Source: Fimbriiglobus sp.
GTDB lineage: Bacteria; Planctomycetota; Planctomycetia; Gemmatales; Gemmataceae
Assembly (NCBI GenBank): GCA_025351325.1
Contig: JANXWE010000141.1
Span: 1-61,569, forward strand
Length of the DNA: 61,569 bases
Direction: 5' to 3'
Shown: piece after piece, positions 1 to 61,569 of the stretch
Layout: every line of letters starts with the position of its first letter
How positions within the stretch are numbered: position 1 is the first letter of the stretch
The notes under the pieces: model-generated
What the model saw: the letters and a program-made list of their open reading frames with translations, nothing else
Database searches by the model: none
Told to the model about the DNA's origin: nothing
Position numbers and translations under genes: made by a program

Positions 1-47
1 ACTGAACAATAGTTTATAATCGTCGGGCGGTCGTCATTCTGTGTGGT

Positions 48-115
48 GTACTTGTTTCCGCTGCTTCCATTGGTTCCGCAGAGGGGAGGGGGGTGTTCTC
101 CGCGGAAACAAGTAC
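48..115. repeat. 14-bp inverted repeat with 40-bp spacer
   Basis: Positions 48-61 (gtacttgtttccgc) are exactly reverse-complementary to 102-115 (gcggaaacaagtac). The spacer holds a G-rich run at about 81-93. It lies upstream of the promoter of the first gene. It could be a terminator of a gene left of the window, although there is no T-run, or a regulatory site. Which one cannot be told from this window. Confidence 0.6.
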
Positions 116-156
116 AAGCGTCCGAGCAGTACCGGGATGGGCCAGCGGGAATGTGT

Positions 157-186
157 TTGACGGGAGATTCTGTGCCGTCGTAAGAT
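157..186 (+). promoter_or_regulatory. sigma70-like promoter for the HEAT protein gene
   Basis: TTGACG at 157-162 and TAAGAT at 181-186 are separated by 18 bp. The predicted start near 193 would leave a leader of about 25 nt with GGAGAG ahead of the ATG at 219. Confidence 0.5.
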
Positions 187-218
187 AGCTCCGTGAAAGT
201 TGTCGCCGGAGAGTTGTC

Positions 219-1391
219 ATGGTCACCCGCTCGCTCCGGTACTCGTTACTAGCACTCTTGCTGAGTTCCACCATCATCTCCGTTGGCCGTGCGGCCGAGG
301 ATGATCCGGAATACAACGGCCGCAAACTCTCGCAGTGGGATCAGATGCTGCGCGAAGAGCAGAATGCTCGCTTGCGGCGGGTGGCGTTGATTTCCATGGG
401 GCAAATCGCATCGGACAACGCTTTGAACTCGAAACTGGTCAAACAAGTGATGACGGCCGTCGGCCGGGCCTTGAAAACGGATAGTACCCCGTCGGTGCGG
501 AAGCAGGCGGCCGAAGTCGTCAACACGATGGCCGTGAAACTGCTCGAAGACGGTAAAAACAGCGATACCACTTCGGTGATTATCGATCTGAGCGAGAATT
601 TGCGCGTCGAGAAAGAATCGGACGTCCGGATGGTCGTGGCGGTGGCACTGGGACGGTTCGGAAAAGAATCCAAGCCGGCGGTCACGGCACTGATGACAGT
701 TCTCGCCGATAAGGAACCACGAACGCGCGCGGCGGCCGCCGACACGCTGGGACGCATCGGCAGCGGAGCCAACGGAGCCGTGGACGCGTTGATTCCCCTT
801 CTGAAGGAGACGGACATCGGCGTGCGTGCGGCGGCGATCTTCGCCCTGGGGCGCATCGAGCCGGACGAACCGGCCAAGGTTTCGGCCGCGTTGCTTCCCC
901 TGGTGAAGGGGGAACCCGAACTCGAACTGCGCCGGGCAGTGCTGGCATCGCTTGGGATTTTAGCGGATCGCAGCCCGGCCACCGTCCAAGGCACGGCAGT
1001 CGGCTTGCTGGACGCCGACGTCGAAGTGCGTCGCCAGACTGCGATTGCGCTCAGCAAGTTCACCGGCGGCGGCAAAATCGTCGAAAGAGAATTGAAGACG
1101 GCCTTCGCGGAAGACAAAGACAAACAGGTTCGCGGGTTCGCACTCCGGGCACTCTGCTCGGGTTTCGGTGCCGATGCCAAGGTTCTGCTCCCGACCATCG
1201 TGGCCCGGTTGAAGGTCGAGCCGGAGTTTGATGTCCGGATTGCGATCATCGAAGAACTCGGTGCGTTGGGTAACGACGGCCAGGATGCTTTACCCGCCTT
1301 GCGGGAAGCTCAAAAGGATCCCCAGACGAAAGTCCGTGAGTCCGCGACCGGCGCGATCAAGCGGATCGCCAACGCGAAACCGAAGATGTGA
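219..1391 (+). CDS. exported HEAT-repeat protein
   Basis: This 390-residue protein begins with a hydrophobic leader (residues about 6-26, ending GRAAE) that looks like a Sec signal peptide. The rest is a regular series of HEAT-type helix pairs, seen as repeated patterns such as VRMVVAVALGRFG, TRAAAADTLGRIG and VRAAAIFALGRIE at about 35-residue spacing. HEAT solenoids bind other proteins and usually have no enzymatic activity, so the likely role is a periplasmic or envelope scaffold; the partner is unknown. The start is supported by GGAGAG about 10 nt upstream and a promoter at 157-186. The gene is monocistronic, with a terminator hairpin just after the stop. Confidence 0.85.
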   Translation: MVTRSLRYSLLALLLSSTIISVGRAAEDDPEYNGRKLSQWDQMLREEQNARLRRVALISMGQIASDNALNSKLVKQVMTAVGRALKTDSTPSVRKQAAEVVNTMAVKLLEDGKNSDTTSVIIDLSENLRVEKESDVRMVVAVALGRFGKESKPAVTALMTVLADKEPRTRAAAADTLGRIGSGANGAVDALIPLLKETDIGVRAAAIFALGRIEPDEPAKVSAALLPLVKGEPELELRRAVLASLGILADRSPATVQGTAVGLLDADVEVRRQTAIALSKFTGGGKIVERELKTAFAEDKDKQVRGFALRALCSGFGADAKVLLPTIVARLKVEPEFDVRIAIIEELGALGNDGQDALPALREAQKDPQTKVRESATGAIKRIANAKPKM

Positions 1392-1409
1392 CCCATTTCT
1401 TTTCAAATG

Positions 1410-1438
1410 GAACCCGCATTGCTCGAAGCGGGTTCTTT
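1410..1438 (+). terminator. hairpin terminator after the HEAT protein gene
   Basis: An 8-bp stem, gaacccgc (1410-1417) with gcgggttc (1428-1435), encloses a 10-nt loop and is followed by TTTC. Confidence 0.6.
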
Positions 1439-1462
1439 CACGTCGCAACTGACAATAATCGT

Positions 1463-1491
1463 TTGACATCGATACGACCCGTTCTAAGTAT
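1463..1491 (+). promoter_or_regulatory. sigma70-like promoter for the two-component pair
   Basis: A perfect TTGACA at 1463-1468 is followed after 16-17 bp by TAAGTAT (1485-1491). It lies about 75 nt upstream of the kinase start. Confidence 0.55.
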
Positions 1492-1568
1492 CATGCAGTA
1501 GAACGAAATCATGCTGTGCCAATGACCGATTGCAGCCCGGAGCTGAATCGATCGATGAGGGAGCGAGA

Positions 1569-2810
1569 ATGTCCCCGCCTGCCGGATTATCGACCGGACT
1601 GGTTTTTCTTCCCAACTGGCTCGCCGAAACGACCGACGTCTCCGCCCTCGAGACTCTCTTGGGTGATTGGCTTCGTGCGTCCGCATGGCGAACAGTCGGG
1701 CTGATCTGGCCAATCGAAGGTCGAGCGAATTTGATGATTCAAGCCCGGCCGGAAGCCGTGTCGGCGTTAGCAGCCGCTCCGAGTGAGTTGCTCGATGTCG
1801 CCCATGCCCTCCGCGGTGATGCGGCCACGGTTGTTTGGCAACTGCCGAATTCATCGGGCCGGCTTTACACGACTTTCCAACCGGCGGGCCGACCTTCTGG
1901 ATTGATCTGGGCCGAACGAGGCCCCGCTGAACCATGGACCGATGCGGATCGCAATTATCTGGTACTTTCGACACGGCTGATCGAACGATCCTCGGCACTG
2001 GTTGCAAAAATCGGCCCGCTGCTCGAACCGGCACGATTGCAGCAGCGACTCGCCGATGCGTCGGTCATCGCCGGCCGGATGGCACACGACTTCGACAATA
2101 TTTTGACCGGCATCATCGGATTCGCCGACCTCAGCGTCCCCCTGTTGCCGGCGGGATCGCAAGCAGCGAAATTCGTGGGCGAGATCTCGAAAGTCGGTCA
2201 ACGCGGCATCGTATTCACCCAGCAATTGCATCAGCTCAACCGGAGTGGTCAGGCCAAGCCGCAACCTTGCTCAGTGGCGATAGCACTCTCGAAAGAAGAA
2301 ATTCGGTTGCGGACGGCCATGCCGGCTGGGATGCAGCTCTTCACCGATGTCCCGGCGAATCTTGTTTCCGTGGGCGTTGAACAAGGCCCGCTCGGAACGG
2401 TGTTGGGTCACCTGCTGGAAAATGCCATCGAAGCCAGTCCGCCGAACGCGCGGATCAACGTGAGTGCTTCGGTGCTCGAACTTTCGAGAGTCGAAGCCAA
2501 AGAATTTCTCGGGCAGGTCGGCCCGGGTTCGCATGTCGAAATCGTCTTCCGCGATCGCGGCGTCGGGATCAAACCCGAAGTGCGAGCCAAGCTGTTCGCC
2601 GAGCCGTTCTTCACCACGAAGGTGCGTCACCGCGGGCTCGGATTGGCGGTGGTGTACCGAATTTTGTACGCCCACGGGGGCGGGATCCGCATCGAATCGA
2701 ATCCGGAAACCGGCACGGTGGTTCGGATCGTATTGCCGCCGGCGGCAGTCCGACCCAGCCCGACGACTCATTCACAACGCCCCGCCCAAACGTTACTCGT
2801 TGGAGGTTAA
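1569..2810 (+). CDS. sensor histidine kinase
   Basis: The protein has 413 residues from the ATG at 1569, chosen because GAGGGAG lies just upstream; an upstream TTG at 1530 has no such site. The first ~150 residues form a possible GAF-like input domain with no membrane segment, so the kinase is probably cytosolic. The H-box RMAHDFDNILTGIIGF has the phospho-accepting His near residue 173. The HATPase domain shows the N-box (LLENAIEAS), G1 (FRDRGVGI), F/G2 region (PFFTTK, RGLGLAVVYRI) and a final TGTVVRIVLP strand. It should autophosphorylate and pass phosphate to the receiver protein starting 6 nt downstream, whose ribosome-binding site lies inside the end of this gene. The signal is unknown. 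Confidence 0.85.
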   Translation: MSPPAGLSTGLVFLPNWLAETTDVSALETLLGDWLRASAWRTVGLIWPIEGRANLMIQARPEAVSALAAAPSELLDVAHALRGDAATVVWQLPNSSGRLYTTFQPAGRPSGLIWAERGPAEPWTDADRNYLVLSTRLIERSSALVAKIGPLLEPARLQQRLADASVIAGRMAHDFDNILTGIIGFADLSVPLLPAGSQAAKFVGEISKVGQRGIVFTQQLHQLNRSGQAKPQPCSVAIALSKEEIRLRTAMPAGMQLFTDVPANLVSVGVEQGPLGTVLGHLLENAIEASPPNARINVSASVLELSRVEAKEFLGQVGPGSHVEIVFRDRGVGIKPEVRAKLFAEPFFTTKVRHRGLGLAVVYRILYAHGGGIRIESNPETGTVVRIVLPPAAVRPSPTTHSQRPAQTLLVGG

Positions 2811-2816
2811 CCTCAG

Positions 2817-3512
2817 ATGTCCCTCGAAGTCGAAGATCGATTACGCCAAACCCAGACCCCGCGCCCCGCCCGGATGCCTTCGCCCCTGAGCGAACTCCAG
2901 AGCAGCGGCGATATCCGCATCTTGATCATCGATGATGATCCCGCCACTTGCGCGGTGATTCAAGCCGCCCTCTCGAACCGCGATTTCGAGATCGAAACGG
3001 TCTCCGAGCCAACGCTCGTGGAATCGATGCTGACCCGCAAAAGCCCGTTTCATCTGATCATCATGGACTACGTGATTCCCGGTCTCGAACCGGAACAAGT
3101 CTTCACTTGGATCCGAGACAATCAGCCCGAAGCCAACATCGTCGTCGTGACAGGTTACCCGTCGGTCGACAGCGCCCTGAGCTGCCTCCGTGCCCGGACG
3201 TACGACTACGTGACGAAGCCGTTCCAAGTCGACCAACTCCGCGAGATCGTCATCCGCTGTCTGGAGAGCAAAGGTTTGCTTCGGATGACCGAAGAGGCTT
3301 TGCGGGAATCGCTCGGCTCGGCCATCCGCGAACGCCGCAAGTCACTGGGGTTCACGCTCTCGAACGTCTCCGAACGCACCGGGGTGTCCCTCGGCTACTT
3401 GTCGCAGATCGAACTCGGCAAGAACTCGGCGTCGATCGAAACTCTTTACCGCATCTGCTTGGCTTTAGGCATCAAGATGAGCGAGTTGTTCACGTCGGTT
3501 CAACGGCACTAG
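2817..3512 (+). CDS. response regulator with XRE-type HTH output domain
   Basis: The 231-residue protein starts with a ~30-residue tail and then a CheY-like receiver domain (residues about 33-150). The acidic pocket is DDD (39-41), the phospho-acceptor Asp is in MDYVIPG (Asp84), and Lys134 is in TKPF. The C-terminal part (about 167-226) is a helix-turn-helix of XRE/HTH_3 type: RERRKSLGFTLSNVSERTG followed by LGYLSQIELGKNSAS. Most DNA-binding regulators use OmpR, NarL or NtrC-type output domains, so this pairing is less common. GGAGG at 2802-2806 sits in the end of the kinase gene, so the two are probably translationally coupled. It likely binds DNA as a phosphorylation-controlled repressor or activator; targets are unknown. 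Confidence 0.85.
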   Translation: MSLEVEDRLRQTQTPRPARMPSPLSELQSSGDIRILIIDDDPATCAVIQAALSNRDFEIETVSEPTLVESMLTRKSPFHLIIMDYVIPGLEPEQVFTWIRDNQPEANIVVVTGYPSVDSALSCLRARTYDYVTKPFQVDQLREIVIRCLESKGLLRMTEEALRESLGSAIRERRKSLGFTLSNVSERTGVSLGYLSQIELGKNSASIETLYRICLALGIKMSELFTSVQRH

Positions 3513-3532
3513 CCGCGGATCGATGCGGAAAA

Positions 3533-3562
3533 GGAAGCCCCGACGGGTGGGTCGGGGCTTCC
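3533..3562. terminator. bidirectional terminator between convergent genes
   Basis: A perfect 12-bp stem (ggaagccccgac, 3533-3544, with gtcggggcttcc, 3551-3562) has a 6-nt loop. On the plus strand TTCATTT follows. It separates the regulator gene from the convergent NHL gene, whose stop codon is at 3564-3566. Confidence 0.75.
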
Positions 3563-3563
3563 T

Positions 3564-4700
3564 TCATTTCCCTTGGACGATCTTCACGATTCTGTGATTC
3601 TCGCTGTCGGCGATGTAGATGTCCCCGGTCTTCGGGTGGACGCTCACGCCGTGCGGGCGGTTCATCTCCAGCTTCTTCGGAACGCCGTCGATCCCCGCCG
3701 AACCTTTCTTGCCCGTTCCCGCCACGAGTTCTATCGTTCCCGTCTTCGGAACGTATCGACGGATCTGGTGGTTCTCCGTATCGGCGATCAAAACGCTGTC
3801 GTCGGTCGGGTCGATGCTGATGAACTTGGGGCCGTTCATGGTGGCCTGGAGTGCCGGGCCGCCATCGCCACCCTTCCCGGCTTTGCCCGTACCGACGACC
3901 GTGCGGATCTTCCCGGCCTTATCGACGACTCGCAGAGCATGGCCGGAACGTTCCAGAATGTAAACGTTGCCCAGTTTGTCGGCAGCGACCGCACGCGGAT
4001 CAACGAGGGGTTGCTCCTTGGCGAGTTCGCCATCCTTGGGGATGCCCGCTTTGCCCGTGCCGGCGAAGGTGGAGACGATGCCTTTCTCTTCGTTGTTTTC
4101 GGATTGGTCGACGATTCTGCGGATGCGTTGATTGCCGACGTCGGCGATGTAAAAATACTTGGCATCAGGAGACTTCGCGATGCAAATGGGTTGGTCAAAT
4201 TCCGCTTCGCCGTGTTTGCCGCCGTCACCGGCAAAGCCCTTTTTTCCTGTTCCCGCGTACGGAACCACCACCGCGGTCGTGCCGGGGGTGAACAGGCGAA
4301 TTCGATGGTTGAATGTGTCGGCGACCAGAATGAGATCGATGGTCATTTTCTTGCCCTCGACGTAATAAGCCGACGACAAGTACATCAGATTGTGCATCCC
4401 GTTGAATTCGACTTTGTCCGGGGTCAGATAGTCGCCGGCATGCCCTTTCTTGCCACTGCCGGCGAGCGTCGTGAGAATGCCCTTGGTGTCGATCTTCCGC
4501 AGGCGTTCGCCGCCGGCCATCTCGACGAAGTAGATGTTGCCATCGCTGTCGAAGTCGACCGCGAAAGGCAGGACGAGCTTCGCTTTCATAGCGTCAGCTC
4601 CATCGGCCCCTGGCCCTCCGCCGGCGACGAGGACGACTTTGTCTGCGGCTTGGGCCGAGGTGACGAGCAACGCTGCCGCGAGTGTTAACAGGAAACGCAT
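3564..4700 (-). CDS. exported NHL-repeat beta-propeller protein
   Basis: The 378-residue protein starts at the ATG at 4700, where a signal peptide begins (MRFLLTLAAALLVTSAQAA) and GAGG lies about 9 nt upstream. The rest is a series of NHL-type blades with repeated phrases such as GNIYFVEM, HRIRLF, QRIRRI, NHQIRRY and NHRIVKI, each preceded by a glycine-rich G(T/S)GKKG turn. NHL propellers bind proteins, sugars or RNA and some act as lyases; nothing here points to a catalytic site. It likely works in the periplasm or on the cell surface. Planctomycete genomes carry many such proteins. Confidence 0.85.
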   Translation of the reverse strand: MRFLLTLAAALLVTSAQAADKVVLVAGGGPGADGADAMKAKLVLPFAVDFDSDGNIYFVEMAGGERLRKIDTKGILTTLAGSGKKGHAGDYLTPDKVEFNGMHNLMYLSSAYYVEGKKMTIDLILVADTFNHRIRLFTPGTTAVVVPYAGTGKKGFAGDGGKHGEAEFDQPICIAKSPDAKYFYIADVGNQRIRRIVDQSENNEEKGIVSTFAGTGKAGIPKDGELAKEQPLVDPRAVAADKLGNVYILERSGHALRVVDKAGKIRTVVGTGKAGKGGDGGPALQATMNGPKFISIDPTDDSVLIADTENHQIRRYVPKTGTIELVAGTGKKGSAGIDGVPKKLEMNRPHGVSVHPKTGDIYIADSENHRIVKIVQGK

Positions 4701-4795
4701 CGTGTGACCTCGGGGGAAGGGGAACTCCGGTTGACCGCACGCGGAGAATACCAATAGTGTCTCTGGGGTATTGGGCAATCGCCGTGGGAGTCGCC

Positions 4796-6094
4796 GTGAA
4801 TCAAATTGAGCTGGTCGCCGCGTTGTTCAGTGTCGTCATCGTCCTGGGTATTTTGGCGAACTGGCTGAAGATCGCGTATCCAATTTTACTCGTGTGCGGG
4901 GGCTTGATCCTCAGCGTGCAGCCGTGGGCGCCGCGCTTCGAACTGCCACCGAGCATCGTCTTCTTGGTGTTCTTGCCACCGCTGCTCTACGCCGCGGCAT
5001 TCAACACCGAGTGGACGGCCTTCCGATCCCAACTCCGTTCCATCAGTTTGCTCGCCATCGGCTTGGTACTCTTCACCACGGCCGTGGTCACGGTGGTCTG
5101 CCACTGGTATTTGGATCTGCCCTGGACGGTCGGCTTTCTCCTCGGGGCGATCATCTCACCGCCGGATGCCGTTGCCGCTGCGGCCATCACGAAACGGGTG
5201 CGAATCCCGAAGATTGTGTCGACCATCCTCGAAGGCGAAAGCTTGGTGAACGACGCCTCCGCGCTCGTGGCCTACCGCGTGGCCATCGGAGCCGTTGCTT
5301 GCGGTAGCTTCGTCTGGGCCGACGCCGGCTGGGAATTCATCGTCGCCAGTCTCGGGGGGATCGCCATCGGGTTGTTCGGGGCCATGGCCGTGGTGGAATT
5401 GCACCGCTTGCTGGAACGTTGGAACGTGGCCGACACGAAGTTGCACATCGCGTTGACACTGCTGACGCCCTACCTCGTGTACCTGCCGGCGGAGCACGTC
5501 CACGTCTCCGGGGTGCTCGCGGCCGTGGCGGCGGGGCTTTGGATCGGCACCCGGTCGTTCCAATCGTTCAGCCGGGAGTTTCGTTTGGAAGCGCGCGCCG
5601 TCTGGGAGATGCTGGAGTTCCTGTTGAACGGGTTGGTGTTCATCTTGATCGGGTTCCAATTGCCGCTGATCCTGGAGTCGTTGAGCGAAACTTGGTCGCT
5701 CGAATACCTGGCGTACTCGGCGGCCGTCCTGAGCGTGGTCGTCATTCTCACCCGGATCGTCTGGGTCTTTCCGGGGGCGTATATCCCGCGGTGGCTCGAC
5801 CAACAGTTGATCGGTCGCCACGACCCGTACCCGCCCTGGCAAAGTGTGACCGTCGTCGCCTGGACGGGCATGCGCGGCGTCGTGTCGCTTGCAGCGGCAA
5901 TGGCCCTGCCATTGCAAACAGCGGCCGGAGAGCCGTTCCCGCACCGCGGCCTCATTCAGTTCTTCACGTTCTGGGTCATCTTCGCCACCTTGGTTTTGCA
6001 GGGTTTGACACTGCCTTTGCTCATTCGCGTCCTTCGTGTGGATCGGTTCATCGAGCCGGAGCCGGAATCGGACGATGCGTTGCGACGTTGTTAG
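4796..6094 (+). CDS. Na+/H+ antiporter of the CPA1 (NhaP) family
   Basis: The chosen GTG at 4796 (MNQIELVAALFS) has GGGAG 7-8 nt upstream and gives 432 residues; the frame stays open upstream to 4682, but that stretch overlaps the divergent NHL gene and looks non-coding. About 12 hydrophobic segments are visible. The family signature around the transport site is present: a GAIISPPDAVAAAA stretch with the conserved Asp, and EGESLVNDASALV further on. CPA1 exchangers export Na+ (or K+) in return for protons and help control internal pH. The gene seems to stand alone. Confidence 0.85.
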   Translation: MNQIELVAALFSVVIVLGILANWLKIAYPILLVCGGLILSVQPWAPRFELPPSIVFLVFLPPLLYAAAFNTEWTAFRSQLRSISLLAIGLVLFTTAVVTVVCHWYLDLPWTVGFLLGAIISPPDAVAAAAITKRVRIPKIVSTILEGESLVNDASALVAYRVAIGAVACGSFVWADAGWEFIVASLGGIAIGLFGAMAVVELHRLLERWNVADTKLHIALTLLTPYLVYLPAEHVHVSGVLAAVAAGLWIGTRSFQSFSREFRLEARAVWEMLEFLLNGLVFILIGFQLPLILESLSETWSLEYLAYSAAVLSVVVILTRIVWVFPGAYIPRWLDQQLIGRHDPYPPWQSVTVVAWTGMRGVVSLAAAMALPLQTAAGEPFPHRGLIQFFTFWVIFATLVLQGLTLPLLIRVLRVDRFIEPEPESDDALRRC

Positions 6095-6186
6095 TGCTCG
6101 GTTTTCTCGCCAGTACTGTTGTTCGCACCGACGCCGATGCGTAAACCGTTGGTGTGTTGTTCCCGCTTCTCGCCCATGATGGTTCC

Positions 6187-7035
6187 ATGTTCAGCAAACG
6201 CATCATCCCGTGCCTCGACATCGACCGGGGCCGGGTGGTCAAGGGGACGAACTTCCTCCAGCTCCGCGATGCCGGCGACCCGGTGGAGGTAGCTCGCCGC
6301 TACGAGGCTCAAGGCGCCGACGAACTCGTCTTCCTCGACATCTCCGCCAGCCACGAAGGCCGCGATATCCTGATTGAAATGGTTCGTCAAGTCGCCGAGC
6401 AGGTCTTCATGCCGTTCACCGTTGGCGGTGGTATCCGCACCCTGGCGGACGCCACCCGATTGATCCAAGCCGGGGCGGAAAAGATCAGCTTGAACTCGTC
6501 CGCCGTGACGACACCCGAACTCATTTCTGAAGTCTCGCGGAAATTTGGCAGTTGTGCGACCGTCGTGAACATCGACCCTCGCCGAATGCCGAGTTCGGAG
6601 TTCGGAGTGCGGAATGAAAACCTCCCCTCTTACTTCGATTCCGCACTCCGAATTCCACACTCCGCATTTCCCGACGTGTGGGAAGTCCACATCCACGGCG
6701 GCCGCAAACCGACTGGGCTGGAGTGCGTGGCTTGGGCACGGGAAGTGGAGCGACTCGGGGCCGGGGAAATCGTGCTCACCAGCATGGACGCCGACGGCCT
6801 GAAGACCGGCTACGACCTGCCGATTTTGAAGGCCGTGTGCGACGCGGTGAACATCCCCGTGGTCGCCAGCGGCGGGGCCGGCAACCCGGAGCATTTGCGG
6901 CAAGCGTTCGAAGTCGGCGCCTCCGCCGCACTGGCCGCCAGCATCTTCCACTACGGCCAGTACACCATCGCGGAGACGAAGGCGTACCTAGCGCAAGCGG
7001 GGATTCCCGTTCGCATCGTGCCGGGCGTCGTGTAA
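6187..7035 (+). CDS. hisF: imidazole glycerol phosphate synthase subunit HisF
   Basis: HisF is the cyclase half of the HisF-HisH enzyme that makes imidazole glycerol phosphate and AICAR in histidine synthesis. The (beta-alpha)8 barrel is clear: the start [20 protein letters not shown] carries catalytic Asp11, and Asp130 lies in VVNIDPRR. Phosphate-binding motifs TVGGGIRTL and VASGGAGN are present. The ATG at 6187 matches the family start. The oddity is an insertion of about 28 residues (134-162) in the loop just after Asp130, encoded by a palindromic repeat (see separate entry). The frame is kept and the rest of the barrel is intact, so the enzyme is probably active. No other his gene lies nearby. 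Confidence 0.93.
6586..6667. repeat. palindromic repeat inserted in frame inside hisF
   Basis: Two 34-nt arms (6586-6619 and 6634-6667) are reverse complements at 28 of 34 positions, with a 14-nt loop. The core is ttcggagtgcggaat. It adds about 28 codons (residues 134-162) that HisF proteins elsewhere lack. The core resembles the hairpin at 28332-28373, which also contains GCGGA-TTCGGA units, so both may belong to one dispersed family. Confidence 0.75.
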
Positions 7036-7083
7036 AATGCGTCTAGTCATCTCTCGGATCGACGGCGTCACTCGGGGATCTCT

Positions 7084-7989
7084 ATGCGTTACCTCGTCCC
7101 GGCTTTGCTATTAGTCGTGGCCGGTGGGCTCCTCCTGTTGCGGGGCTTCGCCGCCGAAAAGCCCCCCGCCGATAGACCGATCGGCGCGCTGATCGTCGTC
7201 CAAGACGAGCGTGGGATAATCGTGGGCACCCACCCCCTGACCGATGCGAAGCAGATCGAAGCGCTGGAAGGGTTCTTTCCCGATTACCGGGATCGGCCGA
7301 GCAGCCGCACCGCCGGGGCTTGGAGGCCCGGCTACACGGTTTACTTCGACACCGGGGATGGTCGATCACTCAGGGTCACCGTGTCTCCGCCGTCGATCGA
7401 GGCGAACGTGTGGACGGTGAATCACGGGGATCTCCCCATCAAAGGTGACTTCCACAAATTCGTGGCCGATCTTGTCCCGCCGGCGAAAAGCCAGCCGGCA
7501 ACCCCGATGCCTGCGGCTTGGGGTGAATCCATGAACGGCCTCAGCGGACGACTGACGGTCGTGCCGGAAGGGCTAAAACTTGGTCGACGCCATGTGGTAT
7601 CGGTGGAACTCAAAAACGATTCCAACACGTCCTTTGCCGTGATCGACCAACCACGTCTGGAAGCGGAACTCTCGGCCGGTCGAAAATCGATCCCCGATGA
7701 CTCTCTTTCCTTACCCCAGAGCGGGCCGATTCCGAACCCGCAATGGGGTGTCATCCCGCCGAGTGCCTCCCTCAACATCCGGGTCGATTTGACCACCGCC
7801 GGCGTGTCGACCGATGGGCCGGCTTTGCTCATTGTCGGCGGCAAGATGTGGAAATTGGCGCTAGGTACGTACGAACTCCGTACTGTCGTCGTCGCTGAGA
7901 AGAGCAAGGATGGGCCGGACAACCAGTGGGTCGGAAGACTGACCCTGCCTCCCGTTGAGATCGTGATTCCGAAACCGTCTTCCAAGTAG
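7084..7989 (+). CDS. exported protein of unknown function
   Basis: The 301-residue protein opens with a strongly hydrophobic leader (residues 3-24, LVPALLLVVAGGLLLLRGFA), either a signal peptide or a membrane anchor. No known domain is recognised. The middle has a beta-rich pattern with a DERGIIVGTHPLTDAKQIEAL stretch, and the second half (about 155-295) looks like a beta-sandwich (RLTVVPEGLKLGRR, VSVELKND). It follows hisF by 48 nt and precedes the PilT-like gene by 26 nt on the same strand, so the three may be co-transcribed, but there is no clear functional link. Confidence 0.7.
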   Translation: MRYLVPALLLVVAGGLLLLRGFAAEKPPADRPIGALIVVQDERGIIVGTHPLTDAKQIEALEGFFPDYRDRPSSRTAGAWRPGYTVYFDTGDGRSLRVTVSPPSIEANVWTVNHGDLPIKGDFHKFVADLVPPAKSQPATPMPAAWGESMNGLSGRLTVVPEGLKLGRRHVVSVELKNDSNTSFAVIDQPRLEAELSAGRKSIPDDSLSLPQSGPIPNPQWGVIPPSASLNIRVDLTTAGVSTDGPALLIVGGKMWKLALGTYELRTVVVAEKSKDGPDNQWVGRLTLPPVEIVIPKPSSK

Positions 7990-8015
7990 CATCCTCCGCT
8001 AGAGAGCTTCACACA

Positions 8016-9287
8016 ATGTCCGAACCGAAAACCCGAGTCGTTACCCCCGTGGCAGCCCAAGCCGGGCCGCGGGTCGTCACCCCCGTGGCGGCCCAGCCGG
8101 CCGCGGTGCCGGCGACGGCGGATGCCCATGCGACCCCGGCGGCGGGGAACTTGGATTCCGGCGGCGGCTTGAAAGTCGCGCAGCCGATGCCCGGTGAGCC
8201 GCCGTTGAACCAGTTGTTCCGAACCGTCATGCTCCACGAAGCATCGGATTTGCACCTGAAAGCGGGTCTGCCGGGGATGATGCGCTTGCGCGGCGTCATC
8301 CAGCGGATGAACACCAAAATCTTGACCCAAGAAGACCTCGAAAAGCTGATCTACCCGGTGCTCACCGAGAAGCAGCGTAAGAAGCTCGAAGAGGAAGGTG
8401 GGGCCGACTACGCCTACATCATCGGGGCGGACGAGTGCCGGTTCCGGGTGAACTTGTTCCGACAGCGCGGCAAACTCGCCATGGTTGCCCGCCGGGTGAA
8501 TACCAAAATCCCGACCTTCGAGAAGCTCGGACTCCCACCCGCCATCGAGAAACTCTGCCACTACGAACAGGGGATGGTGATTCTCGCCGGGGTGACCGGC
8601 TCGGGCAAAACGACCACCATCGCGTCGATGCTCGACTACATCAACGGCCGCGAAGCGCTGCACATCCTCACCATCGAAGACCCCATCGAGTTCGTCTTCA
8701 GCGACAAATTGTCGATCATGAACCAGCGCGAAGTCTACCTCGACGTCTTCGACTGGCACATGGCTCTCAAGCACGCGGTGCGTCAAGATCCGGACATCAT
8801 TTTGGTCGGCGAAATGCGCGACCAAGACACGTTCGAAGCGGGTGTCCATGCGGCCGAAACCGGCCACGTCGTCTTCGGAACGATCCACGCGTCGACGGCG
8901 GCGAGTACCATCAGTCGCATCCTCGACCTCTTCCCGCCGATGATGCACCACGCGGTGCGCCAGAGCCTCGCGTTCAACCTGAAAGCGGTCGTGGCCCAGA
9001 AACTCGTGCCGAGCATCAAGCCGGGTGTCCAACGGGTGCCCACGAACGAGATCATGATCATCAACCCGACGATCCGCGATCTGATTCTCAAGAGCAAAGA
9101 CGACAAGCTCCTCGACGCCATCCGCATCGGCTTCTTGGAAGGGATGGTCGACTTCACCGAAAACTTACGATTGCTCATCGAACGTGGCGACATCGACAAA
9201 GCGACGGGTCTGGAATTCGCACCGAACCCGGAGCAGTTGAAGATGGCCATCAAGGGCATCCGGGTGGCGGCACCGGGGATTCTGTAA
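8016..9287 (+). CDS. PilT-like type IV pilus retraction ATPase
   Basis: The 423-residue protein has an Ala/Pro-rich, probably disordered, N-terminus (residues 1-60) and then a PilT/VirB11-type ATPase. Visible motifs are SDLHLKAG in the N2 domain, Walker A GVTGSGKTTT (about 192-201), the Asp box (IEDPIE), Walker B IILVGEMRD, and the His box FGTIHAST. This set fits PilT more closely than PilB, which is longer. PilT hexamers depolymerise pili and drive twitching. No other pilus gene lies in the window, and without them a role in another secretion or motility machine cannot be excluded. Confidence 0.85.
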   Translation: MSEPKTRVVTPVAAQAGPRVVTPVAAQPAAVPATADAHATPAAGNLDSGGGLKVAQPMPGEPPLNQLFRTVMLHEASDLHLKAGLPGMMRLRGVIQRMNTKILTQEDLEKLIYPVLTEKQRKKLEEEGGADYAYIIGADECRFRVNLFRQRGKLAMVARRVNTKIPTFEKLGLPPAIEKLCHYEQGMVILAGVTGSGKTTTIASMLDYINGREALHILTIEDPIEFVFSDKLSIMNQREVYLDVFDWHMALKHAVRQDPDIILVGEMRDQDTFEAGVHAAETGHVVFGTIHASTAASTISRILDLFPPMMHHAVRQSLAFNLKAVVAQKLVPSIKPGVQRVPTNEIMIINPTIRDLILKSKDDKLLDAIRIGFLEGMVDFTENLRLLIERGDIDKATGLEFAPNPEQLKMAIKGIRVAAPGIL

Positions 9288-9318
9288 ACGGGTGAAATTG
9301 GCAATCGGGGGGTCTGCC

Positions 9319-9522
9319 GTGCCGGACTGTTTGGCGTATTTCCGACTGGCGCTCGCCGATCCGGCGAGCGTTCCCACTTGGCCCGAATGGTGGGCGAAGA
9401 ACGAAGCGTTGGTCGAACGGACGTTCTCGATGGTCGATTTCGTCCGCCTGAAACACCGCGGCTTGCTCGGGGCCAAGCAGATCCTCCAGAAGTTGGGGGA
9501 AATTCCGGATCAAACTGGTTGA
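9319..9522 (+). CDS. small conserved-looking protein, unknown function
   Basis: About 67 residues from the GTG at 9319, which has a GGGGGG run 6-7 nt upstream; a GTG at 9292 would add nine residues. The protein reads PDCLAYFRLALADP, then a Trp-rich turn (PTWPEWWAKNE), then VDFVRLKHRGLLGAKQILQKLG, an amphipathic helical pattern. The coding pattern looks genuine. Its 3' end overlaps the convergent DUF2071 gene by 13 nt. It follows the PilT-like gene by 31 nt, which suggests co-transcription. Confidence 0.6.
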   Translation: MPDCLAYFRLALADPASVPTWPEWWAKNEALVERTFSMVDFVRLKHRGLLGAKQILQKLGEIPDQTG

Positions 9523-10253
9523 AGGAGACCCGGGCTGTGTGCGTATGCGGAGTTCAATTCGCATATTTTCGGAACAGTCACCCGTACTTCGGATCCACCG
9601 ACCAAGGCCACCGAAACGGGTTCTTGGCCATTCATTGCGACCCACTGCGGGCCGTACAGTTTTACCCAATCGACGTCGATTTCAAAACGGTGCAGCGGGT
9701 GCACATCCCACGCGGGTCGCTTTACTTCAAACTCTTGAGTGCCGCCCGAACTCGTGTGGCTGAACGCCCAGTCCAAATCGGTGAATCGCGCATCAAAGTC
9801 ACTCGGGCATTGCGTCCGAATCGCTCCCTCAGCGGATAGCCAGTGTGTTTTGTCGCCCCGTGTGACGGTGTATTCCACTTTCAATTTTGTAGCCTCCGTT
9901 GATACGTCGACTGTGACCGGAGCCGTCTCGAATGGCTCGCGGAATGAGAGTCGCCCGGCCCACGTCACAACCCGGTTTGGAACGAATTCCCGGACGAAAT
10001 GGACGCCCCGTTTCTCGCCCCGTTGGACGTAAATCCGGAGGTTCCATTCGGGGAAGTTGCGGTAGAACGGAGACGGTACGCCGAACAGCGACGGCTTCTG
10101 AAATTGGAACCCCACCAGACTGCAAAAGGCTTGCCCATCGTAGCTGTCGAGTTCGACACCGGGTGGCAAGTATCCTTCCAAAACTTCATCCGGTGCGGCA
10201 AAGGTGGCGACGACCAGGTTCCGCCAGTGTGCGGTCAGGAAAGGAATCGTCAT
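9510..10253 (-). CDS. DUF2071 family protein
   Basis: The 247-residue protein matches the DUF2071 (YqjF-like) pattern: TAHWRNLVVATFAAPDEVL at the N-terminus, LPPGVELDSYDGQAFCSLVGF, then WNLRIYVQ and REFVPNRVV. The molecular function of the family is not established. It has no signal peptide or membrane segment, so it should be cytosolic. It is convergent with the small gene ending at 9522 and overlaps it by 13 nt. About 95 nt separate it from the downstream end of lysC. Confidence 0.75.
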   Translation of the reverse strand: MTIPFLTAHWRNLVVATFAAPDEVLEGYLPPGVELDSYDGQAFCSLVGFQFQKPSLFGVPSPFYRNFPEWNLRIYVQRGEKRGVHFVREFVPNRVVTWAGRLSFREPFETAPVTVDVSTEATKLKVEYTVTRGDKTHWLSAEGAIRTQCPSDFDARFTDLDWAFSHTSSGGTQEFEVKRPAWDVHPLHRFEIDVDWVKLYGPQWVAMNGQEPVSVALVGGSEVRVTVPKICELNSAYAHSPGLLQPV

Positions 10254-10348
10254 CGGGAATATCCGTTACAGCGTGGTCTTCGAAGAGATCCACACCATAA
10301 CAAACCGGATGACGAACTGTGACAGAGAATCGCGGCAATTTCTTTTCG

Positions 10349-12256
10349 TCAGTCCACATTGAACGCCGCTTTCAACCCCGCCAACGCCTCCGGGCCGCGT
10401 GCCCGGTCGATGACCACGCCGATGCAGACTTCGCTGGTGTTGATCATGCCGATGTTGATGCCGAGTTCCGCCAGGGCCGCGAACATCGTACGAGCGACGC
10501 CGGTGTGCGTGCGCATTCCGACGCCGAAGACGTACAGAACGGCGATGTCCTCTTCCCCACCGACGCGGCAATCGCCGTCGATCTGTTTCAGTAGGTTCGC
10601 CGTGAGTTCAATGGCTTTGGACAAATCGGCACGCGGCACCGTGAACGACAATTCGGCGCGCCCCGGCACGGTGATATTCTGCACGATGGTATCGACCAAA
10701 ATGCCGCTGCGGGCCACGGCGTTGAACACCTTGGCGCAGACGCCGGGGCGGTCGGGCAAATCGAATACCGTCAGCCGGCTTTGATCGAGGTTCAGGTGAA
10801 CCCCGCTGACGAGGATGTCTTCCATGCCGTCGAGCCGGGCCACGGCGGCTTCCCGATCCTTTTCGCCGGTGTTGGCGAACGGCGACGGCTTGGCCCGGAA
10901 GAGCGAATCGCTCGCAGAATCCGTGGGCATTCCTGCCCCTTTCCGCCGCCGAGACAATGAAAAAGCAGCATGGACGGCGCGCAGTGCTTTGCGACCGCGG
11001 ATGGCTTTCCGAGCATCCTCGTGGGCCTTCTTAATTTTCTCATTCGCGGTGGCATCGAGCACCGCCTCGATCTCGGCCAGGGTCGAATCTTCTTCGATCA
11101 GAACGCTGATTTTAATGTCGCCGGTGGTGATCATTTTCATGTTCACCCCCTCGCCGGCGAGGGCATCGAACATCCTCTCAGCGACGCCACTCACATGCCG
11201 CATCCCGGCACCGACCACCGACACTTTGCTGACTTGGCCCGTCTCGCGCAGGGTCGCCCCAAGTTCGGCGACGAGGCTCGCCAGAACCTTCTTCGTCCGT
11301 TCGAGTTCGGTCGTGAGCACCGTGAAACCGACGGTCGCTTTCCCCTGGTGGCCGACGCTCTGCCCGATCATGTCCACGGCGATGTTGGCCGATGCCAAGG
11401 CGGCGAATATCTGGCGGCTCACACCCGGTTCATCGGGCACCCCTTCGAGCACCACGCGGGCTTCGTCGGTGGCCAATGCCACGCCGCAAACGGGGATCTC
11501 GGCCATCCACGGCGCTTCGGGGACGATCCAAGTACCGATGGCGTCGGACTGGGCATTCCGCACCATCAATGGCACGTCGAATTTCTTGGCGAACTCGATG
11601 CTACGCGAGTGCATCACGCCGGCGCCCATGCTCGCCATTTCCAGCATTTCGTCGTAGCTGATGACGTCCATTTTGCGAGCGTCGGGCACCACCCGCGGAT
11701 CGGTGGTGTAGACCCCGTCCACGTCGGTGTAAATTTCACACTGCACGTCGTAGCCGGCTTGTTTCATCGCTGCGGCGATCGCCACGGCGGTGGTGTCGGA
11801 ACCACCGCGACCGAGGGTCGAAATGTCCCCTTGTTCGTCGATCCCTTGGAACCCGGCGACGACGACAATCTGCCCGGCGTCGAGGGCTTCGCTGATGCGC
11901 CGCGTGTCGATCGATTTGATGCGGGCCTTGCGGTGCGTATTGTCCGTCACGATCCCGATCTGCTGACCGGTGAAGCTGATCGCACTCTCGCCGAGGTCTT
12001 GGATCGCCATGGCCGTGAGGGCCACGCAGATCTGCTCGCCGGTGGCCAAGAGCATGTCCATTTCGCGCGCCGACGGGGTGCTCGTGATCTCGGCCGCCTT
12101 GCCGATGAGGTCGTCGGTCGTGCTCCCCTGGGCACTGACGACGACGATCACTTGGTCGCCGGAACTCTTGGCCCGGATAGCTTTTCGGGCCGCTTCCTTG
12201 ACGCGCCCGGCATCCTTGACACTCGACCCGCCAAATTTTTGGACGACCAGACCCAC
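10349..12256 (-). CDS. lysC: aspartate kinase with two ACT-domain pairs
   Basis: The product phosphorylates aspartate, the first step toward lysine, threonine and methionine. The GTG at 12256 is preferred: it starts MGLVVQKFGGSSV, exactly at the family N-terminus, with GAGG upstream. The kinase domain covers residues about 1-250 (KFGGSSV, GRGGSDTTAVA, EIYTDVDGVYTTDPR). Two ACT domains follow (about 265-410), as usual, but a second ACT pair extends the protein to 635 residues, against roughly 400-410 for a typical single-chain enzyme. The linker between the pairs contains what looks like an inserted repeat (separate entry). ACT domains bind amino acids, so unusual feedback control is likely. 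The leader carries a hairpin and a promoter. Confidence 0.9.
   Translation of the reverse strand: MGLVVQKFGGSSVKDAGRVKEAARKAIRAKSSGDQVIVVVSAQGSTTDDLIGKAAEITSTPSAREMDMLLATGEQICVALTAMAIQDLGESAISFTGQQIGIVTDNTHRKARIKSIDTRRISEALDAGQIVVVAGFQGIDEQGDISTLGRGGSDTTAVAIAAAMKQAGYDVQCEIYTDVDGVYTTDPRVVPDARKMDVISYDEMLEMASMGAGVMHSRSIEFAKKFDVPLMVRNAQSDAIGTWIVPEAPWMAEIPVCGVALATDEARVVLEGVPDEPGVSRQIFAALASANIAVDMIGQSVGHQGKATVGFTVLTTELERTKKVLASLVAELGATLRETGQVSKVSVVGAGMRHVSGVAERMFDALAGEGVNMKMITTGDIKISVLIEEDSTLAEIEAVLDATANEKIKKAHEDARKAIRGRKALRAVHAAFSLSRRRKGAGMPTDSASDSLFRAKPSPFANTGEKDREAAVARLDGMEDILVSGVHLNLDQSRLTVFDLPDRPGVCAKVFNAVARSGILVDTIVQNITVPGRAELSFTVPRADLSKAIELTANLLKQIDGDCRVGGEEDIAVLYVFGVGMRTHTGVARTMFAALAELGINIGMINTSEVCIGVVIDRARGPEALAGLKAAFNVD
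10850..10960 (-). repeat. probable repeat-derived insert in the lysC linker
   Basis: The linker between the two ACT pairs includes about 35 residues reading SLSRRRKGAGM...PSPFANTGEKDRE, unlike either flanking ACT domain. From memory, this composition resembles translated intergenic repeats of other planctomycetes, in a decayed form. It lies in frame in a linker where extra residues would be tolerated. The boundaries are approximate and the origin is inferred. Confidence 0.35.
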
Positions 12257-12322
12257 GGCACAAACCTCAGTGAACACGCGAAGCGTTGTCTTAGGGCGCA
12301 CTTCTGGAATGGGTATTGCATT

Positions 12323-12348
12323 GGGTCGAACGGCGAGCCGTTCGACCT
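12323..12348 (-). promoter_or_regulatory. hairpin in the lysC leader
   Basis: An 11-12-bp stem (12323-12334 with 12337-12348, core gtcgaacgg/ccgttcgac) lies about 70 nt upstream of the lysC GTG and right at the predicted transcript start. On the plus strand T-rich sequence follows, but no plus-strand gene ends here, so a role as a terminator is unlikely unless it guards against read-through. Possible 5' stabiliser or control element. Confidence 0.5.
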
Positions 12349-12351
12349 CTT

Positions 12352-12381
12352 TTTATATTTTTTGGACAATCCATTTGACAA
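12352..12381 (-). promoter_or_regulatory. promoter for lysC
   Basis: On the minus strand TTGTCA (12376-12381) and TATAAA (12352-12357) are spaced by 18 bp. Transcription would begin near 12345, just at the hairpin. Confidence 0.5.
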
Positions 12382-12403
12382 CGGTCACAGTGGATAGCAT
12401 AAC
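12375..12403 (+). promoter_or_regulatory. possible divergent promoter for the 86-aa protein gene
   Basis: A consensus TTGACA (12375-12380) is followed after 17 bp by CATAAC (12398-12403), a weak -10. Its -35 overlaps the lysC -35 on the opposite strand. The remaining gene-free DNA up to 12579 shows nothing else that I can identify. Confidence 0.3.
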
Positions 12404-12579
12404 CATTGGTGAACACAGATTTACTACACGGAGTTTCACTATTCTTACCAGGATTCACGCTTGGCGGCGTCGACCTTCGCCGACTCGGCTCGACGAAGAC
12501 AACCTAAAGGTTGAATTCCAACCAGGACACTGAACCCGTATAGTTCCGGAAGCATTCTCCCCCGATTTGGAGGCCGATT

Positions 12580-12840
12580 ATGGGCATGGACAACTTCAGC
12601 GCGAGCCAGCAGAAGATCATCAAGCGCTACTACAACAACATCGATACGATCCAGTTGCAGAAGCTGGCAGAGACGGTGACGGATCTGTACTTGGCCGAGG
12701 GGAAAAAGGTCGAGCGGCTCTGGAAAACGGCCGTGACGGCGATGCAGAAACTGGAAGTGCCGCAGCAGCGCATCGATATTTTGGTGAAGTCGCAGAATCT
12801 GGAACAGCTTGCGAAGTTGGTGAAGGAACTGCAAGGGTGA
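12580..12840 (+). CDS. small helical protein of unknown function
   Basis: An 86-residue protein with a good ribosome-binding site (GGAGG about 8 nt before the ATG). It is rich in charged and helix-forming residues (SASQQKIIKRYYNN, LQKLAETVTDLYLAEGKKVERLW, QRIDILVKSQNLEQLAKLV) with no membrane segment or Cys. It looks like a small cytosolic helical-bundle protein. It is transcribed away from lysC with a leader of perhaps 170 nt. No function can be assigned. Confidence 0.7.
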   Translation: MGMDNFSASQQKIIKRYYNNIDTIQLQKLAETVTDLYLAEGKKVERLWKTAVTAMQKLEVPQQRIDILVKSQNLEQLAKLVKELQG

Positions 12841-12850
12841 TGTGGATCTT

Positions 12851-12925
12851 GGCGAGTCGGCCAGCGTCAGCTGCCGGATTGTATTGCGTGTCCGAAACCC
12901 GCCGGCTCACGCCGGTCGGCTCGCC
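12851..12925. repeat. 27-bp imperfect palindrome between convergent genes
   Basis: Arms 12851-12877 and 12899-12925 match as reverse complements at 21 of 27 positions, with a 21-nt spacer. The arms are rich in GCCGGC-like units. It fills the gap between two convergent genes and could end transcription from both sides, or be a dispersed REP-like element. Confidence 0.6.
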
Positions 12926-12930
12926 GGCTA

Positions 12931-13905
12931 TCACCGCGTGCTGATGTAACCGCGGACGGGGCCGGCGGAGCTGGTGATATCGGCCCGCAGATTGGCGAAT
13001 TCCAACCGTTCGATTTCGTCGTGACGGGTCACCAAGTAGACCGCATCAGTCGCGGCGGCGGTCGCATCGTTGCCGGGCAATTCGTTCCAGACCCCGGCGT
13101 CGACGATGACCCAGTCGAACCACTGCCGCAGCTGCCCGAGAAGCTTGGGCAAATCGCTCGACAGCAAATCTTCGGTGGCGTCGGTCGCGGTTCCCGTGGA
13201 GAGCAAATGCAAGTTCGTCAGCGGTGTTGGCTGCAGTGCCCAAGCGAGTGGAATGGCTTGGCCGAGTACTTCGGCGAGACCGGGCGATTCCGAAGCTCCG
13301 AGTCGGCGGGCGATCCCGGGGCGGGCAAAGTTGGCATCGACGAGTAACACGCGACTGCCGTGCTCTTGCGTCAACGACACCGCGAAGTTCATCATCACCG
13401 TGGTCGTGCCGGCGAGGCCCGATGCGGAGGTGAATAGCGTGACGCGTGGGCCGGGTTCCTCGAACTGATTCACGATTTCATCGCGGACGATTCGGTATTC
13501 GCCGCTGACCGCGTGATCGGGCTGGTGGTAAGCGATGATGTCGGGCGAAATTCCCGTCGGAAGTAATCGCAAACCGAGCTTAGGCAGACGGTGGAAGGTC
13601 ACGCTGAGGATGCGGGCATCGGACTCGGCCGCCACCATCGGCGGTTGAGCGGGAATCGGGGTCGATTTCGGCGTTGGCATCGGGAACGTCACCCGTTCGG
13701 CAATCGGCGCTGGCACCGGTGCGACTGTGCGTGGCACGGGCCGGGATGCCGACGTGACGACCCCATCAGGACCACCAACTTCGATGAACGGAGTGTACTC
13801 GTCCGACGGCGCTTCGATTTGGATCGATTGAACCTTTTCCGGCGCGCGAACGGGTGCGGGCAAAGTTCCACCGGCACCAGTGACAACGCGAAACATCCGG
13901 CTCAT
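12931..13905 (-). CDS. CpsD/BY-kinase-like P-loop protein with altered Walker A
   Basis: The 324-residue protein has a Pro/Ala-rich N-terminal tail (about 1-95) and a MinD/CpsD-type P-loop domain (about 130-315). The usual Walker A lysine is missing: the segment reads TSASGLAGTTTVMMNFA, with Thr167 where GEGKST has Lys. Walker A' (LLVDANFARP, Asp190) and Walker B (WVIVDAG) are kept. The Tyr-rich C-terminal cluster of BY-kinases is absent. It may bind nucleotide weakly or act as a non-catalytic partner. The upstream gene, 24 nt away, encodes an ExeA-like ATPase; similar pairs occur in exopolysaccharide and exosortase loci, so a role in surface polysaccharide export is a reasonable guess. Confidence 0.7.
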   Translation of the reverse strand: MSRMFRVVTGAGGTLPAPVRAPEKVQSIQIEAPSDEYTPFIEVGGPDGVVTSASRPVPRTVAPVPAPIAERVTFPMPTPKSTPIPAQPPMVAAESDARILSVTFHRLPKLGLRLLPTGISPDIIAYHQPDHAVSGEYRIVRDEIVNQFEEPGPRVTLFTSASGLAGTTTVMMNFAVSLTQEHGSRVLLVDANFARPGIARRLGASESPGLAEVLGQAIPLAWALQPTPLTNLHLLSTGTATDATEDLLSSDLPKLLGQLRQWFDWVIVDAGVWNELPGNDATAAATDAVYLVTRHDEIERLEFANLRADITSSAGPVRGYISTR

Positions 13906-13929
13906 AGCGAATTCCTAATGCTGGTCGGT

Positions 13930-14922
13930 TCAGGAGACGTTCCGCTTGCCCTGGGCCTTACGCGGAGAATTCTTCTTCGGGGCAGGACTGGAACTTTGGC
14001 GTGGCTGCTGGCCGGGGTGCGGCAAGATGTTCGCTTCTTCCGGCTCGAATTCTTCGGACAGTTTCGGCCGTGATGGCTTCGGCCCCAAGGGCGGGAGTTC
14101 ATCGAGCGACAGGGTCATCAATTCGAGCTGCATCAAGGCATCGACCACCGGCTCGGCATCGACATCCTTCAACCCCGCTGCTCCGGCGAGAGTGAATGCC
14201 AACAGGGCCGCCCGATTCAGAACTCGTGGCACGCCACCGGTGTGCGTGGCCAACAGGGTCAACGCTTCGTCGCTGATCAACCATTCGGGCCGGCCGCCGC
14301 ATTCGCGCAGTTGATGGCGGACAAAGCGGATCGATTCTTCACGGACCAAGGGGCTTAGCCGTGCCCGAGCGGCCACCCGTTGAGCGAACGAGGCCGATTC
14401 GGGTTTTGACAGCAGTTCACGCAGGCCCGATTGGCCGACGAGAATGACGAGCAACGCTTTCGAATCTTTTGATTCGAGGTTTCCGAGCACGCGGATTTCT
14501 TCGAGAATCTCGCTGGTGAGGTTCTGAGCTTCGTCGACAAACAGCACCACCGCTTGCTCTTGAACCAGCGCGTTGAGCAGTTCGCTGTACACGGCCAGGC
14601 GGAGTTCTTGCTCACTCATGCCTTGGTACGGTTGACCGAGATCGAACAATATCGCTTGGAAGAAGTCAGCCGGTCGAGAAAATTTCGTCGCTTGTAAAAG
14701 AATTCGGCAGGTCGTGGCAGGCAACAATTCGAGAAATCGCAACACCAATAAAGTCTTGCCTGTGCCCGGTTCCCCATCGAGAACCACAACGCCACCGCTG
14801 TCGGCATATGTTCGAGCCAACACCGTACTCGCGGCTTCGTGCGTGGCGGTCGGGCAGTACGTATCGGTATCGGGAGTGGGGCGGAAGGGCCGCCGCGCTA
14901 GCCCGAAGTGTGTAAAGTCCAT
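13930..14922 (-). CDS. ExeA/GspA-like AAA ATPase
   Basis: About 330 residues from the ATG at 14922 (MDFTHFGLARRPF), the normal start of ExeA-type proteins; ATG 14931 is the alternative. Motifs are Walker A DGEPGTGKTLLVLRF, Walker B AVVLFVDEAQNL, and sensor-type LVGQSGLRELL, followed by a winged-helix-like lid (TGGVPRVLNRAALLAF). The C-terminal ~80 residues are Pro/Lys-rich and probably disordered. There is no transmembrane segment or peptidoglycan-binding domain, unlike Aeromonas ExeA. XrtA/PEP-CTERM systems use similar ATPases next to a CpsD-like protein, as found here, but no exosortase gene is visible in the window. Confidence 0.75.
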   Translation of the reverse strand: MDFTHFGLARRPFRPTPDTDTYCPTATHEAASTVLARTYADSGGVVVLDGEPGTGKTLLVLRFLELLPATTCRILLQATKFSRPADFFQAILFDLGQPYQGMSEQELRLAVYSELLNALVQEQAVVLFVDEAQNLTSEILEEIRVLGNLESKDSKALLVILVGQSGLRELLSKPESASFAQRVAARARLSPLVREESIRFVRHQLRECGGRPEWLISDEALTLLATHTGGVPRVLNRAALLAFTLAGAAGLKDVDAEPVVDALMQLELMTLSLDELPPLGPKPSRPKLSEEFEPEEANILPHPGQQPRQSSSPAPKKNSPRKAQGKRNVS

Positions 14923-15086
14923 GGTCGGCATCCTGCCCGGCAAACGAAAAACCGAACCGACCGCAACGCCCCCACCATTCCATCGACCGGAACGAAACGC
15001 CAACTTGAGCTTGTGCTTGTAAGCGGGTCGCTTCGAGTCAGAAAGTTTTCCGGGGAATAAACTTGGGTTTGGCATCAGATTTCGAC

Positions 15087-15116
15087 TTGCGATACAACCG
15101 CTACATTCGCTATATC
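15087..15116 (+). promoter_or_regulatory. promoter for the TPR protein gene
   Basis: TTGCGA (15087-15092) and TATATC (15111-15116) are 18 bp apart, about 50 nt upstream of the ATG at 15169. Confidence 0.45.
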
Positions 15117-15168
15117 TTTCGGAACCCAATCGGGGCGACAGGAAAACGGAACGGCAGGGAGGCAGGCT

Positions 15169-15933
15169 ATGAGCAGGATGCTCACCTTCTTCGAGCTGGG
15201 TTTTGCTTCGGCGACGGCGCTAGCGAACTCCGGCCGATACTCGGCAGCTCGTCAAGCCCTTCGGGGTTTGCGGGCGACTTGCGATTTGGAACCGGGATCG
15301 GCCCACCGCTTGCATACCACGGCAGCCGAGTGGGCCTTGCGATCCGAGCGTTACGCGGAAGCGCGGAAGCATCTCCGGCGAGCCGTGGAGCTCGACCCGA
15401 ATAATGCCGCCGGGCATTTTGCCCTCGGCCAAGCTCATGAAGCCGACCCATTCGGTTGCGACCGAATGGCCGTTCGAAGATACCGGAAGGCAATCCAGTT
15501 GAACGCCAATCAACCGAAATACCGCGCAACCTTGGGACGGGCCTTGGTGCGTGTCGACAATGTCCAAGCCGGCGTGAAAATCCTCTGCCGGGCGGCCGAG
15601 GCGGCCCCCAGCGACCCGGAAGTGCTCGAGATCGTGGCCGAGGGGCTTCGGGAAGCGGGCCAGCCCGAGGTGGCCTTTCGACTCATGAGCCACGCACGGT
15701 TCTTGGCACCGGGAGACGGTGCCATTAAGAAACTCTGGGATCGCTCCCGATTCAGCTTGACCGCAGCGACGCAGCAAGCGCATCGGAACAGTGAAGTTCG
15801 ACCGGTCGAGAATCCTGCGGTTCTACCGTTCTTGCGTGTGTCGGAGATGGGCCAGACGCAGAAGATTCGCCGGGATGCGGGTTCGCCAAAAGGTGCGACG
15901 GTTCCACGCTTGCGGGCTTATCGGCAGGACTGA
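15169..15933 (+). CDS. TPR-repeat protein
   Basis: The 254-residue protein starts at an ATG preceded by GGGAGG. Four to five tetratricopeptide helix pairs are visible (for example YAEARKHLRRAVELDPNNAAGHFALGQAHEAD, given here only by its ends YAEARKHL and LGQAHEAD, at residues about 62-92), followed by a basic, probably flexible C-terminus from about residue 200. There is no signal peptide. TPR arrays bind other proteins. It is divergent from the ExeA-like/CpsD-like pair with its own promoter, so it could be an accessory of that locus, but this is only a positional argument. Confidence 0.75.
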   Translation: MSRMLTFFELGFASATALANSGRYSAARQALRGLRATCDLEPGSAHRLHTTAAEWALRSERYAEARKHLRRAVELDPNNAAGHFALGQAHEADPFGCDRMAVRRYRKAIQLNANQPKYRATLGRALVRVDNVQAGVKILCRAAEAAPSDPEVLEIVAEGLREAGQPEVAFRLMSHARFLAPGDGAIKKLWDRSRFSLTAATQQAHRNSEVRPVENPAVLPFLRVSEMGQTQKIRRDAGSPKGATVPRLRAYRQD

Positions 15934-15958
15934 GGAATTGTTCGGTTTCCCCATGTTT

Positions 15959-15987
15959 CCTGGGGTTGCGCTTCGCTCCACCCCAGG
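15959..15987. repeat. CCTGGGG palindrome, REP-like
   Basis: CCTGGGG (15959-15965) and CCCCAGG (15981-15987) flank a 15-nt centre containing GCGCTTCGCT. The element at 44550-44590 has the same plan (CCCAGG, a GCGCTTCGCGC centre, CCTGGG). Both are intergenic. Confidence 0.6.
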
Positions 15988-16057
15988 CTACCTTCGGTGA
16001 CCCCGTTGGGGCCGCAAAGATTTGTCAGAAATAGTTGGCACCCGCAGTGGCTTTCGC

Positions 16058-16870
16058 TCAATCCCAGGCCAGTTGCTTCGCATCGAACGCAGGCCCGTCG
16101 AGGCAGACTCGTTTGTAGTCCCAGCCGTTGTCGGGAGTGCGCACTTTCGCCACGCAACTGAAGCAGGCCCCGATGCCGCACGCCATCGGGGTTTCCAAAC
16201 TCACCTGACATTGCACATCGGACTTCGCGGCCAGTTTCGCCAACGCGTGCAACATCGGCTCCGGGCCGCAACCGATCCACGGCCCCATTCTGTTGTGCGA
16301 TTCCAGCGACTGCGTGACGTAGCCCTTCGTTCCAATGCTGCCGTCGTCACTTGTCACGTGCACATCGACACCGATGGATTGAAAGTCGGCGACTCCCGCC
16401 GCTAACGAGGCCGTGCGCACGCCGTAGTAAAGTGAGACTTGGCTCACTCGTTTGCGGGCTGGGAGGTTACCATACCCTTGCAAACCGAGGAGTTCCTTGG
16501 CATACGCTAAGAAAGGTGTCTGGCCGATGCCCCCGGCAACGCAGGTTGCCTGTTCGGGTTCGCCGATGTCGAGGAACGGTTGCCCGAGTGGCCCCCAGAC
16601 TTCAAGCGTGTTGCCGATGCGTTCTTCGGCGAGCAGTGTCGTCATCTTCCCGATCACGAGATACACCACATCGAATGCAGTGGCGTCTGAGGTGACATCG
16701 TAGAAAGCGAATGGACGTGCCAACAAGGGGTCGCTGCGGCCGGGTAACCGCAGCATTACGAATTGACCTGGCCGAAGAGCAACGGCGATCTCCGGGCATG
16801 CCAAGCGAATCCGAAAGGTGCGTTCCGCCAATGGGACGTGTTCAAGAATCTTCGCCGTGCGCTGGAACAT
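16058..16870 (-). CDS. pyrK: dihydroorotate dehydrogenase electron transfer subunit (PyrK-like)
   Basis: The 270-residue protein has the ferredoxin-reductase fold: an FAD-binding barrel (LRPGQFVMLRLPG, LARPFAFYDV), an NAD-binding half (VAGGIGQTPFLAYAKEL, IGCGPEPMLHAL) and, near the C-terminus, the [2Fe-2S] cysteine cluster MACGIGACFSCVAK plus a further Cys in RVCLDG. This order is that of PyrK, which passes electrons from the class 1B dihydroorotate dehydrogenase PyrD to NAD+ during pyrimidine synthesis. No pyrD is nearby. It lies 6 nt downstream of the rluB-like gene and is probably co-transcribed with it. Confidence 0.88.
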   Translation of the reverse strand: MFQRTAKILEHVPLAERTFRIRLACPEIAVALRPGQFVMLRLPGRSDPLLARPFAFYDVTSDATAFDVVYLVIGKMTTLLAEERIGNTLEVWGPLGQPFLDIGEPEQATCVAGGIGQTPFLAYAKELLGLQGYGNLPARKRVSQVSLYYGVRTASLAAGVADFQSIGVDVHVTSDDGSIGTKGYVTQSLESHNRMGPWIGCGPEPMLHALAKLAAKSDVQCQVSLETPMACGIGACFSCVAKVRTPDNGWDYKRVCLDGPAFDAKQLAWD

Positions 16871-16876
16871 CGTCCG

Positions 16877-17689
16877 TTAGCCTTCGTAATCGGGGTCGTC
16901 GGGGTCTTCCACGACCGGCGGCGAAATCGTCGTCACCACTGCTTTGTTCAAAGTCTTGGTCGTTTTGCTTTGGCTCGCGGCGAGCAGTTCTCGGAGTTTC
17001 CCGAGTTCTGGCTCGGTGACCTTCCGCGATTTCCCCTTCGGGAGTTTGTCGAGCAGCACAGGCCCGATGGCGATCCGCCGTAGTCGCATGACTTTGTGGC
17101 CGAGTTTCGCCAGCATCCGGCGGATTTCACGGTTCTTGCCTTCACACAGTACAATCCGCAACCAGGTGCTATCGCCCTGCGGTTTCATCCTCCGCACCGA
17201 CTTCGCCGCGACTTTGCCATCGCTGAGCCAAACACCGGCCAGCAATTTGTCGATGTCGGCGATGCTCGGCTTCCCCGCCACCAGCACTTGGTAGGTCTTT
17301 TCGATCTCGTAGCGCGGGTGCATCAGCTTATGGGCCAAGTCGCCGTCATTGGTCATCAATAGCAGCCCTTCGCTGCCTTCGTCCAGACGGCCGACGGTAT
17401 AGACACGCTGTTCGACGTGGGGAATCAAGTCGATGGCCAAATCGCGGCCCGAGGGGTCGTGATTCGTGCAGAGGTAGCCCGGCGGCTTGTGCACCAACCA
17501 GTAAACCATCCGCTCGGCACGGATCGGGGTGTCGTCCACGCTGACTTTGTGAATCTCGCCGTCGACCTGCATGCCAAGGTTGGTGACAATTTTGCCGTTG
17601 ATCTTCACGCGGCCGGCGCCGATGAGCGAATCGCAGTGCCGGCGTGAGCCGACGCCCGCATGCGCCAGAAATTTATTGATGCGTTCCAT
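16877..17689 (-). CDS. rluB: RsuA/RluB family pseudouridine synthase
   Basis: The 270-residue protein begins with an S4 RNA-binding domain (RINKFLAHAGVGSRRHCDSLI), followed by the pseudouridine synthase domain. The catalytic Asp103 is in VGRLDEGSEGLLLMTNDG, and the family motif EGKNREIRRMLAKLGHKV is present. These enzymes convert a uridine in 16S or 23S rRNA to pseudouridine; the sequence suggests the 23S-type RluB, but RsuA and RluE/F relatives cannot be excluded by eye. The last ~50 residues are Lys/Thr-rich and then acidic, and probably disordered. It is first in a pair with pyrK. Confidence 0.85.
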   Translation of the reverse strand: MERINKFLAHAGVGSRRHCDSLIGAGRVKINGKIVTNLGMQVDGEIHKVSVDDTPIRAERMVYWLVHKPPGYLCTNHDPSGRDLAIDLIPHVEQRVYTVGRLDEGSEGLLLMTNDGDLAHKLMHPRYEIEKTYQVLVAGKPSIADIDKLLAGVWLSDGKVAAKSVRRMKPQGDSTWLRIVLCEGKNREIRRMLAKLGHKVMRLRRIAIGPVLLDKLPKGKSRKVTEPELGKLRELLAASQSKTTKTLNKAVVTTISPPVVEDPDDPDYEG

Positions 17690-17705
17690 GAGGTTATCAT
17701 AATGA

Positions 17706-17731
17706 CGAACCCCGGCATGGGCCGGGGTTCG
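17706..17731 (-). terminator. GC-rich hairpin upstream of rluB
   Basis: An 11-bp perfect stem (cgaaccccggc 17706-17716 with gccggggttcg 17721-17731) has the loop ATGG. It follows the stop of the coiled-coil gene on the minus strand, where a weak T-rich stretch comes after. It probably ends that transcript. Confidence 0.5.
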
Positions 17732-17760
17732 CAGGGAATTCTTCGAATTCTTCAGCAGCG

Positions 17761-18465
17761 TCAGTCAGATTTCGCCGGGCCACCAGTCTTCATTGGCGTC
17801 TGTTGACCTTCGAGCCGGGCGATCTTTTCACGGGCTTCCCCGACTGCCTTTTGCTGCTCTTTGAGTGTCTCATCGAGCTTCCGCATTTGGGCATCGCGGA
17901 TGTCCCGGCGGGCCAAATCCGCCGCTTGGTTCTTCTCCAACTCTTGGCGTAGTTTCATCGATTCGTCCAACGCTACTTTGAGATCGAGTGCGACCGTCGC
18001 CAGTTTTTCTTTGACGCTGTCGATGGCTCCGACTTCTTTCCGCAAGCCGTCGTTGGCGGTGCGGAACTCTTTTTTGGTCTCGTCGAATTCGACCCGATAT
18101 TTCGCCGCCCGTTCTTTCAAACTGTCGATTTCGGCCCGGTAGCCGGCGTGCGTGGTCACTTGCGTTCGCAGGGTCTGCACGTCGTCTTTCTTGGCCCATT
18201 CGGCTTTCGATTCGTTCAACCGCGAGACTTCCGCCCGGAGCTCCGTGATGTTCCCGGTGACACTGTTGAACAGCGTAATGGCGGCCAGCGCCGCGATGCT
18301 GAGCAGGGTGCCACCGAAGACGCGCCAAAAGACGGACATCTTGTCTTCGTCGCTTTTGGTGCGCGGTTGTGAGGAATCCCGACTGCTGCGCAAGGTCTCG
18401 ACCATCATCGAAGTGCTGCCGCCGCGATCCGGTTGATCGTCGGTCTCCGTCCGCTTGAGAACCAT
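17761..18465 (-). CDS. membrane-anchored coiled-coil protein
   Basis: The 234-residue protein has a polar N-terminus, one transmembrane helix (residues about 45-67, FWRVFGGTLLSIAALAAITLF) and then a long heptad-rich coiled coil to the C-terminus, with many Lys/Glu/Leu residues (ELRAEVSRLNESKAEWAKK, EKLATVALDLKVALDESMK). The topology suggests a cytoplasmic tail and an external coiled coil. No family is recognised. The 267-bp gap to the next, divergent, gene contains aataattgt at 18484-18492 and its exact reverse complement at 18561-18569, possibly an operator. Confidence 0.7.
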   Translation of the reverse strand: MVLKRTETDDQPDRGGSTSMMVETLRSSRDSSQPRTKSDEDKMSVFWRVFGGTLLSIAALAAITLFNSVTGNITELRAEVSRLNESKAEWAKKDDVQTLRTQVTTHAGYRAEIDSLKERAAKYRVEFDETKKEFRTANDGLRKEVGAIDSVKEKLATVALDLKVALDESMKLRQELEKNQAADLARRDIRDAQMRKLDETLKEQQKAVGEAREKIARLEGQQTPMKTGGPAKSD

Positions 18466-18732
18466 CCGTGGTTCCCTCCCCGTAATAATTGTGCTCGTTG
18501 TCGTAGAGTCGCAGGATTACCCGAAACTTGCGCCACCCGCAAGCGGAGCGGGGTACGGCAACAATTATTGGAAGCTCCTGCTCGAATAAAATTCTGGTAA
18601 TGGTGTTCAAGTTTTGTCCATCTCCTGCTAAAAAATGACCGGAGTGGTTTGAAACGTCGGGCTGTCTCGTCTTAGATGGGAGAAAGCCCTACACGAGCGA
18701 CCCAAACGCTCGATCTCCGCTGGAGTCTCCCG

Positions 18733-20625
18733 ATGAAGTTCTGCTGGCCCCAAATCATGCCGAGCTTCGTCGTGGCGACGGTGGGGCTGTTTGTATTCAC
18801 CTCGGTTATGATGGCGCAACCTCCAGCCAAGCCGGTTGTTCCGGCGACTCCACCCGTCGAAAAAACCGGACTGACGCCGGAGCAAATCAAAGATAAACAA
18901 GCGATCAACGCGAAGAAGTTCGTTGAATTCAAAGAAAGTTTGTTCAGGCTCGCCAAGCGTTTGGAGCTGAGCGACCGCGCCGAGGATAAAGAAACGGCGA
19001 AAGTGATTCAGCGCGCCATCGAAGTCGCGCTCAAGGAAAACGTCGACGGTCAATTTCAGAAGTTGCTAATCGGCCTTTCCAAGGGTAACAAAACGATCGG
19101 CGAACTGGGCGATATTTCCAACGATGAAAAGCAACTCGGCAAGATGCTCCAAGAAATTTTGACCATCTTGAACACCGACGACGAAACGCTTCGGATTCGT
19201 GCGGAGATCGTCAAGCTCGAAGCGCTCCTGAAAGAAGCCAAATTCATCAAACAAGGCACCGAAAGCGTCCAAGCTCGTACTCAGTCGAATTCCGGTAATG
19301 CGGAGCGACTTGCCAAAGAGCAGCGCGATCTGGCGAAGCGGACGGAGGATCTCGCCGCTAAAGCAGCGGGAACCAAACCGAAAGAGACCAAGCCAGAAGA
19401 TGCGAAATCGGGTGAGAAGGCCGAACCGAAAGCGGGTGAGTCGGGTGCCAACGAAAAGAAAGACACAGGCGAAGATAAGGGCAGCCCCAAAGCGGGCGAA
19501 CCGAAAGACGGCGCCGAACCGATGAAAGGCGAGCCGAAGGAACCGACCCCGCCCAAGCCGGGCCAAGATATGGCCAAAGAAGGCGAAGCGGGGGCACCCA
19601 AGGAAGCCAAGAGCGGCGAAGGCAAGGGCGAACCCAAAGGGATGGGGGAAGGCAAAGGCGAGGGGAAGAGCGAGAAAAAGCCGGACGGCGGTGAAGGGAA
19701 AGGTCAAGGAAAACCCGGCGAAGGAAAACCCGGCGAAGGCAAGCCGGGAGCGGGTCAACCTGGTCCTGCGGGCGAACCGGGTCAGCCGGGTCAGCCCAAA
19801 CCGGCTCCGGGTGCCAAAGAGATTCAACAGGCCGTGCCCCCCCAGCAGCAAGCCGAGAAAGAACTCGACAAGAACAAGCGCACCGAAGCGGGCCAGAAAC
19901 AAGACGAAGCCATCGCGAAGTTGGCCGAAGCCATCAAAGAACTCGAAAAGCGGTTGAAGCAGCTCCGCGAGGAGGAGATGAAGAAACTTCTCGCCAACGT
20001 GGAGGCCCGCTGCAACAAGATGCGGCAGATGCAGATCGACGTCTACGAGGCGACCAAGTCGATCGACAAAGCGATCATCGCCCGCAACGGGGTGAAAGAA
20101 ACATCCGACCAGCAGAAGGCCCAAACGCAAGGGGACAAAGAGAAGGAAATCATCGCCGAGGCGGATCGAGCCCTGAAATTGCTCGAAAGCGAAGGCTCCG
20201 CTGTGGCGTTCGCCACCGTACTTGAGGAAGTCCGCCAAGACATGATCGCGGTGCAGCGTCGCTTGGCCCAAACCTACGTGGACAAGGGCACGCAGTCGAT
20301 TGAAGAAGACATCATCGCCATGCTCAAGGATATGATCGACGCGTTGAAAAAAGCTCAGCAGGACTTGGCCAAACCGAAGCCCAGCGACTCCAAGCCGAGC
20401 GACTCCAAGCCGCCGGACAAGAAGTTGATCGACCTGCTCGCCGAGTTGAAATTGATCCGGACGCTGCAAGTTTCGATCAACAATCGGACGACGACTTACG
20501 GCGGGAAAGACAAAGTCGAGCAGTCGAAAGACCCGATCATTCAAGGCGAATTGAGGCAGCTTTCGACGCGGCAGATCAAATTGCAAGATATGATTGACAA
20601 AATCGCGAACGGAAGCAATCAGTAA
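18733..20625 (+). CDS. exported coiled-coil protein with Gly/Lys/Pro/Glu-rich middle
   Basis: About 630 residues from the ATG at 18733, where a signal-peptide-like segment starts (SFVVATVGLFVFTSVMMAQ) and GGAG lies upstream. The first ~200 mature residues are helical and charged. The middle (about 215-380) is low complexity, with runs like GEGKGEG and PGEGKPGEG that recall collagen-like or spacer regions. The last ~240 residues are coiled-coil (ELEKRLKQLREEEMKKLLANV). It could be a long fibrous envelope protein. It is followed by a separate promoter and another exported protein; a shared role is plausible but unproved. Confidence 0.7.
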   Translation: MKFCWPQIMPSFVVATVGLFVFTSVMMAQPPAKPVVPATPPVEKTGLTPEQIKDKQAINAKKFVEFKESLFRLAKRLELSDRAEDKETAKVIQRAIEVALKENVDGQFQKLLIGLSKGNKTIGELGDISNDEKQLGKMLQEILTILNTDDETLRIRAEIVKLEALLKEAKFIKQGTESVQARTQSNSGNAERLAKEQRDLAKRTEDLAAKAAGTKPKETKPEDAKSGEKAEPKAGESGANEKKDTGEDKGSPKAGEPKDGAEPMKGEPKEPTPPKPGQDMAKEGEAGAPKEAKSGEGKGEPKGMGEGKGEGKSEKKPDGGEGKGQGKPGEGKPGEGKPGAGQPGPAGEPGQPGQPKPAPGAKEIQQAVPPQQQAEKELDKNKRTEAGQKQDEAIAKLAEAIKELEKRLKQLREEEMKKLLANVEARCNKMRQMQIDVYEATKSIDKAIIARNGVKETSDQQKAQTQGDKEKEIIAEADRALKLLESEGSAVAFATVLEEVRQDMIAVQRRLAQTYVDKGTQSIEEDIIAMLKDMIDALKKAQQDLAKPKPSDSKPSDSKPPDKKLIDLLAELKLIRTLQVSINNRTTTYGGKDKVEQSKDPIIQGELRQLSTRQIKLQDMIDKIANGSNQ

Positions 20626-20629
20626 AGCG

Positions 20630-20659
20630 TTGCCTTCGTTCGGCAAAGTGGAGTATAAT
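20630..20659 (+). promoter_or_regulatory. sigma70 promoter with consensus -10
   Basis: TTGCCT (20630-20635) and the consensus TATAAT (20654-20659) are 18 bp apart, about 60 nt before the ATG at 20720. Confidence 0.6.
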
Positions 20660-20719
20660 TCAGCATCACGCCCCAGGCATTCTTCGGATATCGTTCTTTC
20701 ACCCGCCTAGGAGTATTTC

Positions 20720-21787
20720 ATGACTCTGCGTCAATGGCTCTTTTCGATGGTGGTCAGTGCCACGGCCACACTCGGCGCGACCGCTGCCGAAAAAGAATTC
20801 AAGCCGGCCGCCCTGACCTTCGGCACGCTCCGGGGCATGACCGTTGAATCGGCCAAGGTGAAAGTCGAAACCTATTTGAAGGGTGCCGGCAAGCTCGACC
20901 AAGCCAAGGTGGACACCATCTGGGGCCAGTACGACAAGAGCATCTTGGAGCGCACGGTCGAGTCGATCGCCCTCGCTAACCCGGATGCTAAAAAAGCCAT
21001 CGACGATGCCCGCGATGCGAGCACGACACCGGTGACCGAAGTTCCCACCGCGATCAAGAACGAAAAAGACGCTTTCGCCAAGACGAATCTCTCGGCGGCC
21101 TTCGCCAAGGGACTCGCTTCGAAACGTGTTTACGAAGAAGCTCTGGAAGCCAGCAAAGCGATCACTCCAGAAAACCTCGTCGATCCGTCGGCGTTTTACT
21201 TCTTCAAGGCGGTTGCCGAACACGCACTCACCAAGCGGGACGATGCGGTGTTGTCGGTGATCCGCCTCCTCGACGACGTGACCGATGCCCCCGACCGCTA
21301 CAAGATGGTCGCCACGCTGATGTTCTTCGACATCCAAAACTGGTCGAAAGACCCAAAAGATTTGTCGAACATCGGCAAGCTGATGGACAATAGTGGCCGT
21401 CGCCTCGACCTGACCCGCGGTGGTACCCAGACTCAAGAGATTCAAAAGAAGATCGTCTTCCGCCTCGACGAAAAGATCAAAGAACTCGAGAATCAGTGCA
21501 AAGGCAACTGCAACGGTGGCTGCTGCCCAGGCGGCGGTAACGGCCCGGCGAAGGGGGACAACCCGAGCAGCCCGGCCAACCAAAGCTCGCTGCCCCAGGG
21601 TGGCCAACGCGATGGCAAAGTCGATGCGAAGGAACTCCGGAAGTTGGCTGAGAACTGGGGTACGTTGCCAGCATCGGAACGTCAAAAAGCCGTTCAAGAA
21701 CTGACCCGCGATCTCCCGGCTAAACACAAGCCGATGATCGAAGAGTACTTCAAAACGCTGAACCGCATGAACGGTTACGAGAGATAG
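20720..21787 (+). CDS. exported protein of unknown function
   Basis: The 355-residue protein has a signal peptide (MTLRQWLFSMVVSATATLGATAA) and AGGAG ahead of the ATG. The body is mainly helical. A short Cys/Gly-rich stretch (CKGNCNGGCCPGGGNGP, about residues 258-274) marks a linker with four cysteines that might bind metal or form disulphides. The C-terminal ~60 residues carry the pattern LRKLAENWGTLPASERQKAV, found in small helical domains. A terminator follows. No function can be assigned. Confidence 0.75.
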   Translation: MTLRQWLFSMVVSATATLGATAAEKEFKPAALTFGTLRGMTVESAKVKVETYLKGAGKLDQAKVDTIWGQYDKSILERTVESIALANPDAKKAIDDARDASTTPVTEVPTAIKNEKDAFAKTNLSAAFAKGLASKRVYEEALEASKAITPENLVDPSAFYFFKAVAEHALTKRDDAVLSVIRLLDDVTDAPDRYKMVATLMFFDIQNWSKDPKDLSNIGKLMDNSGRRLDLTRGGTQTQEIQKKIVFRLDEKIKELENQCKGNCNGGCCPGGGNGPAKGDNPSSPANQSSLPQGGQRDGKVDAKELRKLAENWGTLPASERQKAVQELTRDLPAKHKPMIEEYFKTLNRMNGYER

Positions 21788-21807
21788 ATCGCACCGGTTC
21801 GCACTCC

Positions 21808-21845
21808 GCGCGGCTGTCGTCTTCAACCACGGCCGCCGCGCTTTT
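21808..21845 (+). terminator. rho-independent terminator
   Basis: The stem gcgcggc (21808-21814) with gccgcgc (21835-21841) is followed by TTTTGTTGTT. Confidence 0.65.
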
Positions 21846-21878
21846 GTTGTTCCTTTCTGCCGACCCACCGGATTCACC

Positions 21879-23123
21879 ATGACGCACCTTCCGCTCCGTG
21901 TGGTCATGGTGGCCTTCTTGGCCGGATTCGGATGCACCTTGGGCTACGGCGCCGAGATTGTCCCTCTCACCGGTAAGCCGATCAAAGGAACCATCACGAG
22001 TGTCGATGCCGTTTTCGTGACATTTCAAGATGCGATGAATGCCGAAATCAAGCTGCCGATCAAAAACTTGTCGGCGGTGGAACTCGGGCCGAAAGCACCC
22101 ACTCTCGCCGATGTGTCCTATGACGAAATCGAACTGACCGATGGCACCGTACTCCGAACCGGACCCGGCTTGACCAAGTTCAAGCTCAAAAAGATCGAAC
22201 CCGGAGCGTTGGCCGGCCCCAAGGATACCGAGCCGCCGTCCGTTGACCTGCCACTCGATGCAATTTTCATGTTGCTGCGGGATGCTCACATTCCGAACCA
22301 TCGCACCGAATGGAAGAAACTCACGAATGCCCGCGGGAAGCGTGACCTGTTCGTGATCCGCGAGAAGCGCGACACCGCCGAAGTGCTCAACCAACTCGAA
22401 GGCACGGTGCTGACGGGCAATGCCGAAGGCGACCGGATCGACTTCGAACAGACGGGGGGCGAAAAATCGACCTTCGCTCTCACGCGGGCCACGGGTGGCA
22501 TCGTGTTCAATCAACCACCCCGGGCGGTGATCTTACCGACCGTTTGCAAAGTGATCGACGTGTACGGGAATGTGATCATCGCCACCTCGGTGGAATTCGC
22601 CGGTTCCGGATTGAAAGTGAAATCGGTCAGCGGGGCCACCCTCGACTACAAGACGCTCGCTTCGGTTTCCAAGCTCGATTTCAGCCAGGGTAACTTGGCC
22701 TTCCTGTCGGATCTCGACCCGGACGTCGAGGCGCCCAAACCGGTTCTCGGCGAACCGTATTTCACTTATTCCAAAAACCGCACCGCGATGGGGATGCCGC
22801 TCCGGCTCGACGGCAAGACGTACCCAAAAGGCTTGTGGATCTTCCCCGAGACGACGCTGAAATACAGACTGGGTGGCGAGTTCAAAACGTTCCATGTCGT
22901 TCTCGGCGTGGATGAGACCGTCCAGATCGCCAATAGCACCGTCAAGGTGATAATCGAAGCCGATGGTCGTCCACTCTTCAGCCAAGTCGTCAAACGTTCG
23001 GACAAGGCGCTCGAGAAACTGTTCGATGTCAAAGATGTGAAGGAACTCAAAATCACGGTGGATCGGGAATCGCTTTACACCGGTAGCCAGATTAACTTCG
23101 GCGACGCTCGCCTGCAGAAATAA
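21879..23123 (+). CDS. exported protein with C-terminal NPCBM-like domain
   Basis: The 414-residue protein has a signal peptide (residues 1-25) and an N-terminal beta-rich half. From about residue 285 the pattern matches the NPCBM/NEW2 carbohydrate-binding-like domain: GMPLRLDGKTYPKGLWIFPETTLKY (given by its ends GMPLRLDG and TTLKY), then FKTFHVVLGVDE and SLYTGSQINFGDARLQ. Such domains sit on secreted glycosidases and on planctomycete surface proteins. No catalytic domain is visible. It ends 15 nt before the trypsin-PDZ gene, so it is most likely first in that four-gene operon and may place the proteins at a glycan surface. Confidence 0.75.
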   Translation: MTHLPLRVVMVAFLAGFGCTLGYGAEIVPLTGKPIKGTITSVDAVFVTFQDAMNAEIKLPIKNLSAVELGPKAPTLADVSYDEIELTDGTVLRTGPGLTKFKLKKIEPGALAGPKDTEPPSVDLPLDAIFMLLRDAHIPNHRTEWKKLTNARGKRDLFVIREKRDTAEVLNQLEGTVLTGNAEGDRIDFEQTGGEKSTFALTRATGGIVFNQPPRAVILPTVCKVIDVYGNVIIATSVEFAGSGLKVKSVSGATLDYKTLASVSKLDFSQGNLAFLSDLDPDVEAPKPVLGEPYFTYSKNRTAMGMPLRLDGKTYPKGLWIFPETTLKYRLGGEFKTFHVVLGVDETVQIANSTVKVIIEADGRPLFSQVVKRSDKALEKLFDVKDVKELKITVDRESLYTGSQINFGDARLQK

Positions 23124-23138
23124 ACTCCGAGACGCACC

Positions 23139-25013
23139 ATGACGACGCCTTTTCGATTTCTGAACCGTCCAACCGTTTGGTTCGCCGGTGTCGCCGGCTC
23201 TCTTTCGCTCGGCCTCATCGCATTCACTCCCCCGACGACGTTGGCCCAGCTTCCCGATTCGGTCAAAGCGGCGGAAGCCGAACGGATCGCCGTGATCGCC
23301 AAGGTCAAACCGGCGGTGGCGGCCGTCTGCTTCTTCGGTGGCACCGCTTGCGGTTCCGGGGTCATCATCAGTGACGATGGACTCTGCCTGACCAACTTCC
23401 ACGTCGTGCAACCGACCGGCCCGGTCATGCAGTGCGGCCTTGCTGACGGCAAGCTCTACGACAGCGTGCTCATCGGCACCGACAAAGTGGGTGATGTGGC
23501 CCTCGTCAAATTGCTGCCCAAGAAGCCGGGCGAAACGTTTCCGTTCGTGAAGCTCGGCGACAGCGATCTCGTCCGCGCCGGCGATTGGTCGCTGGCGATG
23601 GGGAACCCGTTCGGGCTGGCCATCGACTTCAACCCGACCGTCACCTTCGGATTGGTGTCGGGTGTCAACCGCTACCAACCACCCGAGGGCAAGGGCACTC
23701 TCGAATACACCGATTGCATCCAGGTCGATACCTCCATCAACCCGGGCAACTCGGGCGGGCCGCTCTTCAACATGAAGGGCGAACTCATCGGCATCAACGG
23801 CCGCGGTTCGTTCGACAAGCGTGGCCGGGTGAACTCCGGCGTTGGCTACGCGATCAGTATCAACCAGATCAAGAATTTTCTCGGCCACTTGAAGGCGGGG
23901 ATCGACACCGATCACGCCACGCTGGGGGCCAGCTTCAGCACCGACAGCGAAGAAGGGGATTTGAGCAAAGTCTTCGTCAGCTCGATGCTCGACGAGTCGG
24001 ACGCCTTCCGCCGGGGGTTGAAGCCGCAGGATCAACTCGTGGCCTTCGCCGGCCGGTCGACCACCAGCACGAACCAGTACAAGAACGTCCTCGGGATCTT
24101 CCCGAAGGAATGGCGGGTGCCGCTGAAGTACCGCCGGGGAACCACGTCCAAGGAAATGCTCGTCCGCCTCATGGGCAACATGGAGACGGTGAAGGAACGC
24201 GAGCCGCAACCGGGCGATGCGCCGATGCCGAAGCCGGGTCAACCGCAGCCCGGTGGGCCACCCGCCAACCCCGGTGCCGAGAAGGCCAAGCAATCGCCGG
24301 CCATGAAGTTGGTCGTCGAGAAGAAGGGGTACGCCAACTTTTACTTCAACACGTTGGCACAGGACGCACTGCTGGCCGACATGAAGAAGAACTTCGGCGA
24401 CTTCTCGAAGTTGACCGGCGACTGGACGCTCGAAGGGAATGTTCAGCTCGCCGACCGGGGTGGCAACGTGAAGTTGACTTGGATCGACGACAAGGCCGGG
24501 ACGACGGAAGTGAAAATGTCGCGCGAGGGGATCGACGATTCGGTGAAGCCCCTCGGCGAAAACGTGAGCCAAGCGGAGCTGGCGCTGCCCCAGGGGAGCG
24601 GCGGCTTGCTCGTGACGCTTTGGCACTACCGCTTGCTGATGACGCAACTCCGGGACGGGTTGAACCCGAATGGAAACGTCAGCCCGGGGTTCGTCCACGG
24701 TGGTTCCGAACCATTTTACCCACCGCTGGCCAACGGCATCGTATCCGCGAACATCAACGATCTCCGCGTCGATTGTAACGTGCTGAAAACGAAAAAGGGC
24801 CAGTTCGAAGCGAAGTGGTACTTCAGCCAAAAGGACGGTGCTCTGCTCGGTTGCGAAGCGACGTTCACCAAAGAAGATGACCCCTGCGAACTGTACTTTT
24901 ACGACTTCAAAGAGATCGGCGGGGTGAAGTTGCCGCACAAGATCGTCTGCAAGTTCGGTGATAAAGTGTTCGCCACGATCTCGGCTCGGACGTACACGCT
25001 CGGCAAGAAGTAG
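23139..25013 (+). CDS. trypsin-like (DegP/HtrA-type) serine protease, exported
   Basis: The 624-residue protein has a signal peptide (about 1-36) and an S1C-type protease domain with all three catalytic residues: His88 in LTNFHVV, Asp119 in GDVALVKL, Ser205 in NPGNSGGPLF. A divergent PDZ-like domain follows (about 260-345). A Pro/Gly-rich linker at about 365-390 leads to a second beta-rich domain (about 395-624) of unknown fold. HtrA proteases degrade or refold damaged envelope proteins. The gene is second in an operon whose next two products keep the protease fold but not the catalytic residues, so this is probably the only active member. Confidence 0.88.
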   Translation: MTTPFRFLNRPTVWFAGVAGSLSLGLIAFTPPTTLAQLPDSVKAAEAERIAVIAKVKPAVAAVCFFGGTACGSGVIISDDGLCLTNFHVVQPTGPVMQCGLADGKLYDSVLIGTDKVGDVALVKLLPKKPGETFPFVKLGDSDLVRAGDWSLAMGNPFGLAIDFNPTVTFGLVSGVNRYQPPEGKGTLEYTDCIQVDTSINPGNSGGPLFNMKGELIGINGRGSFDKRGRVNSGVGYAISINQIKNFLGHLKAGIDTDHATLGASFSTDSEEGDLSKVFVSSMLDESDAFRRGLKPQDQLVAFAGRSTTSTNQYKNVLGIFPKEWRVPLKYRRGTTSKEMLVRLMGNMETVKEREPQPGDAPMPKPGQPQPGGPPANPGAEKAKQSPAMKLVVEKKGYANFYFNTLAQDALLADMKKNFGDFSKLTGDWTLEGNVQLADRGGNVKLTWIDDKAGTTEVKMSREGIDDSVKPLGENVSQAELALPQGSGGLLVTLWHYRLLMTQLRDGLNPNGNVSPGFVHGGSEPFYPPLANGIVSANINDLRVDCNVLKTKKGQFEAKWYFSQKDGALLGCEATFTKEDDPCELYFYDFKEIGGVKLPHKIVCKFGDKVFATISARTYTLGKK

Positions 25014-25087
25014 CAGTGGTCGGTGGTCGGGAAAAGAGTTCAGCCAGACGAAGTTTTTCAACGCCGCTCTACCGCATTGGAATCGCT

Positions 25088-26230
25088 ATGTTCCGTTTGG
25101 TTTTCACAGGCGTGATCGCGCTGCTCGCCGCTGCGATGCCGGTTTCGGCCGCGGAACCGGTGTCGACCGTCGCTGCGCAAGTCAACGAGAAGATGGTCAA
25201 GATCTTCGGCTCCGGCGGGTTCCGCGGGGTGACGAACTACACCACCGGCATCCTCGTTTCGTCGGAGGGGCACATCCTCACCGTGGCAAGCCAGACCCTC
25301 GAAACGTCGGAGTTGGTCATCCACCTTTTCGACGGTCGCAAGATGAAAGCGACCGTCGTGGTGACCGAACCGGAACTCGACATCGCATTGCTGAAAATCA
25401 AAGTGGAAGGAAAAAAACCGGAAGAACCGACCGGCTTGAACCTCGCCTATTTCGACTTCGACGAAAGTGCGAAGCGTCCGATTGCCGCGGCGGGCGATTG
25501 GGTCTTCGGGTTCAGCAACCAGTTCGAAATTGCGATGCGGAACGAGCCGATGAGTGTGATGCAAGGAATGATCACGTCATATTCCAAGCTCCACGGTCGA
25601 AGGGGAATTTTCGATTTTCCGTACACCGGCGAAGTCTACGTCGTGGATGCCATCACCAACAACCCGGGGGCCGGTGGCGGTGCCCTCACGAACCGCAAGG
25701 GTCAACTGCTCGGCATCATCGGCCGCGAGATCAAAAACTCGCTTTCGGAAACTTGGATCAACTACGCCATTCCCCTGAACGCCAAAGTGGATCTGCGCGA
25801 CGGCGACAAAACGGTGACCGTCACCATGCCGGAGTTCGTGGCCAAAGCGATGAAAGGCCAGTACAAACCGGTGGTGAAACCGATTGTGGCACTGACTGCG
25901 GGCGGGTTCCACGGGATCCGTTTTGTACCGAACATTCTGGAACGAACTCCTCCGTATATCGATGAACTCTATCCGAATTCCCCGGCGGCCAAAGCGGGCG
26001 TGCAGATCAACGACCTCGTCAGTTTCATCGATGGCGAGCCGATCTACAGCATCAAAGCGTTCACGGATGTGCTGCGGAAAACCCGTCCGGGGATGACCGT
26101 TCGCCTCGAAGTCCGGCGCGGCGATAACTTGCAGTCCATCGAAATCAAACTCGACGAGTGGCCCAAAGGGTTACTGCCCGTGATCCCCGTCCCGCGTGGC
26201 GGCGAGTTTCCGAAACCGGGCGACAAGTAA
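25088..26230 (+). CDS. catalytically dead trypsin-like protein with PDZ domain
   Basis: About 380 residues from the ATG at 25088, with a signal peptide. The trypsin fold aligns by eye with the preceding gene, but the His position is Ser68 (LTVASQTL), the catalytic Ser position is Gly196 (NPGAGGGAL), and only Asp98 (ELDIALLK) remains. A good PDZ domain lies near the C-terminus (about 280-365: LYPNSPAAKAGVQINDLVSF). It should bind peptides or unfolded proteins without cutting them. It lies 74 nt after the active protease gene and 42 nt before another dead relative, so co-expression is expected. Confidence 0.85.
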   Translation: MFRLVFTGVIALLAAAMPVSAAEPVSTVAAQVNEKMVKIFGSGGFRGVTNYTTGILVSSEGHILTVASQTLETSELVIHLFDGRKMKATVVVTEPELDIALLKIKVEGKKPEEPTGLNLAYFDFDESAKRPIAAAGDWVFGFSNQFEIAMRNEPMSVMQGMITSYSKLHGRRGIFDFPYTGEVYVVDAITNNPGAGGGALTNRKGQLLGIIGREIKNSLSETWINYAIPLNAKVDLRDGDKTVTVTMPEFVAKAMKGQYKPVVKPIVALTAGGFHGIRFVPNILERTPPYIDELYPNSPAAKAGVQINDLVSFIDGEPIYSIKAFTDVLRKTRPGMTVRLEVRRGDNLQSIEIKLDEWPKGLLPVIPVPRGGEFPKPGDK

Positions 26231-26272
26231 CACCGACATCCGCTGAGATCGCACACCGTTTCCGAGGTCGCC

Positions 26273-28312
26273 ATGGTTCGTTTGTCCCGAGTCTTTCTGT
26301 TGGTCGTCTCGTTGGGTTCGTTGGCCTCAGTCGGCTTGGCCCAAGATGTGAACGAAGATAACGAGAAGGCCATGAAAGCGGCCATGGCCAAAGCGTCTCC
26401 GTGGATTGCCAAGATCGAAACGGCTGGCGGGGCGGGTGCCGTCGGTACCGGAGGCGGAGCGGCTCCGATTCGCAAAGGCGTTGGGCCGACGACCGGTCTC
26501 GTGATCAGCCCCGATGGCTACATCATTTCGAGCGCCTTCAACTTCGCTAATAAGCCGACCGATATCTTCGTGACGGTGCCCGGGAAACCACGCCTCGTGG
26601 CGAAGATCATCGCCAGCGACACCTCTCGGATGTTGACCCTGTTGAAGGTCGATCTCAAAGACTTGTCGATGCCCGTTTCGTTCCCGAGTCAAGAGATTAA
26701 AGTCGGCATGTGGTCGCTGGCTTTGGGGCGTGCCCTCGACAACGAAGATGGCAAAACGCCGTCGGTCAGCCGGGGGATTGTCAGCGCGACGGAACGGATC
26801 TGGGGCAAGTGCATCCAGACCGATTGCAAAGTGTCACCGATCAATTACGGCGGGCCGCTGGTCGCCATCGATGGTCGGGTGATGGGCGTGCTCGTTCCGG
26901 CATCCCCGCGCGGGGAAGGCGAAGCGGCCGGCGTCGAGTGGTACGACGGGGGTATCGGCTTCGCAGTGCCGTTGGAAGATGTTCTGGCAATTCTGCCGCG
27001 CTTGAAAGAGGGCAAAGATCTCCGCCGGGGGATGCTCGGGTTCAACCCGAAAACGCCCGATGAAATGTACAATGTGCCCGTGGTCGTCGGCACCGTGGCC
27101 CCGCAGTCTGTCGCCGAGAAAATCGGCATGAAACCGAACGACAAGATCACGTCGCTCAACGGTAAACCGGTCGAAAACTTCAAAGACCTCATGACGTTGC
27201 TCGGGCCGAAGTACGAGGGCGACAAAATCACGTTGACCGTCGAACGTGCCGGCAAAATCGAAACCTTCAAAGACGTCGCGCTCGGGGGAACGTCGGCGAC
27301 GTTGTCGCAGCCATTCTTCGGGATTTTACCGATGCGAGATGACCCCGAACCGGGGGTCGAAGTTCGCTACGTTTACGCAAAATCCCCGGCGGCACTCGCG
27401 GGGATCAAAGAGGGCGACCGCATCATGAAGTTCGGCCCGGCGGTCGGTGGTCAGCCGCTCGTTCCGATCACAACGGGGCGAACGCAACTCTCGCAAATCG
27501 TCCGATCCGCACCGCTCGACTTCGATTTCAAAGTCGAACTCAAGCGCAAAGAAGGCGGGAAGACCGAGACGGTCACGTTGAAACTCGCGGCATTGTCGGA
27601 AGAGCTTCCCGAGAAAGCGCCGCCGAAATCGAGCGTGGAAATGGCCCTCGGCAAAGTGAAGAAAGAGAACGACAAGGAATTGAAAGTCGGCTTCACGGAC
27701 GGGTTGTCCAACAAAACCAGCGGTCGCAAATATTGGATGTACCTGCCGGACAATTACGACAAGAACAAATCGTACGGCGTCATGATTTGGCTGCACGACG
27801 TGGGCAAAGGCGGCAAAGACGGGAAGGACATGTTCAAGATTTGGGAGCGCTACTGCGATTCCGCGAACTTCATTTTGATCGGGCCGCAGGCCAAAAACGG
27901 CATCGACTGGGTGGCGACCGAAACCGAAGAACTCGTGCAGACTCTCAACCAAGCCATCGCCGGGTTTACGATTGACCGCTCACGCGTCGTCGTCCACGGC
28001 ATGGGCAACGGCGGCTCGATGTCGATGTACTTGGCATTCAACGCCCGCGATTTGATCCGTGCCGCCGTGGTCAGCGGGGCGGTGCTCAACGGCAACGCCA
28101 AGGACAACCTGCCGAATCAACCGCTGTCGTTGTTCGTGGTGGCCGGGGATAAAGATCCGCTGATCAAAGAGATCAAAGAGACGAACGAGAAGTTGAAGGC
28201 CAAGAAGTTCCCGGTGATCTACCGGGAACTCAAGGACTTCGGCAAGGAATACCTCGACCAAACCACGTTGGAAGAGATCTGCAATTGGCTCGACGCGCTG
28301 GATCGGATCTGA
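26273..28312 (+). CDS. dead trypsin-like fold with two PDZ domains and a dead esterase-like domain
   Basis: The 679-residue protein has a signal peptide, then a trypsin-like region in which the three catalytic positions appear as Phe89 (IISSAFNF), Met120 (SRMLTLLK) and Tyr192 (PINYGGPLV). Two PDZ domains follow (about 260-340 and 345-445). The C-terminal ~200 residues look like an alpha/beta hydrolase of the PHB-depolymerase/esterase D type (YGVMIWLHDVGKG), but the nucleophile elbow reads VVHGMGNGGSMS, with no Ser in the G-x-S-x-G position. So both enzyme folds seem inactive. A scaffold or substrate-presenting role next to the active protease two genes upstream is the simplest reading. Confidence 0.8.
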   Translation: MVRLSRVFLLVVSLGSLASVGLAQDVNEDNEKAMKAAMAKASPWIAKIETAGGAGAVGTGGGAAPIRKGVGPTTGLVISPDGYIISSAFNFANKPTDIFVTVPGKPRLVAKIIASDTSRMLTLLKVDLKDLSMPVSFPSQEIKVGMWSLALGRALDNEDGKTPSVSRGIVSATERIWGKCIQTDCKVSPINYGGPLVAIDGRVMGVLVPASPRGEGEAAGVEWYDGGIGFAVPLEDVLAILPRLKEGKDLRRGMLGFNPKTPDEMYNVPVVVGTVAPQSVAEKIGMKPNDKITSLNGKPVENFKDLMTLLGPKYEGDKITLTVERAGKIETFKDVALGGTSATLSQPFFGILPMRDDPEPGVEVRYVYAKSPAALAGIKEGDRIMKFGPAVGGQPLVPITTGRTQLSQIVRSAPLDFDFKVELKRKEGGKTETVTLKLAALSEELPEKAPPKSSVEMALGKVKKENDKELKVGFTDGLSNKTSGRKYWMYLPDNYDKNKSYGVMIWLHDVGKGGKDGKDMFKIWERYCDSANFILIGPQAKNGIDWVATETEELVQTLNQAIAGFTIDRSRVVVHGMGNGGSMSMYLAFNARDLIRAAVVSGAVLNGNAKDNLPNQPLSLFVVAGDKDPLIKEIKETNEKLKAKKFPVIYRELKDFGKEYLDQTTLEEICNWLDALDRI

Positions 28313-28331
28313 ACAAATTCGGATTTGGGAA

Positions 28332-28373
28332 TGCGGATTTCGGATTGAAGAATACTTCGATCCGAAATCCGCA
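28332..28373. repeat. palindromic repeat at the end of the protease operon
   Basis: A 19-bp stem (28332-28350 with 28355-28373) has a single G-T wobble and the loop AATA. The arm core GCGGATTTCGGAT is related to the palindrome inside hisF. It lies between convergent genes and could end transcription from both sides, but there is no T-run. Confidence 0.7.
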
Positions 28374-28383
28374 ACTCGACCGA

Positions 28384-29019
28384 TCACTTCAACTCGACCG
28401 ACCAGTACGCCGAATCCAAGAACGACTGCCAGGTGTGGTACTTCTTCTGGCTCAACTTCATGTTGAGCATTGGGCTGCGTTTCGGCTTCTCGGGCTTACG
28501 AATCAGCGTCAAGTTCGCCTGACGCGGGGTGCGACCCCCCTTGCGGACGTTGCACTGCACACAGGCACAGACGATGTTTTCCCACGTCGTGCCACCACCT
28601 TGGCTCCGCGGAACAACGTGGTCGAGGCTCAATTCGCTGGTGATGAACTTCCGGCCACAGTACTGGCACTGGTTGTTATCGCGGGCGAAGATGTTCCGGC
28701 GGTTGAACTTCACGGCCTGACGGGGCACCTTGTCGTATTCCAGCAACCGGATGACACGTGGGGCCTGGATTTCCACCGTCGGGGTGCGGACCCAGTCGTC
28801 GTGCTCTTCGCGGAAGTGGTCGGCCCGGTAGGCGCTCAATTCGGCCCACGATTCGAAATCGTAGCTGAGATATTGACCGTCTTCGACGCTCACGACTTCG
28901 GCCTGTTGCTTGGCGAGCAAACAAAAGGCGCGGCGGACGCTGATGACGTGGACGGCCATGAACATCTTGTTCAGCACCAGCACGCTGGATTCGAGCGGCG
29001 AATAAGCTTTCGGATTCAT
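28384..29019 (-). CDS. HNH endonuclease
   Basis: About 211 residues from the ATG at 29019, which has GGAGG about 11 nt upstream. The C-terminal half carries an HNH nuclease with zinc Cys pairs: CQYCGRKF, the metal-binding ELSLDHVVPRSQGG, WENIVCACVQCNVRKGG. Planctomycetes and other bacteria carry such stand-alone HNH proteins; some are housekeeping or repair enzymes and others belong to mobile or defence modules. No methylase or mobile gene is adjacent, so a restriction role is not supported. The N-terminal half (VLVLNKMFMAVHVISVRRAF) is typical of this subfamily. Confidence 0.85.
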   Translation of the reverse strand: MNPKAYSPLESSVLVLNKMFMAVHVISVRRAFCLLAKQQAEVVSVEDGQYLSYDFESWAELSAYRADHFREEHDDWVRTPTVEIQAPRVIRLLEYDKVPRQAVKFNRRNIFARDNNQCQYCGRKFITSELSLDHVVPRSQGGGTTWENIVCACVQCNVRKGGRTPRQANLTLIRKPEKPKRSPMLNMKLSQKKYHTWQSFLDSAYWSVELK

Positions 29020-29198
29020 ATCTGCTACGACCTCCTCAATCCTACGAAGACGAACCGGGTTGCCACGTGGCCTACGCCGGTTCATCATCCGAGACACATC
29101 CGGGATGGGTGAGGTTCATCCGCTGTACTATCTTACCCCTCGGATTTCTCGAATTGCAACAACCGAGTCGACTTCTTTTCCCGGACTTCACGATTCGT

Positions 29199-30341
29199 TC
29201 ACGTGGCCCGGTTCTCGGGAACCCTCCGAAACGGATACGGCTTCATCACCGTGGCAGCCGAAACATCGTCAGTCAAACTTTGCCGGAACGTGCTGTTCCC
29301 GTTGCGGGCGTCGTAAAGCGCTCCGATTCGGTACGTGTCGGCATCGAGCCAGTTGTAGAATTCCGCCACCCCGACCCGATCCGACGGCGTCGCCAACGGA
29401 TGATCGTCCGGCAGCGGGAGGTCGACGGTTTTCGTGTCGGTACGCTTCAGGAAGTGGAACAGCAACCTCACCTCGCGCAGGAAGGCATAGCGGGTGTTCA
29501 GACTGGCGTAGCCGAGGGCGACTCGGAGGTGCTGCTGCGAGAGTCGCAGTGCCCGGGCGTGGTTGTCGGTGAGGGCCAGGAAACGAATGTGGTCGTCCAC
29601 GAACGCCGTGTGGCCGGGGTTCGATGACACCAGCGGGTACCCGATGCGGTGGTAGTGCATCGCCTCGGGCAGTCGATCGAGCCGGAAAAGCGAGTTCATC
29701 AACTTCGGATAGGTTCGATGGGGAACCGTGCTGCATTTCAACCGTCCCGATAGGATCGGTTCCGCCGCCGCGATCGCTTCGGGGTGCCGGTCGAAAAACC
29801 GGTGGTAGCTGACGAGGCGGTCCTGCACGCACGCGGCGCAGTTGCTGAACGAATCGCGCTTGGCCGCCAGCAGTTTCCCGTGCGCCGTTTCAGCGGCGGG
29901 TTTGTCGCCCAGGCTGATGGCGGTCGACTGCTCTTCGTCGTGCACGGCGTGCATTGTTGAACCGTCGGCTCGATACCGCCGGCGCAGATCGTCGAGCGTT
30001 TCCTCAATTTGTCCCCGTGAAATTTGATGGAAGCTCGGCAACGCCCCCGCGACCCATTTGTATTTCCAGAGCAGATCGACTTCCGTCTCCCGGCCACCGA
30101 AGAGGGTGTTGTCGCGGTCGAACTGGCTGAGGCACCACGAAAAGGCCACGAGTTGGACATCGGGTTGTCCACCGGATGACGCCGCACTGACGAGTTCGAG
30201 ACGGCACTCGAACGCCTGGGGTAAGTCGTTCCGAGAGTCAGCTAAGCGCACCGCTTCTTCGACCAGGGCAATGCGGGCCGGGCCATGGGGAAGCCCCTTG
30301 GATTCCCGCATCAATCGGTCGACGTCGTCTTCAGCGGTCAT
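29199..30341 (-). CDS. solenoid protein, tandem paralogue 2
   Basis: About 380 residues from the ATG at 30341; an in-frame TTG at 30362 overlaps the upstream stop codon. No signal peptide or enzyme motif is seen. The sequence is a chain of helix pairs with TPR-like spacing (ARIALVEEAVRLADSRNDL, KLMNSLFRLDRLPEAMHYHR, LALTDNHARALRLSQQHL). It shares its layout with the upstream protein: the phrases [26 protein letters not shown], and the W-LDAD/W-LHAD segment before the C-terminus. The two genes are therefore a tandem duplication that has diverged. Function unknown. Confidence 0.75.
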   Translation of the reverse strand: MTAEDDVDRLMRESKGLPHGPARIALVEEAVRLADSRNDLPQAFECRLELVSAASSGGQPDVQLVAFSWCLSQFDRDNTLFGGRETEVDLLWKYKWVAGALPSFHQISRGQIEETLDDLRRRYRADGSTMHAVHDEEQSTAISLGDKPAAETAHGKLLAAKRDSFSNCAACVQDRLVSYHRFFDRHPEAIAAAEPILSGRLKCSTVPHRTYPKLMNSLFRLDRLPEAMHYHRIGYPLVSSNPGHTAFVDDHIRFLALTDNHARALRLSQQHLRVALGYASLNTRYAFLREVRLLFHFLKRTDTKTVDLPLPDDHPLATPSDRVGVAEFYNWLDADTYRIGALYDARNGNSTFRQSLTDDVSAATVMKPYPFRRVPENRAT

Positions 30342-30358
30342 GGAGTTCTCGAAACGCT

Positions 30359-31465
30359 TCAAATTCGGGGTGAGATGCGGGCAATATCGGCAGCACAGCG
30401 GGCCAGGCGGACGGTGTAATAGTCGTTGCCGTTGCGGTCGTCATACCGAATCGCCGACGCGGCGACATCGGCGTGGAGCCAGTTCGCCAATTCTTGAAGG
30501 TCGTATTCGTCGGGGCCGACCGTTGGCCCCGGAAAATCTTCCGGGAGCTGCATGCGGACGCGGGTTTCCCCCGTCGAGAGCATTTTCGTTGCGAAGACGT
30601 ACATCGCCCGCAGAAAGGCCATGCGGTCGTTCGGTTTCCGCGCCAGCAAAGCCACGGGCAAATGCTTCTCGATGAGCCGGACGCAGCGGGTGAAGTTGCC
30701 GCTGAGGGCCAGGTACTCCACGTGATCCCCGCAGCAATCGACGTACCGGGCATTCCAGGCGACGAATCGGTACCCTTTTTTATGGCACTGTTCGGCGAGG
30801 TCGAGCCGCCCCGTGACCCAGAGCGGATAGAGCAAGTCGGCGCAGTCCGACCCGAAGAAATGCTCCGATTTGATCCGCCCCTTGAGGACGCTCTCGCACT
30901 GGCGAATCCCCGCTTCGTAATCTTCTTGAAAGAAATAGTAATCGGCGAGAAAGGCCCGCTCGGTTTCGATGTCGTCCGAGAAGCGATCCCGTGCGGTCTG
31001 CTTCCAACGTTCCAATGCCACCGCCGCTGCCGGTTTGTCTTTGAGCGAAATGCAGACGTTGATGCGGAGCAAATGGATCGCCCGCAAGGTACTTCCCGCC
31101 GCCAGATAGCGTCGGGTGACATCGTCGAGAGCTTCTTCAATTTGGGCACGGGTGATTTGGGGGAATGTCGGCATCTCGCTGATTACCCAGCGGTATTCCC
31201 AAAGGATATCGTCGACGTTGAAGTGGCTTGGGTCGCGGTCGCACTGTCCCAAGCACCAACTGTACGCCACGAGCATCAAGTCCGGGAGACCGGCATCCAA
31301 GCAGGCCGGCAGCAGCTTCTTGCGGGCCTTGTAGCCGAGTTTTACATCTTGGTGGCTATCCGCGATGCGGGCCGCTTCCTCGAGCATGGCGACTTTGGCC
31401 ACGCCTTCTTTGAACTCCTCGGCCTTTTCGAGAAGCGTTTCGACCGCGGTGGTGTAGTTCGTCAT
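30359..31465 (-). CDS. solenoid protein, tandem paralogue 1
   Basis: The 368-residue protein starts [21 protein letters not shown] and shows TPR-like helix pairs with phrases shared with the next gene ([46 protein letters not shown]). Several Cys residues are scattered, not clustered. There is no membrane segment or signal peptide, so both are likely cytosolic. It ends 17 nt before the start chosen for its paralogue, and the two should be co-transcribed. The divergent clpB starts 150 nt away. No function can be assigned. Confidence 0.75.
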
Positions 31466-31615
31466 GGTAGGTCTTCGGTCGTGTCATTCTGGCAGGCGAT
31501 GTTGCCTAAATCGGCGCCCACTGTCGGAATTGTAGCCCATTTCCAGCGGCATGGGGTTTGCGTTCTCGATTGCGTAAAATGCGACAGACACCACTCCCAT
31601 TTCGAAGGCCGATCC

Positions 31616-34213
31616 ATGGATGCCAATCGATTCACCGAACGAGCACGCGAAGCGCTCGCCGATTCGCAGAAGCTCGCGGCCAAATTCGACCACCAGCAGA
31701 TCGATGCCGAGCACCTGCTGCTCGCTCTGCTCGACCAACCCAAGGGGTTGACGTTGGCGTTGCTCAACAAACTCGGCGTCGCCGCGGACGCGCTCACGAT
31801 CCAAGTTCAACGTCTGCTGGAGCGAGTGCCGAAGGTGACGGGGCAGGGTGTCTCGCAATCGGCGAGTTCACGCTTCAACAAGGTACTCGCCGTCGCGGAA
31901 GACGAAGCGAAGAAACTCAAAGACGAATTCTTATCGGTCGAACATCTGCTGCTCGCCCTCGCCGCCGACCGTGATGCGGCCGGGCAAGCCTTGCGAGATG
32001 CCGGGGCCAGTCGGGAACAGTTGCTGCGCGTGCTCGGGGAAGTCCGGGGCAAACAGCGCGTGACTTCACAGAATCCGGAGGAGACCTATCAATCGCTGGA
32101 AAAGTATGGTCGTGACCTCACCGAGATGGCCCGCCAAGGGAAGCTCGACCCGGTGATTGGCCGAGACGAAGAGATCCGCCGTGTGGTGCAAATTTTGAGC
32201 CGCCGCACCAAGAACAACCCCGTGCTCATCGGCGAGCCGGGCGTCGGCAAGACGGCGGTCGTCGAAGGGTTGGCCCAGCGGATCATGCGTGGCGATGTCC
32301 CCGAAGGTTTGAAGAACCGCAAGCTCGTCGCGCTCGACATGGGGGCACTGATCGCTGGGGCCAAGTTCCGCGGCGAGTTCGAGGAACGATTGAAAGCCGT
32401 GCTGAAGGAAGTGACCGAGTCCGAAGGTCGGATCATCTTGTTCATCGACGAGCTGCACACCGTCGTCGGAGCGGGCAAGAGCGACGGGGCGATGGACGCG
32501 GGGAACCTGCTCAAGCCGATGCTGGCTCGCGGTGAGCTTCACTGCATCGGGGCGACGACTCTCGACGAGTACCGCCAGCACATCGAGAAAGACCCGGCGT
32601 TTGAACGGCGCTTCCAGCCGGTGACCATCGATCAGCCGAGCGTCGAGGACACGATTTCCATCTTGCGCGGGCTGAAGGAAAAGTACGAAGTCCATCATGG
32701 CGTCCGCATCAAAGATGCGGCCCTCGTCGCAGCAGCAGTGCTGTCGAACCGCTACATCGCGGATCGTTTCCTCCCGGACAAAGCCATCGACTTGATGGAC
32801 GAGTCGGCCGCGAAACTGCGTACTGAAATCGATTCCATGCCGACGGAACTCGACGAGATTTCGCGCCGGGTGATGCAGCTCGAAATCGAACGCGAGGCGA
32901 TGCGCAAGGAGACCGACCGCGTTTCGAAGGAGCGGTTGGCGAAGCTCGAAGAGGAGTTGGCCAACTCGAAGTCCGAAGCCGATGCGCTCAAAGCACGCTG
33001 GCAGGCGGAGAAAGGTGGGGTGCAGAAACTCCGTGATATGCGGGTGCAGATCGACGATACGAAACAGCAACTCGAACGAGCGATGCGCGACTCCGACTTC
33101 AGCCGGGCGGCCGAGTTGCAGCACAGCGAACTGCCCGAACTCCAACGGCAACTGGCGGCCCTGGAGCAAGCGACCGATGCGAACACCGCCCCGCGTTTGC
33201 TCAAAGAAGAGGTCGGCGAAGAAGACATCGCAGCCATCGTCAGCCGTTGGACGGGCGTGCCGGTGCAACGCTTGATGGCGGGGGAAACGGAGAAACTGCT
33301 GCACTTGGGCGATGAACTTCACAAGAGAGTGATCGGCCAAGACGAAGCGGTGGAAGCCGTGGCCGACGCGGTGGTGCGGGCGCGCTCGGGGATGAACGAC
33401 CCGAACCGTCCCATCGGGTCGTTCATCTTCCTCGGGCCGACTGGCGTGGGCAAAACCGAACTCGCCCGCGCCCTCGCCGAGTTCCTCTTCGACGACGACA
33501 AGGCGATGGTGCGACTCGATATGAGCGAGTACCAAGAGAAGCACACCGTCTCGCGGCTCGTCGGGGCGCCGCCCGGATACATCGGCTACGACGACGGGGG
33601 CCAACTTACCGAAACCGTCCGCCGTCGGCCGTACTGCGTGATCCTCTTCGACGAAGTCGAGAAGGCCCACGCGGACGTCTTCAACGTACTACTGCAAGTG
33701 CTCGACGACGGCCGCTTGACCGACAGCCAAGGCCGCACGGTCGACTTCAAAAACACCATTGTGATCATGACCTCGAACATCGGTAGCCAGACGATCTTGC
33801 AGTTCAAAGGGTCGCACATCGGCGAAGTGTACGACCGCATGAAAGACGCCGTGATGGGCGAGATGCGAAAGTTCTTCCGCCCCGAGTTCCTCAACCGTGT
33901 CGACGAAACCATCGTCTTCCACGCGCTCAAGGAGTCGGACTTGATGAAGATCGTCGAGATTCAACTGAACCGCATCCGCGAGCGCTTGGCCGAGCGGAAG
34001 ATTCTGCTGTTGCTGACCGACGCGGCGAAGAAACAGATCGTCCACATCGGTTACGAGCCGAGCTACGGTGCCCGGCCACTCAAGCGCGTGCTGCAAAAAG
34101 AAGTGGAGACCGCCTTGGCCAAGCGGTTGCTCCAAGGGGAAATCCCGGACGGCTGCACGGTGACGGTCGACTACGATTTGAGCCACGATGCCCTGACGTT
34201 TTCGGCGGAATGA
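31616..34213 (+). CDS. clpB: ATP-dependent chaperone ClpB
   Basis: ClpB is a cytosolic AAA+ disaggregase that works with DnaK to pull proteins out of aggregates. The ATG at 31616 gives 865 residues, the normal length. The two N-domain repeats ([35 protein letters not shown]), Walker A1 ([13 protein letters not shown], about 206), Walker B1 ([10 protein letters not shown]), the coiled-coil M-domain (about 400-530), Walker A2 ([13 protein letters not shown], about 607) and Walker B2 ([11 protein letters not shown]) are all present. I see no CIRCE or HAIR operator upstream, so the heat-shock control mechanism is not evident. A longer open frame to the left of the ATG is a reading-frame shadow over the two reverse-strand genes. 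Confidence 0.95.
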
Positions 34214-34271
34214 TGTCGGCATTCGCGGCAGCCCCTAAACTAACTCCAACAAGTTCGCTTTAGGGTTGGCC

Positions 34272-34826
34272 ATGCGAATTTCGGATGCTGAACTGCTGCA
34301 AAAGATCGCGTCCGCACGCGATCCGGAGGCATTCGCCGAGTTCTATGATCGGTTCGCCGCGCGGGTGTACGGACTTTTGTTGAAACTTTTGCGAAACCGA
34401 ACCGACGCCGACGACGTACTCCAAGAGGCGTTTATTCAAGTTTGGAATCAGGCGGGTCGATTCGACCCGGTTCGGTCGGTGCCGGAAGGGTGGATTTTAA
34501 TGCTGGCACGGTCGCGGGCACTCGACCGCTTGCGGAAGAGGCCGACCACCTCGACGACGGCGATTCCCGAGGCCGCCACATCAATCGAACCGAGTGCCGC
34601 ACTGCTGCACGACGAAGCGGCCACGGCGTTGCACGCCGGGTTGGCCGAATTACCCAAGGAGCAGCGCGAATTGATTGGCCTAGCGTTTTTTGAAGGTTTC
34701 ACCCATGAGCAGATCGCCAAGTCGATGCAGTTACCCCTCGGCACCGTGAAAACGCGAATTCGGCTGGGAATGATGCGGTTGCGGGAGCGCTTCCGCGAAA
34801 AAGAATCGGACTCGGTGAATTCATGA
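34272..34826 (+). CDS. ECF-type RNA polymerase sigma factor
   Basis: The 184-residue protein has region 2 (FAEFYDRFAARVYGLLLKLL, TDADDVLQEAFIQVWNQAGRF) and region 4 (ELPKEQRELIGLAFFEGFTHEQIA, given by its ends ELPKEQREL and THEQIA, then GTVKTRIRLGMMRLRERF). The ATG at 34272 has AGGG just upstream; a TTG at 34266 is an alternative. The stop codon overlaps the ATG of the cupin anti-sigma gene (ATGA at 34823-34826), which makes the pair translationally coupled. The sigma/anti-sigma pair resembles the RpoE-ChrR set, which in other bacteria responds to singlet oxygen or other oxidants; the signal here is inferred only. Confidence 0.9.
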   Translation: MRISDAELLQKIASARDPEAFAEFYDRFAARVYGLLLKLLRNRTDADDVLQEAFIQVWNQAGRFDPVRSVPEGWILMLARSRALDRLRKRPTTSTTAIPEAATSIEPSAALLHDEAATALHAGLAELPKEQRELIGLAFFEGFTHEQIAKSMQLPLGTVKTRIRLGMMRLRERFREKESDSVNS

Positions 34827-35386
34827 CAACTTCAAATTCAGACCTGTTGAATCAGCAAGCCGCCCAATATGTGGCCGGCTCCATGACGGCATGCGAATTG
34901 GCGGAGTGGGAATTGTTACTAACGACGGACGGATCTCCAGAATCGTTGGCCACTACGGAACTCGAAGGAGCATTACTGGAACTGACCGCAGGAATCGCAT
35001 CGGTAGAGCCGCCAGCCCAGTTGAAAGCCGGAATTTTGGAACGGATCGCCACGCCGAAGGGGTTTGTGTTCCGATTTGCGGACAACGCGAGTTTCCGTCC
35101 GACACCGGTTGCAGGAATCACCTACCAGTTGCTGAGCCGAGATCACGAACATAATCGTGTGACCTGCCTATTGCGGCTCGCTCCGGGGGCCCGTTTGCCG
35201 GCGCATACCCATCCTGGGGTGGAAGAGTGCGTGGTTCTCGAAGGAACCATCATTGTCGGCCAAACGCGGATGCGGGCCGGGGATTACCAACGTGCCGAGG
35301 CCGACAGCGAACACCTTGAACAATGGACTGATACAGGAGCACTGGTTTACTTGAGCAGTCCGGACGATCTGTTTTTGCAGGGCTGA
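34823..35386 (+). CDS. ChrR-like cupin anti-sigma factor
   Basis: The 187-residue protein has an N-terminal helical anti-sigma domain (about 5-75: QYVAGSMTACELAEWELLL) and a C-terminal cupin (about 90-180). The N-terminal domain lacks the zinc-binding HxxxCxxC motif of ChrR, so it is of the zinc-free type. The cupin keeps possible metal ligands in PAHTHPGVEE and a later His in SEHLEQW. In ChrR the cupin senses the signal and frees the sigma factor. Overlap of start and stop codons ties its synthesis to the sigma gene. Confidence 0.8.
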   Translation: MTTSNSDLLNQQAAQYVAGSMTACELAEWELLLTTDGSPESLATTELEGALLELTAGIASVEPPAQLKAGILERIATPKGFVFRFADNASFRPTPVAGITYQLLSRDHEHNRVTCLLRLAPGARLPAHTHPGVEECVVLEGTIIVGQTRMRAGDYQRAEADSEHLEQWTDTGALVYLSSPDDLFLQG

Positions 35387-35393
35387 TCCGTTT

Positions 35394-35990
35394 TCACCCG
35401 ATCGGAGCCAAGATTTCCAGCACTTCGATGGCCGGGTGGTCTCCCGCGTAGATGATCCCCAGCCGGCCGTAGGTCACCCGTGGTGATTCCAACCCGAACC
35501 ACTCGCACAGTTGCGGCCAAGGGCATACCCGGTAGAACTGCAAGGGGGAGATCGACCGCAAGACATTATTTTGGATGAGCACGCGGCCGAGTGGTGTCTT
35601 TTCGCCAACGATTTCTTCTTTCACGGTGTCCGAAAGTGCGGCCAAGTTCACTTCGATGATCCCGAACTGCACCACCTCGCCGCTCTCTTTGAGCGACAAC
35701 AAAATTTTGCGGCCGTACGTCATCTCGCTCCGAACACGGTCGAGCACGGTCACATTCACCGCTTGGCCGTAAAACCCCTCCACCGTCACCGTCATGTGGT
35801 GGGTGTGCACCAGCAGTTGCCGGTACGGCTCGGGGATTTCGTCTGGTAGTACGGGAATCAAGTCGGAGCGTTCCCGACCCTCGGGCAAGAGTCGGTCGAG
35901 GTCGGCCAAAGTCTGGGGCGGAGTCAAGGAATGCAACCTCGGGAAATTCTTCTCGGGCTTAGTTTGCAAAAGTGCTGCGAGAAGTGCCAT
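35394..35990 (-). CDS. DUF98 / chorismate lyase-like protein
   Basis: The 198-residue protein shows the pattern of the UbiC-like DUF98 family: YRQLLVHTHHMTVTVEGFYG, then VNVTVLDRVR, YGRKILLSL, VVQFGIIEVNL and TPLGRVLIQNNVLR. A member of this family in mycobacteria cleaves chorismate to 4-hydroxybenzoate. Which activity this one has is unknown. It lies convergent to the sigma/anti-sigma pair with an 8-nt gap and divergent from the ThuA gene. Confidence 0.65.
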   Translation of the reverse strand: MALLAALLQTKPEKNFPRLHSLTPPQTLADLDRLLPEGRERSDLIPVLPDEIPEPYRQLLVHTHHMTVTVEGFYGQAVNVTVLDRVRSEMTYGRKILLSLKESGEVVQFGIIEVNLAALSDTVKEEIVGEKTPLGRVLIQNNVLRSISPLQFYRVCPWPQLCEWFGLESPRVTYGRLGIIYAGDHPAIEVLEILAPIG

Positions 35991-36080
35991 GGAAAATCCG
36001 CTTGCGGCCGGGGGCGGGGCGTGTTCCTATTCAGCTTGTATACCGCCTGCAACCACTCCTCCTTACCCGGAACCTTTCTC

Positions 36081-37082
36081 ATGCTTTGGCGAACGTCCCT
36101 GGTTGTGCTTCTCATGTCGTTCCAGTCCAGCTTCGCGGCGGAACCGGTCAAGAACGCGGCTACCCCGGAGCAAATTCAAACCCTCGGCTTCGACCCGTAC
36201 GACCAATCGAAGGTGCCGTTGGAAGTCGAACCGCCGGCCGATTTCAAAGGGAAGAAAATCGTGCTCGTGGCCGGCGCAAAAAGTCACGGGCCGGGTGATC
36301 ATGAGTTTTTCGCCGGGACGGCGATCTTGATGAATCTGCTCAAGCAGACACCGGGAGTCTGGCCCGTCATGGTTCGGGATGGGTGGCCCAAGGATGAGAA
36401 AGTATTCGACGGTGCCGCCACATTGGTGTTCTACATGGACGGTCGTGAGGGGCACCCTGTGGTCAAAAAGGATCGGCTGAAGTTGCTGCAAAAATCGATG
36501 GATCGGGGCACCGGTTGGGTGAATCTGCATTTCGCGGTCGATTACGAGCCGAAGCATGGCGAAACGGTGGTGGCATGGATGGGGGGCTACTACGATCCGC
36601 GGATCAGCACGAACCCGCATTGGGATGCCAACATTCGCACCTTGCCGAAGCATCCGATCACACACGGGGTGAAGCCGTTTGAAATCCGCGACGAATGGTA
36701 CTTCAACATGCACTGGATCGGCGACGCCGCCGAGGTCAAAGACGCCAAAGGGGTCACGCCGATTTTGCAAGCACTCCCGCCGGATAGTAGCCGCGGTACT
36801 GCGGACGCGAAAAAGCATCCGGGCCGGGTCGAAACGATGGCCTGGGCGTACGAACGGCCCGACAAAGGTCGCGCCTTCGGCTTCACCGGCGGCCATCAGC
36901 ACAGCAATTGGGGCGACGAGAACTTCCGCCGTACGGTGGTGAATGCGATCCTCTGGTCGGCCCAAGTGGACGTTCCCGAAACCGGAGCCAAGGTCAACTT
37001 AGAACCGGTCGATTTGAATCGCAACTTGGACAAGAAGAATCAACCGTTCAAGATGATCCTTCCACCGGCGGCCAAGAAATGA
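36081..37082 (+). CDS. exported ThuA-domain protein
   Basis: About 333 residues from the ATG at 36081, where the signal peptide starts (MLWRTSLVVLLMSFQSSFAA). An upstream open frame to 35931 is not needed. The body fits the ThuA-like fold (a class I glutamine-amidotransferase-like domain): VLVAGAKSHGPGDHEFF, LVFYMDGREGHPV, WVNLHFAVDY, GGYYDPR, and the C-terminal GFTGGHQHSNWGDENFRR. ThuA proteins take part in trehalose and other sugar metabolism in some bacteria; planctomycetes have many exported copies. It is convergent with the HemN/HemW-like gene with no gap between their stops. Confidence 0.85.
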   Translation: MLWRTSLVVLLMSFQSSFAAEPVKNAATPEQIQTLGFDPYDQSKVPLEVEPPADFKGKKIVLVAGAKSHGPGDHEFFAGTAILMNLLKQTPGVWPVMVRDGWPKDEKVFDGAATLVFYMDGREGHPVVKKDRLKLLQKSMDRGTGWVNLHFAVDYEPKHGETVVAWMGGYYDPRISTNPHWDANIRTLPKHPITHGVKPFEIRDEWYFNMHWIGDAAEVKDAKGVTPILQALPPDSSRGTADAKKHPGRVETMAWAYERPDKGRAFGFTGGHQHSNWGDENFRRTVVNAILWSAQVDVPETGAKVNLEPVDLNRNLDKKNQPFKMILPPAAKK

Positions 37083-38405
37083 TCAGGTGTACCGCGACGA
37101 AATATGCTCCGGGTCGAAGAATGTCGGCAGGTGCCGATCAATTTGGAGCAGTCCCGACGGTGTGACATCGACCCCATGCGGGGTCACTTTGAGCAAGCCA
37201 TCGGCTTCGAGCTTCGCATAACCGGTGCGGAACTCGTCGGTGATGTTCACCGCGAACTTCGACTGGAAGTACTGGCGTTCGAGGTGGCCCGTCTTCAATT
37301 GCAGGATCATCTCGCGGATCAACTGGGCCCGCTCATTCACCGGCAGCGCTCGCCCGATCGGGATTTCACCGGCGTCGAGTTTGGCAATGTACGCTTCCCA
37401 CGTGTCGACGTTTTGAATGTGGACGCCGTTGATGTGCCCGAACGACGCGACCCCGGTGCCGAACATGTCTGCCCCCGTCCAGAGGGCATCGCGGTAGACG
37501 AACTGGGTCTTCTGTTTGTTCTTCACCACCGTGTAGGCACTCGAAATCTCGTAGCCCGCCTTAACGAATTCGTCGAACGCGTAGGCCACCCAAGCCCGTT
37601 TCGTCGGCCAGTCGGCGATGACCATTTCCGGGGTGTGGTTGTCGCCGGCCATCTTCAATTCTTTCGAGAAGGTCGTGTTGTATGGGAGTTCCATCTGGTA
37701 GATGGTCACACTCTCAGGTGACATCACGAGCGTCTTGGCGATGCACGACTTCCAGTTGTCCCAGCTTTCGCCGACCATTCCCGCGATCAGGTCGATGTTG
37801 ATCTGCTCGAAGCCGATCTCGCGGGCCCACCCGTAAGCCCGGTAGACCTCGTCCTCGAGGTGCGCCCGGCCGTTGTACTGCAGAATTTCCGGGTTGAAGT
37901 TCTCGACGCCGAGGCTGAGGCGGGTGACGCCCATTTCTTTAAGCGCTTCGAGTTTGTGGCGCTGGAGCGTACCCGGTTCGCACTCGAAGGCGACCTCGCG
38001 GGCCTTGTCCCACGGCATGATCTCCTTCAGTCGGGTCATCAGCGATTTCAGCTGATCGGCGCTCAAGTACGACGGGGTGCCACCGCCGAAGTAGATGTAG
38101 TCGAGGGAACGGCCACCGACGCACGGCGTGGCGGCGAGCAGTTCCACTTCTTTGAGGATCGCATTCAGGTAGACGCTGACGTCTTTGGCGTTCTTATCGG
38201 TGTAGACCCGGAAGTAGCAGAACTTGCAGCGTTTGCGGCAGAACGGAATGTGGAGGTAAAGACCCAGGGGGGTGCCCGGCTTCGGCGGGCTGTTCAACGC
38301 GGCCGTGGCGGCGGGCAGTTCGGAACCCGACCAGAACGAGAACGGCGGATAATTGGCGATGAAGTAATTCCCCAGGCCCGTCTTTTCTTGATCCGGAACA
38401 GTCAT
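37083..38405 (-). CDS. HemN/HemW-like radical SAM protein
   Basis: About 440 residues from the ATG at 38405. The radical SAM cluster is Cys56, Cys60 and Cys63 in HIPFCRKRCKFCYF. GGGTPSYLS, the acidic FECEPGTLQRHKLEAL and RLSLGVENF are typical of the HemN/HemW group, and a HemN C-terminal-like domain lies near the end. HemN oxidises coproporphyrinogen III to protoporphyrinogen IX; HemW is a heme chaperone. The cluster carries Y-F after the third Cys where HemN proper has a Gly-Cys, so HemN activity is doubtful. The start could be earlier (GTG 38465), but the family N-terminus favours 38405. Confidence 0.75.
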   Translation of the reverse strand: MTVPDQEKTGLGNYFIANYPPFSFWSGSELPAATAALNSPPKPGTPLGLYLHIPFCRKRCKFCYFRVYTDKNAKDVSVYLNAILKEVELLAATPCVGGRSLDYIYFGGGTPSYLSADQLKSLMTRLKEIMPWDKAREVAFECEPGTLQRHKLEALKEMGVTRLSLGVENFNPEILQYNGRAHLEDEVYRAYGWAREIGFEQINIDLIAGMVGESWDNWKSCIAKTLVMSPESVTIYQMELPYNTTFSKELKMAGDNHTPEMVIADWPTKRAWVAYAFDEFVKAGYEISSAYTVVKNKQKTQFVYRDALWTGADMFGTGVASFGHINGVHIQNVDTWEAYIAKLDAGEIPIGRALPVNERAQLIREMILQLKTGHLERQYFQSKFAVNITDEFRTGYAKLEADGLLKVTPHGVDVTPSGLLQIDRHLPTFFDPEHISSRYT

Positions 38406-38562
38406 GGTCTGCACTCGATTCGGGGTGGGCCGCAAAATTGACAGTCTGAGACATTCTATGTTCACAGAGGTTTACTGGAAAACGGCTTCATGCCTTACAA
38501 GGCCTCAAACGTGGACTAGGGTTTGAGTATTCATTCTTGTCGATTCTGAATTGGTGGACTCG

Positions 38563-40827
38563 ATGCCTGCTCTTATGGCCCCTACCGAAGTTGGAAGGTT
38601 GGCAGCTCTCCATCGACTGAATGTGCTCGACACGCCTCCCGAGAAGCAGTTCGACGACATCACCCGGCTCGTGGCGACCATTTGCGATGTTCCGATTGCG
38701 CTGGTGAGCTTGATCGACCATGATCGGCAATGGTTCAAATCGAAGTTCGGGATCGAGGCCGCAGAAACGCACCGCGACTTGGCCTTCTGCGCTCATGCCA
38801 TCCTTGGCGACACTTTGTTCGTTGTGCCCGACACCGCAACCGATGATCGGTTCCGAGACAATGCCCTCGTGACCGGCGAACCGAACATCCGATTTTACGC
38901 GGGCTGCCCCCTGACGACGCCGGACGGTTTCAACCTGGGCACGCTGTGTGCCATCGACCGCGTGCCCCGGCAACTGACACCCGTTCAAATCGACGCATTG
39001 GAGATCCTCGCCCGGCAGGTGGTCGCCCAGTTGCTGTTGCGCCGCCAAGTGGATGAATTGGCGATCCAACTGTCCGAGCGGAGCCGCGTCGACGCCGAAT
39101 TGCGGATCAGCGAACGCCGATTTCGAGCGATTTTCGATTCGACCATTCAATACACGGGACTCCTCGACACAGACGGCACCTTGCTGGAGGCCAACCGGAC
39201 ATCGTTGGTCTCGGCCGGTGTCGATGCCGCCGACGTGATTGGGCGGCCGTTTTGGGACGCGATCTGGTGGGCGCACAACCCCTCGCTCCAACTCGAATTG
39301 CGGGACGGAATCCGCCGTGCGGCCGCCGGGGAACTCATCCGGTTCGAGGCCGAGCATCCGCTGGCGGACGGGTCGGTGGCGACCATCGATTTTTCCATTT
39401 CCCCGATTTGCGACGAGAATGGCCGCGTCGTTCTGCTCGTCCCCGAAGGACGGGACGTCACGGATCGCAAGCGGATGGAAATGGCTCTGAAAACCAGCGA
39501 GGAGCGGTTCCGTACCTTCATGGACAACAGCCCGGCTGTGGCTTTTATGAAAGATGCGGAGGGGCGATTCGTTTACGTCAACGAGCCGTTGGCGCAGAAG
39601 TTCGGCGTATCCGAATCCGCTTGGCTCGGCAAGACCGACATCGAGCTTTGGGGGGACGAAATCGGTCGGCCACTCCGAGAAATCGACCGCCGGGTTCTGG
39701 CGGATGGGCAGATGGTGAAACTTCTGGAAACGGTGCCGACACCGGACGGTTCCGTTTCCCATTGGCAGTCGTACAAGTTCCCGCTGACGGAGGCGTCCGG
39801 CCAACGGTTTCTCGCCGGAATGGCCGTCGATGTCACTGCGGAAAAGAAGGCGGAACTGGCGCTGCGCGAGAGCGAAGTGAAGTTCCGCAACCTCGTCGAG
39901 CGACTCTCGGAAGGAGTGTTTTTGGTGTCGCTGAAATCCAAGCGCCTCTTGGAGGCGAACGGTGCCTGTTTGCGGTTGTTCGGTTACAGCGCCGAAGAGT
40001 TCGCCGAATTGACGATGTACGACTTGGTCGACCACGACCGGGCCAGCGTCGATGCCAGTATGGAACGGGCCGCGAAGTCGGAGCATCGGTACGCCGTCGG
40101 GCGCCGCAAATACAAGCACAAATCGGGTACCATTCTCGATGTCGATTTGAGCGCCAGTGCGGTGCCGCACGCCGGCGAGCCGGTGCTCAGCGTCGTCGTC
40201 CACGATGTCGGCGAACAGATGAAGTACGAGGATTGCCTACTCGGTTATCAGTTGGAACTCGAGCGGGCCAACTTCCAACTCCAGCTTCTCTCGGTCACAG
40301 ACAAGCTGACGGGCGTGCAGAATCGGGCGGCATTCGACGACGCACTCGCGGAGACGTTTGACCGGTGCCTTGCGCAGCATTCCGAACTGTCGATTCTGTT
40401 GATCGACATCGATCACTTCAAACAATTCAACGACTCGTTCGGGCACTTGGTCGGGGATGACATTTTGCGATCCGTGGCACAATCGCTTCAATCCACCGTC
40501 CGCACCACCGATTTCCTCGCCCGGTACGGTGGCGAAGAATTCGTCGTGATCTTGCCTGACACGGATAGTGACGGGGTGATGGTTGTGGCTGAACGGTGTC
40601 GCCAGGCGATTGCCAGTCGGCACTGGCAAAATCGTGCGGTGACGATCAGTATTGGGGCCGCCACGGTTTCGAGAAGCACACCGGACGTACAAAGCCTCGT
40701 CCGCGAAGCGGACGAAGCTTTGTATCGTTCGAAAGAATCGGGGCGAAATCGAGCCCTCCACGGCAGCGGAACCATCGGCATGCCAGCCCCCCGCCGACAG
40801 CCGAATCCGATCAATAGCGGGGGCTAA
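38563..40827 (+). CDS. diguanylate cyclase with GAF and three PAS domains
   Basis: About 754 residues from the ATG at 38563 (GGTGG 6 nt upstream). Order: GAF domain (about 10-160, starting RLAALHRLNVLDTPPEKQFD), a short linker helix, three PAS domains (about 175-300, 305-425 and 430-550) and GGDEF (about 585-740). The active-site loop reads YGGEEF (near residue 656), and RTTD five residues before it fits the inhibitory I-site RxxD, so it should make cyclic di-GMP and be curbed by its own product. No transmembrane segment is seen, so it senses internal signals. Its stop overlaps the convergent gene's stop by 4 nt. Confidence 0.9.
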   Translation: MPALMAPTEVGRLAALHRLNVLDTPPEKQFDDITRLVATICDVPIALVSLIDHDRQWFKSKFGIEAAETHRDLAFCAHAILGDTLFVVPDTATDDRFRDNALVTGEPNIRFYAGCPLTTPDGFNLGTLCAIDRVPRQLTPVQIDALEILARQVVAQLLLRRQVDELAIQLSERSRVDAELRISERRFRAIFDSTIQYTGLLDTDGTLLEANRTSLVSAGVDAADVIGRPFWDAIWWAHNPSLQLELRDGIRRAAAGELIRFEAEHPLADGSVATIDFSISPICDENGRVVLLVPEGRDVTDRKRMEMALKTSEERFRTFMDNSPAVAFMKDAEGRFVYVNEPLAQKFGVSESAWLGKTDIELWGDEIGRPLREIDRRVLADGQMVKLLETVPTPDGSVSHWQSYKFPLTEASGQRFLAGMAVDVTAEKKAELALRESEVKFRNLVERLSEGVFLVSLKSKRLLEANGACLRLFGYSAEEFAELTMYDLVDHDRASVDASMERAAKSEHRYAVGRRKYKHKSGTILDVDLSASAVPHAGEPVLSVVVHDVGEQMKYEDCLLGYQLELERANFQLQLLSVTDKLTGVQNRAAFDDALAETFDRCLAQHSELSILLIDIDHFKQFNDSFGHLVGDDILRSVAQSLQSTVRTTDFLARYGGEEFVVILPDTDSDGVMVVAERCRQAIASRHWQNRAVTISIGAATVSRSTPDVQSLVREADEALYRSKESGRNRALHGSGTIGMPAPRRQPNPINSGG

Positions 40828-41501
40828 TTCATTTTACCCAGCAACTCTTTGGCTTCGACTGCGGCCTTCGTGTTGGCACAGTATTTCACCAAATATTTCA
40901 GGAGCGGTTTGGCCTCGGTGTCTTTGCCTTTTTCCAGGAGTTCCTTCGCGGTGGTCAAACGCGCCGCGGCCGCTTTTTCCTCCTGCTCGGTCGCTTTGTC
41001 CTCGATCGGCACCGGCTTCGGCTCGGGCTTCACCGGGGGCTTCGGTTCGGTTTTGACAACCGGTTTTGGCTCAGTCGTTGGTTCCCCTTTCGGTTCTGCC
41101 CCGGTTTCGTAGCCGCGGCTCGTCCCCTTCATCAATTTCAGCCAACCGTCGTAGCGGTCTTTGTCTTTGGAAATGACGACATAACCCAAATCGAGCGTTT
41201 TCAGCAGCCCGTCCAAGGCTTCGTCCGCCGGCAATTCTTTGCAAGAGAATGTCGTCTTGGTGTTTTTGGAAACGCCCACATCGAATGTCACGCTGAGTGC
41301 GCCGAGCTTTTGATCCTCGAGCTGACTCGAAATCTCCTTCAGCGTGTCGCCAATCGGTTCATTCTTGGCATCCAGGGTCAGTTTGCCTTTGAGTTTCTTG
41401 GTGCGGGTGAACGAGGCCGTCGCCGTGTCTTTGACGGGTTCGGCGGCGGCGACCGACGCCCCGACGATCACCGTCAAAAGGGCCAGCGTGAAACGATTCA
41501 T
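40824..41501 (-). CDS. exported protein with STN-like domain
   Basis: About 225 residues from the ATG at 41501, with a signal peptide (MNRFTLALLTVIVGASVAAA). Residues about 35-125 recall the STN/secretin-type short domain (LTLDAKNEPIGDTLKEISSQL, TFSCKELPADEALDGLLKTL). A Pro/Lys/Glu-rich stretch (about 140-175) leads to a helical C-terminus (AARLTTAKELLEKGKDTEAKPLLKYL, given by its ends AARLTTAKEL and PLLKYL) with a TPR-like pattern. Role unknown. Its stop codon overlaps the GGDEF gene's stop. Confidence 0.65.
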   Translation of the reverse strand: MNRFTLALLTVIVGASVAAAEPVKDTATASFTRTKKLKGKLTLDAKNEPIGDTLKEISSQLEDQKLGALSVTFDVGVSKNTKTTFSCKELPADEALDGLLKTLDLGYVVISKDKDRYDGWLKLMKGTSRGYETGAEPKGEPTTEPKPVVKTEPKPPVKPEPKPVPIEDKATEQEEKAAAARLTTAKELLEKGKDTEAKPLLKYLVKYCANTKAAVEAKELLGKMN

Positions 41502-41755
41502 TGCAAATCCCAATGAGGTGAAGCAGGCGATAGGCTCATCCTATCTCAATCTGACGGCACCGCGGTGAAAATGGTTCCGATTGTCGAATAACCAACATGG
41601 CCCCAATCCGGCCCATTTCATAAAATAATTGGTGAGTGAGTGTTCAAAACGACCTGCACAGGAACGATTGTAACTCGTTTCCCGGTATCCGGTTGCTTTT
41701 CGAACTCGCCACGTCGTTACCGTTCAAAGTCTCGGTTCTGCGTTAGGAGTCTGGT

Positions 41756-44515
41756 TTGGCCAAATCCTCTTCGACCCCGCCGAATTCCAACGATCCGCCA
41801 CCGGTGCTCCCCGATCTTCCGATCGACCCACTTGACATCGTCGACGAACTCCGGGACAGCTACCTCACCTACGCCCAATCGGTCATCGTCAGCCGGGCAC
41901 TCCCGGACGTGCGCGACGGCTTGAAACCGTCGCAGCGTCGCATTCTCGTCGCCATGAACGACCTCGGTTTGGGGCCGACGTCCGCGACGAGTAAATGTGC
42001 CGGTATCATCGGCGAAACGATGAAGCGGTACCACCCGCACGGCGACGCCAGCATCTACGACACGCTCGTGCGCATGGCCCAAGACTGGGTGATGCGGCAG
42101 AAGTTGATCCACGGGCAGGGGAACTTCGGTTCAATCGCCGGGCTTCCGCCCGCCGCCCACCGTTACACCGAAGCCCGCTTGACGCAGCCCGCCGCCGAGA
42201 TGCTCGCCGACTTGGAAAATGACACGGTCGATTTCATCGACAACTACGACGGCAAGTACCGCGAGCCGCTGGTGCTGCCGAGCAAGTTCCCGAATTTACT
42301 CGTCAACGGAGCCGTCGGCATTGCCGTCGGTATGGCCACCGACATTCCGCCGCACAACCTGCGCGAGATTTGCAACGGCCTGATTCGCCTGATCGACAAC
42401 CCCGACGTCAGCTTGATGGAGCTGCTCGAAATCGTGCCGGGGCCGGACTTTCCGACGGGAGGCATCGTCATGGGCAAAGCGGGTCTGTACCGAGCCTACC
42501 TGGGCGAGCGCAGTCGGATCACGCTGCGGGCACGGGCCGAGATCATCGAAGAAGTCAAAGGAAAGATCCCGACGATCATCATCAAGGAAGTGCCGTTCGA
42601 GGTGACGCGGAACTCTTTGATGGCGGAACTCGGCGAGTTGCTCCGCGATGATCGGATTCCTGGGATGAGCTTCGTCCGCGACGAATCGTCGGCCCGCACC
42701 GGCGAACCGGTTCGCTTGGTGGTCGAACTCAAACGCGGGGCCGACCCGCACTTGGTGCTCAACCAGATCTACCAATTCAGCCGGTTGCAGAAGACCGTCA
42801 GCATCGCCATGCTCGCGCTGGTGGAAGGCCGGCCGGAGTTTTTGACGCTCAAGCAGATGATGCAGAAGTTCCTCGATCACCGGATCGTGGTGATCCGCCG
42901 GCGGACGAATTTCTTGCTCCGCGAAGCCAAGCGCCGCAGCCACGTCCTCGAAGGGCAACTGATCGCCATCTCGAGCTTGGATTTGGTCATCCAAACCATC
43001 CGGCAATCGTCGTCGCGGGCCGAAGCCAAGGTGCGCTTGCAGGGGATGGGCGTCTCCATCGACCTGATGAAGTCGGCCCTCGGCGAAGTCGCCTTCGGGA
43101 TCTTGCAGGCCGAAATCGGCATCCGCAACGAATACCGGATGACGGAACTGCAAGCCGAGGCGATCCTGCGCATGCAGCTCGGCCAATTGGCCAACCTGGA
43201 ACGGGATGAAATCCTCAAAGAGTACAACCAGATCCGCGACGAGATCCGCAGCTACGAGGCCCTGCTGGGCAGCGACGACCGAGTCAATGACGTGATCCGC
43301 GCCGACCTCGAGTTGATGCGTGACCGCTTCGGCACCGACCGCCGCACCGAGATCACCGACGACGGTGGCGACGTCGAAATGGAAGACTTGATCGCCGACG
43401 AACCGGTCGTGATCATGCTCTCGCACGAGGGGTTCATCAAGCGGCTGCCCATCGAAACGTACCGCAGCCAAGGCCGCGGCGGCAAGGGCGTGCAGGGCAA
43501 CCTGCGCGACAACGACTTCATCGAGCACTTCTTCACCGCGACGACGAAATCGTTCCTGCTCTGTTTCACCGATCGCGGTCAGTGCTACTGGCTGAAAGTC
43601 TACCGGATTCCCGAAGCGAGTCGGACATCGTCGGGACGTTCCATCGCCAACGTGCTGTCGCTCAAACCGGATGAAAAGATCGCCAGTGTGATCCCCGTGC
43701 GCGAGTTCGAAGCGGGCATGTTCCTGCTCATGGCGACTCGCCAAGGACTCGTCAAAAAAACGAGCCTGATGGAATATAGCCGGCCGCGTCAGGGGGGCAT
43801 CATCGGCATCAATTTGGAAGAGGGCGACGCCCTCATGCAGGTGTGCGTCACCCGGCCGGGCGACGAAGTGGTGCTGAGCACGCGGGCCGGCATGGCCATC
43901 CGCTTCGGCGAGTCCGACGTGAGGGCGATGGGGCGCGGGGCCACCGGCGTTTGGGGGATCAAGCTGAACAAAACCAAGGAAGACAGTTTGGTCGGCATGG
44001 TGGTCGCCGATCCGGACGGTTTCTTACTGACACTCTGCGAGAACGGCTTCGGCAAGCGGACACCCTTCGGTGCCAATGAGGCGTACACCCCCGAAGGTGA
44101 ATCGGACGCTCCGGAAATCATCGAAGCGGATGCGCCGACGACGGAGACCGAAGACGAAGCCGAGGGCGAGGAAGGCACCGCCGAAAAAGGGGGCATGCGT
44201 TACCGCAAGCAACGGCGTGGCGGCAAAGGCGTGAAAGACGTGAAGGTGACCGCCAAGAACGGCCCCTGCGTTGGTATTGTGGCCGTGCGACAAGGCGACG
44301 AGATCATGGTCATCACCGCTCAGGGGATGGTCGTCCGGACGAACGTCGACGACATCCGCATCGTCGGACGTAACACCCAGGGTGTGAAAGTGATGACCCC
44401 GAAAGAGGGCGACAAGATCATCACGCTCGCCAAGTTGGCCCGGATCGCCGTGGTGGACGATGGCACTGGGACTGAAATCGAACCCGCAGGCGATGACACA
44501 CCCATCGGCGAATAG
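41756..44515 (+). CDS. gyrA: DNA gyrase subunit A
   Basis: GyrA is the DNA-cutting and rejoining subunit of gyrase, which adds negative supercoils. The 919-residue protein starts at an unusual TTG (41756), decided by TAGGAG 7 nt upstream. The catalytic Tyr137 is in PAAHRYTEARL, and the GyrA box QGRGGKGV lies near residue 570, which separates it from ParC. The quinolone region reads YHPHGDASIYDT, with Ala98 where E. coli has Ser83. The C-terminal pinwheel carries an acidic insert (about 780-815: EIIEADAPTTETEDEAEGEE). No gyrB lies nearby. Confidence 0.93.
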   Translation: MAKSSSTPPNSNDPPPVLPDLPIDPLDIVDELRDSYLTYAQSVIVSRALPDVRDGLKPSQRRILVAMNDLGLGPTSATSKCAGIIGETMKRYHPHGDASIYDTLVRMAQDWVMRQKLIHGQGNFGSIAGLPPAAHRYTEARLTQPAAEMLADLENDTVDFIDNYDGKYREPLVLPSKFPNLLVNGAVGIAVGMATDIPPHNLREICNGLIRLIDNPDVSLMELLEIVPGPDFPTGGIVMGKAGLYRAYLGERSRITLRARAEIIEEVKGKIPTIIIKEVPFEVTRNSLMAELGELLRDDRIPGMSFVRDESSARTGEPVRLVVELKRGADPHLVLNQIYQFSRLQKTVSIAMLALVEGRPEFLTLKQMMQKFLDHRIVVIRRRTNFLLREAKRRSHVLEGQLIAISSLDLVIQTIRQSSSRAEAKVRLQGMGVSIDLMKSALGEVAFGILQAEIGIRNEYRMTELQAEAILRMQLGQLANLERDEILKEYNQIRDEIRSYEALLGSDDRVNDVIRADLELMRDRFGTDRRTEITDDGGDVEMEDLIADEPVVIMLSHEGFIKRLPIETYRSQGRGGKGVQGNLRDNDFIEHFFTATTKSFLLCFTDRGQCYWLKVYRIPEASRTSSGRSIANVLSLKPDEKIASVIPVREFEAGMFLLMATRQGLVKKTSLMEYSRPRQGGIIGINLEEGDALMQVCVTRPGDEVVLSTRAGMAIRFGESDVRAMGRGATGVWGIKLNKTKEDSLVGMVVADPDGFLLTLCENGFGKRTPFGANEAYTPEGESDAPEIIEADAPTTETEDEAEGEEGTAEKGGMRYRKQRRGGKGVKDVKVTAKNGPCVGIVAVRQGDEIMVITAQGMVVRTNVDDIRIVGRNTQGVKVMTPKEGDKIITLAKLARIAVVDDGTGTEIEPAGDDTPIGE

Positions 44516-44549
44516 CATTCTTTACCCCGAAGGGGGTCACATACCACAG

Positions 44550-44590
44550 CCCAGGGGCGCGCTTCGCGCACCCTGGGTCAACGACCCAGG
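44550..44590. repeat. nested CCCAGG palindromes, REP-like
   Basis: CCCAGG at 44550-44555 faces CCTGGG at 44572-44577 around a GCGCTTCGCGC centre. A second hairpin, CCTGGGT (44572-44578) with ACCCAGG (44584-44590), overlaps it, so the two foldings exclude each other. It lies between gyrA and the epimerase gene and is related to the element at 15959-15987. Confidence 0.65.
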
Positions 44591-44600
44591 AACCCTCCCC

Positions 44601-45614
44601 ATGCGCGTCCTCATCACCGGCGGTTACGGGTTCATCGGGGCGTGGATCATCCGCACGCTGCTCGTGCGCGGCGACGAGGTATTCGTCTACGACTTGCGCG
44701 AAGACGCCCGGCGTTTGAAGCTCATTTTACCGGAATCGGAATCGTCGAAAGTGACCTTCGTCTGCGGCGATGTCTGTGATTTGTCGACGCTCTCGTTGGC
44801 ACTCAAAACGCACGCCATCACGCACATCATTCACTTGGCCGGGTTGCAAGTGCCGACTTGCCGGCTCGATCCGCTGCTCGGAGCCAAGGTCAACGTGTTG
44901 GGGACACTGGCCGTGTTCGAGGCGGCCAAAGCTCTCGGCGGGCAGATCGAACGGATCGTGTACGCCAGTTCGGCGGCGGTCTACGGTGGCCCGGAAAATT
45001 ACCCGAGTGGCCCGCTGCCCGACGATGTGACGCTGGTGCCGAGTACCCACTACGGGGTCTTCAAATGTTGCAACGAGGGCAACGCCCGCATCTACTTCCA
45101 AGACCACGCGATTTCCAGCGTCGGCCTGCGGCCTTGGACGGTCTACGGGGTCGGCCGCGATCTGGGAATGACCAGCGAGCCGACCAAGGCGATCAAAGCC
45201 GCGCTGCTCGGCCGGCCCTACGCCATCAACTTCGGCGGCTGGACGGATTTCCAATACGTGGACGACGTGGCGAAGACGTTCGTGCTCAGCCTCGTGCGGC
45301 CCTACTCGGGGTCGAAGAGCTACAACCTGCGCGGCGCCGTCGTGCCGATGACCGACTTCCTGAAAGCGCTCGTCGCCGTGTTGCCGGAAGCGGCGGAGTT
45401 GGTCACGGTGGGGACGCTGCAAATCGCCATCGCCTACGACCTCGACGACGCCGCACTCGAGAAGGACTTAGGCCCGATGCCGAAGACGAGCTTGGAAGCC
45501 GGCATCCGCGAGACGGTGCGGATCTTCCGCGAGTTGCACGCGGACGGACGGTTGGATACGTCGGACATCGACGGGCCGAAGGCCGCCTCAGTGACGGTCA
45601 TTGATGAACCGTAA
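44601..45614 (+). CDS. NAD-dependent epimerase/dehydratase
   Basis: The 337-residue protein begins with the Rossmann motif TGGYGFIGAW (Gly at 7, 10, 13). The extended SDR features follow: GDVCDLSTL, HLAGLQVPT, the Ser of VYASSAAVYGG and the YxxxK of HYGVFK. Members interconvert nucleotide sugars such as UDP-glucose/UDP-galactose or remove water from them; the exact substrate is not visible. The ATG at 44601 is chosen because the Rossmann fold starts there, and upstream sequence is the repeat. It stands alone between gyrA and the HEPN pair. Confidence 0.85.
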   Translation: MRVLITGGYGFIGAWIIRTLLVRGDEVFVYDLREDARRLKLILPESESSKVTFVCGDVCDLSTLSLALKTHAITHIIHLAGLQVPTCRLDPLLGAKVNVLGTLAVFEAAKALGGQIERIVYASSAAVYGGPENYPSGPLPDDVTLVPSTHYGVFKCCNEGNARIYFQDHAISSVGLRPWTVYGVGRDLGMTSEPTKAIKAALLGRPYAINFGGWTDFQYVDDVAKTFVLSLVRPYSGSKSYNLRGAVVPMTDFLKALVAVLPEAAELVTVGTLQIAIAYDLDDAALEKDLGPMPKTSLEAGIRETVRIFRELHADGRLDTSDIDGPKAASVTVIDEP

Positions 45615-45652
45615 TGTGAGCAACCATTCTCCTCTCCGGATTGAGAGGTATC

Positions 45653-46228
45653 CTACAGCCCGATTTCCAACTCGGGTTCCACTGCGATGCCGAGCGTATC
45701 GAGGAAATCTTTGAGTCGGTCGTAAGCCTCGTCTACGGTCAAATTGATGATGTCCAAAGGTTTGGGAACTCGGCGACCGTGCGCAATCCAGTTGCGGTAA
45801 TCGCGGACTTGCTTCACTTTGTCGGAAAGTTCGGAGGTGATCCGATTCTGATCCTGCAAGGGTTTCAAAATTCTGTTCGCAAAACTGCCTTGTCGAACGC
45901 CCTCCAAAGCGTCGTCGGCGGCGGACTTCAAAATCGGATGGTCGATCTTGTCAGCTAGAGGTTCTAGAATTCTTTCCAAATGATCGCGGACTGCCGCTTC
46001 GAAAACCGAAAAGAGGAAGAGGACGCTCAAATCACCGAGTGAGTCGAGCGCTAGATCCGCTTGCTTCACAATCGCGTCGGCTTCCAGTTGCTTAAACCTT
46101 TCGTCCTCCCATATCGACGCGCCGACGAGGCTCGGATCATTCCAGTGTCGGCTCCCCAATCGCCGCATCCGCTGCAGGTTGTCATGAGCCGACTCGTACC
46201 AGGCCCACGCATCGCTGAGGGTTTTCAT
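45653..46228 (-). CDS. HEPN-domain protein, possible RNase toxin
   Basis: The 191-residue, all-helical protein fits the MAE_28990/MAE_18760-like HEPN group. Near the C-terminus lies VRDYRNWIAHGRR, whose R145-x4-H150 spacing is the catalytic motif of HEPN ribonucleases. No signal peptide or membrane segment is present. The upstream gene ends at 46225 and overlaps this ATG by 4 nt (ATGA), so the two are translationally coupled, the usual layout of toxin-antitoxin pairs. Composition seems less G+C-rich than the neighbouring der gene, a hint of transfer. It could also be a helper in a defence pathway or an inactive protein. Confidence 0.7.
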   Translation of the reverse strand: MKTLSDAWAWYESAHDNLQRMRRLGSRHWNDPSLVGASIWEDERFKQLEADAIVKQADLALDSLGDLSVLFLFSVFEAAVRDHLERILEPLADKIDHPILKSAADDALEGVRQGSFANRILKPLQDQNRITSELSDKVKQVRDYRNWIAHGRRVPKPLDIINLTVDEAYDRLKDFLDTLGIAVEPELEIGL

Positions 46229-46713
46229 CGGAAATAACTCGTGAGCGCATCTTCGAATCGCTCGCGGGTCAACGGGTGAAGTCCATCGGTTGGGCCTTCG
46301 ATGAACCACGAATCGCCGTCCGCGTCGGTGAATCGGTAGAAGACATACCGCATAAGCTCGTCGGTGAGATCGACGCGACCCGTCGCGCGAACGGGTGCGG
46401 TCGACTGTGGAGGGCGAGCCGATTTGATGGTCTTGAGTGCTTTGGGTATGAGTCCTACCCATTTCCCGAAAGCCCGGAAATCCATTCGCGGCGCTTCGTA
46501 CCGGCCCACATTCGGTTCGGCGATGTCCGCGGTTTTCACTTCGAGTTGCAGAATGCCTTTGGGATCGGAAGCCGCCAGCCACCCGCGAATGTCCAAATGG
46601 AGTTTTCGGATCGCCTCCACCCAATCATTGATGATGGTTTGGTTCCGCTCCGCCTCCGACCGATAGCTTTCCGCTTTCTTTTCGAGCAACTCACCTAATG
46701 TCGATTGGGTCAT
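46225..46713 (-). CDS. partner of the HEPN protein, unknown function
   Basis: The 162-residue protein has a coiled N-terminal helix (LGELLEKKAESYRSEAERNQ), an alpha/beta middle (DPKGILQLEVKTADIAEPNVG), and a C-terminal part with RVDLTDELMRYVFYRFTDADG and PLTRERFEDALTSYF. No DNA-binding motif is recognised. Its ATG has GGAG 9 nt upstream. It is first in a pair with the HEPN protein and overlaps it by 4 nt, so it could be the antitoxin or a target-recognition partner. Confidence 0.6.
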   Translation of the reverse strand: MTQSTLGELLEKKAESYRSEAERNQTIINDWVEAIRKLHLDIRGWLAASDPKGILQLEVKTADIAEPNVGRYEAPRMDFRAFGKWVGLIPKALKTIKSARPPQSTAPVRATGRVDLTDELMRYVFYRFTDADGDSWFIEGPTDGLHPLTRERFEDALTSYFR

Positions 46714-46794
46714 GGCTCACTCCAATTGCGGGCACGTCCAGCATGAGTTGACACAACTATGCAAAAATCTTGCCGATGATCGCCGCCCCCCTTT

Positions 46795-48429
46795 TTACAC
46801 GTTCCATGTGTCCGACGGTGGCTTCTTCCGCTTCTGCTTCTCCGGCTCGTACACGAACGCGGGCTTGTCCGTCTTCTTCTTCGTCGGCAGCATCGGCGTC
46901 GCAGGGCCGGACGAATCGTCGTCGCTTTCCAGGTCGGCCAGGTCGAACTCCTCGTTGTCGTCCGGCTCGTCGAAGGGCATCGGCGCGTCGCCCAGATCTT
47001 CCGGCAACTCCTCAGCGGCGCCGCGCCGCAGTTCATCCACCACTTCCAAAACTTCCGGATAATCTTCGCCCATCTCCTCGGCCTTCATCCGCCGACGGAC
47101 GGCGTAGGACGACGCCTCGCCCTTGGTGCGGAAGATCACCTTGAGCGGCACCTCCGTGTACTGGAAGTTGTCGCGGATCGTCTTCGTGAGGTAGCGGACG
47201 TACGGTTCGTCGAACAGGTCGGGTTCGTTCGTCACGATTACGATGGTCGGCGGGTGGACGCTGACCTGCGTGACGTAGTAGACCTTCGGGATGCGGTTGC
47301 CACGGACGGGCGGGTTGCTGGCGATCATCGCTTGATGGATCACGCGGTTCAGTTCGCCCGTCTTGGCCCGCCGGCCTGCTTGCTTGTAAAGCTGCGTGGC
47401 GAGGTTGAGCAACCGCGTCACGTTCTTGCCGTTCTTCGCGGTGATGTACGCGATCGGCACGTAATCGAGCATCGAGAAGACTTTGCGCAAGTACTGCGTC
47501 CACTTCTCGGTGGCGATCTTATCCCGCGCCAGATCCCACTTGTTCACGACGAAAATCGCCGGCTTGTGGTGGATCAAAATGTACTCGGCCAACTGCTTGT
47601 CCACCCGGCTGATCTTCCAGCGCGGGTCGAAGAAGTGGAGCACGATGTCGGCCCGGCGAATCGATCGCTCGGCCCGGTGCATACTGTAGTATTCGATGTC
47701 GGTCGCCAAGCTTCGCTTCTTGCGCACGCCGGCGGTGTCGATGGCCAACAGCACCTTGCCGTCGCGCTCGAAGCGGACGTCGATACTGTCCCGTGTGGTC
47801 CCGGCCACTTCGGACACGATCACCCGGTCTTCTTGGGCCAAGCAGTTGATGAACGTGCTCTTGCCGACGTTGCGGCGGCCGACGATGGCCAGCTTCAATT
47901 CGGCGTTCTTCGGGGCTTCGGTCGGTGTCTCATCCGGCAGATTTTCGTGGATGGCGAAGAGCAAATCTTCTTCGCCGCGCTTGGCGTTGGCGCTCACGCA
48001 GATCGGTTCGCCATAGCCCAGGCGGAACAGATCGCTGGCGTTGATGTCGAGCTTCGGTTCGTCCGCTTTGTTGGCCACGAAGATGATCGGCTTGGCGACG
48101 CTGCGCAGTCGCTGGGCCACGATTTCATCGAGCGGCACGACGCCGTTGCGAATATCGACGACGAAAATGACGACAGTCGCCTCGTCGATGGCGATGCGGA
48201 TTTGCCGTTCGACTTCGTCGGTCAAGTCGTCGATGTCGACGATGCCCATGCCGCCCGTGTCGACGAGTTCGAAGAAGCGGTCGCGGACGCCCACGGTCGT
48301 GGCGATGCGGTCGCGCGTCACCCCGGCCGTCGGTTCGACGATGCTGATCCGCCGCCCGGCCAGCATGTTGAACAGCGCCGATTTACCGACGTTCGGCCGG
48401 CCCACAATCGCCACCATCGGAAGACGCAT
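46795..48429 (-). CDS. der: ribosome assembly GTPase Der (EngA)
   Basis: Der has two GTPase domains in tandem and is needed for 50S ribosome assembly. The 544-residue protein shows G1 motifs GRPNVGKS (about 11-18) and GRRNVGKS (about 187-194), G3 DTGGM and DTAGV, and G4 NKAD and NKWD, followed by the KH-like domain (about 350-450). Der is usually about 440-500 residues; here an extra ~85-residue acidic then Lys-rich tail extends the C-terminus. The ATG at 48429 has AGGAG about 7 nt upstream. It lies 16 nt downstream of the SDR gene and is likely co-transcribed. Confidence 0.93.
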   Translation of the reverse strand: MRLPMVAIVGRPNVGKSALFNMLAGRRISIVEPTAGVTRDRIATTVGVRDRFFELVDTGGMGIVDIDDLTDEVERQIRIAIDEATVVIFVVDIRNGVVPLDEIVAQRLRSVAKPIIFVANKADEPKLDINASDLFRLGYGEPICVSANAKRGEEDLLFAIHENLPDETPTEAPKNAELKLAIVGRRNVGKSTFINCLAQEDRVIVSEVAGTTRDSIDVRFERDGKVLLAIDTAGVRKKRSLATDIEYYSMHRAERSIRRADIVLHFFDPRWKISRVDKQLAEYILIHHKPAIFVVNKWDLARDKIATEKWTQYLRKVFSMLDYVPIAYITAKNGKNVTRLLNLATQLYKQAGRRAKTGELNRVIHQAMIASNPPVRGNRIPKVYYVTQVSVHPPTIVIVTNEPDLFDEPYVRYLTKTIRDNFQYTEVPLKVIFRTKGEASSYAVRRRMKAEEMGEDYPEVLEVVDELRRGAAEELPEDLGDAPMPFDEPDDNEEFDLADLESDDDSSGPATPMLPTKKKTDKPAFVYEPEKQKRKKPPSDTWNV

Positions 48430-48445
48430 CACCCGCTCCTGTCGT

Positions 48446-49225
48446 TCACCACAACGTAAATCCGCCGTCGACCACGAGGGTGGCCCCGGTCACGTAACTG
48501 CTCGCATCGCTGGCCAAGAACACCGCCGCCGGGCCGAGCTCACTCGGTTCACCGAAGCGTTCCATCGGGACGTGCCCGAGAAACGACTGCTCGAACTCGG
48601 GTTTCTCGGCGAACCATTTCTGATTCGGCCCCGTCGCAAACACGCCCGGGGCAATCGCATTCACCCTCACACCGCGTCCGGCCCAATCGGCCGCCAACGA
48701 TCGCGTGAGTGCCGCCAGGGCGGCCTTGGCCGTTTCGTAGTGCCGGCCACCGATGCCCCGGATCGCAATCGGCCCGGCGATGCTGGTGATGTTGACGATC
48801 GAGCCACGCCCGCGGTCGAGCATCGGCTTGCCGAGCTTCTGGCAGCAGACGAGGGCACTCGTCAAATTCAAATCGAGGTAGCCCGCCCACTGTTCGACCG
48901 TCACATTTTCGGTGGCCACATCCTCCCGCCGCCCGCCGACGTTGTTCAGCAGAATGTCGATCGGCTGGCCGAGTGCCAACGCTTCGTCGCAAGCATTCGC
49001 GGCCCCGTCGGGTGTGGCCACGTCAGCGACGACAATTTCAACCGTGTTGCCGAGTCGGAGCAACTCCCGTTGAGTGACTAGCAGTTGCGCTTGTTCGCGA
49101 CCGACGAGGATCAAATCGGCTCCGGCCTCGGCTAACGCACCGGCCATGGCCCGACCGAGGCCCCGGCTTCCCCCGGTGACCATGGCAGTTCGCCCGTTCA
49201 AGCGAAAGGAATCGAGTACACCCAT
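48446..49225 (-). CDS. short-chain dehydrogenase/reductase
   Basis: The 259-residue protein has the complete classical SDR set: the TGGSRGLG cofactor motif (17-24), NNVGG (94-98), Ser148, and YxxxK at Tyr163-Lys167, with GFTL at the C-terminus. The ATG at 49225 has GGGAAG upstream. It should oxidise or reduce an alcohol/ketone with NAD(P)(H). The closest well-known groups are 3-oxoacyl-ACP and gluconate/sugar dehydrogenases; the substrate is not visible. It precedes der on the same strand with a 16-nt gap. Confidence 0.88.
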   Translation of the reverse strand: MGVLDSFRLNGRTAMVTGGSRGLGRAMAGALAEAGADLILVGREQAQLLVTQRELLRLGNTVEIVVADVATPDGAANACDEALALGQPIDILLNNVGGRREDVATENVTVEQWAGYLDLNLTSALVCCQKLGKPMLDRGRGSIVNITSIAGPIAIRGIGGRHYETAKAALAALTRSLAADWAGRGVRVNAIAPGVFATGPNQKWFAEKPEFEQSFLGHVPMERFGEPSELGPAAVFLASDASSYVTGATLVVDGGFTLW

Positions 49226-49291
49226 TTTCTTCCCGGCCCGCGTCACCAACTGATATTGTAGCACTTATCGACAATTTGGACGGGAGAAGTC

Positions 49292-49645
49292 ATGGCGAAG
49301 TGCGACGAAGGCTACCCGTGCGGGGTCTGCGGGCAGATGGTGGAAGCCGTCGTCGATTCCGATTTGTACCTGCGTTACATCCTGGATGAGGTGCCGCTCA
49401 AGTCGCTCCATTTGCACCCCGAGCGGCACGTCGTGTGCAACCCGGCGCTCGCGCAATACATCGTGGCGGATGGTTGGAAGCCGGTGCATTGCGAGGGGCC
49501 GTTCGACAAACGGACACTCTCCGTCGAGTATGTTCAGGCCGAGGAAATTCGCGTGACACGCGGCTGGCGACGCTTGCAGGCGATCCCCAAACTGCGGTTG
49601 GCCATCCCCGAGTACCCGCTGTCGATCACACCCGACGTTTCCTGA
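49292..49645 (+). CDS. small protein of unknown function
   Basis: The 117-residue protein starts at an ATG with GGGAG 8 nt upstream. The N-terminus has a Cys pair CGVCGQ and an earlier Cys at position 4, then DSDLYLRYILDEV and HPERHVVCNPALAQYIV. The Cys/His arrangement could bind zinc, but only part of a site is clear. The rest is basic and beta-rich. It precedes the DUF4385 gene by 31 nt, so the two are probably co-transcribed. Function unknown. Confidence 0.7.
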   Translation: MAKCDEGYPCGVCGQMVEAVVDSDLYLRYILDEVPLKSLHLHPERHVVCNPALAQYIVADGWKPVHCEGPFDKRTLSVEYVQAEEIRVTRGWRRLQAIPKLRLAIPEYPLSITPDVS

Positions 49646-49676
49646 TTTCCCCCGCGCAACGTGCGAGGTTCGTCCG

Positions 49677-50153
49677 ATGGCTCGGCCGGCGTTCGACTAC
49701 ACTTTGAATTTCAAAACCATCGACTTCCGCCGCCGGCCCGACCTCTACCGGATCGGCAGGGGCGAGCAGGGGGTGCTGGTGGTCGAACCGTACAAGTCCG
49801 AGATCCTGCCGTACTGGCGCTTCAAAACGGTCGCCGAGGCGACGGCGTCGGCGGCCGCCATCGCCGAGCTGTTCCAAGGTTACCTGAAAGCCGAAGACTT
49901 CCCCGGCGCGGACATGGCCCGCAAGTTCCTGCAAATGGGCTGGACGCGGGCGAGGCGGTACGCCAACCACAAGGGCGGACGCAAGTACCACAAGGGAACC
50001 GGCGACGAACTGCCCCGCATCGTCGATGCCGAAAAAGCCGCCGCGGCCGCGGTCTTTTACGCCGAATACGTGGCGGCGAGGGAGGACCCCGAATACCTCC
50101 GCCTAAAGGCCCGACACCAACGGGAGCATGAAGGAGGACGAGGTGTCATTTGA
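49677..50153 (+). CDS. DUF4385 family protein
   Basis: The 158-residue protein fits the DUF4385 pattern: FDYTLNFKTIDFRRRPDLYR, RGEQGVLVVEPYKSEILPYWRFK (given by its ends GEQGVLVVEPYKSE and PYWRFK), FPGADMARKFLQMGWTRARR and KYHKGTGDELP. The family is short and cytosolic with no assigned role. Its 3' end overlaps the remnant on the opposite strand by 8 nt. Confidence 0.75.
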   Translation: MARPAFDYTLNFKTIDFRRRPDLYRIGRGEQGVLVVEPYKSEILPYWRFKTVAEATASAAAIAELFQGYLKAEDFPGADMARKFLQMGWTRARRYANHKGGRKYHKGTGDELPRIVDAEKAAAAAVFYAEYVAAREDPEYLRLKARHQREHEGGRGVI

Positions 50154-50512
50154 TGCGGGTCAAGGAGTTTTTGATGACGGTACCGTTGGCGTGCACGTTT
50201 TCTCCGGGGAGGGCGTCGGCCGACTTGACGTGGAGAACCACCTTGCCCCACTGCTTATCGTCGTCAGTGAACACCATGATCCGACCTCGCTGACTCCAGA
50301 TTCCTTTCTTTGCCGTCCACCAACTTCTTCCGCTGCTCGTCGAATGCCAACGAGAGTTTTGCACCGGCCGCTTCTAAGGCGGACTCCAGGCCCAACTTGG
50401 CTTTCTTCAAATCGAGTTCCGTCTCCGACCAGCCCGCTTGGAAGAATTCCGGCTTCTCTCGGAGGATGACTTGGGCCGCTTTCCGATCCGCGACGGACAG
50501 GGATCGATCCCG
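50146..50512 (-). pseudogene. gene remnant, two frames joined by a shift
   Basis: This gene-poor stretch is not empty. On the minus strand, right after the PQQ gene's stop, an open frame reads SVADRKAAQVILREKPEF, then LGLESALEAAGAKL and FDEQRKKLVDGKERN, ending at a TGA at 50264-50266; it has no start codon. In a different frame a 43-codon piece, MVFTDDDKQWGKVV to SLTRIK, starts at the ATG at 50277 and ends at 50146. Both look coding. The simplest reading is one old gene that lost its start and suffered a frameshift. No family is recognised. Confidence 0.4.
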
Positions 50513-50515
50513 ACT

Positions 50516-51733
50516 TTACTTTGTCACCTTCGCCCCGACGCAGAGCAAACTCTTGTCGCTGCGGATGAACAGACCCCCTCCGGAAATCGCGGGGGTACCC
50601 AGCAACTCTTCGCCCACTTCGCTGGTCGCGAGCAGTTCCGCCGCGTCACCGCCGGCTATGAAGACTGCCAGTGTGCCCGACTCCGTGACCACGTAGATTT
50701 TGCCATCGCCGGCGATGGGCGAGGCCGAGAACGTCTGCTTGCCCTTGCCGGGCACTTTCTCATCCCAAATGGTTTTGCCCGTCTTGGCATCGACGCAATA
50801 CACCGAACCGGTTGCGGGAATGGCCGCGTAGATTTTGCCATCGTAAAAAAGTGCCGAGGAGTAGCCGGTGCGGTACTTCGGCGACTTCCACAGTTCCTCC
50901 AACTTGTTTTCACCCGGTTTCAGCAGCGACAGCCCGTCGCTGCTGCTCAGGATCAGTCCTTCGGCATAGGTCGGTGTCGGCGACGAACTGCCGACCTTGT
51001 GGCCCCACTTCTTCTTGCCGTCGGTAGCATTGTAAGCCACCAGTTCTTTGGCACCTTGAAAGAGCACTTCCGCGTCGCTGCTGTTGAGTTCCCGAATGAT
51101 GGGCGTCACCCAATTGATGTCGCGCGGGCGCGGCGTCTTCCACGTGTTCTGGCCGGTCTTCGTGTCCAAGGCGGCGAGGAACGATTCGCCCGCATTGTCC
51201 ATCGGCACGATCAACTTGTCTTTGTACAACACCGGCGACGAGGCCATGCCCACTTGGTTCGAGATAGTCGGATAGTCGCCGGTGAGGGACCGCACCCAAA
51301 GTAGGGCACCGTCGTGATCGCACGCCAAAAGATCGCCGGTGGCGAACAGGGCGTACACGCCCGTTTCATCGGCGACCGGCGTCGGCGCGGCCATACATGT
51401 TTTCGGGTGCGCCGCGGTGCTCCCGGTGGACGCGATTTGCCGCTGCCACAGTTTCTTGCCGGTGGCCGTATCGAATGCCAACAGGTGCAGCTGGTCGTCA
51501 CGGGTGCCACCGCTGCACGTCACGTAAACCTTGTTCCCGAACACGACCGGCGACGATACGCCACGGGCGGGAAGGGATACCTTCCAACGCAGCCCGTCTT
51601 GGCCGGTGAACTTCGTAGGCAGATCCTTCTCCGACGACACCCCTGAGCCGCCGGGGCCTTTGAATTGTGGCCAATCGGCGGCGGACAACGGTGTGAAGAA
51701 GCCGAGGAGGCCGAGGCAAAACAGGCTACGCAT
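50516..51733 (-). CDS. exported PQQ-like beta-propeller protein
   Basis: About 405 residues with a signal peptide (MRSLFCLGLLGFFTPLSAA). The body is an eight-bladed PQQ-type propeller: repeated DTATGKKLWQRQ, DTKTGQNTW, DAKTGKTIW and SSPVLYKDKL. The same fold occurs in BamB and in PQQ-dependent dehydrogenases; cofactor-binding residues are not evident, so it is more likely a binding protein. The ATG has AAGGAG 8 nt upstream and overlaps the stop of the upstream gene (TGATG), so the two are translationally coupled. It ends the operon that starts with the TPR-YggX-like gene. Confidence 0.85.
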   Translation of the reverse strand: MRSLFCLGLLGFFTPLSAADWPQFKGPGGSGVSSEKDLPTKFTGQDGLRWKVSLPARGVSSPVVFGNKVYVTCSGGTRDDQLHLLAFDTATGKKLWQRQIASTGSTAAHPKTCMAAPTPVADETGVYALFATGDLLACDHDGALLWVRSLTGDYPTISNQVGMASSPVLYKDKLIVPMDNAGESFLAALDTKTGQNTWKTPRPRDINWVTPIIRELNSSDAEVLFQGAKELVAYNATDGKKKWGHKVGSSSPTPTYAEGLILSSSDGLSLLKPGENKLEELWKSPKYRTGYSSALFYDGKIYAAIPATGSVYCVDAKTGKTIWDEKVPGKGKQTFSASPIAGDGKIYVVTESGTLAVFIAGGDAAELLATSEVGEELLGTPAISGGGLFIRSDKSLLCVGAKVTK

Positions 51734-52857
51734 CACTTTTTCTCCTTGGCCGTATCGGGGGCGAGTTCGCCGAGTGACACGGGCTTGTCATCGACCAGTT
51801 GCCGGAGCTTCAAGGCCCCGCCGGTGCTGTCGCAGATGCGGGCCGCAAAACCCCAAACTTGCGTCCATTGGTACGGTTGATCGTTCTGGCAGGCCTTCAC
51901 CAAGATCGTGTTCTTGCCCTTGGCCAGAGTCACTTTGGCGACGTGCTGATCCATCTTGTTGCCGTGGTGGTATGCCTCGCGGCCGAACACTTCCTTGCCG
52001 TTGAGGAACACTTTGATGGCATTCTGGCTGGCCAAGCGGATCTCCGCCGGCGTCTCGGCGTCGGCGAGGATGTCGGCGGCCGCGTAGGCCACGGTGTGCA
52101 TCTTCTTTTCGATGGCGACATTCAAGTCGATGGTGCCGTACGTCGCGCTGCTCTGCGTGCGCTTCCAACCTTTGTGGTCGGCCGACGTTTCCGGGGCGTA
52201 CACCTTCTGGAATCCGAGTTCGTCGGTGTTGTCGAACACGTCCGACAACGCCCACTGCGTGATGGTGCCGTAGTGCTTGGTGATGTTGGCCGGCTCCTTC
52301 AATTTCTCGAGTTCCTTGGCGATGCTTTCGACCTGATCCTTGTCTCGTGCCGCGGCGAAGAGAGTTTGCAGCATTGGGATTTCGGACGCTTTCGGCTCTT
52401 TGGGAAGTGCGTCGGCAATCCCTGCACGGCGCAAATCAAGGCTCGAATCGTTGAGGAATTTCGGCAGCAGCGCCTTCGCGGCCACCGGATCTTGCGTCCG
52501 GAGCAGTTCGAATGTGATCGTCCGGCTGGTCGCGCTCTTCTTGGTATCGTTCACAAACTCCGTCAGTTTGGTCGCGTCGAATTTGCCACCCGCGCCGCTC
52601 TGGTTCTCGGCGATCGCATTCACAGCGGTGCGCAGCCAGTTCGCACTGGTTGGCTTGTCGTCTGCGATGGCGTTCAAGATCGGGAAGAGCGCATCCGGGC
52701 CGGCTTTCACCAACTCGGCCCACGCTTTCGTCGCTACGGCGTTGCCGGTACCTTCTTTGCCAACGGCGTTGATCACTCGCAGTGACGCGTCGAGGTCGGC
52801 GGCCGAAAGCGGCGGGCCGACCACGAGGAGAACAAACGGGATGGCCAGCCAACGCAT
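51733..52857 (-). CDS. exported HEAT-like protein with beta-sandwich C-terminus
   Basis: The 374-residue protein has a signal peptide (MRWLAIPFVLLVVGPPLSAA). Residues about 20-195 form HEAT/ARM-like helix pairs (AWAELVKAGPDALFPILNAIA, given by its ends AWAELVK and FPILNAIA). From about 205 on it is a beta-sandwich of the kind seen in glycan-binding domains (QNAIKVFLNGKEVFGREAYH, HVAKVTLAKGKNTILVKAC). It is coupled to the PQQ protein gene by overlapping stop and start, so the two probably act together at the cell surface. Function unknown. Confidence 0.8.
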   Translation of the reverse strand: MRWLAIPFVLLVVGPPLSAADLDASLRVINAVGKEGTGNAVATKAWAELVKAGPDALFPILNAIADDKPTSANWLRTAVNAIAENQSGAGGKFDATKLTEFVNDTKKSATSRTITFELLRTQDPVAAKALLPKFLNDSSLDLRRAGIADALPKEPKASEIPMLQTLFAAARDKDQVESIAKELEKLKEPANITKHYGTITQWALSDVFDNTDELGFQKVYAPETSADHKGWKRTQSSATYGTIDLNVAIEKKMHTVAYAAADILADAETPAEIRLASQNAIKVFLNGKEVFGREAYHHGNKMDQHVAKVTLAKGKNTILVKACQNDQPYQWTQVWGFAARICDSTGGALKLRQLVDDKPVSLGELAPDTAKEKK

Positions 52858-52878
52858 GGGGTCGTCTCCAAGGATTAG

Positions 52879-53520
52879 TCAATTCAACGGTGTTCGCACG
52901 GCCACTTGGATTTCCATTTTCTCACGGAGATCGGCGAAGTACGAGGTCAGTTCCGCCGCGGTATTCACTTTGCCTTTGCTGCACGAAGAGCCGGTGCCGC
53001 AAGCGCCGGTACTGCACGAACTGCAGCCACCCTCGGCGGTGCCGCAACCCGGTTTCTCGCAGGTGGTTTTCGGTTCAGGGGGATCGATGGGCGGCTTCAC
53101 ATGCGACACATCATGCAGTCGCACGGCGAGGTGGAAACGATCAGACAACCCCGCCAAATGGTCATCCAGTTGGCATTCACCCCACGGCAACGCGTGCAAG
53201 ATCGCCCCGCGGCGGTCGAGCGTCACTTCGCAATCGAGGAACGTCACCGCTTGATCGGTGAGGTTCGCCGCATCCAAAATTTCAAAGGCCAACTGGGCCG
53301 CATGTTGACCCGCATCGTCATCGGCCGGTGCCGTCAGTCGCAAGAGTTCGCCACCGACATCGAACGCCAACATCGACCGCGATTCGCAGAGGACGCTGCC
53401 GATTTCCAAGCCGCGCTGCGAGCGCACGACCACCGAATCCCCACGCGACAAATCGGTGCCGGTCGCGGCGAATCGGCCGACGAATGCAGAGGTGCCATAT
53501 TGAACGAGATACTCGGGCAT
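52879..53520 (-). CDS. PSP1-domain protein with Cys-rich tail
   Basis: The 213-residue protein opens with the PSP1-type core: YLVQYGTSAFVGRF, LSRGDSVVVRSQRGLEIGSVL and a beta-rich middle. The family includes Bacillus YaaT (RicT), which acts with the Ric complex on RNA maturation. The C-terminus holds a dense Cys cluster (CEKPGCGTAEGGCSSC, then CGTGSSC) likely to bind metal or an iron-sulphur cluster; the RicAFT complex also carries iron-sulphur clusters. It lies 2 nt downstream of the TPR-YggX-like gene and 21 nt upstream of the next gene. Confidence 0.7.
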   Translation of the reverse strand: MPEYLVQYGTSAFVGRFAATGTDLSRGDSVVVRSQRGLEIGSVLCESRSMLAFDVGGELLRLTAPADDDAGQHAAQLAFEILDAANLTDQAVTFLDCEVTLDRRGAILHALPWGECQLDDHLAGLSDRFHLAVRLHDVSHVKPPIDPPEPKTTCEKPGCGTAEGGCSSCSTGACGTGSSCSKGKVNTAAELTSYFADLREKMEIQVAVRTPLN

Positions 53521-53522
53521 GG

Positions 53523-54152
53523 CTACAAGCTCTTGGGTTCATCGAAGCCCATGTAACCGCGCATGTGCTTGTCGTACTCGCCTTGGCCGAATTCCGAACT
53601 CAGGTCGAGCCGCAGTTCGTTCACCACTTTGATGCTGTAATCCTTCACCCAACCGCTCCAGCAATCGGCGCAGATTTCACCCATAATCCGCAAGCCGTCC
53701 GCCCCGTCGATGGGCGCAGCCGCCAATGGCATGGCCCGTTTGCCCTGCCCGCAACCGGGGCGCTGGCACCGGAATCCGGTGTCGGGGCCGTCGTCCACCG
53801 CGGCACTCGGCGGGGCCGCATTCGGCACCGGGGCGCCGAGTTTGCCGAGAGCCAAGCCCATGGCGTCGCGCGGCATTTTGTCCCCGCGTACGTCCGCAAC
53901 TTTGTAACCCGCCGTCATCACCTCGATGGCCTTGGCGGTATCGCCGAGCTTCGTGTGGCACTCGCCGAGGAGTTGGTACACTTTGGAAAATTGCGGCGAC
54001 AGTTCGAGGGTGCGCTCGAACGACTTGATCCCTTCGCCGAACTGGTTGTCTTCCATGAACAGTTGGCCGAGCCGGAAGTGCCCGAGTTCGTTCTCGGCAT
54101 CGTCGGTAGTCATCTTGCGGAACTGGGCAATGCGGTCGTCCAAGGCGCTCAT
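53523..54152 (-). CDS. TPR protein fused to a YggX-like domain
   Basis: About 209 residues from the ATG at 54152. The N-terminal half (about 1-100) has TPR helix pairs (ELGHFRLGQLFMEDNQFGEGIKSF, given by its ends ELGHFRLGQL and GEGIKSF). From about residue 125 a Cys-containing segment (CQRPGCGQGKR) leads to a stretch like the YggX Fe(II)-trafficking protein: LRIMGEICADCWSGWVKDYS, VVNELRLDL. YggX protects iron-sulphur proteins from oxidants. The fusion with TPR and its place in front of a Cys-rich PSP1 protein suggest a shared iron-sulphur theme, but that link is inferred. Confidence 0.6.
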   Translation of the reverse strand: MSALDDRIAQFRKMTTDDAENELGHFRLGQLFMEDNQFGEGIKSFERTLELSPQFSKVYQLLGECHTKLGDTAKAIEVMTAGYKVADVRGDKMPRDAMGLALGKLGAPVPNAAPPSAAVDDGPDTGFRCQRPGCGQGKRAMPLAAAPIDGADGLRIMGEICADCWSGWVKDYSIKVVNELRLDLSSEFGQGEYDKHMRGYMGFDEPKSL

Positions 54153-54223
54153 GGCGGCGAATCTCAAAGGGTGGAAAATAGCAAGTGGATCAATGACATT
54201 CTAACCCAAGCACCAGACAGCGG

Positions 54224-55051
54224 TTACTTTTCCCCGGCCAAGATCAGCACCGGCAGATCGACGCTGGCGGTCTTCTTCGTGACGGTATCGGTGCAACTCA
54301 AGCGGATCGTGAACTTGCCCGGACGCGTCATCGGCAGCAAAAATCGGACAGTGTAGTTCGGCAGCTTTTCATCAAGGTCGATCCCATCATGGAACAATGG
54401 CTTCTTCATCAGCGGTTTGGCGTTCTCATCGAGCGTCACCATTTCGAAATGCAAGTTTGGCTGCTTCTTGTCCGCGTCGCGTTTGAATCCCACCGCCGTA
54501 TAGTTGATGAAAATCGCCTGCCCCACCACGCCCGTGGTCGGAGCTGCTGTTTGACCGCGTTCATCAAGACTTCCGTAAATGGCCACGATGCCGAAATCCG
54601 GGGCGAGCACTTCGAATTTACGTTCCAGGGTCTGGCTCGCTTTATTCTTGTCGGCGCGGTCGGTCACCGTCACCTTCATGGTGAATTCCCCGGCCGGGTG
54701 ATCGACGCCAAGGGTCACAAACGCACGCGCGGCGACTCGGTTGCCACCGAGCGGCACGAGTTCGATCTTCTCGAACGGATCCTGCTTGAGCGTCGCCTTG
54801 CCGTCCTTGTCGGTCACCTCCATGACCATCGAATAATGCACGCGGCCGTCGTCATCCACGGAAATCCCGTCGATGTCGTACGACACGAACAAAATGTCTC
54901 CCGGCAGCAGTTTGCTGTTGGTGCGGGTCGGCCCGAGTACGCCGTAGGTGTTGCGGACGTTGGTGATTTCCAGCTTGCCAGCCGGGGCAGCCGCCGGTGG
55001 TTGGGCGGGAGCAAAAGCCAACAGGACGGCGACGATCAGTGAGCTTGGCAT
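54224..55051 (-). CDS. exported beta-rich protein, unknown function
   Basis: About 275 residues from the ATG at 55051, with a signal peptide and AAGGA 8 nt upstream. The mature part looks like two Ig-like or immunoglobulin-related beta-sandwich domains (LEITNVRNTYGVLGP, GDILFVSYDIDGISVDDDGR, then IFINYTAVGFKR and FTIRLSCTDTVTKKTASVDL). Such repeats often serve adhesion or assembly of surface layers. It precedes the TPR-YggX-like gene by 71 nt on the same strand. Confidence 0.75.
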   Translation of the reverse strand: MPSSLIVAVLLAFAPAQPPAAAPAGKLEITNVRNTYGVLGPTRTNSKLLPGDILFVSYDIDGISVDDDGRVHYSMVMEVTDKDGKATLKQDPFEKIELVPLGGNRVAARAFVTLGVDHPAGEFTMKVTVTDRADKNKASQTLERKFEVLAPDFGIVAIYGSLDERGQTAAPTTGVVGQAIFINYTAVGFKRDADKKQPNLHFEMVTLDENAKPLMKKPLFHDGIDLDEKLPNYTVRFLLPMTRPGKFTIRLSCTDTVTKKTASVDLPVLILAGEK

Positions 55052-55237
55052 TGGACGTTTCCTTTCAAAAGCGGAACCGGGAATTGGGAGCACCCGACAC
55101 TCCTAACGCACGAAACGCGATTTTGTGATTCGTTTGGATCATCGTATGGGGTGACCCGCGGAAAGGCATGTCCGGCCGGACTGGTTCGCTCGTAGAACGC
55201 GCGAACTCTTTCTTCGGAAACTTTTTCGCCGATTTGC

Positions 55238-55267
55238 TTGCTTTCCGTTTCGCCTCTCGCGTAGAGT
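55238..55267 (+). promoter_or_regulatory. possible promoter of the short RNA unit
   Basis: TTGCTT (55238-55243) and TAGAGT (55262-55267) are spaced by 18 bp on the plus strand. It lies in the 320-bp gene-free stretch 55052-55374. The rest of that stretch shows no other clear feature. Confidence 0.4.
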
Positions 55268-55374
55268 GTTGGTGCGGATGTCGTGGTCCCGCTCCACGAC
55301 GGGCAATTTGGCCAACGGAATCCTAACTGGTTCTGGGAATCCCGCGGTGTGACCCGAACAGAGGAGGTGATGTC

Positions 55375-55413
55375 TTGAAACATGCTAGTAGCCAGGTTGG
55401 GCGGCTGTCCTGA
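55375..55413 (+). CDS. 12-codon ORF, possible leader peptide
   Basis: A TTG start 7 nt after AGGAGG begins the peptide MKHASSQVGRLS, and the TGA stop lies in the loop of hairpin A. An overlapping ATG frame at 55382 is possible but has poorer spacing from the binding site. The ORF could be a real short peptide or a leader whose translation changes the RNA fold. Confidence 0.4.
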   Translation: MKHASSQVGRLS

Positions 55414-55457
55414 TAGCCGCAGACGGGCCGCTGTCTGCGATGGCCGCCCCAGTTTGC

Positions 55458-55483
55458 AAGCCCCGGTGAGGTCACCGGGGCTT
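55458..55483. terminator. strong terminator, shared by both strands
   Basis: A 12-bp perfect stem (aagccccggtga 55458-55469 with tcaccggggctt 55472-55483) closes the short RNA unit; TTCTTAGTTT follows. It spans the stop codon of the convergent EVE gene. Confidence 0.7.
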
Positions 55484-55894
55484 CTTAGTTTCCCCCGCCA
55501 ACTCCAGCACGCGATTCCACAACTCGTCGCCGCACGGCATCACCGATAACCGGGACATCCGGACCAATTCCCACATCTTAAACAACGGGTCGGCTTTGAT
55601 CGTCGCCAACGTAACGGGATGAGCCAATGCCCGCACCGCCTTCACCGGCACGACCACGAGTTTTTCATCGTCCAAGGTTGGATCGGGGCACGCTGTCCCG
55701 GTGATTTCGAGGATGCCGACAATCGCCTTCTCTTTGCCGGTGTGGTAGAAAAACGCCGTGTCGCCCGCTTGGCAGAGCCGCAAATGCTTCAGGGCGAGGG
55801 CATTGGTGATGCCGTCCCAGAGGGTCGCGCCGTCGCCGACGAGATCGGCAAACGAATAGACATCCGGTTCTTGTTTGAAGAGCCAATGGGCCAT
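55472..55894 (-). CDS. EVE-domain protein
   Basis: The 140-residue protein is a complete EVE domain: HWLFKQEPDVYSFADLVGDG at the start, WDGITNALALKHLRLCQAGD, AFFYHTGKEKAIVGILEI, and the conserved PLFKMWELVRMSRLSVMP near the end. EVE domains are YTH/PUA relatives that recognise modified bases in DNA or RNA. It is the last gene of a tight operon (gap 13 nt) with the 707-aa protein, the small protein and the XPB helicase, so it may bring them to modified or damaged DNA. Confidence 0.85.
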   Translation of the reverse strand: MAHWLFKQEPDVYSFADLVGDGATLWDGITNALALKHLRLCQAGDTAFFYHTGKEKAIVGILEITGTACPDPTLDDEKLVVVPVKAVRALAHPVTLATIKADPLFKMWELVRMSRLSVMPCGDELWNRVLELAGETKKPR

Positions 55895-55907
55895 CTGCCG
55901 TTCTCCG

Positions 55908-58031
55908 TCACGCGAACTCGACCTTGATGCCGAGCGACTCTAAAACTTCCTTCAGCGGAGCCAGCTTCGCCTCATCGACGGCGAGCGCCGTGGGTCCGAG
56001 GCGGTCTTCGATGCAGGCTTTCGTAGTCGGCCATTGCATCAACCCGTCGGCGATTTCGGCATTGGGCACTTGCAACACGAGGCGTTTCGTCGCCAGAGAC
56101 GCCGGAACCGCCGGCCCTGAGAGGAACATCCGCCCGGCGGCCGGGATCGCAGCGCCGGTGCGAGCGAAAAACCAAGTGTCGAGGTCGTCGAGTTTCCAAC
56201 CCCCCAGTACGGCCCGCCGCAAGCTTTCGGGAGTCAGCTTGAATCGGCGGACGATTCCGCCGTCGGCGGGCACCGGTTCGGCGAGCCGACCGATCTCCGC
56301 TTCCAGTAGCAAGTCAGTCTGCCCCGCGTCGAGGTTCAGCGTCACACCGTCATCGTCCACCACGATGCACTTCGTCGGCTTGGCTTCGTAATCGCGGTTG
56401 CCGATCAGACGCAAGTTCTTGTAATCCGGGTCGGCGCCATCGGCTCCCAAACCGATCCGATCGGTGATGCGCACCGCAATCATGCCACGGGAAATGGCGA
56501 CATCCAGATCGGCCGGGGAGAGGAACTCCACGAGTGTCGCTGACGAATAGACCGTGATACGTTCGCGTTTGTTCGCCCAGCGCTGCAGCAGATCCATCAC
56601 CGCCGGATGCACCGGCCGGACGCTGTGTTGATTCAGCGTCTGCACCATCCCCGCGAGTGTCAGCCCGGATTCTAAGCCCCGGTAGGTCTGCTCGGCCGTC
56701 AGTTCCATGGTGCAGGCCGGCCCGAGGCTTTTCCAGCGGGCGAAGCGGCTCAACCGGCCGATCAACGTCGGGGTCAGCCCCTGGCGGTAGGCGATGATCT
56801 CGGCGTTCGGCTGCACCATGAGCGTCTGCGGGAAAGCCGGCGCGTCGGGAACTTTCGGGCCACCGGTGAACAGCGACCGACCGAAGGGCGACAGCCGGAT
56901 GAAGCGCCCACCGCGTTCGACCACTTCCACAATCCCGAGGGGATAGAAGACCCCGAATAGCAGGCTCTCGACCCAGGGTGTACCCCGGAGCTGCAGGGCT
57001 TCGGGACTCAAACCATTTTGCCACGAGGGATGGTGCTCCCAGAGCCAGGCCGCCAGCGGTGCCGATTCGCACCATTGACCCGGTTCGGCCTTGGCCAGCA
57101 ACAGCAGGAGCAAAACCGCGGCGGACGGCACCGCGGACAGTTGACCTTCGATCAACCGGTATCCGAGGAGCGGGTCCCACGCTTCGATGCTCGACAGTCC
57201 CGCGATGAGCACGACGAGTTCGTCCGTCAGCGGGCGGTTCGTCGCCGTCCGGGCGGCTTTCGGCAGCGTCAATTCGCCTTCGATGATGGCGAGTTGCTCC
57301 GCACCCAAAGCCCAGAACAAGGTGAGCACGCCGATATCGGGCAGCACAACCAAGTGATCGGCCGGCGCGGCCGCAAGGAGTTCGTGCGTTTGCAGCCGTT
57401 GCAGATCGCGCTTGAAGAGTGCCCGCAATTGCGTGGTGCGCATGGCCCCATCGGCGACGAGTTGCCCCACGGCCGCCAAGCGGAGCGGCCATTCCAACCC
57501 GTCGGCGATGCGCGGCGTGTCCGACTTCGACGGGCCTTCGGGCGACGCCAAGTTCGGCAATCCGAGCGGCTCATCTTTGGCGCGGGCCGCCACGCCGGGC
57601 AACGTGAACACCTCGGCATTCGGGTACGGTTCTTGGCCGAGCCACTGCTGGAACCCGTTCAACGGACTGCCGACGAACTCGCGCACGGGGAAGAGCAACC
57701 CGGCGTCGAGCAGCGATTGAATCGGCGCGAACCCCTCGGTGCTCCCGAGCGCGGCGAGCATCGTCAGCAAGTGGCCGACTTTCCAGACAGGCTGGCGCGA
57801 TTGGCCGAGAATCGCCAAAAGTGCCCGCCCCGGTGCCGTTCGATCGGCGATGCGGCGATCCACCACCGGCGGATTGCCGAGCGTGGCCAAAATGCGTTCG
57901 GTGAGTTCTTCGATGGGGATGGGGTTGCGCGGCTTGAGCAGCGTCCCCGCCACCGCCCGGCGCAGCGTCTCCGAGTAGCCGTCCAGGGCCTGCCGGGCGC
58001 GTTCCATCCAGTCGTCGGGTTCGTTGGGCAT
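55908..58031 (-). CDS. Hel_C_3/XPB N-terminal-like protein
   Basis: The 707-residue protein has no P-loop. Its C-terminal region resembles the XPB/Ssl2 N-terminal or Hel_C_3 family (FPQTLMVQPNAEIIAYRQGL and, later, SATLVEFLSPADLDVAISR; LVLQVPNAEIADGLMQ). In Actinobacteria and some other bacteria such proteins lie next to XPB-type helicases, as here. The N-terminal 450 residues are helical with winged-helix-like segments. It probably forms a complex with the XPB helicase two genes upstream and may bind DNA. Gaps of 20 and 13 nt to its neighbours support one operon. Confidence 0.7.
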   Translation of the reverse strand: MPNEPDDWMERARQALDGYSETLRRAVAGTLLKPRNPIPIEELTERILATLGNPPVVDRRIADRTAPGRALLAILGQSRQPVWKVGHLLTMLAALGSTEGFAPIQSLLDAGLLFPVREFVGSPLNGFQQWLGQEPYPNAEVFTLPGVAARAKDEPLGLPNLASPEGPSKSDTPRIADGLEWPLRLAAVGQLVADGAMRTTQLRALFKRDLQRLQTHELLAAAPADHLVVLPDIGVLTLFWALGAEQLAIIEGELTLPKAARTATNRPLTDELVVLIAGLSSIEAWDPLLGYRLIEGQLSAVPSAAVLLLLLLAKAEPGQWCESAPLAAWLWEHHPSWQNGLSPEALQLRGTPWVESLLFGVFYPLGIVEVVERGGRFIRLSPFGRSLFTGGPKVPDAPAFPQTLMVQPNAEIIAYRQGLTPTLIGRLSRFARWKSLGPACTMELTAEQTYRGLESGLTLAGMVQTLNQHSVRPVHPAVMDLLQRWANKRERITVYSSATLVEFLSPADLDVAISRGMIAVRITDRIGLGADGADPDYKNLRLIGNRDYEAKPTKCIVVDDDGVTLNLDAGQTDLLLEAEIGRLAEPVPADGGIVRRFKLTPESLRRAVLGGWKLDDLDTWFFARTGAAIPAAGRMFLSGPAVPASLATKRLVLQVPNAEIADGLMQWPTTKACIEDRLGPTALAVDEAKLAPLKEVLESLGIKVEFA

Positions 58032-58051
58032 TCATCTACTGTACGGGGAGG

Positions 58052-58282
58052 TTACTTTCCTACCACTTGCGGTGTGTGGCCCATTTTGATCAGCTCTTCC
58101 AGAACCGCCTCGATGCGGCCCGGTCGGATGAGCAAAGCCCGTTCCGAGAGCCGGCCGAGCACCTCCCCCGCAAGCTTCTTGCGCGCGAGCAATTCCTCCG
58201 CCAGCACCGCATCTTCGGTGAGCACGAGGCACACCCGCCGATGCAATTTGACCGCCATCCGCGCCGGAACTGCTTGCGACAT
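58052..58282 (-). CDS. small basic protein of the XPB operon
   Basis: A 76-residue protein from the ATG at 58282, with TTGGAG 5 nt upstream. It is basic and helical: MAVKLHRRVCLVLTEDAVLA, AEELLARKKLAGEVLGRLSE, ALLIRPGRIEAVLEELIKMGH. It has no known domain. It sits between the XPB helicase (53-nt gap) and the 707-aa protein (20-nt gap) and is probably a small subunit of the same complex. Confidence 0.65.
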   Translation of the reverse strand: MSQAVPARMAVKLHRRVCLVLTEDAVLAEELLARKKLAGEVLGRLSERALLIRPGRIEAVLEELIKMGHTPQVVGK

Positions 58283-58335
58283 TCTTGCTCCAAGGGCAGT
58301 GAATAGTCCGAAAAATGCATTCTGGCCACTGATCA

Positions 58336-60264
58336 CTAGCCACTGACCACTGCTACTGCTTTCTTCAACGATTGAAGTACTTCGCGTTCATCCAAGATGT
58401 CGTAGGTGTAGCCCTGTTCGGTGAGGAACATCTGCCGGTGGTGGGCGAAATCGAGTTCGCGGGTGTCGCGCGTCACCAGAGTGAAGAAGTGGGCGTCGCC
58501 GTCGCCGGTGCTCTTCGGTCGCAAGATCCGCCCGAGCCGCTGGGCTTCTTCCTGCCGGCTGCCGAACGTCCCGCTCACTTGGATCAGCACGTTGGCATCG
58601 GGCAAGTCGATGGCGAAGTTCCCCACCTTGGACAGCACCATGTGCCGGACGGTGCCGGTGCGGAACTTCCCGTACAAATCCTCGCGGTCTTTGCTCGGTG
58701 TCGAACCGGTGATCAGCGGCAGATCGAAGCGCTTGGCGATGTTCCGCAACTGCGCCAAGTACTGCCCGATGATGAGCACCCGCTGATCCTTGTACTGCTC
58801 GAGTAGTTCCGCGATGACCTCGTCTTTGCCGACGTTCTCCGAGGCGATGCGGTACTTGTGCCGCCAATCGGCGACGGCGTATTCCATTCGGGTCTTGTCA
58901 TCCGGCAGCGCCACGCGGATTTCCGTGCAGCTCGCCGAGGCGATCCACCCTTTCGTTTCCAGTTCGCGCCAGGGCACGTCGTATTTCTTCGGGCCGATGA
59001 GGGTGAACACGTCCCCTTCCCGACCGTCCTCACGGATCAACGTGGCCGTCAACCCGAGCCGGCGACGGGCCTGAATTTGCGCCGTCACCCGGAAGACCGG
59101 TGCCGGAAGAAGGTGGACTTCGTCGTAAATGATCAGCCCCCAATCGCGCTGCTCGAAGATGCCGAAGTGTGGGTAGTCCGAAAGCTTCGGCGCGGCACTC
59201 ACTCCGTCGTCCGGCTCTTCGATGTCCGGCATCGGCGTCCACGCGGCCGTGGCGTAAGCCTCTTCGTCGCTCACCGCCAGCATGCCGGTGTCATCGCCTT
59301 CGTCGGCCTCTTCGACGGTACTCGCTTTTTTGCGTTTCTTGCCGGGGCGATAAGTCACGATCTGGTAGGTCGCCACCGTCACGTTGCCGATCTCTTTGAT
59401 CTCGCCGGTGTACTCTTTCACCTGCTCCGGGGTCAAGTCGGTCTTGTCCAAAATCTCGCGCACCCACTGCTTCACCGCCGTGATGCTCGTGGTCAGTACC
59501 AAGGTGTTCTTTTGCAGCAGCGACATCGCCACGATGCCGACGATGGTTTTCCCGGCCCCGCACGGCAGCACGATCACCCCCGAACCGCCGCGGACATCGC
59601 CACCCGCGTAGAACACGTCGGCCGATTCGCGCTGGTAATCCCGCACGGTGAACGGCACGCCGGACGTGGCAATTTCACGCAGGGCAATCGGCAAGGCCGC
59701 GCCTTCGGTGTAGCCGGCCAAGTCCTCGGCCGGATAACCGACGAGAATGAGCGACTGCTTCAAGATCCCCCGGTGCAGCGGGTTGACCCCGAAGCCGTCC
59801 TCGAACTTCTCGCCGAGGTAGTCTTTGAGCTTCTTGTTCCGGGCCAGCTCGGCGAGCAACGGTTTGTCGGTGCAGACGAGCTTCATCTCCCCGTCTTCGA
59901 GCCGTACCAGAGTCACCCGGCCGTACCGGCTGACCGTCTCGGTGAGGTCGGCCGACAGATTGCTCGGCAGCGGGAACTTGGTGAAGCGCTGGAGCACGTC
60001 GACCATTTCCTGGGCCGTCATCCCGGCCGCCGCGGCGTTCCACAGCGAGAGATTGCTGACGCGGTAGGTGTGGATGTGCTCGGGGCTTTTTTCCAACTCC
60101 GCGAACGGGGCCAGCGCGTCGCGGGCCTCGGCGTACTTGGGGTTATCGACTTCGACGAGGATCGACCGATCGGCCTGCACGATCAGCGGATTGGTCGGAT
60201 CGAAACTCATCGCATTCGCGGCGGGGGCCGACGGGGCCGGGGTGGTCTTCAGTTTCGGTGGCAT
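58336..60264 (-). CDS. XPB-type DNA helicase
   Basis: About 642 residues from the ATG at 60264, with AAGG upstream. An N-terminal damage-recognition-like region (about 15-240) is followed by an SF2 helicase core: motif I LPCGAGKTIVG, motif II IIYDEVHLL (a DEVH box), motif III LTATLIRED, and motif VI EEAQRLGRILRP. An insert of about 65 residues rich in Lys, Glu and Asp separates motifs Ia and II. Bacterial XPB unwinds DNA 3'-5', and archaeal and eukaryotic relatives act in nucleotide excision repair. It is first in the operon that ends with the EVE protein. Confidence 0.9.
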   Translation of the reverse strand: MPPKLKTTPAPSAPAANAMSFDPTNPLIVQADRSILVEVDNPKYAEARDALAPFAELEKSPEHIHTYRVSNLSLWNAAAAGMTAQEMVDVLQRFTKFPLPSNLSADLTETVSRYGRVTLVRLEDGEMKLVCTDKPLLAELARNKKLKDYLGEKFEDGFGVNPLHRGILKQSLILVGYPAEDLAGYTEGAALPIALREIATSGVPFTVRDYQRESADVFYAGGDVRGGSGVIVLPCGAGKTIVGIVAMSLLQKNTLVLTTSITAVKQWVREILDKTDLTPEQVKEYTGEIKEIGNVTVATYQIVTYRPGKKRKKASTVEEADEGDDTGMLAVSDEEAYATAAWTPMPDIEEPDDGVSAAPKLSDYPHFGIFEQRDWGLIIYDEVHLLPAPVFRVTAQIQARRRLGLTATLIREDGREGDVFTLIGPKKYDVPWRELETKGWIASASCTEIRVALPDDKTRMEYAVADWRHKYRIASENVGKDEVIAELLEQYKDQRVLIIGQYLAQLRNIAKRFDLPLITGSTPSKDREDLYGKFRTGTVRHMVLSKVGNFAIDLPDANVLIQVSGTFGSRQEEAQRLGRILRPKSTGDGDAHFFTLVTRDTRELDFAHHRQMFLTEQGYTYDILDEREVLQSLKKAVAVVSG

Positions 60265-60361
60265 GGAACCTTGTCGCACGAATTCGAGAAACCGCAAGCC
60301 TATCCATCTTACGGAGAAGTGCCCCGCCGGAACAAGCCGAAGTGCGTCGGACGGAAATGAA

Positions 60362-60391
60362 TTCGGCACCCGGCGGAAGCCGGGTGCCGAA
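60362..60391. repeat. perfect 13-bp hairpin with GGAA loop
   Basis: ttcggcacccggc (60362-60374) pairs with gccgggtgccgaa (60379-60391) around the tetraloop GGAA. It lies in the 331-bp gap between the divergent XPB and M16 genes, about 100 nt upstream of the XPB start. The rest of the gap has no ORF or clear promoter; the plus-strand region 60420-60580 is C-rich and the M16 binding site AGGAG precedes 60596. Confidence 0.7.
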
Positions 60392-60595
60392 CGGGAAGGC
60401 GTGGGGCTAATTTCTTCAATGATACCGTCGCTTGGTCACACGATCCTGTCCAGCACCAATCTCTCCACTTTCCCAAACTCCACCAACTCCCCACACCGAT
60501 CCCCCCATCCCCTTGAATCCCGACCCCTTCCTCCCGACGATAACCCTTGCCGCCCGCGCTGCGAATATCCTTTGGGCGGATAGGAGTTTCCCACC

Positions 60596-61569
60596 ATGTC
60601 CCGTTTGTTGATCGCAGGCCTCTTATCGGCCGTGCTGGCCATTCCGTCCGGGTTCGGTCAGCCGAAACCCGCCGCCCCCAAGGAGTTGACATTGCCCGAA
60701 GGAATCACCCAAGGCAGCACCGTCGAGGGCCTCACCGAATACGTGCTGAAGAACGGCCTGAAGGTCATTCTGCTCCCCGATGCGTCCAGTCCGAAAGTCA
60801 CCGTCAATTGCACCATCTTCGTCGGCAGTCGCCATGAAGGTTACGGCGAAACGGGCATGGCCCACCTGCTCGAACACATGGTCTTCAAAGGGTGCCCGAA
60901 GTTCCCGGACGTGCCGAAGGCGTTGCGCGACCACGGTGCCAACTTCAACGGCACCACGTCGGTGGACCGCACCAACTATTTTGAAACGATGACCGCCGGC
61001 GACGAGAATTTGGAGTTCGGCATCGAACTCGAAGCCGACCGGATGATGAACAGCTTCGTCAAGCGTGAAGACCTGATGAGCGAGTTCACGGTCGTCCGCA
61101 ACGAGTTCGAGCGCGGCGAGAACAGCCCCGTCGCCATCTTGTTCCAGCGGATGCAATCGGCCGCGTTCGAATGGCACAACTACGGCAAGTCGACCATCGG
61201 CAACCGCACCGACATCGAGAAGGTGCCCATCGACAGTTTGAAGGCCTTCTACAAGAAATATTACCGCCCCGACAACGCGATGCTGATCGTGGCGGGTCAA
61301 TTCGAGCCGTCCAAGGCACTCGCCCTGATCGCCAAGCACTTCGGCCCGATTGTGCGGCCGAAAGAGCCGATCCCGCCGACGTACACCGAGGAACCGGCCC
61401 AAGACGGCGAGCGCAACGTCACGCTGCGACGTGTCGGCGACAGCGGTGCGGCCGGGGTGGTTTACCACATCCCCGCTGCGGCCCACGAAGACTACGCGGT
61501 TTGCGAAGTGCTCAACAGCGTGCTGACGACCATGCCGACGGGCCGGTTGTATAAGTCGCTCGTGGAAAC
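60596..61569 (+). CDS. exported M16-family zinc peptidase, C-terminus cut off
   Basis: The gene runs off the right edge; 324 residues are visible. It begins with a signal peptide (MSRLLIAGLLSAVLAIPSGFG) and AGGAG lies upstream of the ATG at 60596. The zinc motif HLLEH (His90, Glu93, His94) is in MAHLLEHMVFKG, and the downstream Glu ligand is probably in IELEADRMMN. YKKYYRPDNAMLIVAGQF is also typical. M16 (pitrilysin/processing-peptidase) enzymes degrade small peptides. Full-length members are about 430-480 (or 900+) residues. Confidence 0.88.
   Translation, partial: MSRLLIAGLLSAVLAIPSGFGQPKPAAPKELTLPEGITQGSTVEGLTEYVLKNGLKVILLPDASSPKVTVNCTIFVGSRHEGYGETGMAHLLEHMVFKGCPKFPDVPKALRDHGANFNGTTSVDRTNYFETMTAGDENLEFGIELEADRMMNSFVKREDLMSEFTVVRNEFERGENSPVAILFQRMQSAAFEWHNYGKSTIGNRTDIEKVPIDSLKAFYKKYYRPDNAMLIVAGQFEPSKALALIAKHFGPIVRPKEPIPPTYTEEPAQDGERNVTLRRVGDSGAAGVVYHIPAAAHEDYAVCEVLNSVLTTMPTGRLYKSLVE

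Follow-up and report, generated by a model that had tools for sequence, protein, structure and literature searches.

A candidate ribosome-gated small RNA conserved in Planctomycetota

Results

The locus in Fimbriiglobus

The window analysed here, a stretch of 61,569 nucleotides of Fimbriiglobus DNA, contains a predicted standalone RNA of about 215 nt at positions 55274-55490 of the plus strand; members of the same family in other genomes are about 200 nt long. The unit lies between two genes of the minus strand, and its parts are as follows:

54224-55093, minus strand: divergent upstream gene, without a Pfam match
55238-55267, plus strand: promoter-like pair TTGCTT-18-TAGAGT, read directly (TTGCTT at 55238-55243, TAGAGT at 55262-55267)
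about 55274-55280, plus strand: predicted transcript start; predicted end at 55490
55280-55300, plus strand: 5' hairpin P1, GTCGTGG/CCACGAC; paired in 98-99% of cells, with two-sided changes at all or nearly all of its pairs
55301-55357, plus strand: stem-loop P2, with apical CTGGTT at 55327-55332; 62-64% of cells paired, the pairs varying and covarying across the family
55327-55332, plus strand: 5' half of the pseudoknot, CUGGUU; partner at 55390-55395
55362-55371, plus strand: extended Shine-Dalgarno (SD) sequence AGGAGGTGAT; 12 contiguous pairs with the 3' tail of its own 16S rRNA
55375-55413, plus strand: mini-ORF of 12 codons, TTG start, peptide MKHASSQVGRLS, TGA stop
55390-55395, plus strand: 3' half of the pseudoknot, AGCCAG, which is ORF codons 6-7; variants changed together in relatives
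55399-55407, plus strand: arm 1, GGGCGGCTG, the 5' strand common to both competing stems
55414-55420, plus strand: arm 2, TAGCCGC, forming hairpin A with arm 1 (GCGGCTG), with the stop codon inside the loop
55419-55438, plus strand: hairpin B, GCAGAC/GTCTGC; covaries, 78-81% of cells paired
55442-55449, plus strand: arm 3, GGCCGCCC, forming the long-range stem C with arm 1 (GGGCGGC/GCCGCCC); covaries, 87-88% of cells paired
55458-55491, plus strand: intrinsic terminator, an 11-bp stem (55458-55483) followed by a T-rich tail
55472-55894, minus strand: convergent EVE-domain gene, the next gene after the RNA; its 3' end overlaps the terminator

A first-pass annotation of this DNA had described the promoter pair, the SD, the TTG-started ORF, the two competing stems with the GCAGAC/GTCTGC stem between them and the terminator, and each of these lies where it had been placed. 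The observation that no plus-strand gene follows the RNA is also right, the EVE-domain gene being on the minus strand. The 5' hairpin P1 (55280-55300), the stem-loop P2 (55301-55357) with its loop-ORF pairing and the phylum-wide distribution are additions of the present analysis.

The sequence of the window alone would have supported a modest claim. The core fold of the window copy is more stable than shuffled sequences (z -2.84, 2/200). The whole transcript is not exceptional (z -1.26), so the energy of folding, taken by itself, lends it weak support. A strict sigma-70 scan of the window found no promoter, and the promoter-like pair is weak when taken alone; a -10-like TANNNT box precedes the RNA in 52 of 57 relatives, compared with 33% in shuffles. 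A terminator-like stem lies 3' of the RNA in all 58 members, but the same test fires on 35 of 58 shuffled sequences and is too loose to bear weight.

Distribution across the phylum

BLASTN matches to the segment came from three congeners and from a single genus besides; two further BLASTN matches (L006, L007) were short chance matches. In one congener, a second, truncated copy of the RNA was found at a contig edge (G002:C260:1-137, L008), which is probably assembly redundancy. A first covariance model (R1; 96 positions, built from five sequences) gave candidates in 66 of 95 Gemmataceae genomes at a lax E of 0.5, and L070 was rejected as a false match of this model. With a full-length model built from 58 sequences (R2), matches were obtained in 77 of the 102 genomes of the order and in 264 of the 348 genomes of the class (E <= 1e-3), with almost always a single match in each, and also in other classes of the phylum. 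A phylum-level model (R3) matched 123 of 392 genomes of a phylum sample, again one per genome. Because screening was shallow, absences in these large searches should be read with caution. Tautonia sociabilis (L170) and Thalassoglobus neptunius (L212) are among the named carriers. The first-pass annotation had counted a lack of conservation in related genomes, together with a missing transcript, as refuting its proposal; homologues were found across the phylum, and the conservation half clearly does not refute it.

Covariation and long-range pairing

In the phylum-level alignment (A6), we counted 270 two-sided changes against 98 in shuffles, and none of 500 shuffles reached the observed value. 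Two-sided changes occurred in 27 of the 29 pairs, and slid controls were far lower. These figures are inflated, because A6 was fitted to the structure and model. An alignment that was not fitted to the structure gave 155 cells with two-sided changes compared with 63 in shuffles, and P1 was paired in 98.8%. On the strength of the counts in both alignments, P1, P2, hairpin B and stem C are well supported. The compensatory stem changes that the first-pass annotation had named as support for its proposal are present, and conservation with covariation places the feature beyond chance, in line with the initial view that the combination was unlikely to be random. In four copies (L127, L129, L133 and L206), long insertions separate hairpin B from arm 3; the insert is variable and the arms are kept.

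Hairpin A can form with at least 5 bp in 58 of 58 members, and its covariation is weak (6 two-sided cells). Swapping arms between genomes barely lowered complementarity. Arm sequences resemble one another between genomes and, for many members, the stretch taken as arm 3 was misplaced, so that the swap tests of arms 1, 2 and 3 are uninformative, and column counts were used for the arms in their place.

The loop of P2, whose stem is short and irregular in this Fimbriiglobus genome, is complementary to ORF codons 6-7 in the window copy. Across the family, the loop and the ORF of the same genome match better (mean 6.62) than those brought together in 300 between-genome swaps (6.00 +/- 0.12, maximum 6.40). 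The two halves have changed together in relatives, as in CUGAUU/AAUCAG, CUGUUU/AAACAG, UGAUUGCC/GGCAAUCA, UUGGUA/UACCAA and GGGUCG/UGACCC. Pairing of the P2 loop with codons 6-7 therefore places the start codon between P2 and a pseudoknot.

Ribosome landing site and mini-ORF

The 16S rRNA of the same genome ends in GGATCACCTCCTTT, and the part of its 3' tail that pairs with the SD is GATCACCTCCTTTC. The 12 pairs of the window copy were counted with flanking bases and with G-U allowed. At least 12 contiguous pairs with the 16S tail are found in 53 of 58 family copies, a level reached by 0.04% of start codons picked at random in the window; most members pair over 12-14 nt, and such pairing recurs in 46 of 53 copies from other families and classes. 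As predicted from these sequences, the pairing is well beyond that of an ordinary SD of 5-7 pairs. Many non-Gemmataceae copies (L116, L121, L125, L126, L134, L210 and L232) carry an extra hairpin 3' of arm 3, CUCG..GGAUCACC..GAUCC..CGAG, that was not seen in the window copy. This hairpin resembles the 3' end of 16S rRNA and complements the SD of the RNA in which it lies, and it is a possible internal lock on ribosome loading.

All 58 non-redundant Gemmataceae copies have a GTG, TTG or ATG codon 6-9 nt past GGAGG (46 GTG, 9 TTG and 3 ATG), from which an ORF 10-15 codons long is read. Copies from other families and classes show the same arrangement in 50 of the 53 that were scored, a count in which a few automatic calls took the wrong SD or start. 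In 58 of 58 Gemmataceae copies the ORF stops at one and the same point of the structure, even when arm 1 is read in another frame. This is the case in L018 and L019-L021, where the peptide ends in ...AGGCF or ...EAAAV instead of ...GRLS and the stop has not moved in the structure. The first stop of the two other frames falls near the real stop in only 2 of 116 cases. Because all 58 stops coincide despite these differences in frame, the position of the stop is kept more strictly than the peptide, and this suggests that the place where the ribosome stops may matter more than the peptide made. The ORF, its start spacing and its stop position are conserved; the residues of the peptide, whose conservation the first-pass annotation had named as support, are kept less strictly. 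The peptide itself may matter too, given its common residues: CSGNQ, QRGG, DCTKGLH and GRLS recur, often with Q before R or K, ...RGG, ...RLx and ...KGLH. We consider it probable that the mini-ORF is translated.

Gene context

Among the 83 loci with both neighbours called, the neighbours are oriented -- in 22, +- in 21, -+ in 21 and ++ in 19, and they vary in identity and orientation among genomes, including those of the same genus. Recurrent neighbours are a divergent secreted-protein family (21 loci), a downstream DAHP synthase (14) and EVE (6); they look like lineage synteny outside the promoter or terminator. The DAHP synthase gene, which was identified by reading the sequence and not by a family search, follows the RNA on its own strand in 14 of the 63 family members. 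No downstream gene is conserved, which speaks against a cis attenuator. Of the two functions first suggested for it, attenuator or dual-function small RNA, the usual cis attenuator is not supported, since a terminator follows the RNA, the competing stems are clear of it and the neighbours differ between genomes. Dual-function RNA was the better guess, given a standalone, structured and conserved RNA with a conserved ORF.

Searches for known RNA families

Neither the window nor any of 20 loci from other families matched an Rfam entry at the gathering score, and at a relaxed E-value the window yielded chance matches only (sX12, P15). Two widespread RNAs were set aside: the window has no tRNA-like domain or family score for tmRNA (RF00023), which this genome carries on contig C303, and no match to 6S RNA (RF00013), a likely copy of which lies on contig C370 (46.3 bits against a cut-off of 46.4). 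The 45-bit gathering cut-off of Ms_IGR-5 (RF02471) was not reached in the window or in the 20 other-family loci, and 0 matches exceeded it in 119 genomes of the class. The Ms_IGR-5 model overlaps R2 loci at 20.8 bits (E 0.02) in two loci of one genus; L282, a match below the cut-off, was dropped because it lacks an SD. Conversely, an Ms_IGR-5 copy (L190) reaches 21.5 bits with R2 and 28.2 with R3, where other non-planctomycete stretches selected for their SD go up to 20.8 and 25.2. The 75-bit curated cut-off of CC2171 (RF01867) was not reached by the window or by any planctomycete copy tested.

A genome-wide scan for the pattern SD plus start plus GACGGG returned planctomycetes and also proteobacterial loci that share the perfect SD and carry different short ORFs; a terminator follows most of them. 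Two of the non-planctomycete loci have an Rfam match at the very site of the pattern, CC2171 in L216 and Ms_IGR-5 in L190. Matches in Azospirillum were rejected, since they belong to an ordinary, longer protein whose SD is strong.

Discussion

The locus almost certainly represents a genuine conserved structured RNA family, which is apparently undescribed: it is without an Rfam entry and was not found in the literature searched. Few RNAs span a phylum with, as a rule, a single copy in each genome; tmRNA, 6S, RNase P and SRP are the examples. The design of this one points to the ribosome, and it raises the question of whether translating a 12-codon ORF switches a free-standing RNA.

We propose that it is a standalone, ribosome-gated regulatory (switch) RNA of Planctomycetota, a reading to which we assign a probability of about 0.5. 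Its basis is sequence comparison of the promoter, P1, P2, the P2-ORF pseudoknot, the near-maximal 16S complementarity, the ORF with its position-conserved stop, stems B and C and the terminator; the ribosome protection reported for Ms_IGR-5, an RNA of similar design, also fits it. A 30S subunit would be captured through the 12-14-nt pairing and would initiate at GTG or TTG. The translating ribosome would open the P2-ORF pseudoknot. It would then terminate at the stop codon, which lies shortly past arm 1, and so cover this arm; stem C would be blocked and arms 2 and 3 left free. When no ribosome loads, arm 1 would pair with arm 3 and the pseudoknot would close. The RNA would thereby adopt two shapes, one ribosome-occupied and one ribosome-free. 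Most speculatively, the change of shape might make the region of arms 2 and 3 accessible or inaccessible to a trans-acting partner or, alternatively, set the stability of the RNA itself, and the RNA might in this way report or buffer free ribosome capacity. A point against the switch reading is that hairpin A, which is half of the proposed toggle, shows weak covariation.

The strongest rival, which we regard as unlikely, is that the RNA is a decoy or reservoir holding 30S subunits by an SD stronger than that of a normal mRNA, with the mini-ORF and its stop serving as a controlled release. That most members pair with the 16S tail over 12-14 nt, as do copies outside the family, fits this idea, as does the preference for GTG and TTG over ATG starts. 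However, it leaves unexplained the in-frame ORF length, the placement of the stop and the conservation of stem C and the pseudoknot, and titration of ribosomes would need a very high copy number. Slightly less probable still is that the 10-15-residue peptide is the actual product, made under the control of the structure. The recurring residues and the preservation of frame would be expected of such a dual-function RNA, but in L018 and L019-L021 the C-terminal residues change completely while the stop stays, and many of the common residues coincide with pseudoknot and arm nucleotides.

It is improbable that the RNA is a former or lineage-specific cis leader of a neighbour such as DAHP synthase: a leader ORF, competing stems and a terminator are all present, and one downstream gene recurs in a cluster of 14, yet the neighbours elsewhere, even within the genus, are unrelated or convergent, the terminator lies outside the competing stems, and the next gene in the window is antisense. 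Least probable is a constitutive structural RNA with the ORF as a by-product, pairing for example with the 16S 3' end in ribosome assembly; the complementarity does span nearly the whole mature 16S 3' end, but such an RNA would not conserve the 6-9 nt start spacing, the window of ORF lengths and the position of the stop.

Among known systems, the trp and his leaders are ribosome-mediated attenuators with a leader ORF, competing stems and a terminator. The uORF of cysS (uORFC-8-2) is another ribosome-mediated attenuator (PMC8632094). The planctomycete RNA resembles these in its leader-type ORF, its competing stems around the stop and its terminator; unlike them, it has no downstream gene and no run of regulatory codons, and its terminator stands outside the competition. 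SgrS combines a separate base-pairing region with a protein of about 43 residues. Here too, one small RNA holds both structure and ORF, but the ORF passes through the structure and ends inside it. Rhodopirellula-1, which one table gives as a probably cis-regulatory RNA of Proteobacteria and Planctomycetes without an Rfam number (PMC2864571), is unlikely to be identical with the present RNA.

The closest relatives in design, judging from their sequences, appear to be Ms_IGR-5 and CC2171, both Rfam sRNAs of unknown function. Ms_IGR-5, from Actinobacteria, has a similar order of parts: a AAGGAgGugGuCc SD, a short ORF ending in UAG, arms and a terminator. The Rfam consensus reads GGUGgCugC in one arm and a later complement, GcAGuCACC, before the terminator, and planctomycete copy L232 has GGTGGCTGC and GCAGTCACC at the corresponding places. 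Ms_IGR-5 thus shares the architecture of a strong SD, a short ORF, a GGUGGCUG arm, a complementary 3' arm and a terminator, which is a striking likeness and not proof of common descent; we found no evidence in it of P1, P2 or the P2-ORF pseudoknot, and the frame across the common arm differs. Ms_IGR-5 is reported to be expressed (PMC10454040; PMC8079986, by RNA-seq) and ribosome-protected, with significant reads in both M. abscessus and M. smegmatis (PMC4974804). CC2171, an sRNA of Caulobacter and Alphaproteobacteria, is alike in its GAAAGGAGGUGAUCCAGUG SD and start, its short ORF and a long-range pairing from the ORF to the region before the terminator; it differs in having a longer ORF and unrelated stems and peptide. 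The papers found on Ms_IGR-5 and CC2171 give no mechanism, and the planctomycete RNA offers a frame for these two orphan sRNAs.

Fourteen loci from alpha-, beta- and gammaproteobacteria (L163, L165, L171, L177, L188, L189, L211, L216, L217, L220, L221, L222, L233 and L238) carry the perfect SD AAAGGAGGTGATCC. Their short ORFs differ (MSSEI..., VSRVxLERGVGT..., VRDHQG..., VSHC...), terminators lie nearby, and only L216 has an Rfam match; from these features, they may be further unclassified mini-ORF sRNAs. We tentatively raise the idea, with considerable doubt, that these loci, Ms_IGR-5, CC2171 and the planctomycete RNA belong to one bacteria-wide class, in which a near-perfect 16S complement would load a ribosome and the stop of a mini-ORF would lie in a conformational switch, the RNAs sensing or buffering free ribosomes and acting in trans. 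As a side observation on RF02471, its GGUGgCugC and GcAGuCACC segments are complementary yet stand unpaired in the printed structure line, and this family may need re-folding.
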